This document shows, piece by piece, positions 1 to 64,000 of a stretch of 64,000 bases of DNA. The notes beneath the pieces are model-generated. The model saw only the letters and a list, made by a program, of their open reading frames with translations, was not told where the DNA came from and searched no databases. The stretch is from Pseudomonas pergaminensis (GTDB lineage Bacteria > Pseudomonadota > Gammaproteobacteria > Pseudomonadales > Pseudomonadaceae). The stretch lies in NCBI RefSeq assembly GCF_024112395.2, contig NZ_CP078013.2:4402001-4466000 (forward strand), in the 5' to 3' direction. Position 1 is the first letter of the stretch, and every line of letters starts with the position of its first letter. The translations under genes were made by a program, and so were the position numbers.

Positions 1-422
1 CGCGCCACACCGGCGACCATCACAGCTTCTTCACCCCTGGCCACATGACCTACGACAGCCCCCGGGATTGGCGGGTGATCCTGTTCCCAGCCTGGCTGAT
101 CGTGCTGCACAGCCTGGCAATCACCCTGCCCGCCTGGTGGCTGCTCAAGCACTGGAGCCCCAACGTTGCCGGGCTGTTCGCCGGCTGCATGATCCTCGGT
201 TATTTGCTTTACGAAGTGTTTCACGCCTGCGAGCACCTGCCCGCCGACCATCCGGTGGCGCGCCTGCCGTGGTTGCGCCAGATGCACCAACTGCACGCCC
301 TGCATCACCGCCGGGAGCTGATGCACGGACGCAATTTCAATATCGTCCTCCCGCTGATGGATTACCTGTTCGGCACCCTGCACTGGGAGCCGCGCACCCA
401 CGACAACCAGGAATCGTCATGA
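1..422 (+). CDS. Fatty acid hydroxylase / sterol desaturase family protein, 3' part only
   Basis: The frame is open from the window edge (first full codon at base 3), so the start lies upstream. About 139 residues are visible. Histidine clusters typical of the membrane di-iron hydroxylase superfamily are seen: HTGDHH near the window start, HACEH, and HQLHALHH near the C-terminus, with two hydrophobic stretches between them. These enzymes use a histidine-bound di-iron centre to hydroxylate or desaturate lipids in the membrane. The stop TGA overlaps the ATG of the next gene (ATGA), so the two are probably translated together. The substrate cannot be told from this part. Confidence 0.8.
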   Translation, partial: RHTGDHHSFFTPGHMTYDSPRDWRVILFPAWLIVLHSLAITLPAWWLLKHWSPNVAGLFAGCMILGYLLYEVFHACEHLPADHPVARLPWLRQMHQLHALHHRRELMHGRNFNIVLPLMDYLFGTLHWEPRTHDNQESS

Positions 423-1519
423 GTACCCGTCCAAAAAAATTGCGTCATCTGTTGTTCTTGCTGTTTCTGGCGGTGATCGCCTTTTTGCTGTTGATGCCCA
501 CCAAAGTCCAGCCGGTGAACTGGGCGCCGCCCAAGGCCCCCTCGATGAAGGACGGCCCCTATGCCGAGAACCAGCGCCTCAAAGGCGTGCAGAAAATCGG
601 CGCCCAGGACATCGCCGGGCCCGAGGCCCTGCTGTTGGATGCCCAGGGCTACCTGATCAGTGGCCTGCATGACGGACGCATCATCCGCACCTCGCCCGAC
701 AGCCGCAGCCTGGAAGTGCTGGCCAACACCGGTGGGCGTCCGTTGGGCATGGCGCTGCACCCGGACGGGCGCTTGATCATTGCCGATGGGGTCAAGGGTT
801 TGCTGGCGCTGGAGACCGATCGCCAACTGACCACCCTGAGCACCAGCGCCAATGGCGTCGCCCTGGGTTTCACCGATGACGTGACCGTGGACGCCAGCGG
901 GCGTTATGCCTATTTCAGCGACGCCTCGAGCCGCTGGGGTTACGGCCAGGACGGTGAGGCGGTGATTGAGCACGGCGGCGACGGTCGGCTGTTGCGCTAT
1001 GACTTCAGCAACGGCACCACCGAGGTTTTGCTGGACCAACTGCAATTCGCCAACGGCGTCGCCTTGGGCCCGGATGAACACTACGTGCTGGTGAATGAGA
1101 CCGGTGCCTATCGCATCAGCCGTTACTGGCTCAAAGGTGAGCACGCCGGCACCCATGATCTGTTTATCGATAACCTGCCGGGCCTGCCGGACAACCTCAG
1201 CTTCAACGGGCAGGACCGCTTCTGGGTGGCGCTCTACTCGCCGCGCAATCCGCTGCTGGACAGCTTTGCCGGCTACCCTCTGCTGCGCAAGGTGATGGTG
1301 CGCGCGCTGATGGTGGTGCCCAAGCCCATCGAGCGCAAAGCCTTTGTGCTGGGGCTGGATACCGAGGGCAAGGTCATCGCCAACCTGCAGGATGGCAGTG
1401 CCGGCAACTACTCACCCATCACCACCGCGCGCGAGTATGGCGACTGGTTGTACCTGGGTTCATTGAAGAGCACGAGCATGGCGCGATTGCCGTTGGCGCT
1501 GGCATTGGCGGGAGAATAG
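419..1519 (+). CDS. SMP-30/gluconolactonase/strictosidine-synthase-like beta-propeller protein
   Basis: 366 residues. An N-terminal hydrophobic segment (about residues 8-22, after KKLRH) suggests a membrane anchor or uncleaved signal facing the periplasm. The rest has propeller-like repeats such as GPEALLLD, GRPLGMALHPDGRL, FANGVALGPDE and LPDNLSFNGQ, as in the SMP-30 and strictosidine-synthase-like families (lactonases, esterases). The ATG at 419 overlaps the previous stop by four bases; a longer reading of this frame from base 68 is only a shadow of the upstream gene. Pairing with a hydroxylase suggests joint work on a lipid or lactone substrate, but that is inference. A strong hairpin follows the stop. 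Confidence 0.82.
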   Translation: MSTRPKKLRHLLFLLFLAVIAFLLLMPTKVQPVNWAPPKAPSMKDGPYAENQRLKGVQKIGAQDIAGPEALLLDAQGYLISGLHDGRIIRTSPDSRSLEVLANTGGRPLGMALHPDGRLIIADGVKGLLALETDRQLTTLSTSANGVALGFTDDVTVDASGRYAYFSDASSRWGYGQDGEAVIEHGGDGRLLRYDFSNGTTEVLLDQLQFANGVALGPDEHYVLVNETGAYRISRYWLKGEHAGTHDLFIDNLPGLPDNLSFNGQDRFWVALYSPRNPLLDSFAGYPLLRKVMVRALMVVPKPIERKAFVLGLDTEGKVIANLQDGSAGNYSPITTAREYGDWLYLGSLKSTSMARLPLALALAGE

Positions 1520-1523
1520 AAAA

Positions 1524-1547
1524 GGGGCAGCCTCGTCAGGCTGCCCC
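1524..1547. terminator. Bidirectional rho-independent terminator
   Basis: A perfect 10-bp stem (GGGGCAGCCT / AGGCTGCCCC) with a CGTC loop lies between two convergent genes. The flanking A-run (1520-1523) becomes a T-run on the minus strand; the plus side has a weaker TCTTC tail. Confidence 0.8.
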
Positions 1548-1567
1548 TCTTCACTGACGCCGTTGTA

Positions 1568-3010
1568 TCAGTGAACGATGTTCTGGGTGCAGATATGCCC
1601 GAACGTTACGTAAGGCACATTCTCGCCTCCCACACCCACACCAGGGAACTCATCCAACTCGATACGCCAGCCGCCGAAGTTGAAGGTGGTGTCCCAGGTG
1701 TACGTCACACCGGTGCTGCTGTCTGGATACTGCACACGGTACTCGCCAAAGCAGTCACCGATAGCCGCACTGGCCTGGGAGTTACCCGCACTGTTGGTGG
1801 TGGCCTTGAAGTCGGTCCAATTGAAATCGGCACCTTCGAAGTGTTTATCGATGCGCAGCACCGGCGTAACGCCCAGCAGCGGTGCACCCGTGGAGTCGGA
1901 CCAGTTGGTGGTCCAGTTCACTGTACGTGCGGCCTGGGTCGCCATCCAGAATATCGACGCGGGCACCCGCACGACGTTGTCACCCTTCACATCCGACGTG
2001 TTCAGCCGCGGCGTAGAGCCGAGGCTCAGTTGGTAGTGCTTAGTCGGGTCCTGAACCACAGCCGGATTGGCCCGCACACGCACCTTCACGGTGGTGCCCG
2101 GGGTGACACTCGGGTAGGTCGAGGTCGAGCCAGCAGGAACCGTAATCCAGTTGACGCCATCAAAACGGTCGAAAATCCACTGGTTACGGCTGCCACTCGC
2201 GTCACCGGCCAGGTACATGCTCACGCTCTGGCCACGGACGGCCTTGAAGTCGAAGTAGTCGACGTCGTTGGCGTTGTCGAGGTTGCCGGTGACCTTGTTC
2301 ATCGAGTCCGGCAGCACAAAGGCCGTTTGTGGCGTGTCATTAGGCTCGTAGGCATCGATGTTGGTGTCCACCGCCACGCCAAAACTGAACTGCGAATTGT
2401 TGGCGACCTTGGCGACCATGTACCAATAGTAATCACCGGCCGGCAGAACACCGTTGAGATAATCATCGGTATTGCCCGCCGCATCAGCGGAGCCCACCAC
2501 GCTCAAATTGCCCTGGCCGTCGTCCTGGAACAGGGTCAACGACATGTCGGTGCCCGCACTCTGGTTGACCAGTTGCACCTGGACCCGGGCATTCTGTGGG
2601 AGGTTGAAGTGGTACGCGAACTCTTCACCCTGGGCCACACCGTTGATGGTGTAGAGGGTGTTGATATCCAAGGTGGGGAACAGCGGTACAAAGTCAGCGA
2701 CGGCGGCGCTTTTCGGCTCGACTTGGCTCGGCTTTTTCAACTCGCCGACCACGCTGTTGAACGGCGCGGATTTGACCGCCTGGGTAACGGCCTTGGACTG
2801 ACCGGTCTTGGCCGCCTGGAGTTTTTGCTTGAGGCTGGCCGGCACCTTAGCCGCGTCCAGCTTGCCGCCGGATTTGAGCGCTTTGTCCACAGCCTGTTTG
2901 ACCGCTTCGGCGCTGAGTTTCTGAGGGGTTTGCTCGGCCAGGGCAAAGGCCGAAACGAAGCAGGAGGCCGCCATGGCCGCGCCCAGCATAAAGGCTTTTT
3001 TCGATTTCAT
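1568..3010 (-). CDS. Secreted protein with two PPC-like domains
   Basis: 480 residues with a clear signal peptide (MKSKKAF, hydrophobic core, cut near AFALA-E). Then comes an Ala/Lys-rich linker to about residue 105, followed by two regions like the bacterial pre-peptidase C-terminal (PPC) domain: residues about 115-215 (ARVQVQLVNQSAGTDMSLTLF ... GDYYWYMVAK) and about 220-330, which opens with the classic YEPNDTPQTA and continues DVDYFDF. The C-terminal 150 residues contain two cysteines and no protease motif that I recognise. PPC domains usually sit next to secreted peptidases; here they stand alone. A type II secretion operon lies further along the window, so export by it is possible but unproven. 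Confidence 0.65.
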   Translation of the reverse strand: MKSKKAFMLGAAMAASCFVSAFALAEQTPQKLSAEAVKQAVDKALKSGGKLDAAKVPASLKQKLQAAKTGQSKAVTQAVKSAPFNSVVGELKKPSQVEPKSAAVADFVPLFPTLDINTLYTINGVAQGEEFAYHFNLPQNARVQVQLVNQSAGTDMSLTLFQDDGQGNLSVVGSADAAGNTDDYLNGVLPAGDYYWYMVAKVANNSQFSFGVAVDTNIDAYEPNDTPQTAFVLPDSMNKVTGNLDNANDVDYFDFKAVRGQSVSMYLAGDASGSRNQWIFDRFDGVNWITVPAGSTSTYPSVTPGTTVKVRVRANPAVVQDPTKHYQLSLGSTPRLNTSDVKGDNVVRVPASIFWMATQAARTVNWTTNWSDSTGAPLLGVTPVLRIDKHFEGADFNWTDFKATTNSAGNSQASAAIGDCFGEYRVQYPDSSTGVTYTWDTTFNFGGWRIELDEFPGVGVGGENVPYVTFGHICTQNIVH

Positions 3011-3043
3011 TTTTTATCCATCCATAGTTAAAAAGTGAAGCTC

Positions 3044-3062
3044 AGGTGACATCCGGTCACCT
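3044..3062. other. Hairpin between secreted-protein gene and immunity-like gene
   Basis: AGGTGAC (3044-3050) and GTCACCT (3056-3062) form a 7-bp stem with a 5-base loop. It lies 3' of the gene ending at 3126 and 5' of the gene starting at 3010 (both minus strand). There is no immediate T-run, so its role as terminator or leader hairpin is unclear. A wider inverted repeat, TCCATCCA (3017-3024) / TGGATGGA (3084-3091), surrounds it. Confidence 0.3.
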
Positions 3063-3125
3063 GGGATGGAATCTAGGATATAACTGGATGGATGTACAGT
3101 ACTTTTTTTGAAAAAATTTCAACTC

Positions 3126-3506
3126 CTATGGAATGGGGATGTCACACCACCAGCGCCAGAAGCTCCAGACCGCTGTCCCGAAGGCCCAGATATAGCCAAC
3201 TTTATAAGGCCACACCATCCAACGCTTGAGCGCTAAAGGAACTGCCGCTAATTCAGCCTCTGTCACAATACCGGCTTCCACATAGCGCTTTGAGTCTGAG
3301 AAAAACTCAGAAATAAGCAACATGCGATATTGCCTGTCGATCCACTGGTTTCGCCTCCAAAATCGCTTATTGTCTTGAACCCTTTCGTTCTGACAGAAAT
3401 AACTTTCCACCTCATCGAGCTTTGCATATTCCGCAAAAATCATCAGTCCCAAGACAACAAACGTCCCGACAAACACCACGATGGTGTAGATGAGAAAAAA
3501 ATCCAT
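3126..3506 (-). CDS. Small inner-membrane protein, candidate immunity protein
   Basis: 126 residues. Residues 4-25 are a transmembrane helix, a charged middle follows (KLDEVESYF ... RFWRRNQWIDRQYR), and a second hydrophobic, Trp-rich segment lies near residues 98-120. I do not recognise the family. It starts two bases after the stop of the gene upstream, whose product has a Gly-rich hydrophobic C-terminus like a pore former. A small two-helix membrane protein right behind such a gene is the usual layout of toxin plus immunity protein, hence the call. The function is inferred from context only. Confidence 0.45.
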   Translation of the reverse strand: MDFFLIYTIVVFVGTFVVLGLMIFAEYAKLDEVESYFCQNERVQDNKRFWRRNQWIDRQYRMLLISEFFSDSKRYVEAGIVTEAELAAVPLALKRWMVWPYKVGYIWAFGTAVWSFWRWWCDIPIP

Positions 3507-3508
3507 GG

Positions 3509-4504
3509 TTAGGCTCCGTCAGGTAGGAATATCAAATCCCCATCGACTTCCATGATCTCTCCTCCCAAAAACGCCCCAGCACTACCGGCCCTATCACCTC
3601 CCACATACCCTCCCGCTGAGCCTCCGATTATTCCGCAGGCGAGTTCACCTTTTCCCTTCATGCGAATACCGAGGAACATTGTGCATGCCCTTCGAGCGGC
3701 TCCTGCACCGAGTCTTCCCAAAAAGGCAGCTCCTGAGACTCCACCTGCCAACCTCCCCGTCTCCACATACTTCGCCCTTCTACACTGCGCCTCCCTCCCC
3801 TCCACACACGCCTCCTTGATCTCCAACCCCGCCACCCCCACATCCAGCGCCAACCCCACATAAGTCCCTTTGCCCATCCACTTCGACATCTGCGCAATCT
3901 CCCACATCCGCTTCGCATACCCCGCAATCTCACCTTTATGCAGATAGCTCTTGGTCGACAGGCCCAACACCTTTTTCAACGGCTCATTGCCCTGCAACCC
4001 CGTACCAAGCCGTGCCGCACCTTGTAGCTGCACCTCCAAGCGCCGAAACAACGCCTGGCGCTGCTGGATAAACGCTGCCCTGTCCAAAGCACCGTCCTTC
4101 AACCGCTGATGCAAGCGCTCGATGTCTTCCAATGTTTGCGCTACCTCATCCAGATGCCGCGCCCAGGCCGACGTCGCACTGCCGATGCCAATCGAGCCCT
4201 TCGCCATGAAACTCTGCAGCAAGTCATAGTTGTCGATCACCGCCGTACCGGCCGCTGCACGCCTCTCCAAGTGACGACTTACCTGCTCGGCATGCCGCAT
4301 CAGCCAGGCCTCCTCGACCGAACAATTCAAGCTCTGGTTATCGGGAATAATCACCAGTTGCCCCGGCGCTACCAAGCCGGGGCGCAGGTGCCGGTTCAGC
4401 ACATCAAAATGAGCGGAACGCTGGCGGCTCAGGGCGCCGCCCATCACCCGGTTTTTCAAACTCTGGTAGTCCGTCGCGCGCTCGTTGATAAAGCTCTGCG
4501 CCAT
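3509..4504 (-). CDS. LysM-like protein with glycine-zipper C-terminus, candidate pore-forming toxin
   Basis: 331 residues, no signal peptide. Residues about 33-56 (VLNRHL.PGLVAPGQLVIIP) look like the second half of a LysM motif. The middle (about 95-170) is helical and charged. The C-terminal third has hydrophobic, glycine-zipper-like segments: YVGLALDVGVAGL, RLAGGVSGAAFLGRLGAGAA and CGIIGGSAGGYVGG. This plan (LysM-like front, membrane-active tail, small membrane protein gene 2 bp downstream) resembles antibacterial effectors delivered by type VI secretion. No VgrG, PAAR or Hcp gene is in the window. The 3' part (3750-3860) uses less GC-rich codons than its neighbours, a possible sign of module exchange. 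Confidence 0.45.
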   Translation of the reverse strand: MAQSFINERATDYQSLKNRVMGGALSRQRSAHFDVLNRHLRPGLVAPGQLVIIPDNQSLNCSVEEAWLMRHAEQVSRHLERRAAAGTAVIDNYDLLQSFMAKGSIGIGSATSAWARHLDEVAQTLEDIERLHQRLKDGALDRAAFIQQRQALFRRLEVQLQGAARLGTGLQGNEPLKKVLGLSTKSYLHKGEIAGYAKRMWEIAQMSKWMGKGTYVGLALDVGVAGLEIKEACVEGREAQCRRAKYVETGRLAGGVSGAAFLGRLGAGAARRACTMFLGIRMKGKGELACGIIGGSAGGYVGGDRAGSAGAFLGGEIMEVDGDLIFLPDGA

Positions 4505-4641
4505 GCTTCACATCCCTGATGCGATGAAGATGGCGTCGAAATATAAGCAAGCGCCTACGCCCCGGACACACGTCCAGGGGGGGCAATTTACATTTGGGAA
4601 GCTGCCTACGCAGCGAAGAAATACGACCTACAGAAACAACC

Positions 4642-5703
4642 CTAATACCCGGTCATTTCCAGGTAACCCACCCCACCCTCGAACTGCACCGGACCTTCCC
4701 AGTACGGGATACCCAGGTTCATCCAGGCATTCGGGTTGACAGCTTGCGTGGTGATATCCAGCTGCTTGCCGGGGACTTTCAGCGACCAGCGAGTGGGGAT
4801 CTTGCGCCCTTCAATGGCCGTCGTTTCCAGCGGCGTCAGTTGGATATCCGCGTTGTGCAGGGTCTGGGTCTGGCCCTCGCGATCAATCCAGGTGCCGGTC
4901 AAGTAGGACGCGCCGTCGGTTTGCCGCACCCGGAACAGCATCAACTGTTCGCCCCGGTCCAGGTGCAGGGAAAACCAGTCCCAGCCAGTCTGGCTGGCGG
5001 TCAGCGGTTGGCTGCTCCACTCGCGGTCGAGCCAGGCCGGGCCGGTGACTTGATACACCTTGCCATCGATGCTGACGCTGCCACTGGCGCTGAAAAACGG
5101 CTGGCTGTAGTAGTACGACGCCTGGCCCTGGTCGGATTTGCGGCTGTAGCCATTGTCGCCTTGCAGCACCAGTGGACGGCTGGAGGTCAGGTGCAGGTCG
5201 TAGGCGAACTGGGCGCCGCTGGCCTTGAGTTGCATGTCCGCCAGGCTGCTGTTGGCGCCGGGGCGGGTGGCGAAATTCCAGTCGTCGATCCAGGCGTTGA
5301 ACGGCACCGCCTGGGCCCCGGCCTGGCCGACGCCACCGCGCGCATAACGTTCGGCGGCGTAGTGGTGGGTGGCGGACGTCACGGCGGCGTGGCCCAGCCA
5401 GATCGTCGAGTCGTGCCAGCCCGCCTGCGTGGGCCCGGCCTTGAGGGCATTGCGAAACAGCGTCCATTGCACGCCGAATACGTTGCCGTGTTCATCCTTG
5501 AGATTGGCAGTGACGTACCACCACTCGATCCGAAAGCTGGCGTGGGGGCCATGGTCCTCGGGGAAGCTGAACACCTTGCCAGGCACCACTTGGGCAAAGT
5601 CTGCCGCGTCACTGCCCAGGCCGGCGAAGCTCTCCTGTGGCGCGGGGACTTTGTCGCATGCGGCCAATAACAAGCACGTCCACAGCAGGTACTTAATCTT
5701 CAT
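4642..5703 (-). CDS. AttH-like (CrtC/lipocalin-like) lipoprotein
   Basis: 353 residues. The signal peptide ends in a lipobox (LLLAAC), so it is a lipoprotein. The body shows the AttH / carotenoid-1,2-hydratase-like signatures RIEWWYVTANL, WLGHAAV, PLVLQGDNGYSRKS and AWLDREWSSQP...GWDWFSLHL. The start is ATG 5703; a TTG two codons earlier is less likely. It overlaps the 3' end of the permease gene by 11 bases, so ATPase, permease and lipoprotein form one unit. In Agrobacterium the equivalent attEFGH genes encode an exporter with AttH as its extracytoplasmic partner. The substrate is unknown. Confidence 0.82.
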   Translation of the reverse strand: MKIKYLLWTCLLLAACDKVPAPQESFAGLGSDAADFAQVVPGKVFSFPEDHGPHASFRIEWWYVTANLKDEHGNVFGVQWTLFRNALKAGPTQAGWHDSTIWLGHAAVTSATHHYAAERYARGGVGQAGAQAVPFNAWIDDWNFATRPGANSSLADMQLKASGAQFAYDLHLTSSRPLVLQGDNGYSRKSDQGQASYYYSQPFFSASGSVSIDGKVYQVTGPAWLDREWSSQPLTASQTGWDWFSLHLDRGEQLMLFRVRQTDGASYLTGTWIDREGQTQTLHNADIQLTPLETTAIEGRKIPTRWSLKVPGKQLDITTQAVNPNAWMNLGIPYWEGPVQFEGGVGYLEMTGY

Positions 5704-8155
5704 TGGCAAACGTCCTCAACAAATCCGCAGGACGGCTGCGGTACAACTGCCACAACGGCCAGGCCGACGCCAGCAAGGTCGCCAGCATCGCCAGCCCGAG
5801 CAATTGCGCGAGTTGCCATGGGAACACCTGCAGCGGCAGGCGCCAGCCAAACGCCTGCACATTGATCACCGCATCCAGGCACCAGGCCAGCAGCAGGCCG
5901 AGGGGCAACGCCAGGATCAGTGTGAGCACCGCCAGCAGCCAGGTCTGGCCGAGGTTGAGCAGCATCAACTGTCGACGCGTGACACCCAATGCCCACAGTG
6001 GCGCGAGTTGGCCGAGCCGGCTTTGGCTCTGGGTCAACAGGCTGATAAACAGCGCCACACCGGCTACGCCCAGGGTCAGACTGTTCAAGGCGGCGGTGGC
6101 GGCGAAGGTGCGCTCGAACACCTGGCTCGACCAGCCCTTGAGTTGTTGCTGATCGACGATACGGCTGTCGTCCAGGGCAAAGGCGCGTTGCACCTCGCGC
6201 ACCAGCGGGGCCACATCCGCCGGCGCGACCCGCAGGTTGAAACGCGCCGGTGACAGCGTCGGCCAGTGCGCCAGCAGGTGTTGGGCATTGACCAGCACAT
6301 GGCCCTTGGGGTTGCCGTAGTCGGCGTAGACCCCCACCACTTTCGGCGCCCACACACCTTGGGGCGTGGGAATGCTCACGCTATCGCCCAGCCTCACGTC
6401 GAGCCGGCGCGCCAGTTGTTCGCTGAGCATCAGGGTGTCGCCTTGCTGCAACTGGTCCCACGGTTCAGGGGACGCCTCCAGCAGCGGCCAGTGCTGACGA
6501 TAGGTCGGGTCGTCGACCACGCCAAACAGGTCCGCCGGCCAGCCTTGCACCTGCACGGCGACCTGCCAGGTGGGCAGCACGGTTTGCACCAACGGTTGCC
6601 GCGCCAGCCAGGTGCCGAGTTGCTGCGCCTGGGCCGGGGTTTGTGGGCTGAGATACAACTCGGCGGTGAGGCGTTGCTCCAGCCAGTTGTTGAAGGTGTG
6701 ACGAAACCCCGAGGTCATCGACCCCGCACCGATGTTCGCCGCCAGGGCCAACAACAGCGCCATCAGGGCCAGGCTCAAGGCTGGCAATTGCTGGCGGCAA
6801 TCTGCCAGGAACCATTGGCCGAGCACCGAATGGCTGCGCCCCAACACCGCCTTGAGCAGGCCATTGAGCACCACCGGCAACCCCAGGGCGGCGCCGAGCA
6901 GCAACGCCGCCATCAGCACAAAGCCGGCAGCCAGGCTGTTGCCCAACCACAGTGCCAGCAGCGCGGTCAGCAGCGCCGCACTGGTCACCCAACCCTGGCG
7001 ACGCAACCAGCGTCCATGGGCTTCATGCCACGCCTGGGCGTTGGCCAGCGCCAGCAAAGGCAAGCGCGCCGCCCGCCACAGGCTGCTGGCGCCGGCCAGC
7101 AAAGCGCCGAGCAGGCTCAAGCCCAACCCCGCGCCCCACCACCAGGGGCTGAGGCTCAACTGCCCCGGCACCTCGGCGCCATATAACCCGCGCAGGCTGG
7201 CGGCCACATCCGGCAGCAACAGGCTGGCCAACAGGTAACCGCTGGCCACACCCAACACGCCGCCCAGCAATGAGAGCACGCCCAGTTCCACGCTGAGGCT
7301 GGCGATCAACATCCGCACACTGACGCCACACGCCCGCAGGGTACGCAGCAGTCCACGCCGTTGCTCCAGGGCCAGGCCGATGGCGGCGTGCACGATAAAC
7401 AGCCCGACCACAAAGGACAGGAAACCCAGCGCATCAAGGTTCAGGTGAAAGCTCTCGGTGAGGCGCGCGAGGTTATTGTCCTCGCCCTGCTTGAGTTGCA
7501 GCCCGGTGGGCGGTATGGGCTGGGCGGCGGCGAACGCCTTGTCCACCAGCAGGTGCGACAGGCGCCCCGACATCTCCAGCAGCGGCTGGGCAAAACCGAT
7601 ATCGGTGAGCAACAGGCCGGGGGCCATATCTGCTTGGGCTTGCAGCGGCGGCAGTGTGTGACCACTCAGGGTGGTCGGTTGCTGACCTTCGTGCAGGCCC
7701 AAAGCCTGCAGGGTTTGCGGCGCGATCCAGGTACGCCCCGGCGGCTCGAAAAACGCCAGCATCTGCGCCTGGCTCAAACGCTGCCCCGCCACCGCACCGC
7801 TGCCGGGCAACGACACCGGGTCGATGCCCATCAGTTGCAGGCGCACGTCTGCCTGCCCCGTGAGCTGTACGCGGCCCTGCACCACCGGCGACACCGGCCA
7901 CCCGGCACGCCGCAATTGGGCAAAGACGGCTTGGTCGACACTGGCCCCGTCCGGCGTACTGAGGCTGGCTTGGGGTTCGCCGCCGATCAGTTGGCTGGCG
8001 CGGGCATAGCTGTCACGCGCCTGGCTGTTGAGGGCTTGCACGCCGACCAGCAGCGCAGTGGCCAGCCACAGGCCGGTGAGCACGCTGAAAAATTGCACGG
8101 GATGCCGCCGCCAGTGGCTCAGCAACGCGCGCAGGGTCCAATGAAACACCGCCAT
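5693..8155 (-). CDS. FtsX-family ABC transporter permease, large (AttF/AttG-like fusion)
   Basis: 820 residues. An N-terminal membrane helix (about 20-40) is followed by a large periplasmic domain and several helix groups, including VVGLFIVHAAIGLALEQRRG, which is typical of FtsX-type permeases. A second periplasmic domain and a last bundle (LNSLTLGVAGVALFISLL ... LLRTFANED) follow. The doubled plan suits a one-chain permease of the MacB/LolCE/AttFG type, which moves substrates from membrane to periplasm by mechanotransmission. ATG 8155 (MAVFHW) lies one base after the ATPase stop; an in-frame upstream start would run into that gene. Confidence 0.85.
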   Translation of the reverse strand: MAVFHWTLRALLSHWRRHPVQFFSVLTGLWLATALLVGVQALNSQARDSYARASQLIGGEPQASLSTPDGASVDQAVFAQLRRAGWPVSPVVQGRVQLTGQADVRLQLMGIDPVSLPGSGAVAGQRLSQAQMLAFFEPPGRTWIAPQTLQALGLHEGQQPTTLSGHTLPPLQAQADMAPGLLLTDIGFAQPLLEMSGRLSHLLVDKAFAAAQPIPPTGLQLKQGEDNNLARLTESFHLNLDALGFLSFVVGLFIVHAAIGLALEQRRGLLRTLRACGVSVRMLIASLSVELGVLSLLGGVLGVASGYLLASLLLPDVAASLRGLYGAEVPGQLSLSPWWWGAGLGLSLLGALLAGASSLWRAARLPLLALANAQAWHEAHGRWLRRQGWVTSAALLTALLALWLGNSLAAGFVLMAALLLGAALGLPVVLNGLLKAVLGRSHSVLGQWFLADCRQQLPALSLALMALLLALAANIGAGSMTSGFRHTFNNWLEQRLTAELYLSPQTPAQAQQLGTWLARQPLVQTVLPTWQVAVQVQGWPADLFGVVDDPTYRQHWPLLEASPEPWDQLQQGDTLMLSEQLARRLDVRLGDSVSIPTPQGVWAPKVVGVYADYGNPKGHVLVNAQHLLAHWPTLSPARFNLRVAPADVAPLVREVQRAFALDDSRIVDQQQLKGWSSQVFERTFAATAALNSLTLGVAGVALFISLLTQSQSRLGQLAPLWALGVTRRQLMLLNLGQTWLLAVLTLILALPLGLLLAWCLDAVINVQAFGWRLPLQVFPWQLAQLLGLAMLATLLASAWPLWQLYRSRPADLLRTFANED

Positions 8156-8156
8156 G

Positions 8157-8825
8157 TCAGGCCGCGCCCGCAGGCACAACACGGCCGCGATGCAGCACCA
8201 CCTGCTGGTCCAGGCGGGCAGCGATGCGCGGGCTGTGAGTGACCATCAGCAGACTGGTGGGGCTGTCACGCAGCAAGTCCAGCAGCAGTTGCAGCACCTC
8301 GTCGCTGGTGGCTTCGTCAAGGTTGCCGGTGGGTTCATCAGCCAACAAAAGGCCTGGCCGTGACGCCAATGCGCGCCCCACCGCCACCCGTTGCTGCTGG
8401 CCGCCGGAGAGCTGTTCCGGGTAACGCTTGAGCAAATCCCCCAGCCCCAGGCGTTCAACCAGTTGCGCCTGCCACTGCGGGTCAAACCGCCCGGCCAGGC
8501 GTGCCTGGAACGCCAGGTTGTCCTCGACCCGCAGACTGCCAATGAGGTTGAACTGCTGGAACACCAGGCCGATTTCGGTGCGCCGCCAATGGGCCAGTTG
8601 CGCTTCGCTGAGGTGGTCGAGGCGCTGCTCGCCCACCTGGATGCTGCCGCCATCCAGCCGGTCGAGTCCGGCCACCAGGTGCAGCAAGGTGCTCTTGCCG
8701 CTGCCCGACTCGCCCATCAGCGCCAGGCTGCTGCGCTCGGCCAGGTGCAGGTCCACACCGGCCAACACCGCCAATGGCCCCTGGGGGGTGGCATAGCTTT
8801 TGAACACACCTTGCACCTGCAACAT
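8157..8825 (-). CDS. ABC transporter ATP-binding protein of the LolD/MacB/AttE type
   Basis: 222 residues. Walker A GESGSGKST, Q-loop VFQQFN, signature LSGGQQQRVAVGRAL, Walker B LLLADEPTGNLDEAT and the H-loop VTHSP are all present, so it should be active. The GNLD and QQFNL motifs put it in the LolD/MacB subgroup that works with FtsX-type permeases. The start is ATG 8825 (MLQVQGVFKSY); the frame is open further upstream but the extra residues are not family-like. It is the first gene of the three-gene exporter operon. Confidence 0.88.
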   Translation of the reverse strand: MLQVQGVFKSYATPQGPLAVLAGVDLHLAERSSLALMGESGSGKSTLLHLVAGLDRLDGGSIQVGEQRLDHLSEAQLAHWRRTEIGLVFQQFNLIGSLRVEDNLAFQARLAGRFDPQWQAQLVERLGLGDLLKRYPEQLSGGQQQRVAVGRALASRPGLLLADEPTGNLDEATSDEVLQLLLDLLRDSPTSLLMVTHSPRIAARLDQQVVLHRGRVVPAGAA

Positions 8826-8962
8826 GACAACACTCGTTTGATGGGCGGCAATCGAGAATAACGGCTGGCGCTCCACGCCACGCAAATTTTTCACATGGAT
8901 TTCACCGGCTGCCCACCCACGCCTCTTTAAATTACCCGCCATGGGTCATTCGTCGGCAACTT

Positions 8963-9017
8963 GTTAGTTGCCTCGCCTGACAACTTTTTAACCGCAACAT
9001 GTTCAGCGAAAAGACAG
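8963..9017. promoter_or_regulatory. Leader with motifs shared with the arnT upstream region (copy 1)
   Basis: GTTAGTTGC (8963-8971), CTTTTTAAC (8984-8992) and TGTTCAGCGAAAAGACAG (9000-9017) recur, with one mismatch in the last, in front of arnT. They sit upstream of the histidine phosphatase start. Shared control by one regulator is a guess. Confidence 0.35.
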
Positions 9018-9099
9018 CCGCCGTGTGACAGCCTCCAGCATCACTGCGGCATTCGCCAACCCGTTGCGCCTAATTAATACAAGATTGCCAACACTGCCC

Positions 9100-9774
9100 A
9101 TGGTGAATGAAGTGGTTGACCTTACCCTGACCAAACCGCGCTCGCGATGGGCCTTTATCAAGCGCCTGCAACGGCTGTGGCTGGGAATGCTGGTGGTGGC
9201 GTTGCTGCTCGCCGCCAGCCTGCTCTGGCACGCTTCACCCAAGGACCTGGGCATCGGCAACCGCCTGCTGACCTCCCACGTGCTGCCCCTCTGGCGCGAC
9301 GGCGATTTGATCGTGCTGGTGCGCCACGAAGAGCGTTGCGACCGCTCGACCAACCCATGCCTGGGCCCGGTGGAAGGCCTGACGATCCACGGCAGCCAGC
9401 AGGCCGAGATCCTCGGCAAAGCCTTTAAAACATTGGGCATGGAGGGCAGCGACGTACTGGCCAGCCCCGCCATCCGCACCGCCCAGACCCTGCGCTTCAT
9501 GTTCGGCAAAAACGAGTTGACCTCCGGCCAGCAAGCCGTCTGCGGCGCGGCCATGGGTGAGGAATTGCTCAGCCACAAAACCCCCGGACGCAACCTGGTG
9601 TTCGTCACCCACAGCGGCTGCATAGCCGACTTCGAAAACAGCCTGGGCTTCCCCCACGCCGCCTTCCCCCAGTACGGCAGCGCGCTGTTCGTGCAGGTAT
9701 TGCCCCACGGTAAATTCAAGACCCTGGGCATCGTCAACAACCCGGATTGGCCCGCCGCGTTAAAACAACTCTAA
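9100..9774 (+). CDS. Membrane-anchored histidine phosphatase (Ais/PmrG-like)
   Basis: 224 residues. An N-terminal membrane helix (about 27-44) is followed by the phosphatase fold: LVRHEER (about 74-79, catalytic RH), ASPAIRTAQTLRF (second Arg) and VTHSG (second His). This is the histidine phosphatase (phosphoglycerate-mutase-like) clan; Ais/PmrG members remove phosphate from LPS core heptose and are co-regulated with Ara4N addition. Its place directly before arnT supports an LPS role. ATG 9100 was preferred to GTG 9025, but neither has a strong ribosome site. Confidence 0.75.
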   Translation: MVNEVVDLTLTKPRSRWAFIKRLQRLWLGMLVVALLLAASLLWHASPKDLGIGNRLLTSHVLPLWRDGDLIVLVRHEERCDRSTNPCLGPVEGLTIHGSQQAEILGKAFKTLGMEGSDVLASPAIRTAQTLRFMFGKNELTSGQQAVCGAAMGEELLSHKTPGRNLVFVTHSGCIADFENSLGFPHAAFPQYGSALFVQVLPHGKFKTLGIVNNPDWPAALKQL

Positions 9775-9781
9775 TCACTTT

Positions 9782-9820
9782 CCTGTCTGTTTGTTCAGCA
9801 AAAAGACAGGCCTGCTCTGG
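9782..9820 (+). promoter_or_regulatory. Imperfect palindrome and motif copy 2 upstream of arnT
   Basis: Bases 9782-9810 form a near-perfect palindrome (CCTGTCT...AGACAGG with an inner TTTG/CAAA pair). It contains TGTTCAGCAAAAAGACAG (9792-9809), the counterpart of 9000-9017. GTTTAGTTGC (9824-9833) and CTTTTAAC (9836-9843) follow. It could end the phosphatase transcript or act as a regulatory site for arnT; there is no T-run. Confidence 0.35.
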
Positions 9821-9951
9821 CATGTTTAGTTGCGCCTTTTAACTAAGGACGTCATGAATATTTCCTGCAACTCAGTGACCGTTGTGACTTTTTCTTCCAC
9901 GACTTTATTAGTTCAAACTTCTTCCACTAAACGTCAGGGAGCGACGTTTGC

Positions 9952-11607
9952 ATGACTCGATTAAAACCGCTGCCGGTCTTACTGCTGGCCTTTGTCGCGT
10001 TCTACCTGCTGCCCCTGGGCCTGCACGGCCTGTGGATACCCGACGAGACCCGCTACGCGCAGATCAGCCAGGAAATGCTCCAGAGCGGCAACTGGATCGC
10101 GCCGCACTTCATGGGGATCCGCTATTTTGAAAAGCCTGCCGGCGGCTACTGGTTGATCGCCCTCGGCCAGGCGGTGTTTGGCCAGAACCTGTTCGGTGTA
10201 CGCATCGCCTCGGCGCTGACCACCGGCCTGAGCGTGCTGCTCGCCTACCTGATCGCCCGTCGCCTGTGGAATGACCCGCGCAAAAGCTTCGCCTGCGCCC
10301 TGCTCTACCTGAGCTTCGGCCTGGTGGCTGGCCAAGCTGGCTATTCCAACCTGGACCCGCTTTTCACCCTATGGGTCAACCTGAGCCTGGTGGCCCTGTG
10401 GTTTGCCCTCGACAGCACCACCCAACGCGGCCGCTTGTGGGCCTGGGCCGTGGTGGGGTTGGCCTGTGCGTTGGGTTTCTTGACCAAGGGTTTCCTGGCC
10501 TGGGTGCTGCCGGTGCTGATTGCCCTGCCCTACATGCTCTGGCAACGCCGCCTGGGCGAACTGCTGCGCTACGGCCCGTTGGCGATACTGGTAGCGGTTT
10601 TGGTGTGCCTGCCGTGGGCACTGGCGATCCACCTCCAAGAACCAGACTTCTGGCGCTTCTTTTTCTGGAATGAACACATTCGCCGCTTCAGCGCCGACAA
10701 CGCGCAACATGTGCGGCCGTGGTGGTTCTTCCTGCCAATCATTGCTGTGTCATGCCTGCCCTGGGCAGGGCTGTTGCCCAGCACCCTACGCACAACCTGG
10801 CAGCAAAAGCGCCAGCCGGCCATCGCCTTCCTGGCCCTGTGGCTGCTGCTGCCGCTGGGCTTCTTCAGCCTGAGCAACGGCAAGTTGCCGACCTACATCA
10901 TGCCGTGCCTGCTGCCCCTCGCGCTATTGATGGGGCACACCCTGACGGACCTGATCAACCGGCACAAAGCCCGCACGATCTGCCTCAATGGCCTGCTCAA
11001 CTTCGTGATCGGCATGGCCGCCATGATCGGCCTGATCTACCTGCAAATCGCCCGGCCGTTGTACAGCAACAGCCACGCCGAGATGTTCAGCCTGTCCCTG
11101 GCCTTTATCGTGTTGCTGGTGTGGATCCTCGCCAACCTGCTGCAAGCGTTCCGGCCGTTGACGCTGTGGGCCATGCCCGCCCTGGGCATCGGCCTGCTGG
11201 TGATATTGCTGCCGGCGAGCATGCCCGCCTGGATCGCGGACAACGAAATGCCCGACCAGTTTGTGCTCGAACACTTGGAAGAACTGCAGCAGACTCAAGC
11301 GCTGCTGAGCAATGAATTGGAGAGTGCCAGCGCCCTGGCCTGGCGCCTGAATCGCCCGGACGTGGCGCTGTATGACACCGAGGGCGAGCTGCGCTATGGC
11401 TTGCAATACGCGGGTTCGGCACATCGCAAAGTGGAATTGGAAGCGGTCCAGGCCTGGCTCAAGGCCGCCCGCCAGCGTGGCTCGGTGGGCGTGCTGATGC
11501 GGGTCAACAGCACCAGTGAAATGCGCGAGGCGGGGCAATTGCCGCCCGGCGGCAAACGTTATTACAAGGGTTATCTCGAACTGATCATCTACCCGAGCCT
11601 GCCCTGA
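9952..11607 (+). CDS. arnT: ArnT-like undecaprenyl-phosphate-sugar:lipid A transferase (GT83/GT39-type)
   Basis: 551 residues with about a dozen hydrophobic helices. The first periplasmic loop has the conserved acidic site ([16 protein letters not shown], residues 28-43) and EKPAGGYWL. The C-terminal soluble part has [15 protein letters not shown]. In Proteobacteria ArnT moves 4-amino-4-deoxy-L-arabinose from a lipid carrier to lipid A, lowering the negative charge and giving polymyxin resistance. The other arn genes are not in the window, so the sugar donor could differ. The stop TGA overlaps the next ATG (TGATG), so the following transferase gene is translationally coupled. Start ATG 9952 opens with [13 protein letters not shown]. 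Confidence 0.8.
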
Positions 11608-13127
11608 TGACGACGTTGTGGAAGAGCGAACGCGGCGCCCTGCTGCTATTGCTGGGCGTCACCGCGCTGCTGCTGCTCACCGGCCTCGGCGCACGCGACC
11701 TGTGGGGCCCGGAGACCCGCTGGGCGAACATCGCCTTGCAGATGCTGCAGAGCGGAAATTACTTCGACCCCTACCTCAAGGGCGCGCCCTATTACGACAA
11801 GCCCCTGCCTTCCTATTGGCTGATCACCGCCACGGCCCACCTGATGGGTGGCCTCGGGCCGTGGTCACTGCGCTTGCCCTCGGTGATCGGCGCCTGGCTG
11901 AGCGTGTGGCTGGTCTACCTGCTCGGTGAGCAACTGATGCGCAAAGGCACCGGGCTGATCGCCGGCTGGATGCTCGCCACCACCTTCTACTTTCTGTTCT
12001 GGGCGCGGGTGGCCACGGCGGATGTGCTGACGGTGTGTGGCGTGCTGGCCGCGGTCTGGTGGTACTGGCGTGGACCAAAGGACACCCGGCTGGGTCGCTA
12101 TACCTTGTTTTTCCTGTTGCTCGCCGTGAACTCGCTGTTCAAGGGCTTGATCGGCTTTGTGCTGCCAGGCCTGGTCCTGCTGCCGCACCTGCTCGGCGAG
12201 CAGCGCTACAAGCAGCATCTCAACCTGCGCCTGGTGCTCGCCCTGCTGATCGCCGCCGCGGTGTATGCCGTGCCGTTCGTGCTGTCGCATGTCTACGGTG
12301 CGCCGACCTAGGGGCAAAGCGGCCTGGCCCTGGTATTCCGCGAAAACGTGGTGCGATTCTTCGACCACTTCGACCACATGGGGCCGATCCACACCTACCT
12401 GATCTACCTGCCCGCCTACACCCTGCCGTGGCTGCCGTGCTGGCTGCTCGGCCTGCGGCTGGCGCTGCGGCACTGGCGCCAGGCCCCGCCCAACGTGCGA
12501 TGGCTGGTGTGGGGCCTGGGCCTGTTGTTTATGTTCTTCACCGCCAGTGGCAGCCGGCGCAGCTACTACGTGTTGCCACTGGTGCCCTTCGCCCAGTTGC
12601 TCGGCGCCTGGTGGCTCAGCGAACGCCTGCAAGCCAGGCCCGCCAGCCGCCCGCGCTGGTACAAAGGGTTCGCCTGCGCCGCGGTGTTGATGCTGCTGGT
12701 CATTGGCGTGGCCTATCCATGGAGCTACGGCAATGGCGGCGTCACCCGCCTGGCCGAGGATGTGCGTACCGAAGCGGTCAAAAGCGCGCCTTGGGATGAG
12801 TGGCAAATGGTGCTGGTGGAAGTGGACAACAAGGTGCCGATGTACCTGCAAAACAGTGGCAAGCCTTTCTACTACGTGGCCGAGACCCAGGACTTCCCGC
12901 GCCAGGGCGACAGCGCGGCGTTCATGGCCTGGCTGCAGAAAACCAGCGTCAAGGCCTTCGACCCGCAGCGCACGATCATCGTCGCGCAGTATTCCAAGGA
13001 TGATCCGACGCCGTTGGCGTACCTGGGCGCGGATCACCAGGTCATCACCACCCAGCCGGACAATGGCGAGCGTTTGTTTCAAAAACGGCAGGACGGCAAC
13101 GTGGCGTTCGTTCCCTTGCCTGAATAG
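11607..13127 (+). pseudogene. Second ArnT-like glycosyltransferase gene broken by an in-frame TAG
   Basis: One reading frame runs from ATG 11607 to TAA 13127 with a single internal stop, TAG at 12309-12311 (codon 235). Before it lie ArnT-like features (DLWGPETRWANIALQ, YYDKPLPSYWL, membrane helices). After it the same frame continues with family-like sequence (FFDHFDHMGPIHTYL, SGSRRSYYVLPLVPFAQLLG and a soluble C-terminal domain). TGG (Trp) or CAG (Gln) to TAG is a one-base change; the context CCGACCTAGGGGCAA fits ...PTWGQ. There are no other lesions, so the change is recent, a sequencing error, or suppressed. Without readthrough, a 234-residue membrane fragment would be made. Confidence 0.8.
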
Positions 13128-13135
13128 AAGCGGTC

Positions 13136-13849
13136 TTATCCTTTTGGCAGGCTGGCGGCATGGATAAATGCCTCATCCAGGCTTTGGGCGTCGTAGGCGC
13201 CCATGAAGCCTTGCGCATCAGTGAAACGGTTGAATCGCCTTTGGCTCAGCATGTAAAAGTCATCGCAATGCGCGACGATTTCATCGACGTTGTGTGATGA
13301 AACCAACACCGCGACACCCTCTGCCGCCGCCCCCTCCAGACAACGCCAGATGTGATAACGAAACTCTGGATCCACACCCGCCGTGGGTTCATCCAGTATC
13401 ACCAGGTCCGCGTTGGCGCAGAGCAGGGACAACGTAAAAAACCAACGCTTTTCCCCATAGCTGCAGAGTGCGGATTTTTTGTTCCAGATCTCGCAGTAAC
13501 GCTCTGCGATGCCGGGGCTCCATTTTTCGATTTTGTCGAGTGCATGTTGTTGGGTGACCCTGGTGTCGGAGCAAAACAGCATGGTCATTTTGAAGATGTC
13601 GAACATGCGAAATACAGGGGGTGTGCTGATGATCTGTGACAGGTACAGCAGCTTGGAAAAGGCGCTGTTTATTTCACCACCCTCTCTTTTCTTCAGGCCG
13701 CACAGCACATCAAAAAAGGTGGTTTTGCCGGAGCCGTTTGGGCCAAGAAGGCCTGATATGGAGCCGGCGGTGACTGTCAGAGAAGCCTTATGAAACACGA
13801 TATGAGTTCCATATCTGACGTCAAGAGAGTCTACGAGAAGCCTTGCCAT
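13136..13849 (-). CDS. mcbF: ABC transporter ATPase, McbF-like (microcin export/immunity)
   Basis: 237 residues. Walker A GLLGPNGSGKTT, Walker B DLVILDEPTAGVDPEF and the H-loop SSHNVDEI are clear. The signature is unusual, SYGEKRWFFTLSLL instead of LSGGQ-type. Length and order match McbF of the microcin B17 operon, where McbE/McbF pump the microcin out and protect the producer. The start is ATG 13849, overlapping the stop of the permease frame (TGATG). The gene is intact and has lower GC and rarer codons than its neighbours, a sign of transfer. If the permease is dead, this ATPase has lost its partner. The McbF name rests mostly on context. Confidence 0.6.
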   Translation of the reverse strand: MARLLVDSLDVRYGTHIVFHKASLTVTAGSISGLLGPNGSGKTTFFDVLCGLKKREGGEINSAFSKLLYLSQIISTPPVFRMFDIFKMTMLFCSDTRVTQQHALDKIEKWSPGIAERYCEIWNKKSALCSYGEKRWFFTLSLLCANADLVILDEPTAGVDPEFRYHIWRCLEGAAAEGVAVLVSSHNVDEIVAHCDDFYMLSQRRFNRFTDAQGFMGAYDAQSLDEAFIHAASLPKG

Positions 13850-14595
13850 CAATAACGACTCCAAACAGGATTAATTAATAAATAACGACACATCACTAAA
13901 AACAAAAACACAAGCGAAATGGCAACAACCCAGAAAACCAAACCGCATTCAACCACACCGTCCAACATAATCTTATTCGCCCACCACATCGGGTTAAAAA
14001 AACCGACAATAGCTAAGGCGGGACTGACTGGCCCCCTACTGATGATCTCGAGAGCCAACATCGTAAGGGACAAAATTGAAAAGAAGGTGTTCGTATTTTG
14101 AAAGCCTAATGGGACAAGCGTCAGCAACAGCGCGGGTATAGAAAAAAGAAGAAAGCAAACATAAAATCGCCCTACGATCACAAGATACTCCGCGACATCA
14201 AACTCCCCTGAAAAAATTCGAGTGAGTATATAAAATACGGAGCAATACAATATTGAAACAACTGAATATGCATAAAACTGCCCAATCAAAAAAACAACCA
14301 TCGTACGTTTCGTGTAAACAAAATACCGAAGAAAACCACTTTCCCTTCGACCAACTATGTAAAAGGCAAACCCGAACAGTGCAACATTTGAGGAAACAAA
14401 GGCGTAAAACCATGAAGTCTTCGAAAGGTAATCCACGGCCTCACTACTCAATGGCGCACGCGCGTAGGTAAGCAAATAATAGGTAACCACTGGAGATACC
14501 ACTGTCCAAAATAATGCAACAGGTTCTCTGAGTTGTTATTTTATAAATAGCGCCGCTAGCAAAGCCGGCCTTGACACGAAATAAAAACCCATCAT
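13849..14595 (-). pseudogene. mcbE: ABC-2-type permease, McbE-like, with an in-frame TAA at codon 20
   Basis: The true start appears to be ATG 14595, behind a good ribosome site (GAGGTGA). It reads MMGFYFVSRPALLAALFIK, then TAA (14538-14536), then QLREPVALFWTVVSPVV and on to the end in the same frame. The typical ABC-2 motif LREPxALFWT right after the stop shows that the upstream part belongs to the gene. CAA or CAG to TAA is a simple change. The rest (about 228 residues, six hydrophobic helices) is undamaged. Calling the gene from the later GTG 14502 would hide the lesion. It overlaps the ATPase start by one base. GC is low compared with the window. Confidence 0.72.
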
Positions 14596-14600
14596 TCACC

Positions 14601-14768
14601 TCACGGAAACGGGACCATAACTTCTAGCCTAGAGCTTTCAACCGGGTACAGTGCGCCACCGCTCGGGTATCCCCTTTTGCAAGAGTCCAGATTCCTTGAT
14701 AGTAATGAGCGCATCAATTTCTCTACATCTGAAAACTCTAAGGAGAAAGGTGAGAAATGCTCAAGATC
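14601..14768 (-). pseudogene. mcbC: Remnant of a McbC/SagB-like dehydrogenase joined to a YcaO-like C-terminus
   Basis: Read from 14768 down to the stop at 14603, one frame gives about 55 residues containing RGYPSGGALYPVE. This is the flavin-binding hallmark of SagB/McbC-type azoline dehydrogenases and nitroreductases (R-x-YPSGGALYP). A few residues later it ends in EVMVPFP and a stop, like the proline-rich C-terminus of YcaO cyclodehydratases (McbD). The stop lies 5 bases before the permease ATG, where the end of mcbD would be expected. The simplest reading is two internal deletions that fused mcbC and mcbD fragments. It is below the usual ORF length cut-offs and has no start of its own. Confidence 0.6.
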
Positions 14769-15003
14769 TCAGGGGAATTGCTCTTTCTAAAAATGCAAAA
14801 GCATCATTATGATTTAATCCGTTTTCCGCCAACACCTCATCCAGCTCGACTTTCTTCATCAGCTTCGACAGTTTTAGTTGCCGAAGGGCTCTTATCAACG
14901 ACTGTGAATGAATTTTCGAAACCCCGACGTCGGAAATTAAAAGACTCTCCGCCTCAAAGTTCAGGATTTCATAGTTAGGCATGGTTATATTCATTAGCCT
15001 CAT
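14761..15003 (-). pseudogene. mcbB: N-terminal fragment of a McbB-like protein
   Basis: 80 residues (MRLMNITMPNYEILNFEAES..., then ISDVGVSKIHSQSLIRALRQL and VELDEVLAENGLNHNDAFAFLE), ending abruptly at a stop inside what would be a ~300-residue protein. From memory, McbB of microcin B17 opens with the same pattern: a short beta region, an 'SDV/SSVDI' turn and a helical leader-binding-like segment. The next frame carries McbC-like sequence directly behind it, so the 3' part of mcbB is deleted. The match is a recollection of the family pattern, not an alignment. Confidence 0.45.
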
Positions 15004-16008
15004 GCGCGCATTAAATTAGGTTGCTCACCGTCAAGCAACAACACCAAATCTAGTCCAGCAGGAGAATATCGCAACAACAATAAAATCTTCATACAGGAAA
15101 TATAACTATCAACTTTAGGAAAGTTCACTCACACAATTCAGAAGATCAACAATTGCCAAAAACGTCAAAGCTATCACCCATCACACTTCAAAAAATCAAA
15201 CCCTGTGAATTTAATAACTTACAAATTATCGAACTAATAGAATCAACTAATACCCACGCAGGTGTCTTTTGCAAAACAGAACTTAGCCCTACAGACGCGA
15301 ACAAAAAAAAAAAAAACGACAAACGGCACTGGTTAGTTCTTAATGTTTGTCGTCCGCGCTACGCTAATACCGGCGTCGCTCACCCGTGTAATGACTACAT
15401 CACCGAGGATGTGTGTACAGAGACGGCCAAACTCGCGTAGTGCTTTCAGCACACCCGCAGGTGGTGTGTATGGTGCAGAGTACCTCCTTGAGTTTTTCTG
15501 CCTCGCGAATGAATGCGATGTGCCCTTGGGGCTCTTCGCAGTGGGCATCGCTCGCTGCGCCATACGCCCGCAATCAAGTATCCGGATTGATCCGGCTTTT
15601 GCGCTGCGCACTCGCCAAGTTCCGGCTGTTGAGGTCGCTGTTCCGTCTGCCCGTGTACAGGACGATGGCGCGGTTGGTCACCCGTTGCAGGTCGGACAAG
15701 CGCTGAGAAATGCAAAGGATGACTATGCAGCGGGCGTGTTGGCAGTGTGTTTGGTGAGCGTATAGGTAGCCTTGGACTGCGTGGCGCGAGCGGCAATAGC
15801 CCGAAAACGAGTCGAACAAACAGTCATGCGCCGCAGGGAAGAACAATCGTCTTAATCACCTGCAAGATAGTTGGGCTCATCAAAACCAACAGCTCCATAT
15901 AACCCAAACACATGGATACTTGTTTTTTATACCTGTCAACATTCACAGTTTACACACGTCTGAAACTTGAAATAATTGGAGCACACCCACCCAAAGGAAG
16001 CGCTCATC
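15004..16008. other. About 1 kb with no convincing gene, AT-rich then GC-rich
   Basis: 15004-15350 is AT-rich, as expected upstream of a transferred operon; I looked for a Gly/Ser/Cys-rich McbA-like precursor and found none. 15330-15850 has higher GC and short overlapping ORFs on both strands, none with a ribosome site and family-like sequence. A minus-strand reading is interrupted by a TGA at 15574-15576 and continues as EEPQGHIAFIREAEKLKE, so a decayed gene is possible. Confidence 0.4.
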
Positions 16009-16497
16009 ATGTCTCAGGCACACTTGAACGACCTCATTCATCACAACGAGCCCGGCAACAGCAAAGCAACGGGTACATTCACCGTAAGTCTGGATGGTGC
16101 TCCATTCCCACTGCCACCAGAAAAACGCTTGGATTTCGAGAAACATCTCGGCGACGAGCTTTTCGAAACCAGATGGATTGGCAGGAGAGTAGGTGAGCAG
16201 CCTGACGCCAACTATCAAGCCGTTGTATTGGCCATTTCAGATTCGGTCCCCGATGGCACTCATCAAGTTACATACTTTGGAGACGTAACGGTGACTTACG
16301 CTCTTGTTAAAAACGGTCTCATCGTCAGTTATTATGCAAGGGAAGGAGAACTCACCCTCACCTCTGATCGCACATCTGGGCAGGAGCATATTTATGGCAC
16401 TTTCACCAATTGCCGAATGGTTCAGGATGGGGCGCCGCAAAATGAGTTCCGGATGTCGGGCACTTATGACCTGAAGGATGTTCACATCATCCCTTGA
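16009..16497 (+). CDS. Conserved hypothetical beta-rich protein
   Basis: 162 residues. ATG 16009 has a ribosome site (AAAGGAAG) 9 bases upstream; an earlier TTG at 15976 has none. No signal peptide or membrane helix. The sequence alternates short strands (GTFTVSLDG, YQAVVLAIS, VTYFGDVTVTYALV, GELTLTSD, HIYGTFTNC, RMSGTYDL), which suggests a small beta-sandwich or lipocalin-like barrel. I do not recognise the family. It stands alone and converges on the NRPS gene, with a shared terminator between them. Confidence 0.65.
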   Translation: MSQAHLNDLIHHNEPGNSKATGTFTVSLDGAPFPLPPEKRLDFEKHLGDELFETRWIGRRVGEQPDANYQAVVLAISDSVPDGTHQVTYFGDVTVTYALVKNGLIVSYYAREGELTLTSDRTSGQEHIYGTFTNCRMVQDGAPQNEFRMSGTYDLKDVHIIP

Positions 16498-16530
16498 AAA
16501 AAGGGGGGCGGTGCCAATTGCAGCCGCCCC
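16497..16530. terminator. Bidirectional terminator between hypothetical gene and NRPS gene
   Basis: GGGGCGG (16505-16511) pairs with CCGCCCC (16524-16530), extended by GC/GC inside. The A-run at 16497-16502 gives a T-run after the hairpin on the minus strand, so it mainly ends the NRPS transcript. Confidence 0.75.
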
Positions 16531-16537
16531 TCTCACT

Positions 16538-19500
16538 TCAAATCCGCCGCCGCCGCCCCAACTGCGGAATAGCCGCCTGAGGCACCTCCACCCGCTGCAC
16601 CTGCGTCAACACACACCCAGCCAGTTGCGCCACCGTCGGATGACTGAACAACGCCCGCGCATCCACCTCCACCCCCGCCTTGCGCATCCGCGCCACCAGG
16701 TTCACCGCCAACAACGAATGCCCCCCCAGCTCAAAGAAATGATCGTGTCGCCCCACCCGCTCCAACTTCAGCACCTCAGCCCAGATCCCGGCCATCAAGC
16801 TCTCCACGGCTCCGACCGGCGCGGCATAGGCTCGGCTCACCACCGCCCCCAACCCCGGCTCCGGCAAGGCCTTGCGGTCGAGTTTGCCCGCTGGGTTGAG
16901 CGGTAATTCGTCGAGTTGCACAAACGCCGCCGGCACCATGTATTCCGGCAATTGCTCCAGCACATGGGCGCGCAACGCATCCGGGCTCGGCGCCTCGGCA
17001 CGCGCGGTGAAGTACGCCACCAGGCGTTCATCGCGAATCAACACCGCCACTTCACGCAACGCCGGATGCATCAGCAGCCTTGACTCGATCTCCCCCAGTT
17101 CCAGGCGCACACCGCGCAGTTTGACCTGGAAGTCGTTACGCCCGAGGAACTCCAGATTGCCGTCAGGCAGGTAACGCACCAGGTCGCCAGTGCGATACAG
17201 GCGATCTCCGGCCACGAACGGGCTGTCGATAAAACGCTCGGCGGTCATCTGCTGCAGCCCCAGGTAACCCCGCGCCACGCCGACCCCACCGATGTGCAAC
17301 TGACCGCTCACGCCCATCGGCACCGGCGCATCCTGTTCATCCAACACATACAAGCGCGTGTTGTTGATCGCCCGGCCAATCGGCAATTGCAGGGCCGGCA
17401 CCGGCGCGCCAGGCTCCAGGGTCCAGGCGCTGCTGTCCACCGTGGCTTCGGTGGGGCCATAGACATTATGCAAGCGCACCTTGGGCAAGCGCGCTTGCAC
17501 GCCACGGGCCAGGGCTTCGGTGAGTTCGCCGCCGCCACACAACACATCGGTGAGGCTGGTGCACAGCGCCGACGCCTCCAGCTCAAGGAATTGCTGCAAC
17601 ATCGCCGGCACAAACTTGATCACCGTGATCTGCTGCTCGCGAATCACCTGCGCCAGGTAGGCAGGCTCGCGATGACCATCGGGCCGCGCCAGGACCAAGC
17701 GCATGCCATGGGTGAGCGGCCAGAACAGCTCCCACACCGACCCATCGAAGCTGAACGGCGCCCGCTGCAACAGCGCGCCGCCTTCGGCATTGGGGCAAAG
17801 CCGGGAACCCCAGTGCATCAGGTTGCCGAGCCCGCGATGCTCGATCATCACGCCTTTGGGCGTACCGGTGGAGCCCGAGGTGTACATAACGTAGGCCAGG
17901 TTGGCGACGCTCAAACCGGGCACAAGCGGGTTGCCGCTGGGTGCCTGGCTCCAGGCGCAGTGGTCGAAGTCGATCACCGGGATCGACACCTCACCCGGCA
18001 CGTCGCGGGTGGCGGCGTGCACCAGCAACGCGACCGGTTGGCTGTCCTGAAGCATGTAGGCCAGGCGCTCGCGCGGGTAGCCAGGGTCGAGCGGCACATA
18101 GGCGCCGCCCGCCTTGAGGATGGCCAGCAGGCCCACCACCAGGTCCAGCCCGCGTTCGACGCACAGCGCGACGCGGGTGTCCGGTTGCACACCGCGTTCA
18201 CGCAGGTGGAAGGCCAGTTGGTTGGCGCGTTCGTTGAGTTCGCGGTAAGTCAGTTGCCGCTCGCCGGCCTGCACGGCCACGGCATGCGGGATTTGCCGCG
18301 CGTGGGCTTCGAACAACGCCTGCACGGTGAGGTGCTCGGGGTAGTCCGTGGCCGTGGCGTTATAGTCCACCAGCAGGGTGTTCAGTTCGCTGGCGGGCAG
18401 TACCTGCACGTCACGCAAGGGGCTTTGCGGCCTGTGTTCCAGCGCGTCCGCCAAGTTCACCAACGCGGTTTCGAGGTAGTCCAGCAGACGCTCGGCGCCG
18501 ACCTGGCGCGGGGCCTTGGCCTTGAGGCGAAAACCGCTGGCGATGTCGTCCACGGTCAGCATCAGCGGGTAGCTGAGGATGTCTTCGCTGCTGAGCAAGG
18601 CAATGCCCGGTACCAGGGTCAGGTCGCGCTCGGCGTCGGTGTGCCGGTAGTTGAGCAGGCTGTTGAACAAAGGCGACGCGCTGCTGCAGCGTTGGGCCAG
18701 CGCAAGGGAAGCTTGTTCATGGGCGAGCAAGGCGCTGAGCCGGGTGTGGGTGTCAACGAGCGCATCGGCCACCGTTCGCCCCGCCAGCCGCACCCGCAGC
18801 GGCAGGGTGTTGATGAACATGCCCAAGGCCCGGTCGGCGCCCTCGCCCGCTTGCAAACGGCCGAGCAGCACGGTGCCGAACACCACATCATCGCGCCCCG
18901 CGACACGGCCAAGCACATGGGCCCAGGCCAGGTGGAACAGGCTGGCGGCGCTCACGCCGGCCCCACGAGCCTGCGCACGCAGACGCTGGTTGAGGCTGTC
19001 GCTCAATACACGTTCGGCTTCGTCGGTGTGGGCGCGATCCGCCTGGCGCTCCTGCAGGCCGAACGCCAGGGTCGGCTCATCCACATCCCCCAACTGCTCA
19101 CGGAAAAACGCCTCATGCCCGGCCTGTCGCGCTGGCGAACGGGCTTGCACCACCACATTGCGATACGGCACCGGCGCAGGCAGTTGCGCCTGTTGGCCGA
19201 GCAGGTGGGCGCGGATTTCCTGCATCAGGATCGTGGTCGACGTGGCGTCGTTGACCAAGTGATGAAAGCGCAACCGGGCGACCCAGCGCGGGTGTGAAGG
19301 CTCTTCGGCATAGTCCAGGGCCATCAGCGGCGCCCGGCGCAAATCCAGCGGCGCAGGGCCTTCGCGCAGCGGTTCGACGCGCAACGGCGCCTGGCGCCAC
19401 ACCACCTGCATCGGTTGCTCCAAGCCCTCCCACACCAGGCTGGTGCGCAGGATGTCGTGGCGATCGATCACCTGTTGCAGGGCCTGGGCAAACGCGTCCA

Positions 19501-22500
19501 ACTGCTCGCGCCGGGCAAAACTGAACTGCGCCTGTTGCTGGTAGGGATCGTGCTCGTCGGTGAGGTGGTGGTAGAGCAAGCCTTCCTGCAACGGCGCCAG
19601 CGGGTAGATGTCCTGCACATTGGCCGCGCCACCCGGGATGCTGGTAGCGATGAGGTCACGGATGGCGGGGTCCGGTTCGGCCAGGTTCGTCTCGTCGGCC
19701 TCAGTGTATTCACTCGCCGCCGCCAAGGCCGCCAGGGTCGGCTGGCCAAACAGTACCTGCACATCGGCGCGCAGCCCGACCTGGCGCATGCGCTGCACCA
19801 GTTGCACCGCCAGGAGCGAATGCCCGCCGAGTTCGAAGAAGTGGTCGTGTCGCCCCACCTGCTGCACGTGCAACAGCTCGGTCCATATCGATGCCAATAA
19901 GGTTTCCACCCCGGCGTGCGGCGCTTCAAAAACGCGAGTGACGAAGGCGTCCTGGGTCGGTGCCGGCAGCGCCCTGCGGTCGAGTTTGCCGTTGGCGGTC
20001 AGGGGCAAGGCGTCGAGTTGCATGTAGGCGGCCGGCAGCATGTAGTCGGGCAACGAGGCTTGCAGGTGGCTGCGCAGGGTCTCGATCTGCACGGCTTCGC
20101 GCGGGACAAACCAGGCCAGCAATTGCCCCTCGCGTGCCTGCACCACGGCTTCCTGGATCTGCGGGTGGGTGGCCAGGGCGGATTCGATTTCACCGAGCTC
20201 GATGCGCACGCCACGGATTTTGACCTGGTCGTCATTGCGGCCCAGGTATTCAAGGTGACCTTGCGGCAGCCAGCGCACCAGGTCGCCGGTGCGGTACAGA
20301 CGGCCATCGCTGAAGGGGTCGTCCAGAAAACGCTCGGCACTGAGGTCGGGGCGATTCAGATAGCCGCGCGCCACGCCTTGGCCACCCACGTACAACTCCC
20401 CCGCCACCCCGATGGGCACCGGCCGTTGCTGCGCGTCCAGGACGTGCACACAGGCATTGGCGATGGGCGCGCCGATATGCAGCGGCTCGCCCACGTGCAT
20501 GCGGCCAGAGGTGGCGACCACCGTGGCTTCGGTGGGGCCATAGTTATTGATCACCGCAAAGGACTGCGCCTGGGGGAACGAACGCAGGCGGTCGCCGCCG
20601 ATCAGCAGCGTGCGCAGGGTCGGGTGTTGCAGGCCCTGGCTAAACGCGTATTCGGCCACCGGCGTGGGCAGGAAGCACAGGTCCAACGGCTGCGCCTGCC
20701 ACCAACCGAGCAGCGCGTCGATGTCTTCAGCGCCGTCATGGGCGGGCGGCAGGTGCAGCGTGGCGCCCACGCACAGCGCCGGCCAGACTTCCCAGGCCAT
20801 CGCGTCAAACCCAAAACCGGCGACACTGGCCGTGTGGCTGCCGGCGCGCAGGTCGAAGGCCTGGCAATGCCAGTCCACCAGGTTCGACACGCTGTGATGC
20901 TCGACCATCACCCCCTTGGGCAAGCCGGTGGAGCCGGAGGTGTAGATCACGTAGGCGAGGTTGGAGGGGCTCACCGCGACACGGGGGTTGGTGCCCAGGT
21001 GGAAGGTCGGACGGTCGAGCTGGATCACCGGCACATTCAGCGGCGGCAGGCGCTGCAACAGGTCGTGCTGGGTCAGCAACACCACCGGCTCGCTGTCCTG
21101 CAGCAAGTAGTTGAGGCGTTCGGCGGGATGGGCCGGGTCCACGGGCACGTAGCAGGCGCCGGACTTGAGAATCGCCAGCAAGCCCACCAGCGTGTCCAGC
21201 CCGCGCCGCGCCAGGATCACCACGCGGTCGTCCGGCTGTACACCACGCTCCAGCAGTTGATGCGCCAGGGCGTTGGCTTGCTGGTTGAGTTGCGCGTAAG
21301 TCAATTGCCGGCCCTGGTACACCGCCGCCACCGCGTCTGGCGTGCGCTCGGCCTGGGCTTCGATGCGCGCGTGCAGGGTTTGCGGGTGCGCGTTGGGTTG
21401 GGCGGTGGCATTCCATTGGTGCAACTGGGCTTGTTCGGCGGGCGTTACCAACGAAAAGTCGCGGATTTTCAGCGTGGTGTCTTCCAGCCCCTGCTCCAGC
21501 AGCCAGGTGAAGCGCTGCGTCAGCGCAAGCACTTCGTCGTGCTGGAAGTAGGCTTCGTTGTAGACGCAATGCAGGTACGCGGTGTCCTGATAGCGGTTGC
21601 TGCGCAGGTGGATGGCCAGCGGCAACGGCTCATGGTGGTTGGACACCTTGATCGCACGGGCCTCGGTCGTGCCGTAGCGCAGTTCATGGTAGTCCTGCTC
21701 GTAGGACACCGACAGGTCGAACAGCTGGCCGCGATCGCTGCGGCGCAGGCCCAGCGCCCGGTTCATCTCACTCAGGGGGAACCGCTGGTGGCGGAAATCC
21801 TGCTTGAGCTGGTCGCGCACCCCGCGCACCAAGGCGCTGAACGGCAACTGCTCATCGAACTGCAGGCGCACCGCGCTGACCTGGGTAAACAGCCCGACGG
21901 TGGAACGAAAGCGCGCGTTGGAACGGTTGAGAATCGGCAGCCCCACGACCCATTCCTGGCGCTGGGCGGTGCGGGTGAAATACACATGCATCGCCGCCAG
22001 CAGCACATGAAACGCCGATGCCTGGTAACGGTTGGCCACGTGTTCCATGCGATTGAGCAGCGCGACCGGGAACGCTTGTAGCAGGGTATTGCTCGAGGCC
22101 TTGGCGGCGTGCCGTGGCGTCAGCAGTGGTTCCGGCAGTTGCTGGTATTTGTCCAGCCAATAGGCGCGGTCGCGGGCATAGCGGGCCGAGGCGTGGTAGT
22201 GAGCATCCGCGTCGATGAAGTCGATGTAGGACGGCGCCAATGGCTCCGATTGGCGGCCGTGTCCCAGGTCGGTGTACAGCCGGGCCAGCGACTGCAGCAT
22301 CTGGCCGAAGCCCCAGCCATCGAGAATCAAGTGGTGGGCCTGGGTGCCGAGGCGGTAGTGATGGGCACCGAGCTTGACCAGGAAGAAGCGGAACAGCGGC
22401 GCGCCCCTCATCACAAAGGGCAAGGCCATTTGCGTTTGCATCAGCGCCTGGCTCGCGGCCTGAGGGTCGGGTGCTGCGGACACATCATGCAGCGCCAGCT

Positions 22501-22747
22501 CCACGGCCAACGTGGCGGCAAAGGTCTGCCGGGGCAAACCGTCGGCATCGCTGTGCAGTTGCGTGCGCAAGGCGTCGTGCTTGGCCACCAGTCCTTCAAG
22601 GGCGCGCTGCATCAGGTCGGCATCGATGGCGCCGGCGAAATCCACATAGCCGCCGATGTTGTACAGCGGCGAGTCGCCCACACGCAGTTGGTCGAGCCAG
22701 ATGTCCTGTTGGGCGGCGGTGAGGGGGAAGCTGGAGGAATGCTTCAT
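16538..22747 (-). CDS. Two-module lipopeptide NRPS, C-A-T-C-A-T (ViscA/MassA type)
   Basis: 2069 residues. Domains: starter-type C (HHLILDG, 138-144); A1 (YTSGSTGLPKG near 604); T1 (LGGHSLL near 973); C2 (YPLAPLQEGLLYHHL, HHLVNDA near 1163); A2 (YTSGSTGTPKG near 1624); T2 (LGGHSLL near 2009). It then stops, with no thioesterase or epimerase. Specificity residues read by eye against GrsA are D-A-W-F-L-G-N-V-V for A1, the leucine code I recall, and D-G-W-K-L-G-V-V-D for A2, which I cannot assign from memory; the VVD end recalls Glu/Gln domains. Leu-Glu on a first two-module enzyme with fatty-acid-starter C is the plan of ViscA, MassA, WlpA, OfaA and PsoA. As the B and C enzymes are absent here, the split viscosin/massetolide layout is likely. 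ATG 22747 has AAGG upstream. Confidence 0.85.
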   Translation of the reverse strand: MKHSSSFPLTAAQQDIWLDQLRVGDSPLYNIGGYVDFAGAIDADLMQRALEGLVAKHDALRTQLHSDADGLPRQTFAATLAVELALHDVSAAPDPQAASQALMQTQMALPFVMRGAPLFRFFLVKLGAHHYRLGTQAHHLILDGWGFGQMLQSLARLYTDLGHGRQSEPLAPSYIDFIDADAHYHASARYARDRAYWLDKYQQLPEPLLTPRHAAKASSNTLLQAFPVALLNRMEHVANRYQASAFHVLLAAMHVYFTRTAQRQEWVVGLPILNRSNARFRSTVGLFTQVSAVRLQFDEQLPFSALVRGVRDQLKQDFRHQRFPLSEMNRALGLRRSDRGQLFDLSVSYEQDYHELRYGTTEARAIKVSNHHEPLPLAIHLRSNRYQDTAYLHCVYNEAYFQHDEVLALTQRFTWLLEQGLEDTTLKIRDFSLVTPAEQAQLHQWNATAQPNAHPQTLHARIEAQAERTPDAVAAVYQGRQLTYAQLNQQANALAHQLLERGVQPDDRVVILARRGLDTLVGLLAILKSGACYVPVDPAHPAERLNYLLQDSEPVVLLTQHDLLQRLPPLNVPVIQLDRPTFHLGTNPRVAVSPSNLAYVIYTSGSTGLPKGVMVEHHSVSNLVDWHCQAFDLRAGSHTASVAGFGFDAMAWEVWPALCVGATLHLPPAHDGAEDIDALLGWWQAQPLDLCFLPTPVAEYAFSQGLQHPTLRTLLIGGDRLRSFPQAQSFAVINNYGPTEATVVATSGRMHVGEPLHIGAPIANACVHVLDAQQRPVPIGVAGELYVGGQGVARGYLNRPDLSAERFLDDPFSDGRLYRTGDLVRWLPQGHLEYLGRNDDQVKIRGVRIELGEIESALATHPQIQEAVVQAREGQLLAWFVPREAVQIETLRSHLQASLPDYMLPAAYMQLDALPLTANGKLDRRALPAPTQDAFVTRVFEAPHAGVETLLASIWTELLHVQQVGRHDHFFELGGHSLLAVQLVQRMRQVGLRADVQVLFGQPTLAALAAASEYTEADETNLAEPDPAIRDLIATSIPGGAANVQDIYPLAPLQEGLLYHHLTDEHDPYQQQAQFSFARREQLDAFAQALQQVIDRHDILRTSLVWEGLEQPMQVVWRQAPLRVEPLREGPAPLDLRRAPLMALDYAEEPSHPRWVARLRFHHLVNDATSTTILMQEIRAHLLGQQAQLPAPVPYRNVVVQARSPARQAGHEAFFREQLGDVDEPTLAFGLQERQADRAHTDEAERVLSDSLNQRLRAQARGAGVSAASLFHLAWAHVLGRVAGRDDVVFGTVLLGRLQAGEGADRALGMFINTLPLRVRLAGRTVADALVDTHTRLSALLAHEQASLALAQRCSSASPLFNSLLNYRHTDAERDLTLVPGIALLSSEDILSYPLMLTVDDIASGFRLKAKAPRQVGAERLLDYLETALVNLADALEHRPQSPLRDVQVLPASELNTLLVDYNATATDYPEHLTVQALFEAHARQIPHAVAVQAGERQLTYRELNERANQLAFHLRERGVQPDTRVALCVERGLDLVVGLLAILKAGGAYVPLDPGYPRERLAYMLQDSQPVALLVHAATRDVPGEVSIPVIDFDHCAWSQAPSGNPLVPGLSVANLAYVMYTSGSTGTPKGVMIEHRGLGNLMHWGSRLCPNAEGGALLQRAPFSFDGSVWELFWPLTHGMRLVLARPDGHREPAYLAQVIREQQITVIKFVPAMLQQFLELEASALCTSLTDVLCGGGELTEALARGVQARLPKVRLHNVYGPTEATVDSSAWTLEPGAPVPALQLPIGRAINNTRLYVLDEQDAPVPMGVSGQLHIGGVGVARGYLGLQQMTAERFIDSPFVAGDRLYRTGDLVRYLPDGNLEFLGRNDFQVKLRGVRLELGEIESRLLMHPALREVAVLIRDERLVAYFTARAEAPSPDALRAHVLEQLPEYMVPAAFVQLDELPLNPAGKLDRKALPEPGLGAVVSRAYAAPVGAVESLMAGIWAEVLKLERVGRHDHFFELGGHSLLAVNLVARMRKAGVEVDARALFSHPTVAQLAGCVLTQVQRVEVPQAAIPQLGRRRRI

Positions 22748-23237
22748 AAGATCCTTCTCATGGAGGTCAGGCACTGGCCGCGCAGGGGCGCCCATTACGA
22801 CGAATGTGCCGGATTGGAGCATGGGGGTGGGGGGCTGTCTGTCACCCGAAACCCGGACATCCAAAGGGTAGGATCAGGCTTGGCTGAGGGTTCATTGCTG
22901 AAACGATTAAAGCGGTGTAGGACATTGGCTATATCTTGCCGATGCCAAGGTGCATTGCCTTCTCTTTAGATAAAATTTTTTCGTTATTTATCATCAGGTT
23001 AAGCAAATACGGAAACTTCTCAAGGATTTAATTGGTCGGAAATGTCTTTCAGAAACGTCGAATTAATGACGTGGTTTTTATGGCACGTTGTGTCCCTCGT
23101 TTCCGCTACATACGTAGGACGAATCCGCTGGCTAAATAAACGCTCGACTACCGCCTCGGGTGCGTGAGCACGGATCGCCCCCCGCAGAGAGCCCAGAGAG
23201 ACTGTTGACGGTGTTCGACATCAAGGATGAGATGGCT
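22748..23237. promoter_or_regulatory. Divergent control region between NRPS and luxR
   Basis: About 490 bases. 22950-23080 is AT-rich and probably holds the promoters. Frames are open at both edges (to 22864 minus, from 23160 plus) but look non-coding. TACATACGTAGGACG (23107-23121) contains a TACGTA palindrome that could be a LuxR-type site; I see no canonical lux box. Confidence 0.4.
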
Positions 23238-24032
23238 ATGAGTGTGACCCGCAATAATGCCGACCCGCAAAGCCCGAATTTCTATGCCGAAATGGGCGAG
23301 TTGATTGCCAGCAGTGGCCAATCGGACTTCGCCGCCCACATGCTGCACCTGGTGGACAAGTGGGTGCCGATCCACCTGGTGGACCTGAGCGAATGGACCC
23401 TCGACGAGCTGCGCAACCGCGTGCTCGATATCAAGCTGTTGGGCAGTGCCGGCGAGAAGCAGGACCTGCCGCCGCCCCTGCCCCTGAACTCCATGGAAGA
23501 CCATCCGCTGCTGCGGGACATGCTCGGCATGCAGGACCCGCTGCTGATCCAGCTCAAGGCCAAGGCCAAGAGCCTGTACCCGCGCGGCACCTCGCACCAG
23601 TGCAACCTGGTGTCGCGCCAGGGCAACCGGCGGTGCGTGATTTCGTTTTATCGGCCGCCCAACCATCGCGGGTTTTCACTGGCCGAGCTGTCGTTTCTCA
23701 AGTGCCTGTCGGACACCCTGCTGCCGCTGATCGAGTGCCACGCCCAGGGCCTGCGCCAGGCGCCGCACACCGAGGTCGAACCGGCCCACACCTTGCTGGA
23801 GCAATCCCAATTGCAGCGTGAGTTCTACAAGCGCCTGTCCCTGGGCGACATCACCCTGTCGGCACGCGAGCAAGAGGTGTGCCTTGGCCTGCTGACCGGC
23901 GGCACCGTGCCGCAAATGGCCGAAAAGCTCAGCGTGAAAAACAGCTCCATCGAAACCTACCTCAAGCGCGCCGCCGCCAAGTTAGGCGTCAGTGGTCGGC
24001 ATGGCTTGGCCAAATGGATGATTGGCGCCTGA
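23238..24032 (+). CDS. LuxR-type regulator of lipopeptide synthesis (ViscAR/MassAR/PsoR-like)
   Basis: 264 residues. The C-terminal GerE helix-turn-helix is clear ([25 protein letters not shown], then [17 protein letters not shown]). The N-terminal 190 residues lack the conserved acyl-homoserine-lactone-binding Trp/Tyr set as far as I can see, as in the lipopeptide LuxR subgroup that does not pair with LuxI. ATG 23238 (or ATG 23232) follows AAGGA; GTG 23160 is possible but less likely. It is divergent from the NRPS, and its stop overlaps the nodT start (TGATG). In massetolide and viscosin producers the same luxR flanks the A-synthetase and is needed for production. Confidence 0.82.
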
Positions 24033-25510
24033 TGCATAAATTGAGCACATTCGCGATGGCATGGATGCTCGGCGGTTGCTCGCTGATCCCGGACTATCAA
24101 AGACCCCCGGCCCCCGTGCCGACGCAGTATCCCCAGGCAGGTGTGTACGCATTGGCGCAGTCCGGTACGTCGGACTGGCAACACCTGTTCCGTGACCCGG
24201 CGCTGCAACGCTTGATTGGCGATGCCCTGGTCAATAACCGAGACCTACGGGTGGCGGCGCTGAACGTCGAGGCGTTCCAGGCGCAGTACCGTATCCAGCG
24301 GGCGGACCTGTTCCCGGCGGTGTCCGCCACCGGGGCCGGCCAACGTCGGCGTTTGCCGGGGGATGTGACCGGCACGGGCAAGCCGGCGATTACCTCCAGC
24401 TACTCGGCGACCCTGGGGCTCAGTGCCTACGAACTGGATTTGTTCGGCCGCATCCGCAGCCTCAGCGAACAGGCCATGCTCACCTACCTGGGCACCGAAG
24501 AGGCGCGGCGCAGCGCACAGCTGAGCCTGGTGGCGAACGTTGCCAATGCCTACCTGACCTGGCGCGCCGACCAGGAACTGCTGGCCCTGGCCCACCAGAC
24601 CCTGGACGCCAACGAGCATAGCCTGCGCCTTACCAGTCGCAGCAAAACCGCTGGCAAAGCCTCGGCGCTGGATGTGGTGCAAGCCCGTACGAGCGTCGAA
24701 AGCACCCGCGCCAGCGTGGCCCGCTATGAGCGCCAAGTGGCCCAGGACCTCAACAACCTCGCCCTGCTGGTGGGCGGCGCGGTGGATGAACACTTGCCGT
24801 CGCGGCCACTGGCTGACGACCTGGTGGCACGCGTGCCCGCCGGCCTGCCCTCGGACTTGCTGCAACGGCGCCCGGACATCCTCCAGGCCGAATACCAACT
24901 GCGCGCCGCCAACGCCAACATCGGCGCAGCGCGTGCGGCGTTTTTCCCGTCCGTGAGCCTCACCGCCAACGCCGGCAGCGCCAGCACCGAACTGTCGGGG
25001 CTGTTCAAGGGCGGTTCGGGCAGTTGGACCTTCCAGCCGCAGATCAACCTGCCGATCTTCAATGCCGGCAGCCTGCGCGCGAGCCTCGACTACGCCAAGC
25101 TGCAAAAAGACATCAGCGTGGCGCAGTACGAAAAATCCATCCAGACCGCCTTCCAGGAAGTCGCCGACGGCCTGGCGGCACGGCAGACCTTTGTCGACCA
25201 GCTGCAAGCGCAACGGGATTTTGTCGCGGCCAACCAGCAGTACTACAACCTGGCCGAACACCGCTACCGCAGCGGCGTCGACAGCAACCTCACGTTCCTG
25301 GATGCCCAGCGTGCACTGTTCAGCTCGCAGCAGGCGCTGATCGTCGACCGCCTGGCGCAGTTGGTGGCCGAGGTGAAGTTGTATACCGCGCTGGGCGGCG
25401 CGTGGAGAGAAGCCCTTGCGGACGCGGGCGGGGTTGTCGCGTTTAACCCTGAGGAATCACCGCCTCCGCCTCGATCTCGATCAACCACTGCGGCAACGAC
25501 AACCCGCTGA
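24032..25510 (+). CDS. NodT/OprM-family outer-membrane efflux lipoprotein
   Basis: 492 residues. The lipobox MLGGC (C at about 18) is followed by the typical [12 protein letters not shown] start. Two outer-membrane-factor repeats follow, with motifs [58 protein letters not shown] and [19 protein letters not shown]. These trimeric channels connect inner-membrane pumps to the outside. Coupling to luxR and closeness to the NRPS point to lipopeptide export; in related strains a nodT-like gene stands beside the A-synthetase while macAB lies with the B/C genes. Its last 68 bases overlap the convergent ridA-like gene. Confidence 0.88.
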
Positions 25511-25847
25511 CGATAATCCACGAAGACGGCGGCGGGTTGTGCGGGAAGCGCTCGCGCAGCGCCTGCGCGATCGGCTCCTGCTGGTCACGGGCGGACTCGA
25601 CGATATACAGCCGCAGCATGATCACATGGGAGAGATCGCCCTCGACCTCGGCCAGGACCTTTTCGATATTGTCCAACGCAGTGGCGGTTTGCTCGGCAAT
25701 GCCAGGGCCGACGGTGCGCTCGTCTGCATCCACGCCCACCTGGCCGGAGAGCAGGATGCGCCGGCCTTGCGGGACTTCAAGGGCCTGGCTGAAGCCGTAT
25801 TGCAGGGAGTTGAATACCGTTGCGGGATTGATGACTTTTCGCTGCAT
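25443..25847 (-). CDS. RidA/YjgF-family protein
   Basis: 134 residues, the family's usual size. Motifs [33 protein letters not shown] and [10 protein letters not shown] are seen, ending in [11 protein letters not shown]. RidA proteins hydrolyse reactive enamine/imine intermediates; many paralogs have other roles. ATG 25847 is used ([11 protein letters not shown]). The 3' end overlaps nodT on the other strand. Its link to the lipopeptide genes is probably only positional. A second RidA-like protein is encoded at 40021-40455. Confidence 0.85.
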
Positions 25848-26068
25848 GACGCTTCCTTGTTGTCTGTAGGAAAACAAGGCTAACCCATTGGGTGGGGGCA
25901 ATCCGGTGATTCAATATCTGGCAACATTTCAACCCATGCATGCTCAGCAATCACCGGACTGTTCTTACATAACTTTCGGGTTGCGTCCGATGAACCTCGC
26001 CCCTAACCTTCGCGGGTCGCTGCAAATTCAGCGAATGGGTGTGGTAGCCCAGTTCTTTCATAGACCCC

Positions 26069-26088
26069 AAAACGCTCAAGGGCGTTTT
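26069..26088 (+). terminator. Rho-independent terminator of an unidentified transcript
   Basis: AAAACGC (26069-26075), loop TCAAGG, GCGTTTT (26082-26088) and further Ts. No credible coding gene ends here on the plus strand, so the transcript may be a small RNA starting in 25940-26000. The rest of 25848-26283 holds only a weak plus-strand ORF and a GCCCGG-type hairpin near 26225-26240. Confidence 0.55.
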
Positions 26089-26283
26089 TTTGTGCGGGCT
26101 GCTTTGTGGCGGCTGTGCATGGGAGGCTTCGGCCTGCCGGGCTTCTATGAGCGGTCTACCACCCCGTGTACAGTCGCCTCCTTACTTCGTGTGGTAGCGA
26201 AGTTGTTGGTCGATGAGGCGCTGAACCGGGAATGCCCGGTGGCCTGATCAAACACGTAACTCCATCAGACAACGCATTCCCCT

Positions 26284-26372
26284 GTGGGAGCCGGGCTTGC
26301 CCGCGATAGCGGTGTATCAGTCACAGCAACGCCACCTGACACTATGCTATCGCAGGCAAGCCAGCTCCCACA
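26284..26372. repeat. REPIN (two inverted REP sequences)
   Basis: GTGGGAGCCGGGCTTGCCCG... (from 26284) and ...CAGGCAAGCCAGCTCCCAC (to about 26372) face each other across about 35 bases. This is a typical Pseudomonas REP doublet. Its right half is part of the tandem duplication described next. Confidence 0.8.
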
Positions 26373-26589
26373 CTTGGGCGTCATCGCTTACCAACTCCCC
26401 ATCGCCAGACTAAACGGCGAAAACTCCGCGAACTGCCACCGCAACGCCAACGTATCAGTCACAGCAACGCCACCTGACACTCCGCTATCGCAGGCAAGCC
26501 AGCTCCCACACTTGGGCGTCGTCGCTTACCAACTCCCCATCGCCAGACTAAACGGCGAAAACTCCGCGAACTGCCACCGCAACGCCAAC
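26314..26589. repeat. 138-bp tandem duplication covering REP half and a gene's 3' end
   Basis: Bases 26314-26451 are repeated at 26452-26589 with only a few changes (for example ACTATGCTAT vs ACTCCGCTAT, and TCATCGC vs TCGTCGC). Each unit holds a REP right arm and the last ~60 coding bases of the flavin-oxidase-like gene, including its stop codon. Only the copy next to the gene (26526 onward) is in use; the other is a displaced duplicate. Confidence 0.85.
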
Positions 26590-27458
26590 GCCGCCGGGCG
26601 GCGCACCACCTGTTCCACCGTCACCGTCCACAGCCGTTGCGCCCCCTCGAACAGCGCCACCTCCGGGCCGTCGAGGATCAACGTGGTACGCCCGGCCACT
26701 TGCAGCACATCCCCCGATTCAAAGTCGATGAACAACAGCCCGGCCACCGGGTTGGCTTGCAGGTTGCCCAGGGTGGCAAAAAACAGGTTACCGGCAAAGT
26801 CGGGGATGGTCAGTACGTTGCCCTCGACCCGCACAAAACCCGTGTTGCCACCTCTATGAGAAACGTCCACCGAGCGTTGAGCGTCCACCTCGACGTAGCT
26901 GGCGACGAACAGCGTATCGGCGTTGCGGATCAGGGTCTGGGCGGCAGCGTCCAGGTCGTTGAAGCGCTCGACCGCCGTGCCAGGTTTACGAGCAATGCCA
27001 TCGACCGGGCGCAGTTGGATGTACTTGGGGCAATTGCCGAAGGTGTGTACCACGTCGACCGAAAAGCCATCGTGATCGAGTGCACCCACACGGCCGTTCA
27101 TGCGATTGCGACGCCGGGTGTTGAGGTCGATGCCCAACAGGCCGACAGCTGCCCCCTCTTGCAAGGCGTTGCGGGCCGGGTCGGTCGCGGACGGCAGGCT
27201 GTCGATCTGCAGGGTCTGTGGGTCCGGCGAGTGGGCGAAACCGGGGGCGCCTTCGATCATAGTCGCCCAAGGGATGCCACGCTCGTCCACCGCACCCAGT
27301 ATCAGGTAAGGCAACAAGGGGTAGAAATCCCGGTGCTGTTCCGGCAGGTGATCGCGTATTACCTTCGGCCCGACCACGGCCATGCGGTCGGCCACGCCCA
27401 CCGCCTCTTGTATGTGCCGTTCGCCGGCATGCCAGGGAGATTGTTCGTTCAGGTTCAT
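26526..27458 (-). CDS. Pyridoxamine 5'-phosphate oxidase-like flavin protein
   Basis: 310 residues. The PNPOx-like split-barrel features are YLILGAVDERGIPWATMIEG in the N-terminal half and, in the C-terminal half, TLFVASYVE, GGNTGFVRVEGNVLTIPDFAGN and NPVAGLLFIDF. This is the two-part arrangement of the 'PNPOx family, FAD/FMN-binding' proteins of Pseudomonas, whose substrates are mostly unknown. ATG 27458 (MNLNEQSPWHAGE) has GAGGTG upstream. It lies on the same strand as, and 80 bases downstream of, a LysR regulator gene. Its 3' end was duplicated in tandem. Confidence 0.75.
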   Translation of the reverse strand: MNLNEQSPWHAGERHIQEAVGVADRMAVVGPKVIRDHLPEQHRDFYPLLPYLILGAVDERGIPWATMIEGAPGFAHSPDPQTLQIDSLPSATDPARNALQEGAAVGLLGIDLNTRRRNRMNGRVGALDHDGFSVDVVHTFGNCPKYIQLRPVDGIARKPGTAVERFNDLDAAAQTLIRNADTLFVASYVEVDAQRSVDVSHRGGNTGFVRVEGNVLTIPDFAGNLFFATLGNLQANPVAGLLFIDFESGDVLQVAGRTTLILDGPEVALFEGAQRLWTVTVEQVVRRPAALALRWQFAEFSPFSLAMGSW

Positions 27459-27537
27459 GGCAAGCACCTCAGGTTGGATGTGTCGATGCTGCGCCCTGCC
27501 AGTCGGCGTGAGAATCACCACGCCAGGCAATCCACTA

Positions 27538-28422
27538 TTACGCCAGCTGAAATGCCGGGTGTTCGCGCAGCGCCACTACGCAGTGGTCGACAAAGCTGCG
27601 CACGCGCATCGGTGCGTTGCGACCTTCGCGGTACACCACCTGCACTGGCAGTGGCGGCAGCTCAAAATCGGGCAATACGCGATGCAGTTGCCCGCTCAGC
27701 AGGTGTTCGTGCACCGGATAACTCAAGCAGCGAATCAACCCCGCGCCCTGCACCGCCGCATTGATCGCACCCTGTACCGTGGCGCAGCCCAGACGGGCAC
27801 GGGCCTTGAGTTGATAGCCCTGGAAATCCCAATGCACCTGATCGGCGCTGGCGATCAGCCGGTGCTGCTTGAGATCGTTCGGGTGTTGGGGCTCGCCGTG
27901 AACAGCCAGATAGGCAGGGCTGGCACAGACGATATGCCGCACCTGCCCCAGCGGCCGGGCGATCAATGACGAGTCGGGCAGTTCACCGACGAGGATAGCG
28001 ACGTCGAGCCCTTCTTCGTGCAGGTTTGGGTAATAGTCGTGGTAGCTGACGACCAGGTTCACCTCGGGATAGCGGTCCAAGTAGTCGGCCAGGACCGGCG
28101 CCATCACATAACGGCAGAACAGGAACGGCAAAAACACCCGCAGATTGCCCTGGGCCTGCACATGCAGCCCCTTGGCCGAGGCTTCAGCGGCGTCCACCGC
28201 AGCGAGCAGGCGCACGCAGTCCGCCAGGTAGGCGCTGCCGGCGTCGGTAAGGCTCACGCCACGCGTGCTGCGCGCCAGCAACGGCACGCGCAAACGCGCC
28301 TCCAGGCGGGCGATCGCGCGTACCAGGGTCGGGCCGGAGACCTGTGCGTCACGCGCCGCCGACGCCAGGCTCGGCTGCCCGGCCAGCGCGGCGAACAACT
28401 GCATATCGCGATAACGCTCCAT
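27538..28422 (-). CDS. LysR-family transcriptional regulator
   Basis: 294 residues, standard size. The N-terminal HTH is MQLFAALAGQPSLASAARDAQVSGPTLVRAIARLEARL with LLARSTRGVSLTDAG; the C-terminal part is an effector-binding domain (YPEVNLVVSYHDY, GLDVAILVGELPDSSLIARPLG, HIVCASPAYLA). Its ATG overlaps the stop of another LysR gene (TGATG), so both are made from one transcript. The two proteins share the same plan and look like diverged tandem duplicates. Targets may be the flavin-protein gene downstream or the GST gene upstream. Confidence 0.88.
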   Translation of the reverse strand: MERYRDMQLFAALAGQPSLASAARDAQVSGPTLVRAIARLEARLRVPLLARSTRGVSLTDAGSAYLADCVRLLAAVDAAEASAKGLHVQAQGNLRVFLPFLFCRYVMAPVLADYLDRYPEVNLVVSYHDYYPNLHEEGLDVAILVGELPDSSLIARPLGQVRHIVCASPAYLAVHGEPQHPNDLKQHRLIASADQVHWDFQGYQLKARARLGCATVQGAINAAVQGAGLIRCLSYPVHEHLLSGQLHRVLPDFELPPLPVQVVYREGRNAPMRVRSFVDHCVVALREHPAFQLA

Positions 28423-29342
28423 CAGCTGCGCCGTTTCATCGCCGGGTTCAGGGCAGCGTCCTGGCCCAGGCGATGGGTAAGGAAGTCGACAAAGGTGTTG
28501 ATCTTGGCCGGCACCCGGCTGCTTTTCTGAAACACCACCTGGATCGGCAGCGGCGCCGCCTCATAGTCTTCAAGGACAATCTCCAGCTCCCCCGCCGCCA
28601 CCGCTGTGGCGACCTGATAGGACAACACCCGCGTCATGCCCCAGCCCAAGCGCGCCAGGTTGATGGCGGCGTTGTTTGCCGTGACGACCAGGCGCGGCTC
28701 GATGGACACGGTCAACGTTTGGCCGCCGTCGACGAACTCCCAGCCACTCACCAACTGGCTGGACGACGACGTGGCAATCTTGGCCTCGCGCAATTGCGAC
28801 GGATGCCCAGGCCGGCCATGTTGGTCGAGATAGGCCGGCGACGCACACACCACCCGGCGCACCTCACCGACCTTGATCGCCTGCTGCCCCGGCTCGTGCA
28901 GATGGCCGATTCGCACCGCCACATCCACCCCCTCGTCGGTCATGTTGACCACGCGGTCGACCAGCAAGGCGTTGATGTTCACCAACGGGAACCGGTCCAG
29001 GTATTCCCCCAGCACCGGCGCCACATACAGCTCGCCGAACAGTACCGGCGCAGTCACGGTCAGGTGACCACAAGGAATGGAATAACTGCCTGCCGCCGCT
29101 TCCTCGGCCTCATCGAGCTCGGCCAGGATGCGCCGACAATCTTCCAGGTAACGCTGGCCGGCTTCGGTCAAGTGCAGGCTGCGGGTGGTGCGCGCCAGCA
29201 GCTGAGTGCCGATGCGTTCCTCCATGGCGGCGATGGCCCGCGTCACACTGGGTGGCGAGGTTTTCAGGCGACGCGCGGCGGCGGCGAAGCCCTCCTCCTC
29301 GGCCACCGCCAGGAACACCTGCATTTCATGAAATCGGTCCAT
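28422..29342 (-). CDS. LysR-family transcriptional regulator
   Basis: 306 residues. The HTH is MQVFLAVAEEEGFAAAARRLKTSPPSVTRAIAAMEERIG; then LLARTTRSLHLTEAG and an effector domain with GVDVAVRIGHL and VRRVVCASPAYL. It belongs to the CrgA/DsdC-like branch common in Pseudomonas. ATG 29342 was chosen; a GTG two codons earlier is possible. The GST gene lies 18 bases upstream on the same strand, so GST, LysR and LysR may be co-transcribed, which is unusual because LysR genes tend to be divergent from their targets. Confidence 0.88.
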   Translation of the reverse strand: MDRFHEMQVFLAVAEEEGFAAAARRLKTSPPSVTRAIAAMEERIGTQLLARTTRSLHLTEAGQRYLEDCRRILAELDEAEEAAAGSYSIPCGHLTVTAPVLFGELYVAPVLGEYLDRFPLVNINALLVDRVVNMTDEGVDVAVRIGHLHEPGQQAIKVGEVRRVVCASPAYLDQHGRPGHPSQLREAKIATSSSSQLVSGWEFVDGGQTLTVSIEPRLVVTANNAAINLARLGWGMTRVLSYQVATAVAAGELEIVLEDYEAAPLPIQVVFQKSSRVPAKINTFVDFLTHRLGQDAALNPAMKRRS

Positions 29343-29360
29343 CGGCACGCCTCTAGAAAG

Positions 29361-29981
29361 TTATTGCGACTGCAAGCCCACCGCCGTGCGCGGCATGCCC
29401 ACGAACCCCGGCAACGCCTCGATGCTGGCGAGCCAGGCGCGCACCTGAGGGTAGTCGGCCAGCGACACATTGCCTTCTGGCGCATGGGCGATGTAGGTGT
29501 AGAAGGCCACGTCGGCGATGGTCGGCTGCTCACTGGCCAGGAAGCGGCTTTGGCCCAGCTGCGTTTCCATCAATTTCAGCAACGCGTGGGACCGGCTGAT
29601 TGCGGCGGCGGTGTCCACCTGGGCACCAAACACCAGGGCAAGGCGTGCAGTCGCGGGCCCTGCGTGGAGTTGCCCGGCGGCGGCCGAGAGCCAACGCTGC
29701 ACACGGGCCTGGCCCACCGGGTCGCTCGGCAGCCACTGGCCTTTGCCGTAGGTGTTCGCCAGGTAGACCAGGATCGCATTGGAGTCCGCCAGTACCACAC
29801 CGTTGTCATCAATGGCTGGCACCTGGCCGAAAGGGTTGACCGTGGCAATAAATTCAGGGGCCTTGTGCGCGCCTTGCTTGAGGTCCACCAGCACAACGTC
29901 CGTAGGCAGGCCCAGCAGGGACAGCATCAGCTCGACCCGATGGGAGTGGCCGGACAACGGGAAACCATAGAGTTTGATCAT
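29361..29981 (-). CDS. Glutathione S-transferase family protein
   Basis: 206 residues. The N-terminal thioredoxin-like domain reads [24 protein letters not shown], with [13 protein letters not shown] (cis-Pro) and [12 protein letters not shown] (Glu/Asp-Ser glutathione contact). The helical C-terminal domain carries the N-capping motif [12 protein letters not shown]. It probably conjugates or detoxifies electrophiles with glutathione. ATG 29981; upstream codons are open but not family-like. It heads the GST-LysR-LysR unit, and the large repeat array begins 150 bases upstream. Confidence 0.88.
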
Positions 29982-30132
29982 GAAAGGCTCCAAAAAAGGG
30001 GTTATCGACCCCCCGCATGTTCCACCGCTGCCGCGACCGTTGGAATCACCAGGATTTACAATCCAGCATTTCATCTGGCGAAACAATCACTCACTGGGAC
30101 ACAATCAAAAATCTCGCCATCTGAGCTTGTTC

Positions 30133-31704
30133 CCTGTGGGAGCTGGCTTGCCTGTGATAGCGGTCTCAGGCGAAAAAAATGCCAGCAGTCCCGCCGCCTT
30201 CGCAGCCTCGCCGGGGCTCGACAGCTCCCACAGTTGATCCTCGTCGTGGCTCAAATCCCGCCCCCACAGCCGATCCCCTGTAGGAGCTGGCTTGCCTGCG
30301 ATAGCGGTATCTCAGGCGAAAAAAATGCCTGCAGTCCCGCCGCCTTCGCAGCCTCGCCGGGGCTCGACAGCTCCCACAGTTAATCTTCGTCGTGGCTCAA
30401 ATCCCGCCCACACAGCCGATCACCTGTGGGAGCTGGCTTGCCTGCGATAGCGGTATCTCAGGCGAAAAAAATGCCAGCAGTCCCGCCGCCTTCGCAGCCT
30501 CGCCAGGGCTCGACAGCTCCCACAGTTGATCGTCGTCATGGCTCAAATCCCGCCCAGCCGATCCCCTGTGGGAGCTGGCTTGCCTGCGATAGCGGTATCT
30601 CAGGCGAAAAAAATGCCAGCAGTCCCGCCGCCTTCGCAGCCTCGCCAGGGCTCGACAGCTCCCACAGTTGACCGTCGTCATGGCTCAAATCCCGCCCACA
30701 CAGCCGCCCCCCTGTGGGAGCTGGCTTGCCTGCGAGAGCGGTATCTCAGGCGAAAAAAATGCCAGCAGCCACACCGCCTTCGCAGCCTCGCCGGGGCTCG
30801 ACAGCTCCCACAGTTGACCGTCGTCATGGCAAAATCCCGCCCACACAGCCGATCCCCTGTGGGAGCTGGCTTGCCTGCGATAGCGGTATCTCAGGCGAAA
30901 AAAATGCCAGCAGTCCCGCCGCCTTCGCAGCCTCGCCTGGGCTCGACAGCTCCCACAGTTGACCCTCGTCACGGCTCAAATCCCGCCCCCACAGCCGATC
31001 CCCTGTGGGAGCTGGCTTGCCGGCGATAACGGTATCTCAGGCGGAAAAAATGCCACCAATGCCGCCGCCTTCGCAGCCTCGCCAGGGCTCGACAGCTCCC
31101 ACAGTTGACCCTCGTCACGGCTCAAATCCCGCCCACACAGCCGATCCCCTGTGGGAGCTGGCTTGCCTGTGATAGCGGTATCTCAGGCGAAAAAAATGCC
31201 TGCAGTCCCGCCGCCTTCGCAGCCTCGCCAGGGCTCGACAGCTCCCACAGTTGACCCTCGTCACGGCTCAAATCCCGCCCACACAGCCGATCCCCTGTGG
31301 GAGCTGGCTTGCCTGCGATAGCGGTATCTCAGGCGAAAAAAATGCCAGCAGTCCCGCCGCCTTCGCAGCCTCGCCTGGGCTCGACAGCTCCCACAGTTGA
31401 TCGTCGTCGTGGCTCAAATCCCGCCCACACAGCCGATCACCTGTGGGAGCTGGCTTGCCTGCGATAGCGGTATCTCAGGCGAAAAAAATGCCAGCAGTCC
31501 CGCCGCCTTCGCAGCCTCGCCAGGGCTCGACAGCTCCCACAGTTGATCGTCGTCATGGCTCAAATCCCGCCCACACAGCCGATCACCTGTGGGAGCTGGC
31601 TTGCCTGCGATAGCGGTATCTCAGGCGAAAAAAATGCCACCAATGCCGCCGCCTTCGCAGCCTCGCCAGGGCTCGACAGCTCCCACAGTTGATCGTCGTC
31701 GTGG
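30133..31704. repeat. Tandem array of 11 REP-type units, about 146 bp each
   Basis: Units begin (CCTGT[G/A]GGAGCTGGCTTGCC) at 30133, 30277, 30423, 30565, 30711, 30856, 31002, 31148, 31294, 31440 and 31586. Spacing is 142-146 bases and the last unit is cut at 31704. Each unit has a REP-like arm (GTGGGAGCTGGCTTGCCTGCGATAGCGG), CAGGCGAAAAAAATGCC, and a second arm of another REP type in reverse (GGGCTCGACAGCTCCCACAG), then a short link with GGCTCAAATCCCGCCC. The outer CTGTGGGAGCT/AGCTCCCACAG ends pair, so each unit can fold. Units differ by only a few bases. It lies between the GST start and the fetB stop; ORFs inside it are repeat artefacts. Confidence 0.95.
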
Positions 31705-31708
31705 CGCC

Positions 31709-32500
31709 TCAACGCTCTACGAGGCGATCCCGCAGGAATCGATGGCTACTGGAAAACAACCGCCGATAGGTCAGCAACACCGCCCCTACCGTGCCCAGCG
31801 CCGACGACGCGGCAATCAGAAACATGATCACGATCTGATACCGCACCGCATCCTCCGGGCTTTCCCCCGCCAGCACTTGCCCGGTCATCATGCCGGGCAG
31901 GCTGACGATGCCCACCACAGTCATTTGGTTCAGCGTCGGGATCATGCCCGCGCGCACTGCCTGGCGGATGGCTTCCTGCGCCGCTTCCCAACGGGAGCCG
32001 CCGAGGGCCAGGATCATCTCGATGGTGTTGCGCCCCGAGGTCAGTTCCTGGGTCATGCGCTCGATCCCCAGGGACACGCCGGTCAGGGTGTTGCCGAGGA
32101 TCATCCCCAGGATCGGAATCGCGTACTGCGGCTCGTACCACGGGTGGATTCGGATCACCGCAAACAAACCCACAGCCGTGACCAGCCATGAACTGCCCCA
32201 CACCGACAGGACGCTGTCAGCGCGCTGCCCGCGATAAGTCCGTCGCCCACGCCCCGCTGCCGACAGGCCGGCGATCAGGGTCATCGCACACATCAGCGGC
32301 AGCACCACGTACCAGTAGGCGAACTCGAACACCCAGCCCAGCAGGTAACCGATGGCCAACAGTTGCACCACGGTGCGCACCGCCGCCCACAGCAACTGGC
32401 GGCCCAAACCCAGGCGCAGCAGCAGCGAGAGTGCACCATTGATAAGGATCAGCGACGCGGCGATGCCCATGTCGAGCGCGGTGAGGTTCTGATAATTCAT
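31709..32500 (-). CDS. fetB: FetB-like iron export ABC permease (UPF0014)
   Basis: 263 residues, about seven membrane helices. Signatures of the FetB/YbbM family are present: LGLGRQLLWAAVRTVVQLLAIGYLL, PILGMILGNTLTGVSLGIER, EMILALGGSRWEAA, and MIPTLNQMTVVGIVSLPGMMTGQVLAG. In E. coli FetAB exports iron and protects against oxidative stress. The ATG at 32500 overlaps the stop of fetA by four bases. The repeat array starts 5 bases beyond its stop codon. Confidence 0.9.
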   Translation of the reverse strand: MNYQNLTALDMGIAASLILINGALSLLLRLGLGRQLLWAAVRTVVQLLAIGYLLGWVFEFAYWYVVLPLMCAMTLIAGLSAAGRGRRTYRGQRADSVLSVWGSSWLVTAVGLFAVIRIHPWYEPQYAIPILGMILGNTLTGVSLGIERMTQELTSGRNTIEMILALGGSRWEAAQEAIRQAVRAGMIPTLNQMTVVGIVSLPGMMTGQVLAGESPEDAVRYQIVIMFLIAASSALGTVGAVLLTYRRLFSSSHRFLRDRLVER

Positions 32501-33180
32501 GGCTGGGGCACTCCGCTCAACACACCGGCACTCATCTGCAAATGGATGTCACTCATGCGTCGCGCCTGGTCCAGGTCATGGGAGACCCAGATACAGGCGC
32601 GGGACGGATCCCCGGCAAACCAGGCGTCGATCAGCGCTTCCACTTCGCGGGATGAGGTGGGGTCGAGGGCGGCGGTGGGCTCGTCCAGCAGCAGCACTTC
32701 GGAGTTGAGTTGCAGGGTGCGGATCAACGAGACCACCTGGGATTCGCCGCCCGACAGGTCGGCGGCGCGCTTGGCCAGAAAGTCCGGTGCCTTGCCGGCG
32801 TGCCCCAGCAATGTGGTGACGGTCACCAGGTCGAAGCGGCGCTTGCGTGAGGTCTTGAGGCTGAAGGGAAAGCGCAGGTTGTCTTCCACCGAGCCTTCGA
32901 GCAGCGCCGGGCGTTGCGACAGGTAGCTGATGTGGCAGCGGTAGTGGGGAATCTGTGCGTTGCCGATCGGCTGGTTGTTCCACAGGATCTGCCCGGACGT
33001 GGGTGCATCCAGCAGCGCCAGCGCGCGCAGGAACACACTTTTGCCGGAGCCGGACGCACCGGTGATCGAAACGCGGTCGCCTGGTTGCAAAGTGAAATCG
33101 GTGGGCTGGAGTAAGGCCACGTGGCGGCGCTCGTCCATGCGCGTGAGGGCGCGGGCTTCGATTAATGCGGTGTCGGTCAT
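32497..33180 (-). CDS. fetA: FetA-like ABC transporter ATP-binding protein
   Basis: 227 residues. Walker A GASGSGKS, the Q-loop region ISYLSQRP, signature LSGGESQ, Walker B VLLLDEPTAALDP and the switch histidine WVSHD are present. It is the partner of the FetB-like permease (ATGA overlap). ATG 33180 (MTDTALIEARAL) is preferred to an upstream in-frame start. 33181-33353 upstream shows no clear site. Confidence 0.88.
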   Translation of the reverse strand: MTDTALIEARALTRMDERRHVALLQPTDFTLQPGDRVSITGASGSGKSVFLRALALLDAPTSGQILWNNQPIGNAQIPHYRCHISYLSQRPALLEGSVEDNLRFPFSLKTSRKRRFDLVTVTTLLGHAGKAPDFLAKRAADLSGGESQVVSLIRTLQLNSEVLLLDEPTAALDPTSSREVEALIDAWFAGDPSRACIWVSHDLDQARRMSDIHLQMSAGVLSGVPQP

Positions 33181-33353
33181 GAACTCATTACTCGCTTGAA
33201 CGGCTTGCAATCAAAAACTTCACTGCCTATATTCCTTGCCTGGCGCTCTCTACGCCACCTTCCGCGGAAAGGGCTGCGCCCAAGACACTGCAACACCCTC
33301 ATTCTCTACGACTCCCAACCTTAAAGCGGAAAAGGTTTGTGCAAGGAGATCGT

Positions 33354-34562
33354 ATGTCCCGACACGTCAACACCGATGGCCGCCTCAACCTCACGCAGCA
33401 GCGCAAGCGCGCCAAGGAATTGCTGCCACACCTGAAAAGCCAAGACCCGAATGCGACCCTGTCCCAGGCGCAATGGGCGATCGCCAAGCAGTTGGGTTTC
33501 CGCAGTTGGCCGAGGCTCAAGGCCCATGTCGATGCCATCGACTTCGCCGCCCACCACCCCGACTTCGCCGCCAGCGACGAACCCCGCACCACCCATTGGC
33601 GTTGCGGCAATGACATTGCCCACAGCCTGCAGATCGCCGGGTTCAAGGGCGACTTCAAGATGCTCACCGACCCACTGTGCATGGGGCCGGTTCGTGATGT
33701 GCCCAGCGAAGCATTCCGCGCCATGCGCAGTACGTTTATCAGCCAGGCTTTCGCCCTGGACAAAACCCAAGCAGCGCGCCGCGTCGCTGATGAATATGAC
33801 CAGCTCGACGCCTTGGCCAACGCCGATCATAGCGTGCTGTGGTGCGAAGCGGATGCCTACGACCAACTGTTCCTGATTCGTGCACTCGCCAGTCTTGAGC
33901 AGGCGCCGCGCAAACTGGAGCTGATCGAGGTGGACCGCGTACCCGGTGTCGAGCGCTTTATCGGGATCGGCCAATTGGCACCCGATGTACTGGCCTGGCT
34001 CTGGCCGCAGCGACGACGGCTCGGTGACGACGCGGTGCATTTGGCCAAACGCGCCTGGGCCGCGTACTGCTCCCCCTCTCCCGAACGCCTGGCGGAACTG
34101 GCCCACGGCACCCATTCGGTATTGCCCTTGCTGGCACCTGCGCTGTTGCGCCAATTGCAGGAATTACCGGGCGTGCGCGATGGCTTGTCGCTCACCGAGC
34201 GCCTGTCACTGAGCTACATCGCCGAAGCAGGACCGGTGCCGTTTGGCCGGGTGTTTGCTGAGTTAATGGGCAAGCGCGAACCGCTGCCGTTCCTGGGAGA
34301 CATGATGTTTCATGCACTGTTGCGGCCGTTAATTGACGGTGACAGCCCTTTGCTCATGGAGGCAGAAGCACAAAACGTGTGGCCGCAACGCGTGTTGACG
34401 CTGACGGCATTGGGGGTTGAAGTGCTTGAAGGCCAAGCCTATTGGCTCGACCACTGCACACATGAACGCTGGGTCGGAGGGACACGCATTCGACCCGGCC
34501 GGCCTCACTGGACAATTGATGAGGCTAACCAACCTGTTTTTCAGCGAAGAGCCATCGCGTAG
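33354..34562 (+). CDS. DUF1835-type protein
   Basis: 402 residues, cytoplasmic. The start ATG 33354 has AAGGAG 7 bases upstream. The N-terminal 60 residues (QRKRAKELLPHLK ... AKQLGFRSWPRLKAHV) form a small helical module often joined to repeat proteins. Then come DUF1835-like sequences: WRCGNDIAHSLQIAGFKGDF, DPLCMGPV and EYDQLDALANADHSVLWCEADAYDQLFLIRAL (the 'W..D.YDQL.LIR' hallmark). A DUF3658-like C-terminal part reads YWLDHCTHERWVGGTRI. Function unknown. Its 3' end overlaps the convergent gene by 22 bases. Confidence 0.75.
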   Translation: MSRHVNTDGRLNLTQQRKRAKELLPHLKSQDPNATLSQAQWAIAKQLGFRSWPRLKAHVDAIDFAAHHPDFAASDEPRTTHWRCGNDIAHSLQIAGFKGDFKMLTDPLCMGPVRDVPSEAFRAMRSTFISQAFALDKTQAARRVADEYDQLDALANADHSVLWCEADAYDQLFLIRALASLEQAPRKLELIEVDRVPGVERFIGIGQLAPDVLAWLWPQRRRLGDDAVHLAKRAWAAYCSPSPERLAELAHGTHSVLPLLAPALLRQLQELPGVRDGLSLTERLSLSYIAEAGPVPFGRVFAELMGKREPLPFLGDMMFHALLRPLIDGDSPLLMEAEAQNVWPQRVLTLTALGVEVLEGQAYWLDHCTHERWVGGTRIRPGRPHWTIDEANQPVFQRRAIA

Positions 34563-35113
34563 GCTTCTTCATCCGAGAAGCCCTCCATGATGAGGTCGAT
34601 AATGGCCTCTCTATACTCACTGACCTTCACCGGCAGGGTGGCTTTGTTCGCTTGATAATAAGCCGCCATCCGCTGCAGGGCTTGGGGCTTCTTGACCTTT
34701 TTGCGAGGTTTCACCGTTTGTTCGGTCACACTGACGAAACCATCGAAATCGGCTGTCGCGGTGCTCCAGTCAAATTCAAAGACCTGCTTACGCGCAGCCA
34801 CCGGATCGAAGTGTCGAGTAAAAAAGCTGCCACACTCTCCCGAACCTTTGCTGATTACCAACGATGTCAGGTCTGGCAGTTCCCGCTCATTGGTGAACAG
34901 CCTGACCACATCGAGTCGCCGTCCGGTAGAGACGGGAATAGCATTTTTAACCACAGGATGATCCGGGTTCTCGCTCTTGGCGCGATCGACCAGTTCGGAA
35001 TACGTCAAGCAGTGCTTGTGTTGGGCCAGATCAACCAGAATCGGGTAATAGACAGACGCCAGCTGGACGTCAATAAGCGTGATGTTTTCGTAAAGACCTT
35101 GTTGTGCGTTCAT
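34541..35113 (-). CDS. 190-aa protein with winged-helix-like N-terminus, partner of the nuclease/vWA gene
   Basis: 190 residues, no signal or membrane helix. The N-terminal part (YYPILVDLAQHKHCLTYSELVDRAK, then IPVSTGRRLDVVRLFTNERELPDLTSLVISKGSGECG) looks like a small winged-helix module seen in restriction- and repair-linked proteins. A basic patch (PRKKVKKPQ) and a short helical tail follow. ATG 35113 has AGGA upstream. It is divergent from the large gene at 35211 across 97 bases, suggesting shared control. I do not recognise a named family; it could bind DNA and act as a regulator, specificity factor or antidote. Confidence 0.5.
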   Translation of the reverse strand: MNAQQGLYENITLIDVQLASVYYPILVDLAQHKHCLTYSELVDRAKSENPDHPVVKNAIPVSTGRRLDVVRLFTNERELPDLTSLVISKGSGECGSFFTRHFDPVAARKQVFEFDWSTATADFDGFVSVTEQTVKPRKKVKKPQALQRMAAYYQANKATLPVKVSEYREAIIDLIMEGFSDEEAYAMALR

Positions 35114-35210
35114 GATGATCCTGTCAGGCGCATGATTTCCTTGAGTGGGGTACCATCCCACATTTGTCGAATTATGGCTAATAGCCAGCAACCCCAATCA
35201 AGGAAGATCC
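35114..35210. promoter_or_regulatory. Short divergent promoter region
   Basis: 97 bases separate the two divergent starts. GTG 35211 has AAGGAAG 7 bases upstream and ATG 35113 has AGGA. AT-rich TTATGGCTAATAG (35173-35185) may contain a -10. There is room for only one operator, so mutual control of both genes is plausible. Confidence 0.35.
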
Positions 35211-37139
35211 GTGACGATTAAAACAGCTGCTGACCTGTGGGACAGCCTGAACTCAGCAGGACGCCTGGCACCCAAGAGCCACGACAAACAATTCGTCGCA
35301 GACCTGCGCGCGGCGTTGCATATTCCACCGTCCGAAGGCATTGGCGACTATCTGAAACAGCACGCAGTCGATACCACGTCTTTCCTGGTCGCAGTTCTGA
35401 ACGCCTTACAGCCTTTCGGCATGATGCTCAATGACATCTATGAACTGTTCGCTGAAGGCGGCGTCTCCCACAGCAATGAGCGACTGCTGATCGAGTTCGA
35501 TTTTGGTCAGGCTGGCAAAGTACCCTTCAACGTCGATGCGTTTCGTCGGGCACGGGAGATATTGAAGAACCTCGACAACATGATCCCGCAACGGGCCTAT
35601 GACTTTGACGACTTGAGGCTCATCAGTAATGGTGTGTTCCAAGCGCTAAGGGAAACGCCTGGAATGGACAATACGGGGTTCGCGCCCCGGATAGATACAC
35701 CCGCGAAAAGCTGGATGGATGACCCGCAATGGCCCTATACAAGACCTGTGCCGCTGCCCGAGCCTAGGCTATCCGACTCACTTACCCAGGTACTTGCGCC
35801 ACTGGCCAGCCTGATTGAACAGTTGTGCCAACGCACCGGCCGCTACACCAGCCAGGATGATCTGCGCAGCGCTCGACGCAACGATGACCCCTCCAGGCCA
35901 GAAAGAGCCCCGATCAATCAATGGAGTGAATCCCGACTAGCGCACGCGCAGGACGATCACATTGCGCGGTTTCACCTCTTGCCGCTGCTCTGGTATTGCC
36001 AACAGCGTGTGCCTCTGTCACAGAGAGACGGACTGGCGAGAAGAATCGAGGCCATCATCAACACCCACTCACAGATCGTCCCACCCCGACCTGTGTCACG
36101 TGAACTGGAAGACCTGCTCGACCTGCCCATCTGGAAACAACGCTCACAGCTCTACTCTGTGTGGCTCATCACGCTGTTGCGACGTGAGCTCAAGCAATCG
36201 GACGAACGTTTTCAACTGATGGCCCAGGACAACGGCCTCACATTTGCCTTCAGACCCACGCTCATTGCCAAGCTGCATGTGAGCAACAATGTGCTCGACC
36301 TGATGGCGGAGCTTCGCGTCGCCAACCCCGGTGTCAAACTGGCCGGCGACGGTCGCAGCCAGAACATTCAACCTGACTATTCGCTCGTTCAGCACCTGGC
36401 CGATGGGACACAACGGATTGTGTATGTACTGGAAGCCAAGCAGTACGCCCGCGCCAATACCCGAAACTTCAATGAAGCACTGTACGACTACGCCAGAGTC
36501 AACACCCAGGCACTCGTGGCCCTCGCCAACTACGGGCCAGTGCCCGCCTGCCAGCCGAAGAAACTCGCCGAACTGTGCACACGCAACGGCGATAAAAACG
36601 TCAGTGAGCGCTGCGAAGCATTCGCCGGGGTCACACCCACTAATGCAATCTCGACGCATCAGTTGCGCCTGCATTTTCGCCGTGCAGTCACTGAATACGC
36701 GTTACCACTGCCCCGCCTGATTATCGACATGTCTAGCTCCATGGGGCATGTGCTGAATGCTAATGCGCAAGGCAACTGGCCGATACTTGCCGGGCACATC
36801 GCGAACTCAGGCATGGGGTTGATACTGAACCAGCACTACCCCACATCCGTGAGCCCCGGCCAGCCTACACACGATGCCATGCTGGCGCTGTTCGAAAAAA
36901 CCGTCAATGGAACCAAGGGAATCTACGACATCACCCGAACAGAGCGCGGCCTGTTGATGCTGTTTACCGACAACAGTGGTTTTCATGAAGAGCGCAACTA
37001 TCATGACAAACTGGCGGGTGTCATCATCCTGCAACCGGACGGCTCCCTGGAGCTACGGTTCAATACGCTCTACGAAAGTCTTCTCCGACGAGCGATACCG
37101 AGGCTGATCGCTTGCACTCATGTCGGCGAGCCCTATTGA
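35211..37139 (+). CDS. Large protein with PD-(D/E)XK-like nuclease motif and vWA-like MIDAS motif
   Basis: 642 residues from GTG 35211 (AAGGAAG upstream). Residues 1-300 are helical and charged with no family that I recognise. Residues 305-325 (LPIWKQRSQLYSVWLITLL) resemble the helix before nuclease cores in McrC-like proteins. Then follow Q-P388-D389-Y ... IVYVL-E408-A-K410, the spacing of a PD-(D/E)XK restriction-type active site, and a helix with NEALYDYARV. From 500 on, PRLIID506-M-S508-S-S510-M matches the DxSxS metal site of von Willebrand A domains, and LMLFTD587N could be its third motif. No signal peptide. The combination suggests a metal-dependent nuclease with a sensing or scaffold domain; the activity is inferred. 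Confidence 0.55.
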   Translation: MTIKTAADLWDSLNSAGRLAPKSHDKQFVADLRAALHIPPSEGIGDYLKQHAVDTTSFLVAVLNALQPFGMMLNDIYELFAEGGVSHSNERLLIEFDFGQAGKVPFNVDAFRRAREILKNLDNMIPQRAYDFDDLRLISNGVFQALRETPGMDNTGFAPRIDTPAKSWMDDPQWPYTRPVPLPEPRLSDSLTQVLAPLASLIEQLCQRTGRYTSQDDLRSARRNDDPSRPERAPINQWSESRLAHAQDDHIARFHLLPLLWYCQQRVPLSQRDGLARRIEAIINTHSQIVPPRPVSRELEDLLDLPIWKQRSQLYSVWLITLLRRELKQSDERFQLMAQDNGLTFAFRPTLIAKLHVSNNVLDLMAELRVANPGVKLAGDGRSQNIQPDYSLVQHLADGTQRIVYVLEAKQYARANTRNFNEALYDYARVNTQALVALANYGPVPACQPKKLAELCTRNGDKNVSERCEAFAGVTPTNAISTHQLRLHFRRAVTEYALPLPRLIIDMSSSMGHVLNANAQGNWPILAGHIANSGMGLILNQHYPTSVSPGQPTHDAMLALFEKTVNGTKGIYDITRTERGLLMLFTDNSGFHEERNYHDKLAGVIILQPDGSLELRFNTLYESLLRRAIPRLIACTHVGEPY

Positions 37140-37185
37140 CCGCTCGTCGCACCACCTACGTCTGCTTTTCGAGGCTCATTGTTCA

Positions 37186-38010
37186 ATGCGCAACCTGATC
37201 TTCGCCAGCCTGCTTCTGCTGGCGGGCTGCCAACATACGCCGCCGGCCAACGACCAACTCGACGCCGTGCTCTGGACCCAAACCTCCATCGAGCATGAGT
37301 TGATCTACCGTCAGCTCTTCGCCAATGCCACCCGTCAACTGGACGTGGCATTGGCCGATCCCACCTGGGACGCCCTGCCCTTTGCGCCACGCAACCTGAA
37401 CGGCTTGCCACCGGCGGTCGTGGTCGATATCGACGAAACCCTGCTGGACAACGTGCCGCTCAACGCCCGCGATGTGGTCAACAACCAGGTCTATTCCTAC
37501 GATCGCTGGAACACCTGGGTCGACCAGGCCAGGGCCGAGGCTTTGCCCGGTGCGGTTGCCTTCCTGCAAGCGGCGCAGCAAAAAGGTATCAAGGTTTACT
37601 ACCTCACCAACCGCGAACACAACCAGGTCGCGGCCACCGTGAAGAACTTGCGCCTGCGGGGTTTCCCGGTTGAAAGCGCAGAACAAGTGCTCGCCGCCAG
37701 TACCCCCACCGGCCACTGCGAAAGTACCGGCTACGGCAAGAACTGCCGCCGCCAATGGGTCGCCAGCCATGCCCGTGTATTGCTGATGGCCGGGGACTCC
37801 CTGGGGGACTTCGTGCAGGCCGAACACAACACCCTCGCGGATCAACGCAAGGCGGTGCAGCCTTATATGAATTGGCTCGGGCAGCGCTGGTTCTTGCTGC
37901 CCAACCCGACGTACGGAAACTGGTACAGCGCGCCGTATGGGGATGATGAGACGTTGCCGTTTGAGCAAAAGCGTCAGCTCAAGCAGCAGGCGTTGCAGTT
38001 GCAAGAGTAG
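37186..38010 (+). CDS. Lipoprotein e(P4)-like acid phosphatase / 5'-nucleotidase
   Basis: 274 residues. Lipobox LLAGC (C15) marks an outer-membrane or periplasmic lipoprotein. The DDDD-superfamily motifs are present: VVVDIDETLLDN (catalytic D81, D83) and LLMAGDSLGDF. YYLTNREHNQ and WVASHARVLL fit the class C acid phosphatase fold. Such enzymes release phosphate or nucleosides from nucleotides (NMN, AMP) outside the cytoplasm. ATG 37186 starts the signal peptide; the longer frame from 37120 overlaps the previous gene. Its 3' end overlaps the convergent monooxygenase gene by 32 bases. Confidence 0.88.
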   Translation: MRNLIFASLLLLAGCQHTPPANDQLDAVLWTQTSIEHELIYRQLFANATRQLDVALADPTWDALPFAPRNLNGLPPAVVVDIDETLLDNVPLNARDVVNNQVYSYDRWNTWVDQARAEALPGAVAFLQAAQQKGIKVYYLTNREHNQVAATVKNLRLRGFPVESAEQVLAASTPTGHCESTGYGKNCRRQWVASHARVLLMAGDSLGDFVQAEHNTLADQRKAVQPYMNWLGQRWFLLPNPTYGNWYSAPYGDDETLPFEQKRQLKQQALQLQE

Positions 38011-39352
38011 CCCGCGCGGCTGAACGGGCCTGGGATGCCGCCGTATACCGATTCACCGGCACCGGCAGCCCCAGGTGCCCGCGCAACGTACTGTGGCTGT
38101 ACTCACTGCGAAACAAGCCCCGCGCCCGCAATAGCGGCAACACCTGGTCAGTAAACCGCGCAAAATCCTCCGGCGCGCCCACATGGATGTTGAACCCATC
38201 CACCGCGCCCTCCACAAACCAGCGCTCAATCTCATCCGCCACGGTCTTGGGCGAGCCGACAAAGCTGGAAAACGGCTTGGCAAAGCGCAACGCCGCCTGA
38301 CGCAAGGTCAACCCCTGCTCACGGGCGACGTGCTTGATGTTCTCCGCATGCCCGCGATAGCCATTGCTACCCAGGTCGCCCAACTCAGGAAATGGCTCAT
38401 CCAGCGCGTACTGGCTGAAGTCGTGGTAGTTGAACGGCCGCCCCAATTGCACCAGCGCCTTGTCCAGGTCCAGCTCGCCATTGCGCTCGCGGTCGATGGC
38501 CTGGGCCTGCTCGTCGGTGTCGGCAATGATCGGCGAGATGCCGGGCAGGATGGTCACGTGATCGGGGTTGCGCCCGGCGGCGGCCGTGCGTTGCTTGATG
38601 TCGCGGTAGTACGCCTGGGCGTCTTCGAAATTACCCACGCCGGCAAAAATCCCCTCGGCATAGTTCGCCGCCAGGTTGCGCCCGGACTCGGAAATCCCCG
38701 CCTGGAAAATCACCGGTTGGCCCTGGGCCGAACGTGAAATATTCAGCGGCCCGGTGACGGAGAAAAACTCGCCGTGATGGTCGAGACGGTGTTGGCGCTG
38801 CGGGTCGAGGAACACCTTGTTTTGCTTGTCGCGCACAAAGGCATCGTCCTCATAGGAATCCCACAGCCCCTGCACCACTTCCAGGTGCTCGGCCGCCCGG
38901 CGATAGCGCTCGGTGTGGTCGATGTGCTGTTCACGGCCAAAATTGCCGGCAGCGCCTTCCAGGCCGGTGGTCACCACGTTCCACCCGGCGCGGCCGCCGC
39001 TGATGTGGTCCAGGGACGCAAACTGCCGCGCGACGTTGAAGGGTTCGGTGTAGGACGTGGTCAGCGTTGCCACCAGGCCGATTTTCGAGGTGGCGCCGGC
39101 GATGGCCGAGAGCAGCGTCAACGGCTCTAGGCGGTTAAGGAAGTGGGGCGCGGAGTCCGGTGTGATGTAGGGGCTGTCGACGATGAACACCAGGTCGAAC
39201 TTGGCCGCTTCCGCCTGCCGGGCCTGGGCGCGGTACCAGTCGATATCCACACTCGCATCGCCGGGGATCTGCGGGTGCAGCCATTCGTTTTGTGCGGTGC
39301 CGACACCGGTAAGAATGGCGCCGAACTTGAGTTGTCGGGATGAGGCGGGCAT
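37979..39352 (-). CDS. NtaA/SnaA/DszA-family FMN-dependent monooxygenase
   Basis: 457 residues. Bacterial-luciferase-like TIM barrel of the two-component type: LKFGAILTGVGT, AEAAKFDLVFIVDSPY, LEPLTLLSAIAGATSKIGLVATLTTSY, LDHISGGRAGWNVVTT, DDAFVRDKQNKVF and VDGFNIHVGAPEDF. These enzymes use FMNH2 from a separate reductase to oxidise sulfur, nitrogen or cyclic substrates (sulfones, nitrilotriacetate). No reductase gene is adjacent. ATG 39352 or TTG 39355 are both served by GGAGG. A paralog lies at 61438-62769. Confidence 0.88.
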   Translation of the reverse strand: MPASSRQLKFGAILTGVGTAQNEWLHPQIPGDASVDIDWYRAQARQAEAAKFDLVFIVDSPYITPDSAPHFLNRLEPLTLLSAIAGATSKIGLVATLTTSYTEPFNVARQFASLDHISGGRAGWNVVTTGLEGAAGNFGREQHIDHTERYRRAAEHLEVVQGLWDSYEDDAFVRDKQNKVFLDPQRQHRLDHHGEFFSVTGPLNISRSAQGQPVIFQAGISESGRNLAANYAEGIFAGVGNFEDAQAYYRDIKQRTAAAGRNPDHVTILPGISPIIADTDEQAQAIDRERNGELDLDKALVQLGRPFNYHDFSQYALDEPFPELGDLGSNGYRGHAENIKHVAREQGLTLRQAALRFAKPFSSFVGSPKTVADEIERWFVEGAVDGFNIHVGAPEDFARFTDQVLPLLRARGLFRSEYSHSTLRGHLGLPVPVNRYTAASQARSAARATLATATPAA

Positions 39353-39633
39353 CAAGGTATTCCTCCGTGGATGGCAGCGGTGCTGGCCTGTGGAGATCGA
39401 CCTTAATGCCCGCGAGCGGGGCTTGTGAAAGGCTTTGTAGATCTATGCTAATTATTAAAAATACTGATTTACATAAGGATAAAACATCCGTAACTGACAT
39501 AACCGCGCACAGGCCGTCGAAGCAGCCTTGGACACGGTCACGGCAAAAAAAGGAGAATGGCGGCCTTTCAAACTCAACGCGCTGACATCAGGTTCTTCCC
39601 TCGATCCCAATCTGATTCAAGCCACAAGGTCAT

Positions 39634-40017
39634 ATGGATATGAAACGGGTACTTATCGCTGGGCTCGGCCTGTTATCGCTGGCCCAGCCCTCACTGTCCG
39701 TTGCGGATAACCTCAACGGGAAAACCCTCTTTAACCAACGGTGTGCGATGTGCCACGGCGCCGATATCAAAGGCACAGGCCCCTTGGCCAACAAGAGCAA
39801 TCCCCCCACCCCCGACCTGACCACCGCTGCGTTCAAAAAACGCCTGAGTGATTATCCAGGCGTTATTGTTTCGTCGATCATCCTTCGCCCCAATGGCGAC
39901 TTGATCCCGAGGACCTTGCGAGAGAACGGCGTAAAGCTGGCGCCGTTCGCTTGGAGGGTTAACGACTTCCGCGATTTGAACCAATACATGAGCGGTGTGA
40001 TTGCAAAGAGCCGATGA
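39634..40017 (+). CDS. Small periplasmic cytochrome c (class I)
   Basis: 127 residues. The signal peptide (MDMKRVLIAGLGLLSLAQPSLSVA) is followed by a single haem site, CAMCH (residues 37-41), in the context NQRCAMCHGADIKGTGPLANKS. Late Met residues (YMSG) may give the sixth ligand. This is the size and layout of a diffusible or dehydrogenase-linked electron carrier. The flanking genes run the other way and the next begins 3 bases beyond, so it is a single-gene unit; the electron donor is unknown. The 280 bases upstream (39353-39633) show no further gene. Confidence 0.85.
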   Translation: MDMKRVLIAGLGLLSLAQPSLSVADNLNGKTLFNQRCAMCHGADIKGTGPLANKSNPPTPDLTTAAFKKRLSDYPGVIVSSIILRPNGDLIPRTLRENGVKLAPFAWRVNDFRDLNQYMSGVIAKSR

Positions 40018-40020
40018 GCC

Positions 40021-40455
40021 TCACACTGCTCTTGCAGCGATCGCCTCCACTTCAACCAACGCGCCGGGCAATGGCAACGCCACCACCTGCAGCGCGGTAC
40101 GTGCCGGTTTGTTCGGCTGCTCCGGCGTGCCAAAAAACTGCGTGTAGCCCGCCTGCAAGCCGGCGAAATCCAGCTTGCCAGCGGTCTCTTCGGCGCCCAC
40201 CAGGAATACGCGCAACTGCACGATATCCCCAAGGTCCAGGTCCTGCTGGCGCAGGATCTTGCGGATCTTGTTGAACACCGACACCGTCTGGATTTCCGTA
40301 TTGCCATAGGCCGCCGGCGTCCCCGCCGGGGCATTGGCATCGTGCAGGTCGGGCAAGGTGCCGCTGACGAAGATCAGGCTGGCAGACGCCGGCACGGTCA
40401 CGGTCTGCGAAATCGGGAAATCGCCGACGCTGGTGCGTTGAATGCTGTCGCTCAT
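40021..40455 (-). CDS. RidA-family protein of the amine-oxidation operon
   Basis: 144 residues. RidA/YjgF features: SLIFVSGTLPDL, TEIQTVSVFNKIRKIL, DIVQLRVFLVG, and the C-terminal PGALVEVEAIAARAV. It is the last gene of a six-gene minus-strand run; the flavin amine oxidase gene ends 11 bases upstream. Amine oxidases make imines that can damage PLP enzymes and RidA proteins speed imine hydrolysis, so a role in clearing the product of its neighbour is reasonable inference. Confidence 0.85.
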   Translation of the reverse strand: MSDSIQRTSVGDFPISQTVTVPASASLIFVSGTLPDLHDANAPAGTPAAYGNTEIQTVSVFNKIRKILRQQDLDLGDIVQLRVFLVGAEETAGKLDFAGLQAGYTQFFGTPEQPNKPARTALQVVALPLPGALVEVEAIAARAV

Positions 40456-40466
40456 GATGATGCTCC

Positions 40467-42050
40467 TTAGGAGGCGGCCAGTGCCGCGCTGTGTCGTTGT
40501 TGGGTTACCCGTTCGGCCAGTTGCCCGACCACATGGCGCGCCGAGTTGGCCGCCGATTCCTGCCAGATGCCCACGCCGCTTTGCACCAGGCCGTCGCCGG
40601 CGAAGTACACCCGGCCATGCCCGGCTTCGAGCAAGGCGCTGGCGTCGGCCGGGAAGTGTTCACGTTGCAGCCACGGGCCTTCGCTGTAGGGGATCTGTTC
40701 CCAGGACACCGCCAGCGGGTTGCGCAGGTGTTTGGAATAGCCCGGATGCAACAGCTCAACCGCCTCCTTGGAGGTGGCGTACTGCTTGTCGAACGGTTGC
40801 GCGCCAAAGACGTCAGCGCCCTCCCCCGTCACGTAACCCGCCACCAGCAAGCCTTCGCGGGTGTTGAGGTCGTTGCTCGGGTACCACAGCAGGCGCGCCG
40901 GGTGCTCGATCCACGACAGGCCGCCGTAGGTGCGGTAGTCGGTTTCCCAGAACCGCGGCGACTGCCACGCGACTTTGGTGGCCTGGTCGCTGCGGGTGCT
41001 GAGCAGGGCGGCTTTGATCGGGTCGCTGAAATCGGTGTCGAGTTGGGCCAGCAGCGGTAGCGGCAATGTCGAGATCAGATAATCGGCGCGTACCACCTGC
41101 TCGCGGCCGCTGAGTGTGTCGTGATAGGTCACCGCCACGCCGTCTTCCAACTGGCGGATCTGCCGCACCTGGGCACCCAGTTGCACATGGCCCCTGACGC
41201 GCTGGTAGAAAGCATCGGTGATGCGGTCCATGCCGCCGACCGGCTGGAACATGGTCGCGGAGAACTCGGGGAATTCGGTGTGCAGCAGCGCGCCCCACAG
41301 TTCCGGGTGCAGCAATTGGTCCAGCGCCAACGGACGGCGGCTGGCGGGCAATGCGCCGGGATGGGCAGGCGACTCCAGGTGCCCCGAACGCAGCGTGCCC
41401 TCGAAGGCCAATGCTTGGGACAAATCGCCATACACCTGCAGGAACGCCAGCAGCCGTGTGCGTTCTTCAGCGCTCAACACATCATCGAGGGCATCGCGCT
41501 GCACGGCTTTGGCCAGCAAGCCGGAGAGGTGTCCACGCGCATCGTTGATCGCCTGGCCGACGGTGAACGCCGGCTTGCTCACATCCGGCCGCACCTGGGC
41601 GCCATGGCTGCTGTTGACCAGCACCTCCAGTGGCACGCCCAACTCGCTGCAATAGTCGAGAATGGTGCGATGCTGGCTGGGAATCCGCGCCGGCCCGGCA
41701 TTGAAGTAATGCCCGGGGTCGAACGCGGCGGTTTGTGTGCGGCCATCCTTGTAGTCCACGCGGTCGCCGTTGCGGATTGTCCAGGTACGACCGCCCGCCC
41801 GTTCACGGGCTTCCAGCACTTGCACGTCGAACCCGGCGCGGGTCAGCTCCAGCGCAGTGACCAACCCCGCGATCCCAGCCCCCAGGACCAGCACGCGAGT
41901 GCCCTGCCCCAGGCCGCTCTTGAGTTTCAGCGGTTGCGGGCGCCGGTGGGACGACGGCCCCAGGCCCAATGCCGCCAGCGCATCCTTGACTGCCTGCTCA
42001 CCGCCCACCGCAGCGATGCTCGACAGCGCTTCACGTCGTGTCAGTCCCAT
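40467..42050 (-). CDS. Flavin monoamine oxidase / L-amino-acid-oxidase-like enzyme
   Basis: 527 residues. The FAD-binding Rossmann motif VLVLGAGIAGLVTALELTRAGFDVQVLEARERAGGRTWT starts near residue 52. Family features follow: FDPGHYFNAGPARIPSQHRTIL, FQPVGGMDRITDAFY, and the C-terminal FAD region GRVYFAGDGLVQSGVGIWQESAAN. The N-terminus MGLTRREALSSIAA resembles a twin-arginine signal but lacks a long hydrophobic core, so its location is uncertain. It probably oxidises an amino acid or amine to an imine with release of H2O2. It lies between an ABC binding protein gene and a RidA gene. Confidence 0.85.
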   Translation of the reverse strand: MGLTRREALSSIAAVGGEQAVKDALAALGLGPSSHRRPQPLKLKSGLGQGTRVLVLGAGIAGLVTALELTRAGFDVQVLEARERAGGRTWTIRNGDRVDYKDGRTQTAAFDPGHYFNAGPARIPSQHRTILDYCSELGVPLEVLVNSSHGAQVRPDVSKPAFTVGQAINDARGHLSGLLAKAVQRDALDDVLSAEERTRLLAFLQVYGDLSQALAFEGTLRSGHLESPAHPGALPASRRPLALDQLLHPELWGALLHTEFPEFSATMFQPVGGMDRITDAFYQRVRGHVQLGAQVRQIRQLEDGVAVTYHDTLSGREQVVRADYLISTLPLPLLAQLDTDFSDPIKAALLSTRSDQATKVAWQSPRFWETDYRTYGGLSWIEHPARLLWYPSNDLNTREGLLVAGYVTGEGADVFGAQPFDKQYATSKEAVELLHPGYSKHLRNPLAVSWEQIPYSEGPWLQREHFPADASALLEAGHGRVYFAGDGLVQSGVGIWQESAANSARHVVGQLAERVTQQRHSAALAAS

Positions 42051-42062
42051 GTTCGATGCTCC

Positions 42063-42986
42063 TTAATCCGGTAGGCCCGGTGGGTTGATCAACGACTGGT
42101 CGACGCGCTCGATATCCAGGCCCCAGCGTTGCAGCACCTGTTCGTATTGGCCGCCGGCAATCGCGCCTTCCAGGGCGGTGTGGATCGGCTTGACCAGGCC
42201 ATTGTCCTTGCGCGTGGTCACCGCGATGTCGGCTTTTAAAGGCCAGCCCCCATTCACCGTGCCGACGCGCTTGATACCGCCGGTGATTGCCGCCGAATAG
42301 GCGTACACCGAGTTGGGCCCGAACAGGGCGTCGCTGCGCCCGGATTGCACGGCCAACTGGGCGGCCGCCTGGTCGTCGAAGTACTGCAACAGCGCGGGCT
42401 TGAGGCCGGCTTTTTCGTTGGCGTCATTCCAGGCCAGCAGGACTTTTTCCTGGTTGGTGCCGGAACCGACGATGATCTTCAGCCCGGCGATGTCCGCCGC
42501 CTCCTTGATCGCGCTGATCTTGCTGGTGCTCTTCACATAGAACCCGAGCACGTCCTGGCGATAAGTCGCGAAGTCGAAACGCTTCTTGCGCGCCTCGGTC
42601 ACGGTGACGTTACTGATCACCGCGTCGTACTTGCCCGAACTGACGCCCAGGGGCCAGTCTTCCCAGCTGGTCTGCACCACGTTGAGTTGCAGGCCCAAAC
42701 TATCAGCAACAAGCTGCGCCGTGTCGGCCTCGCTGCCGATGGTGGTCTTGTCGTCGTTGGCCAGCAGCGCCAAGGGTGGCCCGGCCACGCCGGACACGGC
42801 CACGGTGAATTTCCCCGGCTGGGCGAACTTGAAGCCTGGCGGGATCTGCGCGATGGCCGCCTCGTTGCGCGGTACATGGATGCGCACGCGGTCGGGGCTG
42901 AGATCGACCTGTTGCACGGCAAACGCGGTTTGCGCGGTGCTGACGGCAAGCGCCAGCAAGGCCGCGCGGGTAGTCGCGATAAACAT
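42063..42986 (-). CDS. Amino-acid-type ABC transporter substrate-binding protein
   Basis: 307 residues. Signal peptide (MFIATTRAALLALAVSTAQTAFA). The SBP-bac-3 fold shows in GKFTVAVSG, SSGKYDAVISNVTVTEARKKRFDFATY, LKIIVGSGTNQEKVL, YFDDQAAAQLAVQSGRSDALFG and GLVKPIHTALEGAIAGGQYEQVLQRWGL. This family binds polar or basic amino acids and related amines. It is encoded with its ATPase and permease and the amine oxidase; the ligand is probably the oxidase substrate. Confidence 0.88.
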   Translation of the reverse strand: MFIATTRAALLALAVSTAQTAFAVQQVDLSPDRVRIHVPRNEAAIAQIPPGFKFAQPGKFTVAVSGVAGPPLALLANDDKTTIGSEADTAQLVADSLGLQLNVVQTSWEDWPLGVSSGKYDAVISNVTVTEARKKRFDFATYRQDVLGFYVKSTSKISAIKEAADIAGLKIIVGSGTNQEKVLLAWNDANEKAGLKPALLQYFDDQAAAQLAVQSGRSDALFGPNSVYAYSAAITGGIKRVGTVNGGWPLKADIAVTTRKDNGLVKPIHTALEGAIAGGQYEQVLQRWGLDIERVDQSLINPPGLPD

Positions 42987-43004
42987 GGGCAGTCACTCCT
43001 TGAA

Positions 43005-43778
43005 CTAAAGCACCTTGCCGAGAAAGGCTTTGGCGCGGGGATGTCGGGGTTGGCGGAAAATCTGTTCGGGCGGGCCTTCTTCGATCAACTGACCGTCGCA
43101 GAGGAACACCACGTGGTCGGCCACCTCACGGGCAAAGCCGATCTCATGGGTGACGATCACCAGGGTCACGCCCAGTTGGGTCAGGCCCTTGATCACGTCG
43201 AGCACTTCACCCACCAGCTCCGGGTCTAGGGCCGAGGTGGGCTCATCGAAGAGCAGCACTTTGGGGTCCAGCGCCAGGGCGCGGGCAATGGCGACGCGCT
43301 GTTGCTGGCCGCCGGAGAGCTGGCGCGGGTAGGCATCGACCTTGTCCGCCAGGCCGACCTTGTCCAGCAGCTCGGCCGCCTTGGCTTGGGCGTCAGCCTT
43401 GCTCCAGCGTTTATGGGCCAGGGGTGCTTCGGCGACGTTTTCCCAGGCAGTCAGGTGCGGGAACAGGTTGAAGTTCTGGAACACAAAGCCCACGTCGATA
43501 CGGCGCTTGAGAATCTCGCGCTCTTTCAGTTCGTAGAGCAGGTCGCCCTTGCGGCGGTAGCCGACGTATTCACCGTCGATGGTGATATGCCCGCTGTCGA
43601 TTTTCTCCAGGTGATTGATGGTGCGCAGCAAGGTGGACTTGCCCGAGCCGGAAGGCCCGAGGATCACCGTGACCTTGCCCGGATCGATCGTCAGATCAAT
43701 GTCCTTGAGCACCTGCTGGTTGCCAAAGCGCTTGCCCACGCCCTGGATCTGAATGCGCCCGGCGCGTGCTTCAGCCAT
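43005..43778 (-). CDS. GlnQ/HisP-like amino acid ABC transporter ATPase
   Basis: 257 residues. Walker A GPSGSGKST, FVFQNFNLFPHLTAWENVAEAP, signature LSGGQQQRVAIARALAL, Walker B VLLFDEPTSALDPELVGEV and VTHEIGFAREVADHVVFL are all intact, typical of polar-amino-acid importers. The start overlaps the permease stop by 8 bases. Confidence 0.9.
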   Translation of the reverse strand: MAEARAGRIQIQGVGKRFGNQQVLKDIDLTIDPGKVTVILGPSGSGKSTLLRTINHLEKIDSGHITIDGEYVGYRRKGDLLYELKEREILKRRIDVGFVFQNFNLFPHLTAWENVAEAPLAHKRWSKADAQAKAAELLDKVGLADKVDAYPRQLSGGQQQRVAIARALALDPKVLLFDEPTSALDPELVGEVLDVIKGLTQLGVTLVIVTHEIGFAREVADHVVFLCDGQLIEEGPPEQIFRQPRHPRAKAFLGKVL

Positions 43779-44736
43779 GGGTTTTCTCCTTCAACCAACC
43801 GCGTAGGCGTTGCAACGGCGTGGGCGGCAGCACCCGCGCGGCGCCACGCGCAAAGTGGCGTTCGACGTAATACTGCGCGCTGGTGAGCACAGTGGTGATG
43901 ATCAGGTACCAGACCGTGGCGACGATCAGCAGCGGGATCACCGCCTGGGTGCGGTTGTAGATGACCTGCACGGTGTAGAACAGCTCGGGCAGGGCCAGCA
44001 CGTAGACGATGGACGTACCCTTGACCAGGCCGATGATTTCGTTGAACCCCGATGGCAGGATCGAACGCAGCGCTTGCGGCAGGATGATCCGAAAGATGCG
44101 TCGCGAGGCCGGCAGACCGAGGGCCGCCGCCGCTTCATGCTGGCCGGCGTCGACACCGATCAGGCCGCCGCGAATGATCTCCGCCGCGTACGCCGCCTGC
44201 ATCAGGCTCAAGCCCAGCACGGCCACGGTGAACTGGCTGAGCACATCCACGGTGGACCACTCGGCAAACACCACTGAGGTGAACGGCACGCCGAGCACAA
44301 TGTGGTCATACAGGTAGGCAAAGTTGTAGAGGATGATCAATACCAGCAACGCCGGCATCGAGCGGAAAAACCAGATATAGCCCCAGGCCAACGCCGCCAG
44401 CAGCGGCGAGCCTGACAGTCGCGCCAACGCCAGCGCGGTGCCAAGGATGATGCTGAACACCGTGCTCAGCAGGGTCAGCAACAGTGTCTGCCCCAGGCCG
44501 CGCAACACCGACGGCGAGAAGAACCACTGGCCGAATACCCCCCACTCCCAGCGCGGGTTGGTGGCCAGGGAATGCACGATGCCAAGCAGCACCAGCGCGG
44601 CGAAAATCGACCCGGCCCAGCGCCAGGGATGCCGCGCGGGCACCACCTGCAGGGCCTTGATCGGCGTGGAGACACGGGCCTGGCGCACCGGGGCGGGCTG
44701 TTCAATCAGGTCATAGGATTTGGCGACAATGGGCAT
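43771..44736 (-). CDS. Amino acid ABC transporter permease (HisMQ-like)
   Basis: 321 residues. A 60-residue N-terminal tail precedes a HisM/GlnP-type permease core: GLGQTLLLTLLSTVFSIILGTALALARLS, FFRSMPALLVLIILYN, AAYAAEIIRGGLIGVDAGQHEAAAALGL (EAA loop) and IILPQALRSILPSGFNEIIGLVKGTS. A single permease gene implies a homodimer. ATG 44736 has GAGG 7 bases upstream; ATG 44763 would overlap the TonB-receptor gene. It follows that gene by 16 bases in the same operon. Confidence 0.88.
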   Translation of the reverse strand: MPIVAKSYDLIEQPAPVRQARVSTPIKALQVVPARHPWRWAGSIFAALVLLGIVHSLATNPRWEWGVFGQWFFSPSVLRGLGQTLLLTLLSTVFSIILGTALALARLSGSPLLAALAWGYIWFFRSMPALLVLIILYNFAYLYDHIVLGVPFTSVVFAEWSTVDVLSQFTVAVLGLSLMQAAYAAEIIRGGLIGVDAGQHEAAAALGLPASRRIFRIILPQALRSILPSGFNEIIGLVKGTSIVYVLALPELFYTVQVIYNRTQAVIPLLIVATVWYLIITTVLTSAQYYVERHFARGAARVLPPTPLQRLRGWLKEKTHG

Positions 44737-44752
44737 GGTGTATTCCTCGGCC

Positions 44753-47146
44753 TCAGAAGGCATAGGTCAAGCGGGTGTAGTAGTACCCGCCGGTAAAACC
44801 GTAGGGCGAATAGACGCCGTAGCTGCTGACCATGGTGCTGCTCGGCACCCCTTGTTTCTTGGGGTAGATGTCGAACAGGTTCTTGGCGCCGACGGCGATG
44901 TTCAGGTCTTTGGTGAGGTTGTAGCCAAGGTCGAGATCGGTGATCCACTTGGCGCTGTAGATGCGGTCCAGGTCGCGATTGGCCGATGAGTTCACCTCCT
45001 TGTAGGAGCCGTAGCGCGTCAGGGCCAGGTTGAGGTTGAAGCGATCGATGCTCCAGTCGCCGCCCAGGATCAGCTTGGTGTTGGGCTGCACGCCGGTGAT
45101 CAGGTTGCGCGCCTCGCGGTTCATCAGCTCGTAGGAGGTGCCGAGGATGTTGGTCGACTCCTTGTAATTGAGGATTTTGGTCTGGTTCCAGTTGAACGCG
45201 GCGGTCCACTTCAGCGAGCCGTACTGGCCGAGGTCCTGGTTGTAGTTGCTGACCAGGTCGAGGCCCTTGGTGCGGGTGTCGGCGCCGTTGATGAAGTACT
45301 GGCCGCCGGAGGTGGAGTTGATGCCGTTGTTCTGCAATACCTGGGTGATCTCGGGACCGAGCAAAGTGCCCGTGAGGGTGATGCGGTCGCGCAGGTTGAT
45401 CACGTAGGCGTCGGCGGTGAAGCTCAGGCGGTCGGTGGGCGTGAGGGTGAAACCGAGGCTGAAGTTGGTCGAGCGCTCCGGCTTCAACTGCTGGGCACCC
45501 AGGGCTTGGGCCGCGGCGGACCCCACGGGCAACACGCCGTAGTTGATCGACTGGTACACGCCGTCCACCACGCCATAGGTGGTGGAGCGTGCGCTGAACA
45601 GGCTATTGGCCAGGGACGGCGCGCGGAAACCGTTGCTGACAGTGGCGCGCACGGCGAACTGCGGGGTGAAGTCATAGCGGGTGGTCAGCTTGCCGCTGCG
45701 CGTGGCGCCGACGCCCTGGTTGTAGTGCTCGTAGCGAAACGCAGTGCCGACGTACCAGTCGGGCACCGGGTTGAAGCCCACGTCGACGTAACTGGCCAGG
45801 CTGTTGCGCGAGGCGCTGCTTTCTTCATCCGGCGAAATGCCGTTGGTGACCTGCGCGCCCGACGACGCGCAATTCCCCGGTGCCACGCAGTAGCCGCCGT
45901 TGGCATAGGACTCATAGTCACCGGCCTGCACCTCATAAGTGTCGCGCCGATGCTCGAAGCCGACGCTCAGGTCCAAGGGTTTTTGCAGACCGATATCGAA
46001 GCCGCGCTTGAAATCGAGGTTGGTGGTCAGTTCGGTGGAAATCCACGTACCGGAAGTAAAGTGATTCGGCGTGGCCTCGCCCAACGACGGGTTCTGGTTA
46101 TGGGTGGTGCCCTGCTCCGCGTCGTTGCGCCCGTAGGTGGTGGAGAAGTCCCAATCCCACTCGCCAACGGTGCCCTTGCCACCGAATGCGGCCTGGAAAT
46201 CGTCCTCGTCGATAAACCACGTAGGCGTGTAGCCGCCTGGGTAACCGTTCGGGCCGGTGGTGATGGTGTTGGTGATGGTCGGCAGGCGGAAGTTCTGCCC
46301 CTGCTCGGCCTTACGACGTGAATAGGTGGTGAAGGAGTACAGGCTGAAGCTGTCATCGATCGGCAGCTCGGCGTTGTAGCCCAGGGTCAGCAGGTTGGTC
46401 TTGGGTGTGCCGTAGCCACCATAAGTCGACCGCCCGGCTTGCTCGTAGGCTTGCGCGTAGGTGTAGCCGTTGGCGCTGGCCTTGTTGTCGTCATTCTGGC
46501 TGCGGGCGTCCAGGGCCAGTTGGACAATGCCGCCGTTGCCGATCTCGAAACCCTTGTTGAGGCTTTGCTGCACGGTCTGTTTCTTGCCGTCGTAACCCTG
46601 GCCGACATTGGTCACCGAGGTGCCGCTGGTGTCGGCCTTGAGGATCACGTTAATCACCCCGGCGATGGCGTCGGAACCGTATTGGGCGGCGGCGCCGTCG
46701 CGCAGGACTTCCACGTGGTCGATGGCACTGATGGGGATCAGGTCAAGGTCGGCCGGGGCTGCGCCGGTGTTGATGCCGTTGATGTTCAGGGTGGCAGCGG
46801 TATGACGGCGCTTGCCGTTGACCAGCACCAGCACTTCGGCGGCGCTCAGGCCGCGCAGGTTGGGGGCCCGGGCGATGCCGCTGGCGTCCCAACCGGTTTT
46901 TTCCGGCAGGGTCAGGGACGGGATAACGGCGCTCAGGGCTTCCATGAGGCCGGGCTTGCCGGTGTTCTGTAATTGCTTGGCGCTGACCACGTCGATCGGC
47001 ACCGGGCTGCTGGTGACCGTGCGCTGCTCGGCGCCGCGGTTGCCGGTGACCACTACGGTGGACAGGGTGCTGTCGTCCTGGGCTTGGGCGGTGTTGGCCA
47101 GGATGGCCAGTGCCAGAGTGGCGGTTGGGTGTAAGGCTCGCTTCAT
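44753..47146 (-). CDS. TonB-dependent outer-membrane receptor of the amine operon
   Basis: 797 residues. The signal peptide ends NTAQA-QDD; the plug begins TVVVTGNRGAEQRTV (TonB-box-like) with VPIDVVSAKQLQNTG, ARAPNLRGLSAAEVLVLVNGKRRH and VEVLRDGAAAQYGSDAIAGVINVIL. The barrel ends in aromatic YYYTRLTYAF. ATG 47146 has AGGA upstream. This subgroup (with 'GVINVILK' and RGL plug) imports organic substrates rather than ferric siderophores, and no Fur box is visible upstream. It heads an operon with an ABC importer, an oxidase and a RidA protein. Confidence 0.88.
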   Translation of the reverse strand: MKRALHPTATLALAILANTAQAQDDSTLSTVVVTGNRGAEQRTVTSSPVPIDVVSAKQLQNTGKPGLMEALSAVIPSLTLPEKTGWDASGIARAPNLRGLSAAEVLVLVNGKRRHTAATLNINGINTGAAPADLDLIPISAIDHVEVLRDGAAAQYGSDAIAGVINVILKADTSGTSVTNVGQGYDGKKQTVQQSLNKGFEIGNGGIVQLALDARSQNDDNKASANGYTYAQAYEQAGRSTYGGYGTPKTNLLTLGYNAELPIDDSFSLYSFTTYSRRKAEQGQNFRLPTITNTITTGPNGYPGGYTPTWFIDEDDFQAAFGGKGTVGEWDWDFSTTYGRNDAEQGTTHNQNPSLGEATPNHFTSGTWISTELTTNLDFKRGFDIGLQKPLDLSVGFEHRRDTYEVQAGDYESYANGGYCVAPGNCASSGAQVTNGISPDEESSASRNSLASYVDVGFNPVPDWYVGTAFRYEHYNQGVGATRSGKLTTRYDFTPQFAVRATVSNGFRAPSLANSLFSARSTTYGVVDGVYQSINYGVLPVGSAAAQALGAQQLKPERSTNFSLGFTLTPTDRLSFTADAYVINLRDRITLTGTLLGPEITQVLQNNGINSTSGGQYFINGADTRTKGLDLVSNYNQDLGQYGSLKWTAAFNWNQTKILNYKESTNILGTSYELMNREARNLITGVQPNTKLILGGDWSIDRFNLNLALTRYGSYKEVNSSANRDLDRIYSAKWITDLDLGYNLTKDLNIAVGAKNLFDIYPKKQGVPSSTMVSSYGVYSPYGFTGGYYYTRLTYAF

Positions 47147-47492
47147 ATGCATTCCTGCGTTTCCAAATCGCGAAGTCGGGCAGTCACGCGGGTGGGCGCG
47201 GTGCTCGGTTTTTTTCTGGGGTGTCAGGGCGATTTGGGGCTAGGTGTGGAGCGAGGTTTGAATTGGCAACATACGTTGAACTCCCTTCCAACGATTCTGC
47301 TGCGGGGTGGCAGCGCAGAATCCGAATCTAGATTGGTACCATCCGAGGTCAGGGGTAGGCTGTTGAGTTCAAACATAACGGAATGGATTTTAAAAATATA
47401 ATGCTATTTGGGTATAAGCTAATATTCTTGGATTTCATTATTTGATTGATGCTTTATTCTTATTGGTAATGTTTTTTTGCAATTGGTCATGA

Positions 47493-47760
47493 GTACATAT
47501 CCGTTGCTGCGGTAACGGCCACTTAGGGTTCCGCTCTTACAGCGGCTCACTTTTGAAAAGCCCAAAAGTAAGCAAAAGGCTCTTGCCCCAACACTCGGCA
47601 CCTCGCCTAGGCTCGGTGTGCCCGTAATCCGACAGGTATTTGGGGGGCCGCCGCCCCGCGCCATCCATGGCGCGGGGCGGCTAAACCGGCATCCCTGCCG
47701 GTTTACCCCCCAAATCCCTGTCGAATTCCGGCCAGCGTGTTTGACGGGGCGCCTAAGATC
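47493..47760 (-). repeat. Long intergenic repeat, copy A (inverted to copies B and C)
   Basis: Its outer parts match copy B (47998-48263) in reverse, from GTACATATCCGTT to GGGGCGCC..GATC. Its core (GACAGGTATTTGGGGGGCCG ... CAAATCCCTGTCGAATTC, itself a palindrome with nested CCATCCATGG-type stems) matches copy C (63764 onward) but not copy B. The short ORFs in it are artefacts. Confidence 0.85.
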
Positions 47761-47772
47761 AAAATCAAAAAC

Positions 47773-47814
47773 AGAGCCAAAGCCAAAGCCAAAGCCAGAG
47801 CCAGAGCCAGAGCC
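47773..47814 (+). repeat. Hexanucleotide microsatellite, 7 units of A[A/G]AGCC
   Basis: AGAGCC, then three AAAGCC, then three AGAGCC in direct series, just after repeat copy A. Slippage could change its length. No gene reads through it. Confidence 0.9.
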
Positions 47815-47847
47815 GTTTGATATCTGCCTGATGTAGGAGATCTAAAT

Positions 47848-47936
47848 TGTGGGAGCGGGCTTGCTCGCGAAAGCGGTGGATCAGTTAGAGATGTAATTGC
47901 TGACGCACCGCTTTCGCGAGCAAGCCCGCTCCCACA
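47848..47936. repeat. REPIN at the centre of a larger inverted repeat
   Basis: 31-bp perfect inverted arms (47848-47878 and 47906-47936; TGTGGGAGCGGGCTTGCTCG...) enclose a 27-base loop. It lies between repeat copies A and B, which are themselves inverted, giving a nested palindrome of about 770 bp. This is a different REP subtype (GAGCGGGCTTGCTCGCGAAAGCG) from that in the 30133-31704 array. Confidence 0.92.
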
Positions 47937-47997
47937 TTTGGACCGAGACCAGCTTCCAGAAGCCGGTCGGCTACCAGGCCGCCGCGCTTTGGCTTTT

Positions 47998-48263
47998 GAT
48001 CTTCGGCGCCCCGTCAAACACGCTGGCCGAACGCAGGCTTGAATCCGTGGGTAACCCGGCAGGACGCCGGGTTAGCCGCGCTGGGCCACGGATGGCCCAT
48101 CGCGGCGGCCCACGGATTCAAGCCGGAGTGAGGGCACACCGAGCCTAGGCGAGGTGCCGAGTGTTGGGGCGAGGACCTTTTGGTTACTTTTGGGTCCTTC
48201 CAAAAGTGACCCGCTGTAAGAGCGGAACCTTAAGTAGCCGTTACCTAAGAAACGGATATGTAC
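47998..48263 (+). repeat. Long intergenic repeat, copy B with a different core
   Basis: The flanks match copies A and C (GGCGCCCCGTCAAACACGCT at the left; GGGCACACCGAGCCTAGGCG and GTGCCGAGTGTTGGGGC at the right). The core is unrelated: GGCTTGAATCCGTGGG ... CCCACGGATTCAAGCC, also a palindrome. It ends just 3' of the gspD stop codon. Confidence 0.85.
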
Positions 48264-48265
48264 AC

Positions 48266-50380
48266 CTACTGACCAGGCCGCAACAACTGCATCTGCTGCC
48301 GATAATCATCCGTCACCTGCCGCGCCTGCCCACTGCTGGTAATCACCTTAGGCGTAATCAACACAATCAACTCCGTCCGATCCTTCGACTTACTCGTACT
48401 CCCAAACAACCACCGCAACCCCGGAATCTTCCCAAGATACGGCACAGCACTCACGCTCTCCCCGTTGTCCTGCTTGATCAACCCCCCCAGCAACACCGTC
48501 TGCCCACTCTGCACCGCCACCTGCGTCGACACCGAACGCGTCGAGATACGCGGGTTCACCGGCGTGTCGCTGTCACCACTCTGGTTCTCGGCATCACTGA
48601 CCTGCTGCTGGATATCCATATACACCAAGCCCCCCGGATTGATCCGCGGCACCACGTCGAGGATCACCCCGGTCTGCACATACTCGACGCTGCTCAAGGT
48701 GGTATCCGCATCCCCGGTGTTGACGGTGGTCTGGCTGATGGGAATGTTGTCCCCTACCTGAATCTGCGCCGGCTGGTTGTTCATCACCACCAGCGAAGGC
48801 GCCGACAGCACCTGGGTACGGCCGTTGGTTTCCAGGGCGTGCAACGCCACCTGCAAATTCGAGCTGACGAACGAATAGAACAACGAGTCCGTCGCCCCCA
48901 GCCCTGCCCCACCACCCCCCAGTGCGCCCTGGCTGCCGGAGGCATTGGCGACGGTGTTGCTGGAGGAATTACCCGCCAGGCGCCCCAGGTACCACTGCAC
49001 CCCGAGGTCCAGTTCACCGGTCAATTTGACTTCAAGGATGCGGGTCTCGATCTGCACTTGCAGGGGCGGGTTGTCGAGGCGCTTGATCGCCGCTTCGATC
49101 TCTTTCCACTGCGCGGGCCGGGTGCGCACCAACAGTTGGTTGCTGCTCTTTTGCGCGGTGATGCGGGTGCCGGCTTCGAGGCCGCTGGCAGGCGCGACTT
49201 CTTTCTCTTCCGGCTCCGGCTCTTCAGCCGCCGGCGGGGTGTTCTGCAAGCCGCCGTTGGTGGGTGAGGATAAGGTGGTGGTGCGCAACCCTGGCGCAAC
49301 CTTGGCCGGCGTATCGTCCTTGATCGCGCCGGTGCCGTAGATCTGACGCAGGTACTTGGCCAAGTCGGCAGCCTTCATGTTGCGCACGTCGTAGACGTAC
49401 ATCTGCGGCTCGTTGCCACCGCCCTCGTCGATGGTGCGGATCCAGTCGCCCACTTCACTGAGGTACTGCGGCTGGGAAGAAATCGCCACCACCGAGTTGG
49501 TCCGTTCGATCGGCAAAAAGCGCAGCATGCCGGCCAGGGGCATGCCGCTGTCAGGGCCGAACATGCTTTGCAACTGGGGCATCAACTCCGCCACTGAAGC
49601 CCGTTGCAGACCGAAAACGCCCACCGACATGCCTTTGAGCCAGTCCACGTCGAAGGTGTCGATGGTGTCTTGGTAGTTGGCCAGTTCATCGGGCGTACCG
49701 GCCAGGCTCAGCACGTTGCGCGTCGGGTCGACCAGCAAGAATGCATTCTCGCGGGCGAACGGCTTGAGCAGTTTCTGCATCTCGGTGGCGGAGATATAGC
49801 GCAGCGCAAACAGCCGCGCCGACAGGCCACTGGACGGTGCGGCCACGCTCATCTGCGGCACCAGTTTGCCCGCCACCGCCTGGTTGGCGGGCAGGATCAC
49901 GTAGCGATTGCCCTGCTTGATCATCGCGTTATCGGTCCAGGACAGCAAGGTTTCGAGGATCGACAGCGCCTGTTGCTTGTCCACCGGTTTGGAGGTGGAA
50001 AAACTCACGTTGCCCTTCACGCCTTGGGCGATGCTGTAGTTTTCGTGCAGCAGGTCGCCCATCACGCTGTTGATCACGGCTTCGATGGGCTGGTCGGCAA
50101 AGTTGAACACAATATCGCCGCCCTCCTCCTTCGCCACCGGCTGCGTTGCGGGCGCACGCACGAACTGCTGGTTGCCGCGAATCAGCTGGCGCTGCGGCGG
50201 GGATTTCGCCAAGGGCTGCGCCGCTGTTTCAGGCACGGGCTGCTCAGCCGGTGGGCGTTGCACGCCGGTGCCCTGCATGGCTTCGTGCAGCAGGTCGTCG
50301 TCGGGTTCGAGACGGTCGGGGAAGGTGCCACAGCCGCCCAAGGCGAGAGCAGTGGCCAGGCAAAACGTTGAGGTGCGCAT
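48266..50380 (-). CDS. gspD: Type II secretion secretin GspD (lipoprotein type)
   Basis: 704 residues. The signal ends in a lipobox (LALGGC), so the secretin itself is a lipoprotein, as in HxcQ of P. aeruginosa, which needs no pilotin. A Pro-rich linker, the N0 domain (GGDIVFNFADQPIEAVINSVM), three N-domain repeats and the secretin core (VPYLGKIPGLRWLFGS and TELIVLITPKVI near the end) follow. It forms the outer-membrane channel. It is the last gene of the operon, after gspC; ATG 50380 lies 5 bases after the gspC stop. Confidence 0.92.
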   Translation of the reverse strand: MRTSTFCLATALALGGCGTFPDRLEPDDDLLHEAMQGTGVQRPPAEQPVPETAAQPLAKSPPQRQLIRGNQQFVRAPATQPVAKEEGGDIVFNFADQPIEAVINSVMGDLLHENYSIAQGVKGNVSFSTSKPVDKQQALSILETLLSWTDNAMIKQGNRYVILPANQAVAGKLVPQMSVAAPSSGLSARLFALRYISATEMQKLLKPFARENAFLLVDPTRNVLSLAGTPDELANYQDTIDTFDVDWLKGMSVGVFGLQRASVAELMPQLQSMFGPDSGMPLAGMLRFLPIERTNSVVAISSQPQYLSEVGDWIRTIDEGGGNEPQMYVYDVRNMKAADLAKYLRQIYGTGAIKDDTPAKVAPGLRTTTLSSPTNGGLQNTPPAAEEPEPEEKEVAPASGLEAGTRITAQKSSNQLLVRTRPAQWKEIEAAIKRLDNPPLQVQIETRILEVKLTGELDLGVQWYLGRLAGNSSSNTVANASGSQGALGGGGAGLGATDSLFYSFVSSNLQVALHALETNGRTQVLSAPSLVVMNNQPAQIQVGDNIPISQTTVNTGDADTTLSSVEYVQTGVILDVVPRINPGGLVYMDIQQQVSDAENQSGDSDTPVNPRISTRSVSTQVAVQSGQTVLLGGLIKQDNGESVSAVPYLGKIPGLRWLFGSTSKSKDRTELIVLITPKVITSSGQARQVTDDYRQQMQLLRPGQ

Positions 50381-50385
50381 GTCGA

Positions 50386-50904
50386 TCAAGGGAGGGGCTC
50401 GCGGGGCAAAGTAAGGGGGGGCCGGTTGGACGGTGGCGGCAGGCGCTTGGCGTAGAGGCTCAAGGTCTGGGTGCGGCCATCCAGGCTGAATCGGGCGTAT
50501 TGCGGGGTGAGGTGGTCCAGGCGCCAGCCATTGGGCAGGGCCTGGCCCAGGCGAACGGTCAGCAGTGGGCCATCGACCTGTTTGAGCATGGCCATCTGCA
50601 GGTTGCCGGTGATCATGATGCCGCTGAGGGTGAGATTGGCCAGGCTGGTGACCTGTGCCTTGCCCACAACGCGATCCGGGCTGCGATCCGGACTGAACAA
50701 CGGGGCTTGCCAAGTGGCCGCAAGGTTCTCGAGGGCCACCGTGGGCGCTACTTGCACCCTGGTCGAAGGGTGGGCGCGAGTAGGCGGTTCGGGCAACCAC
50801 TGCGGCTCATCACCGATGCTGCTGAGGATCACCGCCATCAACAGGCCCAGCAGCCCGGCCAAGCAGAGCAAGCCCCACTCCACGGGGCGCAATCTGCCGA
50901 TCAT
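50386..50904 (-). CDS. gspC: Type II secretion protein GspC
   Basis: 172 residues, short for the family. One N-terminal membrane helix (WGLLCLAGLLGLLMAVILSSI), a Pro-rich linker, then a homology-region domain (APLFSPDRSPDRVVGKAQVTSLANLTLSGIMITGNLQMAMLK). No PDZ or coiled-coil tail is present, as in Hxc/Xps-type GspC. It links the inner-membrane platform to the secretin, which fits its gene position directly before gspD. It overlaps gspM by four bases. Confidence 0.8.
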   Translation of the reverse strand: MIGRLRPVEWGLLCLAGLLGLLMAVILSSIGDEPQWLPEPPTRAHPSTRVQVAPTVALENLAATWQAPLFSPDRSPDRVVGKAQVTSLANLTLSGIMITGNLQMAMLKQVDGPLLTVRLGQALPNGWRLDHLTPQYARFSLDGRTQTLSLYAKRLPPPSNRPPLTLPREPLP

Positions 50905-51503
50905 GGCGTCACCCGCGCCGGTTGCAGGTAACCGCGCACCAGCAGGTGCACCACCAGCTTGCCCGCACCGCCACTGGCCGGCGCCTGTTGGCTGCGGCGG
51001 ATGCGCAGTTCATCCACAAACAGGAACGGCGGCTGGTACTCCAGCTCATGCAGCAGCGCTTCCAGGGGTTCGATGGCGCAGTTGAGGGTCAGGCTGACCT
51101 TGACCTGACGATAGGGTTCACCGTCGTCCTGCTCCGGGGTGATGGGCTTGCGCTGGGTCAGGCTGCAACCGCCCCCCAGGTTGGCGTGGCTGTTGACCAG
51201 GTCGGCGAGGCGTTGCATCAGGTCGGCGGCCACCACATCGGGGTCATCCCCCGGTAGCAGGCTGGTGCTGCTGGCCGGGTCCTGCTGCGCCTGCTCAAGC
51301 TGTTGGCGCAGCGCGTCGCGTTGGCGCAGTACACCGGCGTACCGTTGCTGCTGTTCGCGCAGTTGCTCGGCCTGCTCGCCCATGTCGCGCAACGGGCCGG
51401 CGAACCAGCTGTCGACCAGCAGCCAGTAGGCCGTGCCGACCACCACGGCCAGCACCAGCAAGGCGGCGCCGCGGCGTTCACGGGGTGTGAGGGGTCGGCG
51501 CAT
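50901..51503 (-). CDS. gspM: Type II secretion protein GspM
   Basis: 200 residues. A short cytoplasmic start (MRRPLTPRERRGAA), one membrane helix (LLVLAVVVGTAYWLLV), a coiled coil (MGEQAEQLREQQQRYAGVLRQRDALRQQLEQ) and a ferredoxin-like periplasmic domain (EALLHELEYQPPFLFVDELRI). It partners GspL. ATG 51503 lies inside the gspL 3' end (26-base overlap). Confidence 0.82.
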   Translation of the reverse strand: MRRPLTPRERRGAALLVLAVVVGTAYWLLVDSWFAGPLRDMGEQAEQLREQQQRYAGVLRQRDALRQQLEQAQQDPASSTSLLPGDDPDVVAADLMQRLADLVNSHANLGGGCSLTQRKPITPEQDDGEPYRQVKVSLTLNCAIEPLEALLHELEYQPPFLFVDELRIRRSQQAPASGGAGKLVVHLLVRGYLQPARVTP

Positions 51504-52470
51504 CGGCGGCCTCCTGGCGTAGGTGGGCGCGCAAGGCAAACTGGTCCTTGCCGGTGCGCGCATCGGGCTGGATCACCCCTTCGAACTGGGCGTTTTCCAG
51601 GCTGCGGCAGCCTTTGATACGGGTGATCAACGCACTGGCCTTGGCACTCTGGCCGGAGAGGGAAATCTCGCCGTCCTTCACATCCAATTGATCCAGCCAG
51701 GTGTCGGCGGGCAGGCAAGTCGTCAGGTCGTTGAGCAGCGCCGCCAATGGCGGTTGCGCCAGTTTGCGCCGGGTGAGGTACTGCGCCGCGCCCCGGGTGT
51801 TGAGCAGTTGCTGGCGCAGGGCGTGCACCTCGGCGACCTGGGCTTTTTGCTGCTGGACACTGGCGTGCATGGCGTCGATGACACGCTGGCGGTCGTTGAG
51901 CCACAGCAGCATTGCCGCGATCAGCAAGGCACCGCACAGCCACGGCAGGCTGCGTTGCAGGCCCATGCCGGCCGGGCGCTGACGTGGGCGCAACGGAGCA
52001 GGCAATAGGTCGATACCCAGGTGGGCCGCGTCCACGCGATGGGGATGCAGGCCAAGGCCGGCGCAGTCGACGAGGATCTGGTCCAGGCGCTCGCGCAGGA
52101 TCGCCACCAGCGTCACCTCAAGATGGGTGGGCGTGCGGCGTTCCTGACGCGCGACAAAGTAAAGCTGGTCGGCCTCGTACGGGGTGTAACGGTCCAGTTC
52201 ATACCCGACCACGGCACTCAGATTGCGCCCGGCGGCCAGCGGCAGTTGCACGCGTTGCACCAGCACAGCGTCAGCGGCGAGCATCAGCACCTGGCGCGTG
52301 CTGCTCGCCGCGACCGGCGCCGCCAGCGGCCAGTGGTGGACCTGCTCGGGCGGCTCTTGCCGTGCCAGCCAACTCGGCACGCAGGCGCGCAACTCGCTCA
52401 GCCACACACGCCAGCCCTGCTGCAGCAGGCTGCCACGCCAATAGCGGGCGATGGGTTCCAGTCGATTCAT
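51478..52470 (-). CDS. gspL: Type II secretion protein GspL
   Basis: 330 residues, somewhat short. The actin-like cytoplasmic part (LMLAADAVLVQRVQLPLAAGRNLSAVVGYELDRYTPY) precedes a membrane helix (LPWLCGALLIAAMLLWL), a coiled coil and a PilN-like periplasmic domain (LAALLNDLTTCLPADTWLDQLDV). It anchors the GspE ATPase to the membrane. The start ATG 52470 overlaps gspK by four bases. Confidence 0.85.
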   Translation of the reverse strand: MNRLEPIARYWRGSLLQQGWRVWLSELRACVPSWLARQEPPEQVHHWPLAAPVAASSTRQVLMLAADAVLVQRVQLPLAAGRNLSAVVGYELDRYTPYEADQLYFVARQERRTPTHLEVTLVAILRERLDQILVDCAGLGLHPHRVDAAHLGIDLLPAPLRPRQRPAGMGLQRSLPWLCGALLIAAMLLWLNDRQRVIDAMHASVQQQKAQVAEVHALRQQLLNTRGAAQYLTRRKLAQPPLAALLNDLTTCLPADTWLDQLDVKDGEISLSGQSAKASALITRIKGCRSLENAQFEGVIQPDARTGKDQFALRAHLRQEAADAPTPHTP

Positions 52471-53168
52471 TCTTGCCAACGCAACACCCGGTAGGGTTGT
52501 GCGCTGTCCTCCGATGGGCTCAATAAAACGGTGACTTGCAGCCGCGCCTGATAACCGCCGGGACGTTCGGCGCGGCTGTCGACCACCAGCACTTCGCCAG
52601 GGTCGCCCCCTTCGGCGTTCTGGCGCGGCAGGTTCAGCGCCTTGCGCATCAGTGGGCTGGCAAAGGCGGGATCGGGGCGATCCAGGTCGCTCCACAGGGT
52701 GATCTCGGGGAGCAATTGGCTGTAGAGGGTTTGGGTCATGCCGGGCAGTTGGCGCACTTCTTCCAATACCCGAAACGGTGCCAGGCCCTGGTGACGGCGG
52801 GCTTCGAGGGCCTTGGCCAGTTGCGTCGCCTGGGCTGCAGTGGCGCCGCAGGCCAGGGCAAGACGGGTAAAGTCCTGCAGCTCGGCGTTGATCAGGTAGA
52901 GCTTGCCGCGCTCGCTGCGCAGGCTCACGTGCAGTTGAGCATCGTCAAAGGCCAGGGGTATATCGCGACCATCGGCAACCCAGCGTCGATCGGCCATGAC
53001 CTGCGCGATACCCGCTTCGGCAGCCAGGACGGTCTGGGTATGCTGGCGCAGCCACAGGGCTTGGCGGCTTTCCAGTTGCACCCACCCCGCCAGGCCGCCG
53101 AGCAACACGCTGAGCAACGCCAGCACCCACAACACCAGCAGCAAGGCCGCACCGCGCTGGCGCTTCAT
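52467..53168 (-). CDS. gspK: Minor pseudopilin GspK
   Basis: 233 residues, shorter than the usual ~300. Basic leader and hydrophobic helix MKRQRGAALLLVLWVLALLSVLLGGLAGW, then the GspK-type region with LALACGATAAQATQLAKALEARR and FRVLEEVRQLPGMTQTLYSQLLPEITLW. The canonical FTLLE site is replaced by GAALLLVLW, which is normal for GspK, which lacks Glu+5. It caps the pseudopilus with GspI/J. Confidence 0.85.
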   Translation of the reverse strand: MKRQRGAALLLVLWVLALLSVLLGGLAGWVQLESRQALWLRQHTQTVLAAEAGIAQVMADRRWVADGRDIPLAFDDAQLHVSLRSERGKLYLINAELQDFTRLALACGATAAQATQLAKALEARRHQGLAPFRVLEEVRQLPGMTQTLYSQLLPEITLWSDLDRPDPAFASPLMRKALNLPRQNAEGGDPGEVLVVDSRAERPGGYQARLQVTVLLSPSEDSAQPYRVLRWQE

Positions 53169-53734
53169 TCTTCGACACTCCCGCCGGCCAGGTTGAGCCG
53201 CAGCGCAATCACCTGGGTGACCCAGGGCACCGGCCCCTCGACGCTGGCTGCGATGCGCACCGCAGAAGGCAGGCGCCTGGGCCATGGCCATTCACTGACC
53301 CACCCAGTGGGTTGACCCAGCGGTGACACGCCGCGATAACTGAATTGCACAGCCTCGATGTTGTTCAGCAGCACCTGGGGTTCACGCTGAGAAAACCCGA
53401 CCTGCAGATCCTGCTCGACCCGTTGCAGGCTGAACCGGTGGATCCCCCCGCCGAGCACACCGGGCAAGGTCGAGACAAACTCCAGACGCTGCGCCGTGCC
53501 GACAAAAAAACCATCACCCTCGCCCACCGCCAGCGGCAACGCCTCGCTGATTGCCGTGCGCAAAAACTGTTGCGCGGCGCGTACTTCGTCCAGGCTCACC
53601 GTATAGGACTGCGCCTTGGACACAGCCCGATTGGCCCCCAGTAATGCCCCACCCACCAGCACCAGCAAAACGCCAAGCAAGCTGAGCACCACGAGGATTT
53701 CCAGCAAGGTGAAGCCCTGCTCGCGGCGCTTCAC
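53165..53734 (-). CDS. gspJ: Minor pseudopilin GspJ
   Basis: 189 residues. Prepilin leader MKRREQGFTLLEILVVLSLLGVLLVLV, then a soluble domain with RFSLQRVEQDLQVGF and NIEAVQFSYRGVSPLGQPTGWVSEWPW, ending in a family-like VIALRLNLAGG. Length is typical. It overlaps gspI and gspK by four bases each. Confidence 0.85.
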   Translation of the reverse strand: MKRREQGFTLLEILVVLSLLGVLLVLVGGALLGANRAVSKAQSYTVSLDEVRAAQQFLRTAISEALPLAVGEGDGFFVGTAQRLEFVSTLPGVLGGGIHRFSLQRVEQDLQVGFSQREPQVLLNNIEAVQFSYRGVSPLGQPTGWVSEWPWPRRLPSAVRIAASVEGPVPWVTQVIALRLNLAGGSVEE

Positions 53735-54063
53735 AGGCGTGCCTTCAAGGTGCTGAAACGGGCCTGGTGCGGGCCCTCGCTGAGGACCAGGTCGAGACGA
53801 AAAAGACGCGGTTGCGGCCGGGTGGTGGTCAGTTGCCAGTGGATGCCGTCCAGTTCGCCCTGGCTGACGCCAATGCCCAACCGCCCTGCGGCCTCCTGGT
53901 CGAAAATCGTCAGCGCCGCGTGGGTGAGTCGGTCACTGTGGGCAACCTGGGACAACGAGCGCGCGCTCTGGCCAAACGCAACCAATAGCACCGTGCTGCA
54001 CACCGCCATCAGCGTCAGGGCGGCGAGCATCTCCAGCAACGTGAACCCGGCCTGGCGCTTCAT
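53731..54063 (-). CDS. gspI: Minor pseudopilin GspI
   Basis: 110 residues. Prepilin leader MKRQAGFTLLEMLAALTLMAVCSTVLL, then HAALTIFDQEAAGRLG and RLFRLDLVLSE. ATG 54063 overlaps gspH by four bases. Size and position identify it as GspI. Confidence 0.82.
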   Translation of the reverse strand: MKRQAGFTLLEMLAALTLMAVCSTVLLVAFGQSARSLSQVAHSDRLTHAALTIFDQEAAGRLGIGVSQGELDGIHWQLTTTRPQPRLFRLDLVLSEGPHQARFSTLKARL

Positions 54064-54485
54064 GGCAGCGCCTTGGACTGCACGCTGCCGGTGAGCCAGC
54101 CGATGTCGATACGCCAACGTCGGGTACCGTTGGCCACGAGAAGGTTGCCGCCGGTGGAGCTGCCGTCAGGGTAAAACTCGACGGCAGGGCCGACCTGTTC
54201 GGCGGTGTGCAGCGTGACGCGCAGCTGCGCCGGCCACCGTTGCAGTGCCCTCCCCGGCGCCTGGAAGGTGCGCTCGCGCAAATCAAACGTGGTACGCGCG
54301 GCCTGCCCGCTCACAATCGCGCCCGCCCGCGTAGTGCGCAGCGCCTCCACCATCTGCCCCACCGCCCGCCGCTCTTTCGCCGCCTGCAGACCCTGGCGCA
54401 CACCCAGCCCCAGCACGCTGGCAGCCAGGCTGATCAACAGGATCACCACCAGCATTTCCAGCAGGGTAAAGCCGCGCTGGAACAT
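54060..54485 (-). CDS. gspH: Minor pseudopilin GspH
   Basis: 141 residues. Prepilin leader MFQRGFTLLEMLVVILLISLAASVLG, then AVGQMVEALRTTRAGAIVSGQAARTTFDLRER and a C-terminal VEFYPDGSSTGGNLLV, typical of GspH/XcpU. It starts 7 bases after gspG. Confidence 0.85.
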   Translation of the reverse strand: MFQRGFTLLEMLVVILLISLAASVLGLGVRQGLQAAKERRAVGQMVEALRTTRAGAIVSGQAARTTFDLRERTFQAPGRALQRWPAQLRVTLHTAEQVGPAVEFYPDGSSTGGNLLVANGTRRWRIDIGWLTGSVQSKALP

Positions 54486-54492
54486 GGCAGCG

Positions 54493-54882
54493 TTACTCCC
54501 AATTGCCCAGGTCAGCGCTGTAGCCTTCGCCGCCCGGCTGGCCATCCTGGCCGTAAAAAATCAGGTCGAACGCACCGTGTTCGCCAGGGAAGCGATAGCC
54601 AAAGGCATGCCCGAACGGATCCTTGAGGTCCGAAGGCTTGGCATAGCCGCCGGGCCTGTCTACCAGCTGTTGCAGGCTGGTGGGCGGTGCGCCGACGTCG
54701 AGGGCGTAGCTGTCGATCTTCATGCTCAGGCTGGCCAGTTGGGCCTTGCCCGCACCGTACTTGCCCTTGTCCACATTGCCGCCGACCTGGCGCACGACGA
54801 TGGTGGCAACGATGCCCAGCAGTACGATCACCGCAAGCATTTCCAACAGGGTGAAACCGCTTTGGCGGCGTGGTGTTCTCAT
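54493..54882 (-). CDS. gspG: Major pseudopilin GspG
   Basis: 129 residues. Prepilin leader MRTPRRQSGFTLLEMLAVIVLLGIVATIVV, then the diagnostic GspG body: ALDVGAPPTSLQQLVDRP, LKDPFGHAFGYRFPGEHGAFDLIFYGQDGQPGG (Ca-binding loop) and GNWE at the end. A prepilin peptidase (GspO) must be encoded elsewhere. Confidence 0.9.
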   Translation of the reverse strand: MRTPRRQSGFTLLEMLAVIVLLGIVATIVVRQVGGNVDKGKYGAGKAQLASLSMKIDSYALDVGAPPTSLQQLVDRPGGYAKPSDLKDPFGHAFGYRFPGEHGAFDLIFYGQDGQPGGEGYSADLGNWE

Positions 54883-54895
54883 GGGTTCAGCTCCT

Positions 54896-56092
54896 TCATA
54901 TATTGCTGGTCAGGCTCATCAGCGGCAGCATGATCGCCAACATGATCACCGCCACCAGCACCGCCATGACCACGGTCAGGGACGGCACCAGTGCAGCGAG
55001 CAGGCGGTCGATGCCGCGCTTGGCGTCGACGTCGAAAACGTCGGCGACCTTGAGCAGCATGCTGTCGAGTTCGCCGGCCTGTTCGCCGACTTCAATCATT
55101 TGCAGGGCCAGTTCGGGCAGCAGCGGCTGGCTGCCAAATGCGCTGGCGAGGGTGCCACCGCCCTTTACCGATTCCGCCGCATGCCCCACTTGGGCCTGCA
55201 GCGCGCGGTTGGTGCAGACTTGCCGCGCAATCACTAAGGCCTGCAGCAAGGCCACGCCATTGCTCAGCAGCGTGCCAAGGGTGCGGGTCAGGCGCGCCGC
55301 TTCGACGCGTTGCAACAACGGGCCAATCACCCGGATGCCCAGCAGGCGCCGGTCGTATTGCTCCCGAAACGCTGGGTCGCGCAGGCGGGCGGCCCATAGC
55401 CAACCGATCAGGATCAACCCGGCCAACAGCGCCAAGCCATAGGTGCCGAGGAACGCTCCGAGGGCGAGGATCACCTCGGTGATCAACGGAATCGGCACGC
55501 CCAGGTCCTGGAAGATCGGCACGAACTGCGGCACTACATAGGCCAGCAACAGCGCCAGGGAACCGAGCACGCCCACCACCAGGAAGGCCGGGTAGATCAG
55601 CGCGTTGACCACTTCGCCGCGCAGCCGCTGACTGCGCTCCAAGTAGTCGCTGAGTTGGCGCAGGGTGTTTTCCAACGCGCCACCGGCCTCCCCGGCGCGC
55701 ACCATGCTCAGGTACAACGGCGAGAAACTGCCGCCCTCTTGTTCCAGCGCTGTCGATAAGGGCTTGCCCGCCTTGACGTGATCGCGGATGCGTTCGATCA
55801 ACGCGCGCACCGGAGCTGGGCCGGGTTGCTTGAGCAACAGGTTCAACGCGCGTTCAAGGGGCTGGCCAGCCCCCAGCAACGTTGCCAATTGCTGGGTAAA
55901 ACTCACCAAGGCCTGGCCCTTCATTTGCCCACGTGCAGTGCGCAGCAGAGGGCTGCCGGCCGCTTCAATCTGCAACAGCAACAGGCCGCGTTTGTGCAGG
56001 ATCGCCACCGCAGCGGCTTGATCCGGAGCTTCCAGGGTACCGTTCTGCGGCCCCCCCTGGCTGTCCAGGGCGCGGAACTTGAAGAGACTCAC
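54896..56092 (-). CDS. gspF: Type II secretion inner-membrane protein GspF
   Basis: 398 residues. Two T2SF domains, each with a GxPLxxAL-like motif (AGQPLERALNLLL, AGKPLSTALEQEG), SMVRAGEAGGALENTLRQLSDYL and QMIEVGEQAGELDSMLLKVADV, and three membrane helices ending MAVLVAVIMLAIMLPLMSL. It is the platform protein between GspE and the pseudopilus. Overlaps gspE by four bases. Confidence 0.92.
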   Translation of the reverse strand: MSLFKFRALDSQGGPQNGTLEAPDQAAAVAILHKRGLLLLQIEAAGSPLLRTARGQMKGQALVSFTQQLATLLGAGQPLERALNLLLKQPGPAPVRALIERIRDHVKAGKPLSTALEQEGGSFSPLYLSMVRAGEAGGALENTLRQLSDYLERSQRLRGEVVNALIYPAFLVVGVLGSLALLLAYVVPQFVPIFQDLGVPIPLITEVILALGAFLGTYGLALLAGLILIGWLWAARLRDPAFREQYDRRLLGIRVIGPLLQRVEAARLTRTLGTLLSNGVALLQALVIARQVCTNRALQAQVGHAAESVKGGGTLASAFGSQPLLPELALQMIEVGEQAGELDSMLLKVADVFDVDAKRGIDRLLAALVPSLTVVMAVLVAVIMLAIMLPLMSLTSNI

Positions 56093-57780
56093 GCGCCCTC
56101 TCCACGGGTCACGCGCAGCACTTCTTCCAGCGAAGTCACCCCCGCCAGCGCCTGGCGCAACCCTTCTTCATGCAGGGTGCGCAAACCGGCACGGCGGGCG
56201 GCCTGCTCAAGGGTGGCGGCGTCGGCGTGGCGCATCAGCAGGCCGCGCAGTTCGTCGTTCATTACCAGCAGTTCAGTGATGGCGCTGCGGCCCTGGTAGT
56301 CCCCGCGGTAGAGCAGGATCGGGCGTTGTTCGGTCAGGCGATCCAGGCCATGTTCGGCGATCAGTTCGGGCGGTGCTTCAAAAGCCACGCGGGTGGCCGG
56401 GTCCAGGCGCCGTACCAGGCGCTGGGCGAGGATGCCACTGACGGTCGAGGCGATCAGGTAGCTTTCCACGCCCATGTCCAGCAGCCGCGTGATACTGGCA
56501 GCGGCGCTGTTGGTGTGCAGGGTGGAGAGCACGAGGTGGCCGGTGAGGGACGATTGGATGGCAATGCGGCAGGTTTCCAGGTCGCGGATCTCGCCGATCA
56601 TGATCACGTCCGGGTCCTGGCGCACGATGGAGCGCAGCGCCCCGGCGAAGTCCAGGCCGATGGTGGGCTTGACCTGGATCTGGTTGATGCCTTCGAGCTG
56701 GTACTCCACCGGGTCTTCCACGGTGATGATCTTGCGCTCGGCAGTGTTGAGCCGCGACAGCGCGGTGTAGAGCGTGGTGGTCTTGCCGGAACCGGTGGGG
56801 CCGGTGACCAGCAGGATGCCGTGGGGCCGCTCCAGTAAATCGAGAAAGGCGGCCAGGCGCTGGCCATCGAAGCCCAGGCTGGGAAAGTCGAACTGCACGG
56901 TTTGCCGGTCGAGCAGGCGCATCACCACCGACTCGCCGAAACTGGTCGGCACCGTGGACACCCGCAGGTCGAGCTCCTTGCCCTGGATACGCAGCATGAT
57001 GCGCCCATCCTGGGGCAGCCGACGCTCGGCGATGTCCAGCCGCGCCATGATCTTCACCCGCGAGATCACCGCCGCCGAAGAGCTGGCGGGCGGTGCTTCG
57101 GCGTCATGCAGCACACCGTCGATGCGGTAGCGCACCTTGAGCTGGTTTTCGAAGGGTTCGATATGGATGTCCGAGGCACGCTGTTCCACCGCGCGCTGCA
57201 GGATCAGGTTGACCAACCGGATCACCGGCGCCTCGGAGGCCATGTCCTTGAGGTGTTCGATATCTTCCTGGGCGCCGCCCTGCTCATCGAGGTTTTCGAT
57301 CAGCGTGCCCATGGCCGAGCGGCCCTGCCCGTAGTAGCGCTCGATCAACGTATCGACTTCATTGCGCGGGCCGATCGCCAGCCACACCGGCACTTGGCAC
57401 GCATAGGCCAGGGCCTGGAACGGATAGAGCTGCGCCGGGTTGGCGGCGAGCACCCGCAGGCCGCCCTGGGTCCAGCCCATGGGCACTACTTGGTAGTGAC
57501 GCATGAAGCGTTCGGTCAAGACGGGCAAGGGATCAAGCAACGGCGGCGCAGCGTCGGCCAGCAACAGCGGCGCCCCGAGCAACGCTGCCCAGGCGCGGGC
57601 CAGTTCGACTTCAGAGACCAGGCCCAGGCGCGTCAGCAGGCTCAGCAGGTCGTCCGTGGACAGGCGGCGGGCGCGCTCCAGGTCGACGGTTTTCAACCCG
57701 GCATGCTGCATCAGCCACGCGCACACCTGTTCGGTGTGCGGGATCTGCATCTGGCAGGCATCGATAGGCGCTGACGACAT
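56089..57780 (-). CDS. gspE: Type II secretion ATPase GspE, lacking the tetracysteine site
   Basis: 563 residues. N1/N2 domains, then the ATPase core: RASDIHIEPFENQLKVRYRIDG, RLPQDGRIMLRIQGKELDLRVS, Walker A GPTGSGKTTTLYTAL (near 327), Asp box ITVEDPVEYQLEGINQIQV, Walker B DPDVIMIGEIRDLET (near 395) and the His box LVLSTLHTNSA. The zinc-binding four-cysteine insertion usual after QRLVRRL is replaced by DPATRVAFEAPPELIAEHGLDRL, with no cysteine. The C-terminal YQGRSAITELLVM is normal. First gene of the operon. Confidence 0.92.
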   Translation of the reverse strand: MSSAPIDACQMQIPHTEQVCAWLMQHAGLKTVDLERARRLSTDDLLSLLTRLGLVSEVELARAWAALLGAPLLLADAAPPLLDPLPVLTERFMRHYQVVPMGWTQGGLRVLAANPAQLYPFQALAYACQVPVWLAIGPRNEVDTLIERYYGQGRSAMGTLIENLDEQGGAQEDIEHLKDMASEAPVIRLVNLILQRAVEQRASDIHIEPFENQLKVRYRIDGVLHDAEAPPASSSAAVISRVKIMARLDIAERRLPQDGRIMLRIQGKELDLRVSTVPTSFGESVVMRLLDRQTVQFDFPSLGFDGQRLAAFLDLLERPHGILLVTGPTGSGKTTTLYTALSRLNTAERKIITVEDPVEYQLEGINQIQVKPTIGLDFAGALRSIVRQDPDVIMIGEIRDLETCRIAIQSSLTGHLVLSTLHTNSAAASITRLLDMGVESYLIASTVSGILAQRLVRRLDPATRVAFEAPPELIAEHGLDRLTEQRPILLYRGDYQGRSAITELLVMNDELRGLLMRHADAATLEQAARRAGLRTLHEEGLRQALAGVTSLEEVLRVTRGEGA

Positions 57781-58002
57781 AATTTTGAGGTATCTAGTGT
57801 TGCGGGAAAGTATGGCTATTTGGAACTACCGAAAGATGCCATTAGTTAGCCACAACCCAAGCGAGAGTAAGCCGGGGTTATCGACTGGAAGTTATAGCGC
57901 TAGTTCCTGAGATAGGGGAATAAAATAAACACAATGACCAACAAGGCCGGGACAGAGCCTTAGCAGCTAATAGCCATCACTTCACTAGTTGCAATTAGCC
58001 AC

Positions 58003-59043
58003 TTACGCGCTTTCACGCGCAATTAAACGGCACTCCAATAAATTCAACCGGCTTACTTCATGTTCAACGGGTAGCACGCCCAGACTTTCAAGTACGCGCG
58101 TCGCGGCCAATACACCAATTTCCAACGCTGGCGGTTTGATGGTGCTGAGGCTCGGCAACAGCATTTCGGCAAACGGATAATCACCAAAACCCAGCACCGC
58201 GCAGTCCTGCGGGATCTTCAGCCCGGCACGTTGCCCGGCCAACAGACCACCGGCCGCCAGGTTGTCGTTGGCAAAGAAGATCGCATCCGGCGGCGTGGCA
58301 TGGCTCATCAGCACTTGCATTGCCTGTTTGCCCGCTTCGAAAGGCGCGCGGTCGGCGTCGGGGGCAAAGACCCAGGGCTGCACGCCCAACTCGGCCAGGG
58401 TGGCGGCGAACCCTTCGCCCCGCTCCCTCGCGCTGAAGTCCCCTGTCGCACTGTTCTGCACGAAAGCGATACGCCGATAGCCCTGGCCATGCAGGTAACG
58501 CGCGGCGGTGACGCCCACGTCGTAGTGGGAAAAACCGATCTGCAACGGCGCACGCTCGGGCACGTAGTCCCAGGTTTCCACCACCGGTATATCCGCGTCG
58601 GCGATCATCTTCTCGGTGCCGACGCTGTGGAAACGACTGGTCAGCACCAGCGCCGCCGGCGACCAACCGAGGAATGCGCGCACCGCGCTTTCTTCTTGCT
58701 CGGCGCTGAAATAACTCGACGCCAACAACAGCTGGTACCCGTGCCGACTGAGGGTGTCGCTGAAGCCCTGGATGGTGTTGGCAAAGATCGGCCCCGAGAT
58801 GTTCGGGATCACCATCGCCACGATGCGCCCGCGCGCCGAGGCCAGCCCGCCAGCCACCAGGTTGGGCACGTAACCCAGCTCGGCCACCACCTCGGCAATC
58901 CGTTCACGCCGCTCCGGCGATACCTGCTCCGGCTGGTTGAAGTAGCGCGACACGGTAATGGCCGACACCCCGGCCTGGCGGGCCACGGTGTCCAGGGTGA
59001 CGCGCCCGGCGCCACGGCGCTTGCGCGGTTTGTCTTCACTCAC
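58003..59043 (-). CDS. LacI/GntR-type repressor of the TonB-monooxygenase operon
   Basis: 346 residues. The HTH VTLDTVARQAGVSAITVSRYFN (about 16-37) and hinge EVVAELGYVPNLVAGGLAS precede a periplasmic-binding-protein-like domain (IVAMVIPNISGPIFANTIQGFSD, ADIPVVETWDYVP, PDAIFFANDNLAAGGLLAGQRAG, VLGFGDYPFAEMLLPSLSTI). It is divergent from a TonB-receptor gene whose promoter carries a perfect LacI-type palindrome, so it most likely represses that operon until an inducer binds. 57781-58002 on its far side holds no gene. Confidence 0.9.
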   Translation of the reverse strand: MSEDKPRKRRGAGRVTLDTVARQAGVSAITVSRYFNQPEQVSPERRERIAEVVAELGYVPNLVAGGLASARGRIVAMVIPNISGPIFANTIQGFSDTLSRHGYQLLLASSYFSAEQEESAVRAFLGWSPAALVLTSRFHSVGTEKMIADADIPVVETWDYVPERAPLQIGFSHYDVGVTAARYLHGQGYRRIAFVQNSATGDFSARERGEGFAATLAELGVQPWVFAPDADRAPFEAGKQAMQVLMSHATPPDAIFFANDNLAAGGLLAGQRAGLKIPQDCAVLGFGDYPFAEMLLPSLSTIKPPALEIGVLAATRVLESLGVLPVEHEVSRLNLLECRLIARESA

Positions 59044-59094
59044 GGGATGATCCTGTTAAAAACCAAAAAGAATATAGGACTAATTTTTCAGTAT

Positions 59095-59124
59095 TTGACG
59101 TTCTAAACCAGACCTACCAATAAT
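59095..59124 (+). promoter_or_regulatory. Probable sigma-70 promoter of the organosulfur-type operon
   Basis: TTGACG (59095-59100) and AATAAT (59119-59124) are separated by 18 bases. The LacI-type operator starts 6 bases further on, covering the expected transcription start. Confidence 0.5.
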
Positions 59125-59129
59125 GCCGA

Positions 59130-59143
59130 TGTTAGCGCTAACA
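59130..59143. promoter_or_regulatory. LacI/GntR-family operator
   Basis: TGTTAGCGCTAACA is a perfect 14-bp palindrome with the central CG common to LacI-family sites. It lies between the divergent repressor and TonB-receptor genes, just after a plausible -10. Confidence 0.75.
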
Positions 59144-59251
59144 AAGCGCGCTGTCTGCTACTCGCTCGAGCGAATGCCCAAGACATTTTCACAGGCGCTG
59201 GCGGTCGCAAGAACCGCAGCGGTTCAGGGCATTCTTTTGAGCGGACACAGC

Positions 59252-61435
59252 ATGCACACACACGCGCACTTATTACTCCTTGCCGGTTTGACCGCCCTTC
59301 CCGTGGCCACGACCTTTGCTGCCGACGAGCCGCAAGCCACCCTCAAAGCGGTGACCGTTACCGCGACCCGCCGCGAAGAATCGCTGCAAAAAGTGCCGGT
59401 GGCGGTTTCCGTGCTGGATGGCGAGCAGTTGGAACGCGACAACCGCAACGGCGTGGCGAGTATCGCTCAACAAGTGCCGTCGCTGAACTTCCGCACCGGG
59501 GCCTCCAACAAAGACACCTCGTTGTTCGTGCGCGGCGTGGGCACCATTTCCACCTCCCCCGGCGTCGAGCCCACGGTTGCCACGGTGATCGACGGCGTGG
59601 TCTACGCCCGCCCCGGGCAGGCAACCCTCGACCTGCTGGACCTTGAACGCATCGAAGTACTGCGCGGCCCGCAGGGCACTTTGTTCGGCAAAAACGCGTC
59701 GGCCGGCGTGCTGAATATCACCAGCAAGGCGCCCACCGCCGAGACCCACGGCTATGTCGACCAGTCCGTCTACAGCGGCAACGAAAGCCGCACGCGCTTC
59801 GGCATCGGCGGCAGCCTGGTGCCGGAGGTGCTCAAGGGGTCGATCAGCACGCTGTTTGGCAGCTATGACGGCAACGTGGACAACAAGCACAATGGCCAAG
59901 AGGTCAACGGTTACAACCACAAAGGCATTCGCGGCAAGCTGGAATTCACGCCCAATGACGATGTGAAGCTGACCCTGATCGCCGACTACATGCAGTCCCA
60001 CGACGACGCGCCGAACGGCGTGGTCAGCAAGTCCCTGACCCCGGCGTTCGCCAACGCGCTGAGCCCGGTGCGGGCGTCCAGCGACAACCGCGACATCAAC
60101 ACCGATACCCGCAGCCATGTGGAAGACACCAACAAGGGTTTGTCGGCGCAATTGGACTGGCACCTCGGTGACTACACCCTGACGTCGATCACCGCCTGGC
60201 GCGGCTGGGACAACACCCAATACCAGGACGGCGACCGTCTCGGCACCGTTACGGCGGCCTTCCCCGGTACCGCCGACAAGGGCGAGCTGGACTTCAACCA
60301 GTACTCCCAGGAACTGCGCCTGGCTTCGCCCAAGGGTGAATTTGTGGAATACGTTGGCGGCCTGTTCTACATGCATGGCAAGGACGAAGAGACCTATCAA
60401 CGCACTCTCACGACCACCACACGCACCGACCGTGGCATCGCCGACTACAGCACCACCAACGACAGCTACGCGGTATTCGGCGAAACCACGCTGAACTTCA
60501 CCTCACGCTTTCGTGGCATCGCCGGGCTGCGCTACACCCACGATGACCTGAAATACGATCACCGCCGCGTCTCTACCTCAGCCACTACAGTCAGCGGGAT
60601 CCAGCCGGCCACCTCCAGTTCGGGCTCGGTGGACGAAGACGGTTGGTCCGGTCGCCTGGGTGTGCAATACGACCTGACCGACAGCATCACCACTTACCTC
60701 ACCTACTCCCGTGGCTACAAAGGCCCGGCGTACAACGTGTTCTTCAATATGCAGCCGCGCGACACCGACGCGCTCAAGCCGGAAACCTCCAATACCTGGG
60801 AAGCCGGGATCAAGGCCACGGCGTGGAACAACCGCCTGACCACCAACCTGGCGGTCTTCCACAGCGACTACGACAACTACCAGGCCAACTTTTTCGACAC
60901 CGTCGCCGGGCAGGTGGTCACCCGCCTGATCAATGCCGGCAGCGTCAGCACCGAAGGCGTCGAGCTGGATTATGCCTTGCAGGCCACCCAGCAACTCAAG
61001 CTCTCCGGCGCCCTGGCCTACACCCGTGCGCGCATCGACGAATTCGCCTGCCCGGCGGGTGCGGCCGCCACGTGCAACGTGAACGGCAAGCCGCTGCCCT
61101 TCAGCCCGGACTGGAAAAGCTATGTGCGCGCCGACTACAGCATCCCGCTGGATAACGGCCTGGACATCGAACTGGGTACCGACTACAGCTGGCAGAGCGA
61201 AGTGCAGTACGACATCAGCCAGAACGTCGACACCCAGCAAGGCGCCTATGGCATCTGGAACGCCAGTGTGGCGCTGGCCGACTACAGCGATGGCTGGCGC
61301 GTCGCGTTGCTGGCCAAGAACCTCGCCGACAAGTCTTACTCGCCATTGCTGGCCAGTGGCGGCAACTACATCTACCGCGCCGTGCCCCGTGACGATGAAC
61401 GTTACTTCGGCGTGCAACTGCGCAAGGATTTCTAA
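59252..61435 (+). CDS. TonB-dependent receptor of the LacI-controlled operon
   Basis: 727 residues from ATG 59252, which opens a good signal peptide (MHTHAHLLLLAGLTALPVATTFA-A). The plug has TLKAVTVTATRREESLQKVPVAVSVLDG, LFVRGVGTISTS, VYARPGQATLDLLDLERIEVLRGPQGTLFGKNASAGVLNI; the barrel ends DDERYFGVQLRKDF. The frame is open to 59123, but that start would place the operator inside the gene. This subgroup often imports organic molecules; with the monooxygenase and SsuA-like genes behind it, an organosulfur substrate is likely. Confidence 0.88.
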   Translation: MHTHAHLLLLAGLTALPVATTFAADEPQATLKAVTVTATRREESLQKVPVAVSVLDGEQLERDNRNGVASIAQQVPSLNFRTGASNKDTSLFVRGVGTISTSPGVEPTVATVIDGVVYARPGQATLDLLDLERIEVLRGPQGTLFGKNASAGVLNITSKAPTAETHGYVDQSVYSGNESRTRFGIGGSLVPEVLKGSISTLFGSYDGNVDNKHNGQEVNGYNHKGIRGKLEFTPNDDVKLTLIADYMQSHDDAPNGVVSKSLTPAFANALSPVRASSDNRDINTDTRSHVEDTNKGLSAQLDWHLGDYTLTSITAWRGWDNTQYQDGDRLGTVTAAFPGTADKGELDFNQYSQELRLASPKGEFVEYVGGLFYMHGKDEETYQRTLTTTTRTDRGIADYSTTNDSYAVFGETTLNFTSRFRGIAGLRYTHDDLKYDHRRVSTSATTVSGIQPATSSSGSVDEDGWSGRLGVQYDLTDSITTYLTYSRGYKGPAYNVFFNMQPRDTDALKPETSNTWEAGIKATAWNNRLTTNLAVFHSDYDNYQANFFDTVAGQVVTRLINAGSVSTEGVELDYALQATQQLKLSGALAYTRARIDEFACPAGAAATCNVNGKPLPFSPDWKSYVRADYSIPLDNGLDIELGTDYSWQSEVQYDISQNVDTQQGAYGIWNASVALADYSDGWRVALLAKNLADKSYSPLLASGGNYIYRAVPRDDERYFGVQLRKDF

Positions 61436-61437
61436 GC

Positions 61438-62769
61438 ATGAGCCGTCAATTGAAGCTCGGCGCCTTTCTGATGGCCACCGGGCACCACGTCGCCGCCTGG
61501 CGCCACCCGGACGTGCCGGCACATGCCGGGCTGGACTTCGCCCAATACAAACACCTGGCACGCATAGCCGAAGCAGCGAAGTTCGATGCGCTGTTCGTGG
61601 CCGACAGCATCGCCGCGCCTACGGGTGAGATCGCCCGTCACATGGCGCGCTCGGATCATTTCGAACCGCTGACCCTGCTGTCGGCGCTCAGCGCCGTGAC
61701 CGAGCACATCGGCCTGATCGCCACGGCGACCACCACCTACAACGAGCCCTACCACGTGGCGCGCAAATTCGCCTCGCTGGATCACCTGTCTGGAGGCCGC
61801 GCGGGCTGGAATCTGGTGACCTCGGATGCCGCAGCCGAAGCGCAGAACTTTGGCCGTGATGAACACCTCGGCCACGCCGAGCGCTACAGCCGAGCCAGGG
61901 AGTTTCATCAGGTGGTGACGGGGTTGTGGGACAGTTGGGAGGACGATGCCTTCGTGCGTGACAAGGCCAGCGGCAATTACTACGACCCGGCAAAGCTGCA
62001 CGCGCTGGAGCATGTCGGCGAGCATTTTCGCGTCAAAGGCCCGCTGAACGTGGCGCGCTCGCCCCAGGGCCACCCGGTGATCGTGCAGGCCGGCTCCTCG
62101 GAAACCGGCCGTGAACTGGCGGCGCAAACCGCCGAGGTGGTGTTTACCGCGCAGACATCGCTGGAAAATGCCCAGGGGTTTTATGCCGACCTCAAGGCGC
62201 GCCTGGGGCGGCATGGACGTGAGCCGGATTCGCTGAAAATCATGCCGGGGGTGTTTGTGGTGGTGGGCCAGACCGAAGCCGAGGCCCAGGCGAAATTCGA
62301 CGAGTTCCAGGACCTGGTCGAGCCGGAAGTCGGCGTGGCCTTGCTGGGGCGCATGCTGGGCAACTTCGACTTGTCTGGTTACCCGTTGGACGGGCCGCTG
62401 CCGGCGTTGCCGTTGACTGACAGCGGGCAACGCAGCCGCCAGCAATTGCTCAGTGACCTGGCCCACCGCGAGCAACTGACACTCGCCCAACTGGGCCGGC
62501 GGATTGCCGGTGGACGCGGGCATTACAGCCTGATCGGCACGCCCGCACAGATTGCCGATGAGCTGCAGCGCTGGTTCGAAGGTGGCGCCGCCGATGGTTT
62601 CAACATTTTAGTGCCGCACCTGCCGGGCGGGCTGGAGGATTTCGCCCGATGGGTGGTGCCCGAGCTGCAGCGGCGCGGCCTATTCCGAACCGAATACACC
62701 GGCTCGACCTTGCGTGAGAACCTCGGTTTGGCGCGCCCCGACCATCGCTTCAAAAAGGAGGAGGCATGA
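61438..62769 (+). CDS. NtaA/SnaA/DszA-family FMN-dependent monooxygenase
   Basis: 443 residues. Motifs: LKLGAFLMATGHHVAAWRHP, AEAAKFDALFVADS, FEPLTLLSALSAVTEHIGLIATATTTYNEPYHVAR, LDHLSGGRAGWNLVTS, DDAFVRDKASGNYYD, GHPVIVQAGSSETGRELAA and ADGFNILVPHLPGG. It begins 3 bases after the receptor stop and overlaps the next gene (ATGA). Its place between a TonB receptor and a sulfonate-type binding protein suggests oxidative release of sulfite or a related group from an imported compound. A paralog is at 37979-39352. Confidence 0.88.
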   Translation: MSRQLKLGAFLMATGHHVAAWRHPDVPAHAGLDFAQYKHLARIAEAAKFDALFVADSIAAPTGEIARHMARSDHFEPLTLLSALSAVTEHIGLIATATTTYNEPYHVARKFASLDHLSGGRAGWNLVTSDAAAEAQNFGRDEHLGHAERYSRAREFHQVVTGLWDSWEDDAFVRDKASGNYYDPAKLHALEHVGEHFRVKGPLNVARSPQGHPVIVQAGSSETGRELAAQTAEVVFTAQTSLENAQGFYADLKARLGRHGREPDSLKIMPGVFVVVGQTEAEAQAKFDEFQDLVEPEVGVALLGRMLGNFDLSGYPLDGPLPALPLTDSGQRSRQQLLSDLAHREQLTLAQLGRRIAGGRGHYSLIGTPAQIADELQRWFEGGAADGFNILVPHLPGGLEDFARWVVPELQRRGLFRTEYTGSTLRENLGLARPDHRFKKEEA

Positions 62770-63686
62770 AGATTCCGGCACTGTTACTGACCCTGCTGGC
62801 CGTCACCCACACCGCTCTGGCGGCCGACCCCGCTACGCTGCGCATCGGCTACCAGAAAGGCTCCATCGCCCTGGTGCTCGCCAAGGAGCATGGCCTGCTG
62901 GAAAAGCGCTTCCCACAGACCGCCGTGAAGTGGATCGAATTCCCCGCCGGCCCGCAGATGCTGGAAGCGCTCAACGTGGGCGCACTGGATGTGGGCTCCA
63001 CCGGCGACATCCCGCCCCTGTTCGCCCAGGCTGCCGGGGCCGACCTGCTCTACATCGGCGCCGAACCGCCCAAGCCCAGCGCAGAAACCATCCTGGTGCG
63101 CAACGACAGCCCGCTGCACTCAGTCGCGGATTTGAAGGGCAAGAAGGTTGCGTTCCAGAAGGGCTCCAGTTCCCATAACCTGATCCTGCGCGCCCTGAAC
63201 AAAGCCGGGCTGAGCTACAAGGATATCCAACCGGTGTACCTGCCGCCCGCAGACGCACGCGCAGCATTCGAGCAAGGCAGCGTGGACGCCTGGGCCATCT
63301 GGGAGCCTTACTCGTCCCTGGCCCTGAGCCAAAGCCCCAGCCATGTGCTGGCCAATGGCGAAGGCCTCGGTTTATCAGGACCGGTGTATACCGCCCGGCG
63401 TGAGTACGCGAAGACTAACGGAGCATTTGTGCACGACGTGCTCGATGAACTCAGCGCGGCCGAAGCCCTCACCCGCAGCCAGCGTGAGGACAGCCTCAAG
63501 GTGCTGACCGAATTCATGGGCCTGCCCGCCGAGGTAATCGCACGCTACATGGACAACCGCCCGCCTTCACCGATCCTGCCGATTGATGAAAAAGTCATCC
63601 AGGCACAGCAGGCGACGGCGGACCTGTTCTACCAAAACCGGTTGCTACCCAAGGCTATCGACGTGAAGCAAGCTGCTGCTCTGTAA
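62766..63686 (+). CDS. SsuA-like (sulfonate/taurine-type) ABC substrate-binding protein
   Basis: 306 residues. Signal peptide MKIPALLLTLLAVTHTALA. SsuA/NMT1-type features: LRIGYQKGSIALVLAKEHGLLEKRF, EFPAGPQMLEALNVGALDVGSTGDIPPLFAQAAGADLLYIG, LKGKKVAFQKGSSSHNLILRAL, VYLPPADARAAFEQGSVDAWAIWEPY. ATG 62766 overlaps the monooxygenase stop and has GGAGGAGG upstream. No ATPase or permease gene follows before the repeat region, so the transporter core is probably encoded elsewhere. Confidence 0.88.
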   Translation: MKIPALLLTLLAVTHTALAADPATLRIGYQKGSIALVLAKEHGLLEKRFPQTAVKWIEFPAGPQMLEALNVGALDVGSTGDIPPLFAQAAGADLLYIGAEPPKPSAETILVRNDSPLHSVADLKGKKVAFQKGSSSHNLILRALNKAGLSYKDIQPVYLPPADARAAFEQGSVDAWAIWEPYSSLALSQSPSHVLANGEGLGLSGPVYTARREYAKTNGAFVHDVLDELSAAEALTRSQREDSLKVLTEFMGLPAEVIARYMDNRPPSPILPIDEKVIQAQQATADLFYQNRLLPKAIDVKQAAAL

Positions 63687-63763
63687 GAGCCGGCGATGGC
63701 AGCGAGTAAACCCACCCTAACCACGATGCGAAGCGAGCCGCTCTTGATCTAGGTTTTGATCTT

Positions 63764-64000
63764 GATCCTAGGCGCCCCGTCAAACACGCTGGCCGGAATT
63801 CGACAGGGATTTGGGGGGTAAACCGGCAGGGATGCCGGTTTAGCCGCCCCGCGCCATGGATGGCGCGTGGCGGCGGCCCCCCAAATACCTGTCGGATTAC
63901 GGGCACACCGAGCCTAGGCGAGGTGCCGAGTGTTGGGGCAAGAGCGTTTTGCTTACTTTTGCGCTTTTCAAAAGTGAGCCGCCGTAAGGGCGGAACCCAT
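63764..64000 (+). repeat. Long intergenic repeat, copy C (runs off the window)
   Basis: Nearly identical to copy A (47493-47760) in reverse, with the same palindromic core (GACAGGGATTTGGGGGGTAA ... CCCCAAATACCTGTCG), and with the same right flank as copies A and B (GGGCACACCGAGCCTAGGCG...). It lies 78 bases after the SsuA-like gene. 63687-63763 shows nothing else. Confidence 0.85.

Follow-up and report, generated by a model that had tools for sequence, protein, structure and literature searches.

What does a lone, intact ATPase gene of the ABC type represent when it lies beside an interrupted permease gene and a row of short coding fragments, and why has this part of the locus been kept? The question is raised by a stretch of 64,000 nucleotides, here called the window, from the chromosome of Pseudomonas pergaminensis (6.6 Mb, a single contig, 100% completeness; genome G000 in the numbering used below). 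The features of the locus, in window coordinates, are as follows.

13136..13864, minus strand: mcbF, encoding the ATP-binding component of the microcin B immunity/export pump; uninterrupted 242-aa ORF
13849..14592, minus strand: mcbE, for the putative membrane component of the same pump; interrupted in frame by a TAA at 14536-14538
~14601..14636, minus strand: mcbD remnant directly upstream of mcbE; last codons VMVPFP-stop, from frame reading and nucleotide alignment to the mcbD end of genome G121
14637..14762, minus strand: mcbC remnant; residues 88-129, containing RGYPSGGALYPVE
14764..14994, minus strand: mcbB remnant (ORF 14761-15003); residues 1-77
14995..15016, no strand: deletion junction, the place of mcbA and adjoining upstream bases in relatives; 298 bases of G121 absent
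15017..15340, no strand: retained sequence upstream of the lost mcbA; 75% identity to the G121 sequence that precedes mcbA

Every piece that the first-pass annotation had named (an McbB-like N-terminus, a fragment with a hallmark of azoline dehydrogenases, a YcaO-like PFP terminus, a permease with one stop and an intact ATPase) was recovered. The mcbF product matches ABC_tran (PF00005, 9.1e-15) and shares 94% identity with its counterpart in the intact G121 operon. The mcbE sequence aligns with the intact McbE of that operon at 84% identity over residues 1-247 with one stop, downstream of which an open frame (13849-14502) is left; in 54 of the 55 other genomes with mcbE, the mcbE match is stop-free. 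McbE matches no Pfam or NCBIfam family, and its assignment as the membrane subunit, a role that we in part presume, is by homology to annotated mcbE. The mcbC remnant is 81% identical to residues 88-129 of a sister McbC (E 8.7e-18) and matches the solved McbC (6gos) weakly (E 0.0021). The mcbB remnant is 79% identical to the sister McbB (E 5e-34) and matches the McbB family of NCBIfam, TIGR04424, with an E-value of 6.4e-13 and 49 bits, under the family cut-off of 65; searched alone against solved structures (PDB), it gave no McbB match. Both the order and the lengths had been read as those of mcbB-C-D-E-F. The order holds, but the lengths do not: 77 of 285 residues survive in McbB, 42 of 268 in McbC, and about 11 of 397 in McbD.

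The region is AT-rich, as had been noted, with GC contents of 0.51, 0.43 and 0.48 in the kilobases from 13001 to 16000, against 0.63-0.65 in 10001-13000 and 0.58-0.68 in 16001-19000. The operon promoter may lie within 15017..15340. This upstream DNA is not specially conserved, since it is part of a stretch that is 93% identical in genome G017, and is 75-78% identical to G121 and G321. Two neighbouring sequences are recorded here in their own right. A glycosyltransferase gene at 11607-13127 (plus strand), PMT-like by the Pfam match of its neighbour, contains a single in-frame TAG (12309-12311) that divides it; among the loci of 12 relatives, seven matched this gene, none of them with a stop, and five had no match. 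The DNA at 15600-15765 looks like decayed coding sequence and, judged by eye, like the end of a sugar-ABC ATPase gene; it is 75-83% identical to five relatives and 93% identical to G017.

The 1868-base DNA of the locus was searched against 298 genomes of the genus (E <= 0.001), of which 91 matched, mostly weakly. The matches in G121 and G017 (88 and 87%) belong to intact mcbA-B-C-D-E-F operons at this site, with glycosyltransferase genes on one side and a large NRPS gene on the other (NRPS by sequence reading). Thus the comparison with sister strains that the first-pass annotation had recommended yielded both an intact cluster and an McbA precursor gene; the precursor consists of a leader and a GGCGGSGGCGGGGGC core. 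McbB, McbC and McbD of G121 match the solved chains of the microcin B17 synthetase (6gos) with E-values of 4e-11, 2.5e-39 and 1.9e-56, respectively, and in profile searches its McbB matches TIGR04424 (7.1e-74) and its McbD matches YcaO (4.9e-16). When compared with G121, the window shows three deletions: one of 298 bases that takes in mcbA, one of 890 bases that begins in mcbB and reaches into mcbC, and one of 1564 bases that begins in mcbC and extends to the mcbD end. They amount to about 2.75 kb, besides the mcbE stop; their sizes are taken from BLAST alignment ends and are uncertain by a few bases. No long repeats were visible by eye at the deletion breakpoints.

What is left in the window is therefore a remnant of an mcbA-B-C-D-E-F operon of the microcin B type, located on the chromosome. 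The window has no McbA precursor, a loss that the first-pass annotation had not mentioned, and no complete McbB, McbC or McbD, its McbE is interrupted, and its pieces are colinear with an intact sister operon that occupies the same site and is itself of the microcin B17 kind. This colinearity with G121 and G017 rules out chance similarity of the fragments, and it strongly supports the decayed microcin-B17-like operon that had been proposed from the window alone. Because the operon occupies one shared site in several relatives, the loss of its genes is local. A plasmid origin of the region was rejected, as its DNA had no match in the plasmid collection; McbE relatives occur there in 136 records, all at less than 60% identity. 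A second mcb set in G000 was likewise rejected: there is a single YcaO match, in a 739-aa frame at 3.61 Mb, one mcbE only, and no complete operon. Glycine-rich matches to mcbA in G000, G057, G067, G136, G286, G301, G320 and G391 were judged to be of low complexity and were not counted; the one in G000, the sole mcbA match near the window site, has 43% identity and lies about 2.1 kb from mcbE.

For the census across the genus, 398 genomes, one per species, were searched with a 14-row alignment of mcbE (E <= 1e-10) and a 6-row alignment of mcbD (E <= 1e-6). The former was found in 56 genomes and the latter in 28, all of them among the 56, so that a match to mcbD without mcbE occurred in 0 of 28 cases. 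The 56 loci were annotated by tblastn against a reference set from G121 and named loci. In 25 of them B, C and D are matched; G091 has D, no B and the tail of C only; and the remaining 30, here called orphans, have mcbEF without usable BCD (D remnants in G139 and G382 were scored as lost). Among the 26 genomes with synthesis genes, five have one such gene broken or missing (G021, G037, G052, G303 and G091), and the mcbE and mcbF matches are stop-free in all 26, the mcbE match of G244 being without its N-terminus. Among the orphans, mcbE is uninterrupted in 28 of 30 (exceptions G000 and G218) and mcbF is of full length in 29 of 30 (exception G242). Both genes are intact, without usable BCD, in 27 of the 30 loci; the window genome lies outside the 27.

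A second collection, of 62 named loci (61 from Pseudomonas, one from Litchfieldella), which overlaps the 398-genome set, contains 34 loci with at least two of B, C and D, and 28 orphans; L057, L085 and L101 end near a contig end upstream. In this set, P. jessenii DSM 17150 (L063, L092) combines in one strain a complete mcb cluster with a second, separate locus that has mcbEF only; this lone pair perhaps protects against another variant of microcin B.

Signs of erosion in place were sought at both ends of the lost region. In 11 of the 30 orphans, the window included, the terminal codons of McbD (PFP-stop, or PFS in G321) stand 14-65 bases upstream of mcbE. Codons of the same PFP type form the end of mcbD in 25 of the 26 loci with synthesis genes, and in a control this scar was found in 1 of 3054 windows of the same loci. 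DNA of the upstream flank is common to the orphan and a complete cluster in 23 of the 30 orphans (82 bases only in G139). Scar or common flank is present in 26 orphans, and neither is present in four (G224, G307, G344 and G394). In G321, G231, G274 and G276 the deletion starts in mcbA or close to it and stops shortly before mcbE. The mcbE and mcbF closest to those of the window are in G321, whose mcbE is intact; its deletion keeps mcbA sequence and removes B-D, and so differs from that of the window.

On a tree built with a careful method from the McbE plus McbF proteins (56 rows; G344, G023 and G007 have long branches and are of unsure placement), the orphan label requires 20 changes, 15 of them forced by well-supported branches; this parsimony count includes changes in either direction, and it could be too high if whole clusters have been transferred. 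Orphan labels are no more clustered than shuffled ones (20 changes against a shuffled mean of 18.9). One-sided erosion has thus occurred repeatedly in the genus: the toxin-making genes go and mcbEF stays, and the window is one case.

The selection on the remaining genes bears on why they stay. The tip branch of an orphan also spans the period that preceded the loss, unless two genomes share a deletion, and there is one clear pair of this type, G208 and G320, which have one common orphan layout (4263 continuous bases, 95.5% identity), so that their divergence postdates the loss. In this pair omega is 0.28 for mcbE and 0.17 for mcbF, with neutrality rejected (p 1.4e-5 and 4.6e-4); both genes have been under purifying selection after the loss. 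In a codon model of a 16-genome clade, omega of mcbE is 0.095 on complete and inner branches, 0.125 on orphan branches, and 0.37 on the G000 branch. Orphan and complete branches do not differ significantly for mcbE (2dlnL 2.97, p about 0.085), and the corresponding omegas of mcbF are about equal, at 0.097 (complete) and 0.099 (orphan); the first mcbF model ended at the iteration limit. A separate mcbE rate for the G000 branch improves the fit (2dlnL 5.95, p about 0.015), and fixing omega at 1 on that branch fits worse than leaving it free (2dlnL 4.97, p about 0.026), the pattern that a recently broken gene would show. Between G000 and G321, mcbE has 31 changes besides the stop, mcbF has 3, too few for an omega test, and the flank differs by about 8%. 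The low divergence of mcbF might reflect recombination over this gene.

The stages that follow can be seen at the same site. A glycosyltransferase beside mcbF served as the site marker (E <= 1e-40) and was found in 107 of 398 genomes. Sites without mcbE were kept at an identity of at least 78%; G205, a contig-end piece, and matches below 78% were omitted. In this way 31 of 42 genomes at the site have no mcbE (in two of the 31, G048 and G095, the site is shortened by a contig end), and the remaining 11 are eight orphans and three complete clusters. G119 (L189, about 808-904) retains a C-terminal remnant of mcbF only, seen in both protein and DNA, and the other 30 of the 31 sites have no counted mcb trace. 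Matches to mcbF at eight other sites were short, of 28-48% identity and most likely to other ABC ATPases, and were not counted. Complete, orphan and mcbE-less states are mixed on the glycosyltransferase tree. The site thus has the full series from complete to empty, where empty sites are counted whether or not an operon ever stood there, and since mcbE is missing at 31 of 42 sites, the pump is not always kept.

These data can be read together as an mcb operon eroded in a manner repeated in the genus, with toxin synthesis lost first and the pump kept as resistance; we assign this reading a probability of about 0.8. The order of loss alone might, in principle, give the same picture. Synthesis must be lost before immunity, as the reverse is lethal, and loci with mcbEF only would then be a passing state of neutral decay without benefit. 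The census agrees with this to the extent that no mcbD match occurs without mcbE; indeed, since mcbD without mcbE would be suicidal, the missing mcbD-alone state is by itself no proof of a benefit of mcbEF alone. Later stages of decay also exist, namely mcbE broken in G000 and G218, the mcbF tail in G119, and the many sites without mcbE. Neutral decay is, however, difficult to reconcile with 27 of 30 orphans in which both genes are intact, with the constraint measured after the loss in G208 and G320, and with an mcbF omega that is about equal in orphan and complete lineages, and we regard it as unlikely.

A new substrate or a general export role, rather than microcin B, might also keep the orphan pump. 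ABC exporters can change substrate, and four orphan loci have neither scar nor common flank. Orphan and complete pumps are nevertheless mixed across one tree with no separate orphan clade, and their rates are similar in the 16-genome clade, so that we consider this explanation improbable.

For the window itself, kept resistance is doubtful. The stop removes or truncates McbE, and because a pump without whole McbE should not work, protection has probably been lost in G000. The first-pass annotation had suggested that the surviving pump genes might have been kept for immunity; this would fit the pattern in the genus, but it is doubtful in the very genome for which it was proposed, where mcbE has an early nonsense codon and relaxed constraint. 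Translation could restart at the GTG at 14502 and give McbE minus its first 30 residues; a frame of 217 aa is left open after the stop, and omega on the G000 branch is still below 1. The part that would be lost, however, has residues invariant in 42 McbE proteins (e.g., E23, P24 and W29), constraint on this branch is relaxed (0.37 against 0.095-0.125), and mcbF, whose start overlaps the 3' end of mcbE, may need mcbE to be translated; a working pump in G000 is therefore rather less probable still. Errors of sequencing or assembly as the source of the stop or the deletions find a hint in the second nearby gene with one stop (12309-12311) but are hardly credible, given a complete single-contig genome, three large deletions that are impossible as base-call errors, a different deletion in G321, the nearest genome by mcbEF, and the further changes that separate G000 from G321 in mcbE (31) and mcbF (3).

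Returning to the eroded operon with a kept pump, the course of events, with the proposed role of the pump, is as follows. In the window lineage, three deletions took away mcbA, the greater part of mcbB and almost the whole of mcbD, and mcbC lost both its ends; mcbE has a stop, and mcbF is intact. Elsewhere in the genus, lineages that lost the toxin-making genes kept mcbEF, and the kept pump would export microcin B entering from neighbouring producers and so give resistance to non-producers. In E. coli, the available text of PMC10912980 describes McbEF as exporting microcin B17 and, together with McbG, giving immunity. Resistance in Pseudomonas would do without a gyrase protector of the McbG type: none of the 26 genomes with synthesis genes has a pentapeptide-repeat match on the mcbE contig at 50 kb or less from that gene, and the PF00805 matches in 24 of these genomes are more than 50 kb away or on other contigs (some mcb contigs are short). 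G000 has PF00805 matches at 2.31 and 5.62 Mb, and mcb at 4.42 Mb. One of its pentapeptide-repeat proteins, of 215 aa, was rejected as McbG; it has a secreted-like start (by eye) and adjoins a PQQ-dehydrogenase-like gene. The second such frame is of 128 aa. G000 also has three matches to the SbmA/BacA family, so that a route of peptide entry may exist; these could be relatives with other roles. In the window genome, protection would now be in the course of being lost.

A broader claim, for which we consider the odds slightly better than even, is that mcbEF forms a resistance module in its own right, at which Pseudomonas lineages have arrived repeatedly by deleting the adjoining toxin genes, with at least about 15 changes from producer to resistant non-producer. 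Lone mcbEF would then mark lineages that still meet microcin B in nature, and the window would be the next stage, in which exposure has presumably ended and the pump is breaking. The loci range from the complete operon through a pump alone and a broken pump to a last trace and an empty site, and they offer natural replicates of how bacteria leave toxin production while protected, as expected from models with producers, resistant strains and sensitive strains. Automatic gene calling would probably report a lone ABC transporter and no more, so that such resistance pumps are easily missed; if the claim is true, microcin B resistance in these species is predictable from mcbEF.

Among known systems, the operon is most directly compared with mcbABCDEFG of E. 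coli pMccB17, with which it shares the gene order A-B-C-D-E-F and whose solved McbBCD chains are matched by the sister B, C and D. It differs in that it is chromosomal here, with no mcbG found near the operon, and in that the window has only mcbF intact. Microcin-B17-like clusters of the P. fluorescens group (PMC8719888, PMC3390384, as far as their excerpts go) are of the same kind as the sister operons, and the excerpt of PMC8719888 lists the same six genes and no McbG homologue in its strains; those sources describe clusters that are present, whereas eroded clusters and lone mcbEF pairs are described here. Two microcin-B17-resistant E. coli strains with an orphan mcbG and an mcbF orthologue, described in the accessible part of PMC10926693, likewise have immunity genes without synthesis genes, associated with resistance. 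There, however, transposase sequence flanks the genes, gene transfer is the interpretation and mcbG is present, whereas here erosion in place leaves mcbE and mcbF.

Immunity genes without working toxin genes are thus of an already known kind. Klebicin B is a protein bacteriocin with a one-gene immunity protein and differs from mcb in not being a modified peptide with an ABC pump. At its locus, too, the toxin gene is lost and the immunity gene is kept: according to the text available from PMC10269471, the immunity gene kbi is complete in 17 of 17 strains and the toxin gene is disrupted in 14. Lone mcbEF or mcb loss in Pseudomonas was not found among the matches listed in a literature search that covered few subscription papers. 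Set beside these systems, the Pseudomonas case is unusually well replicated.
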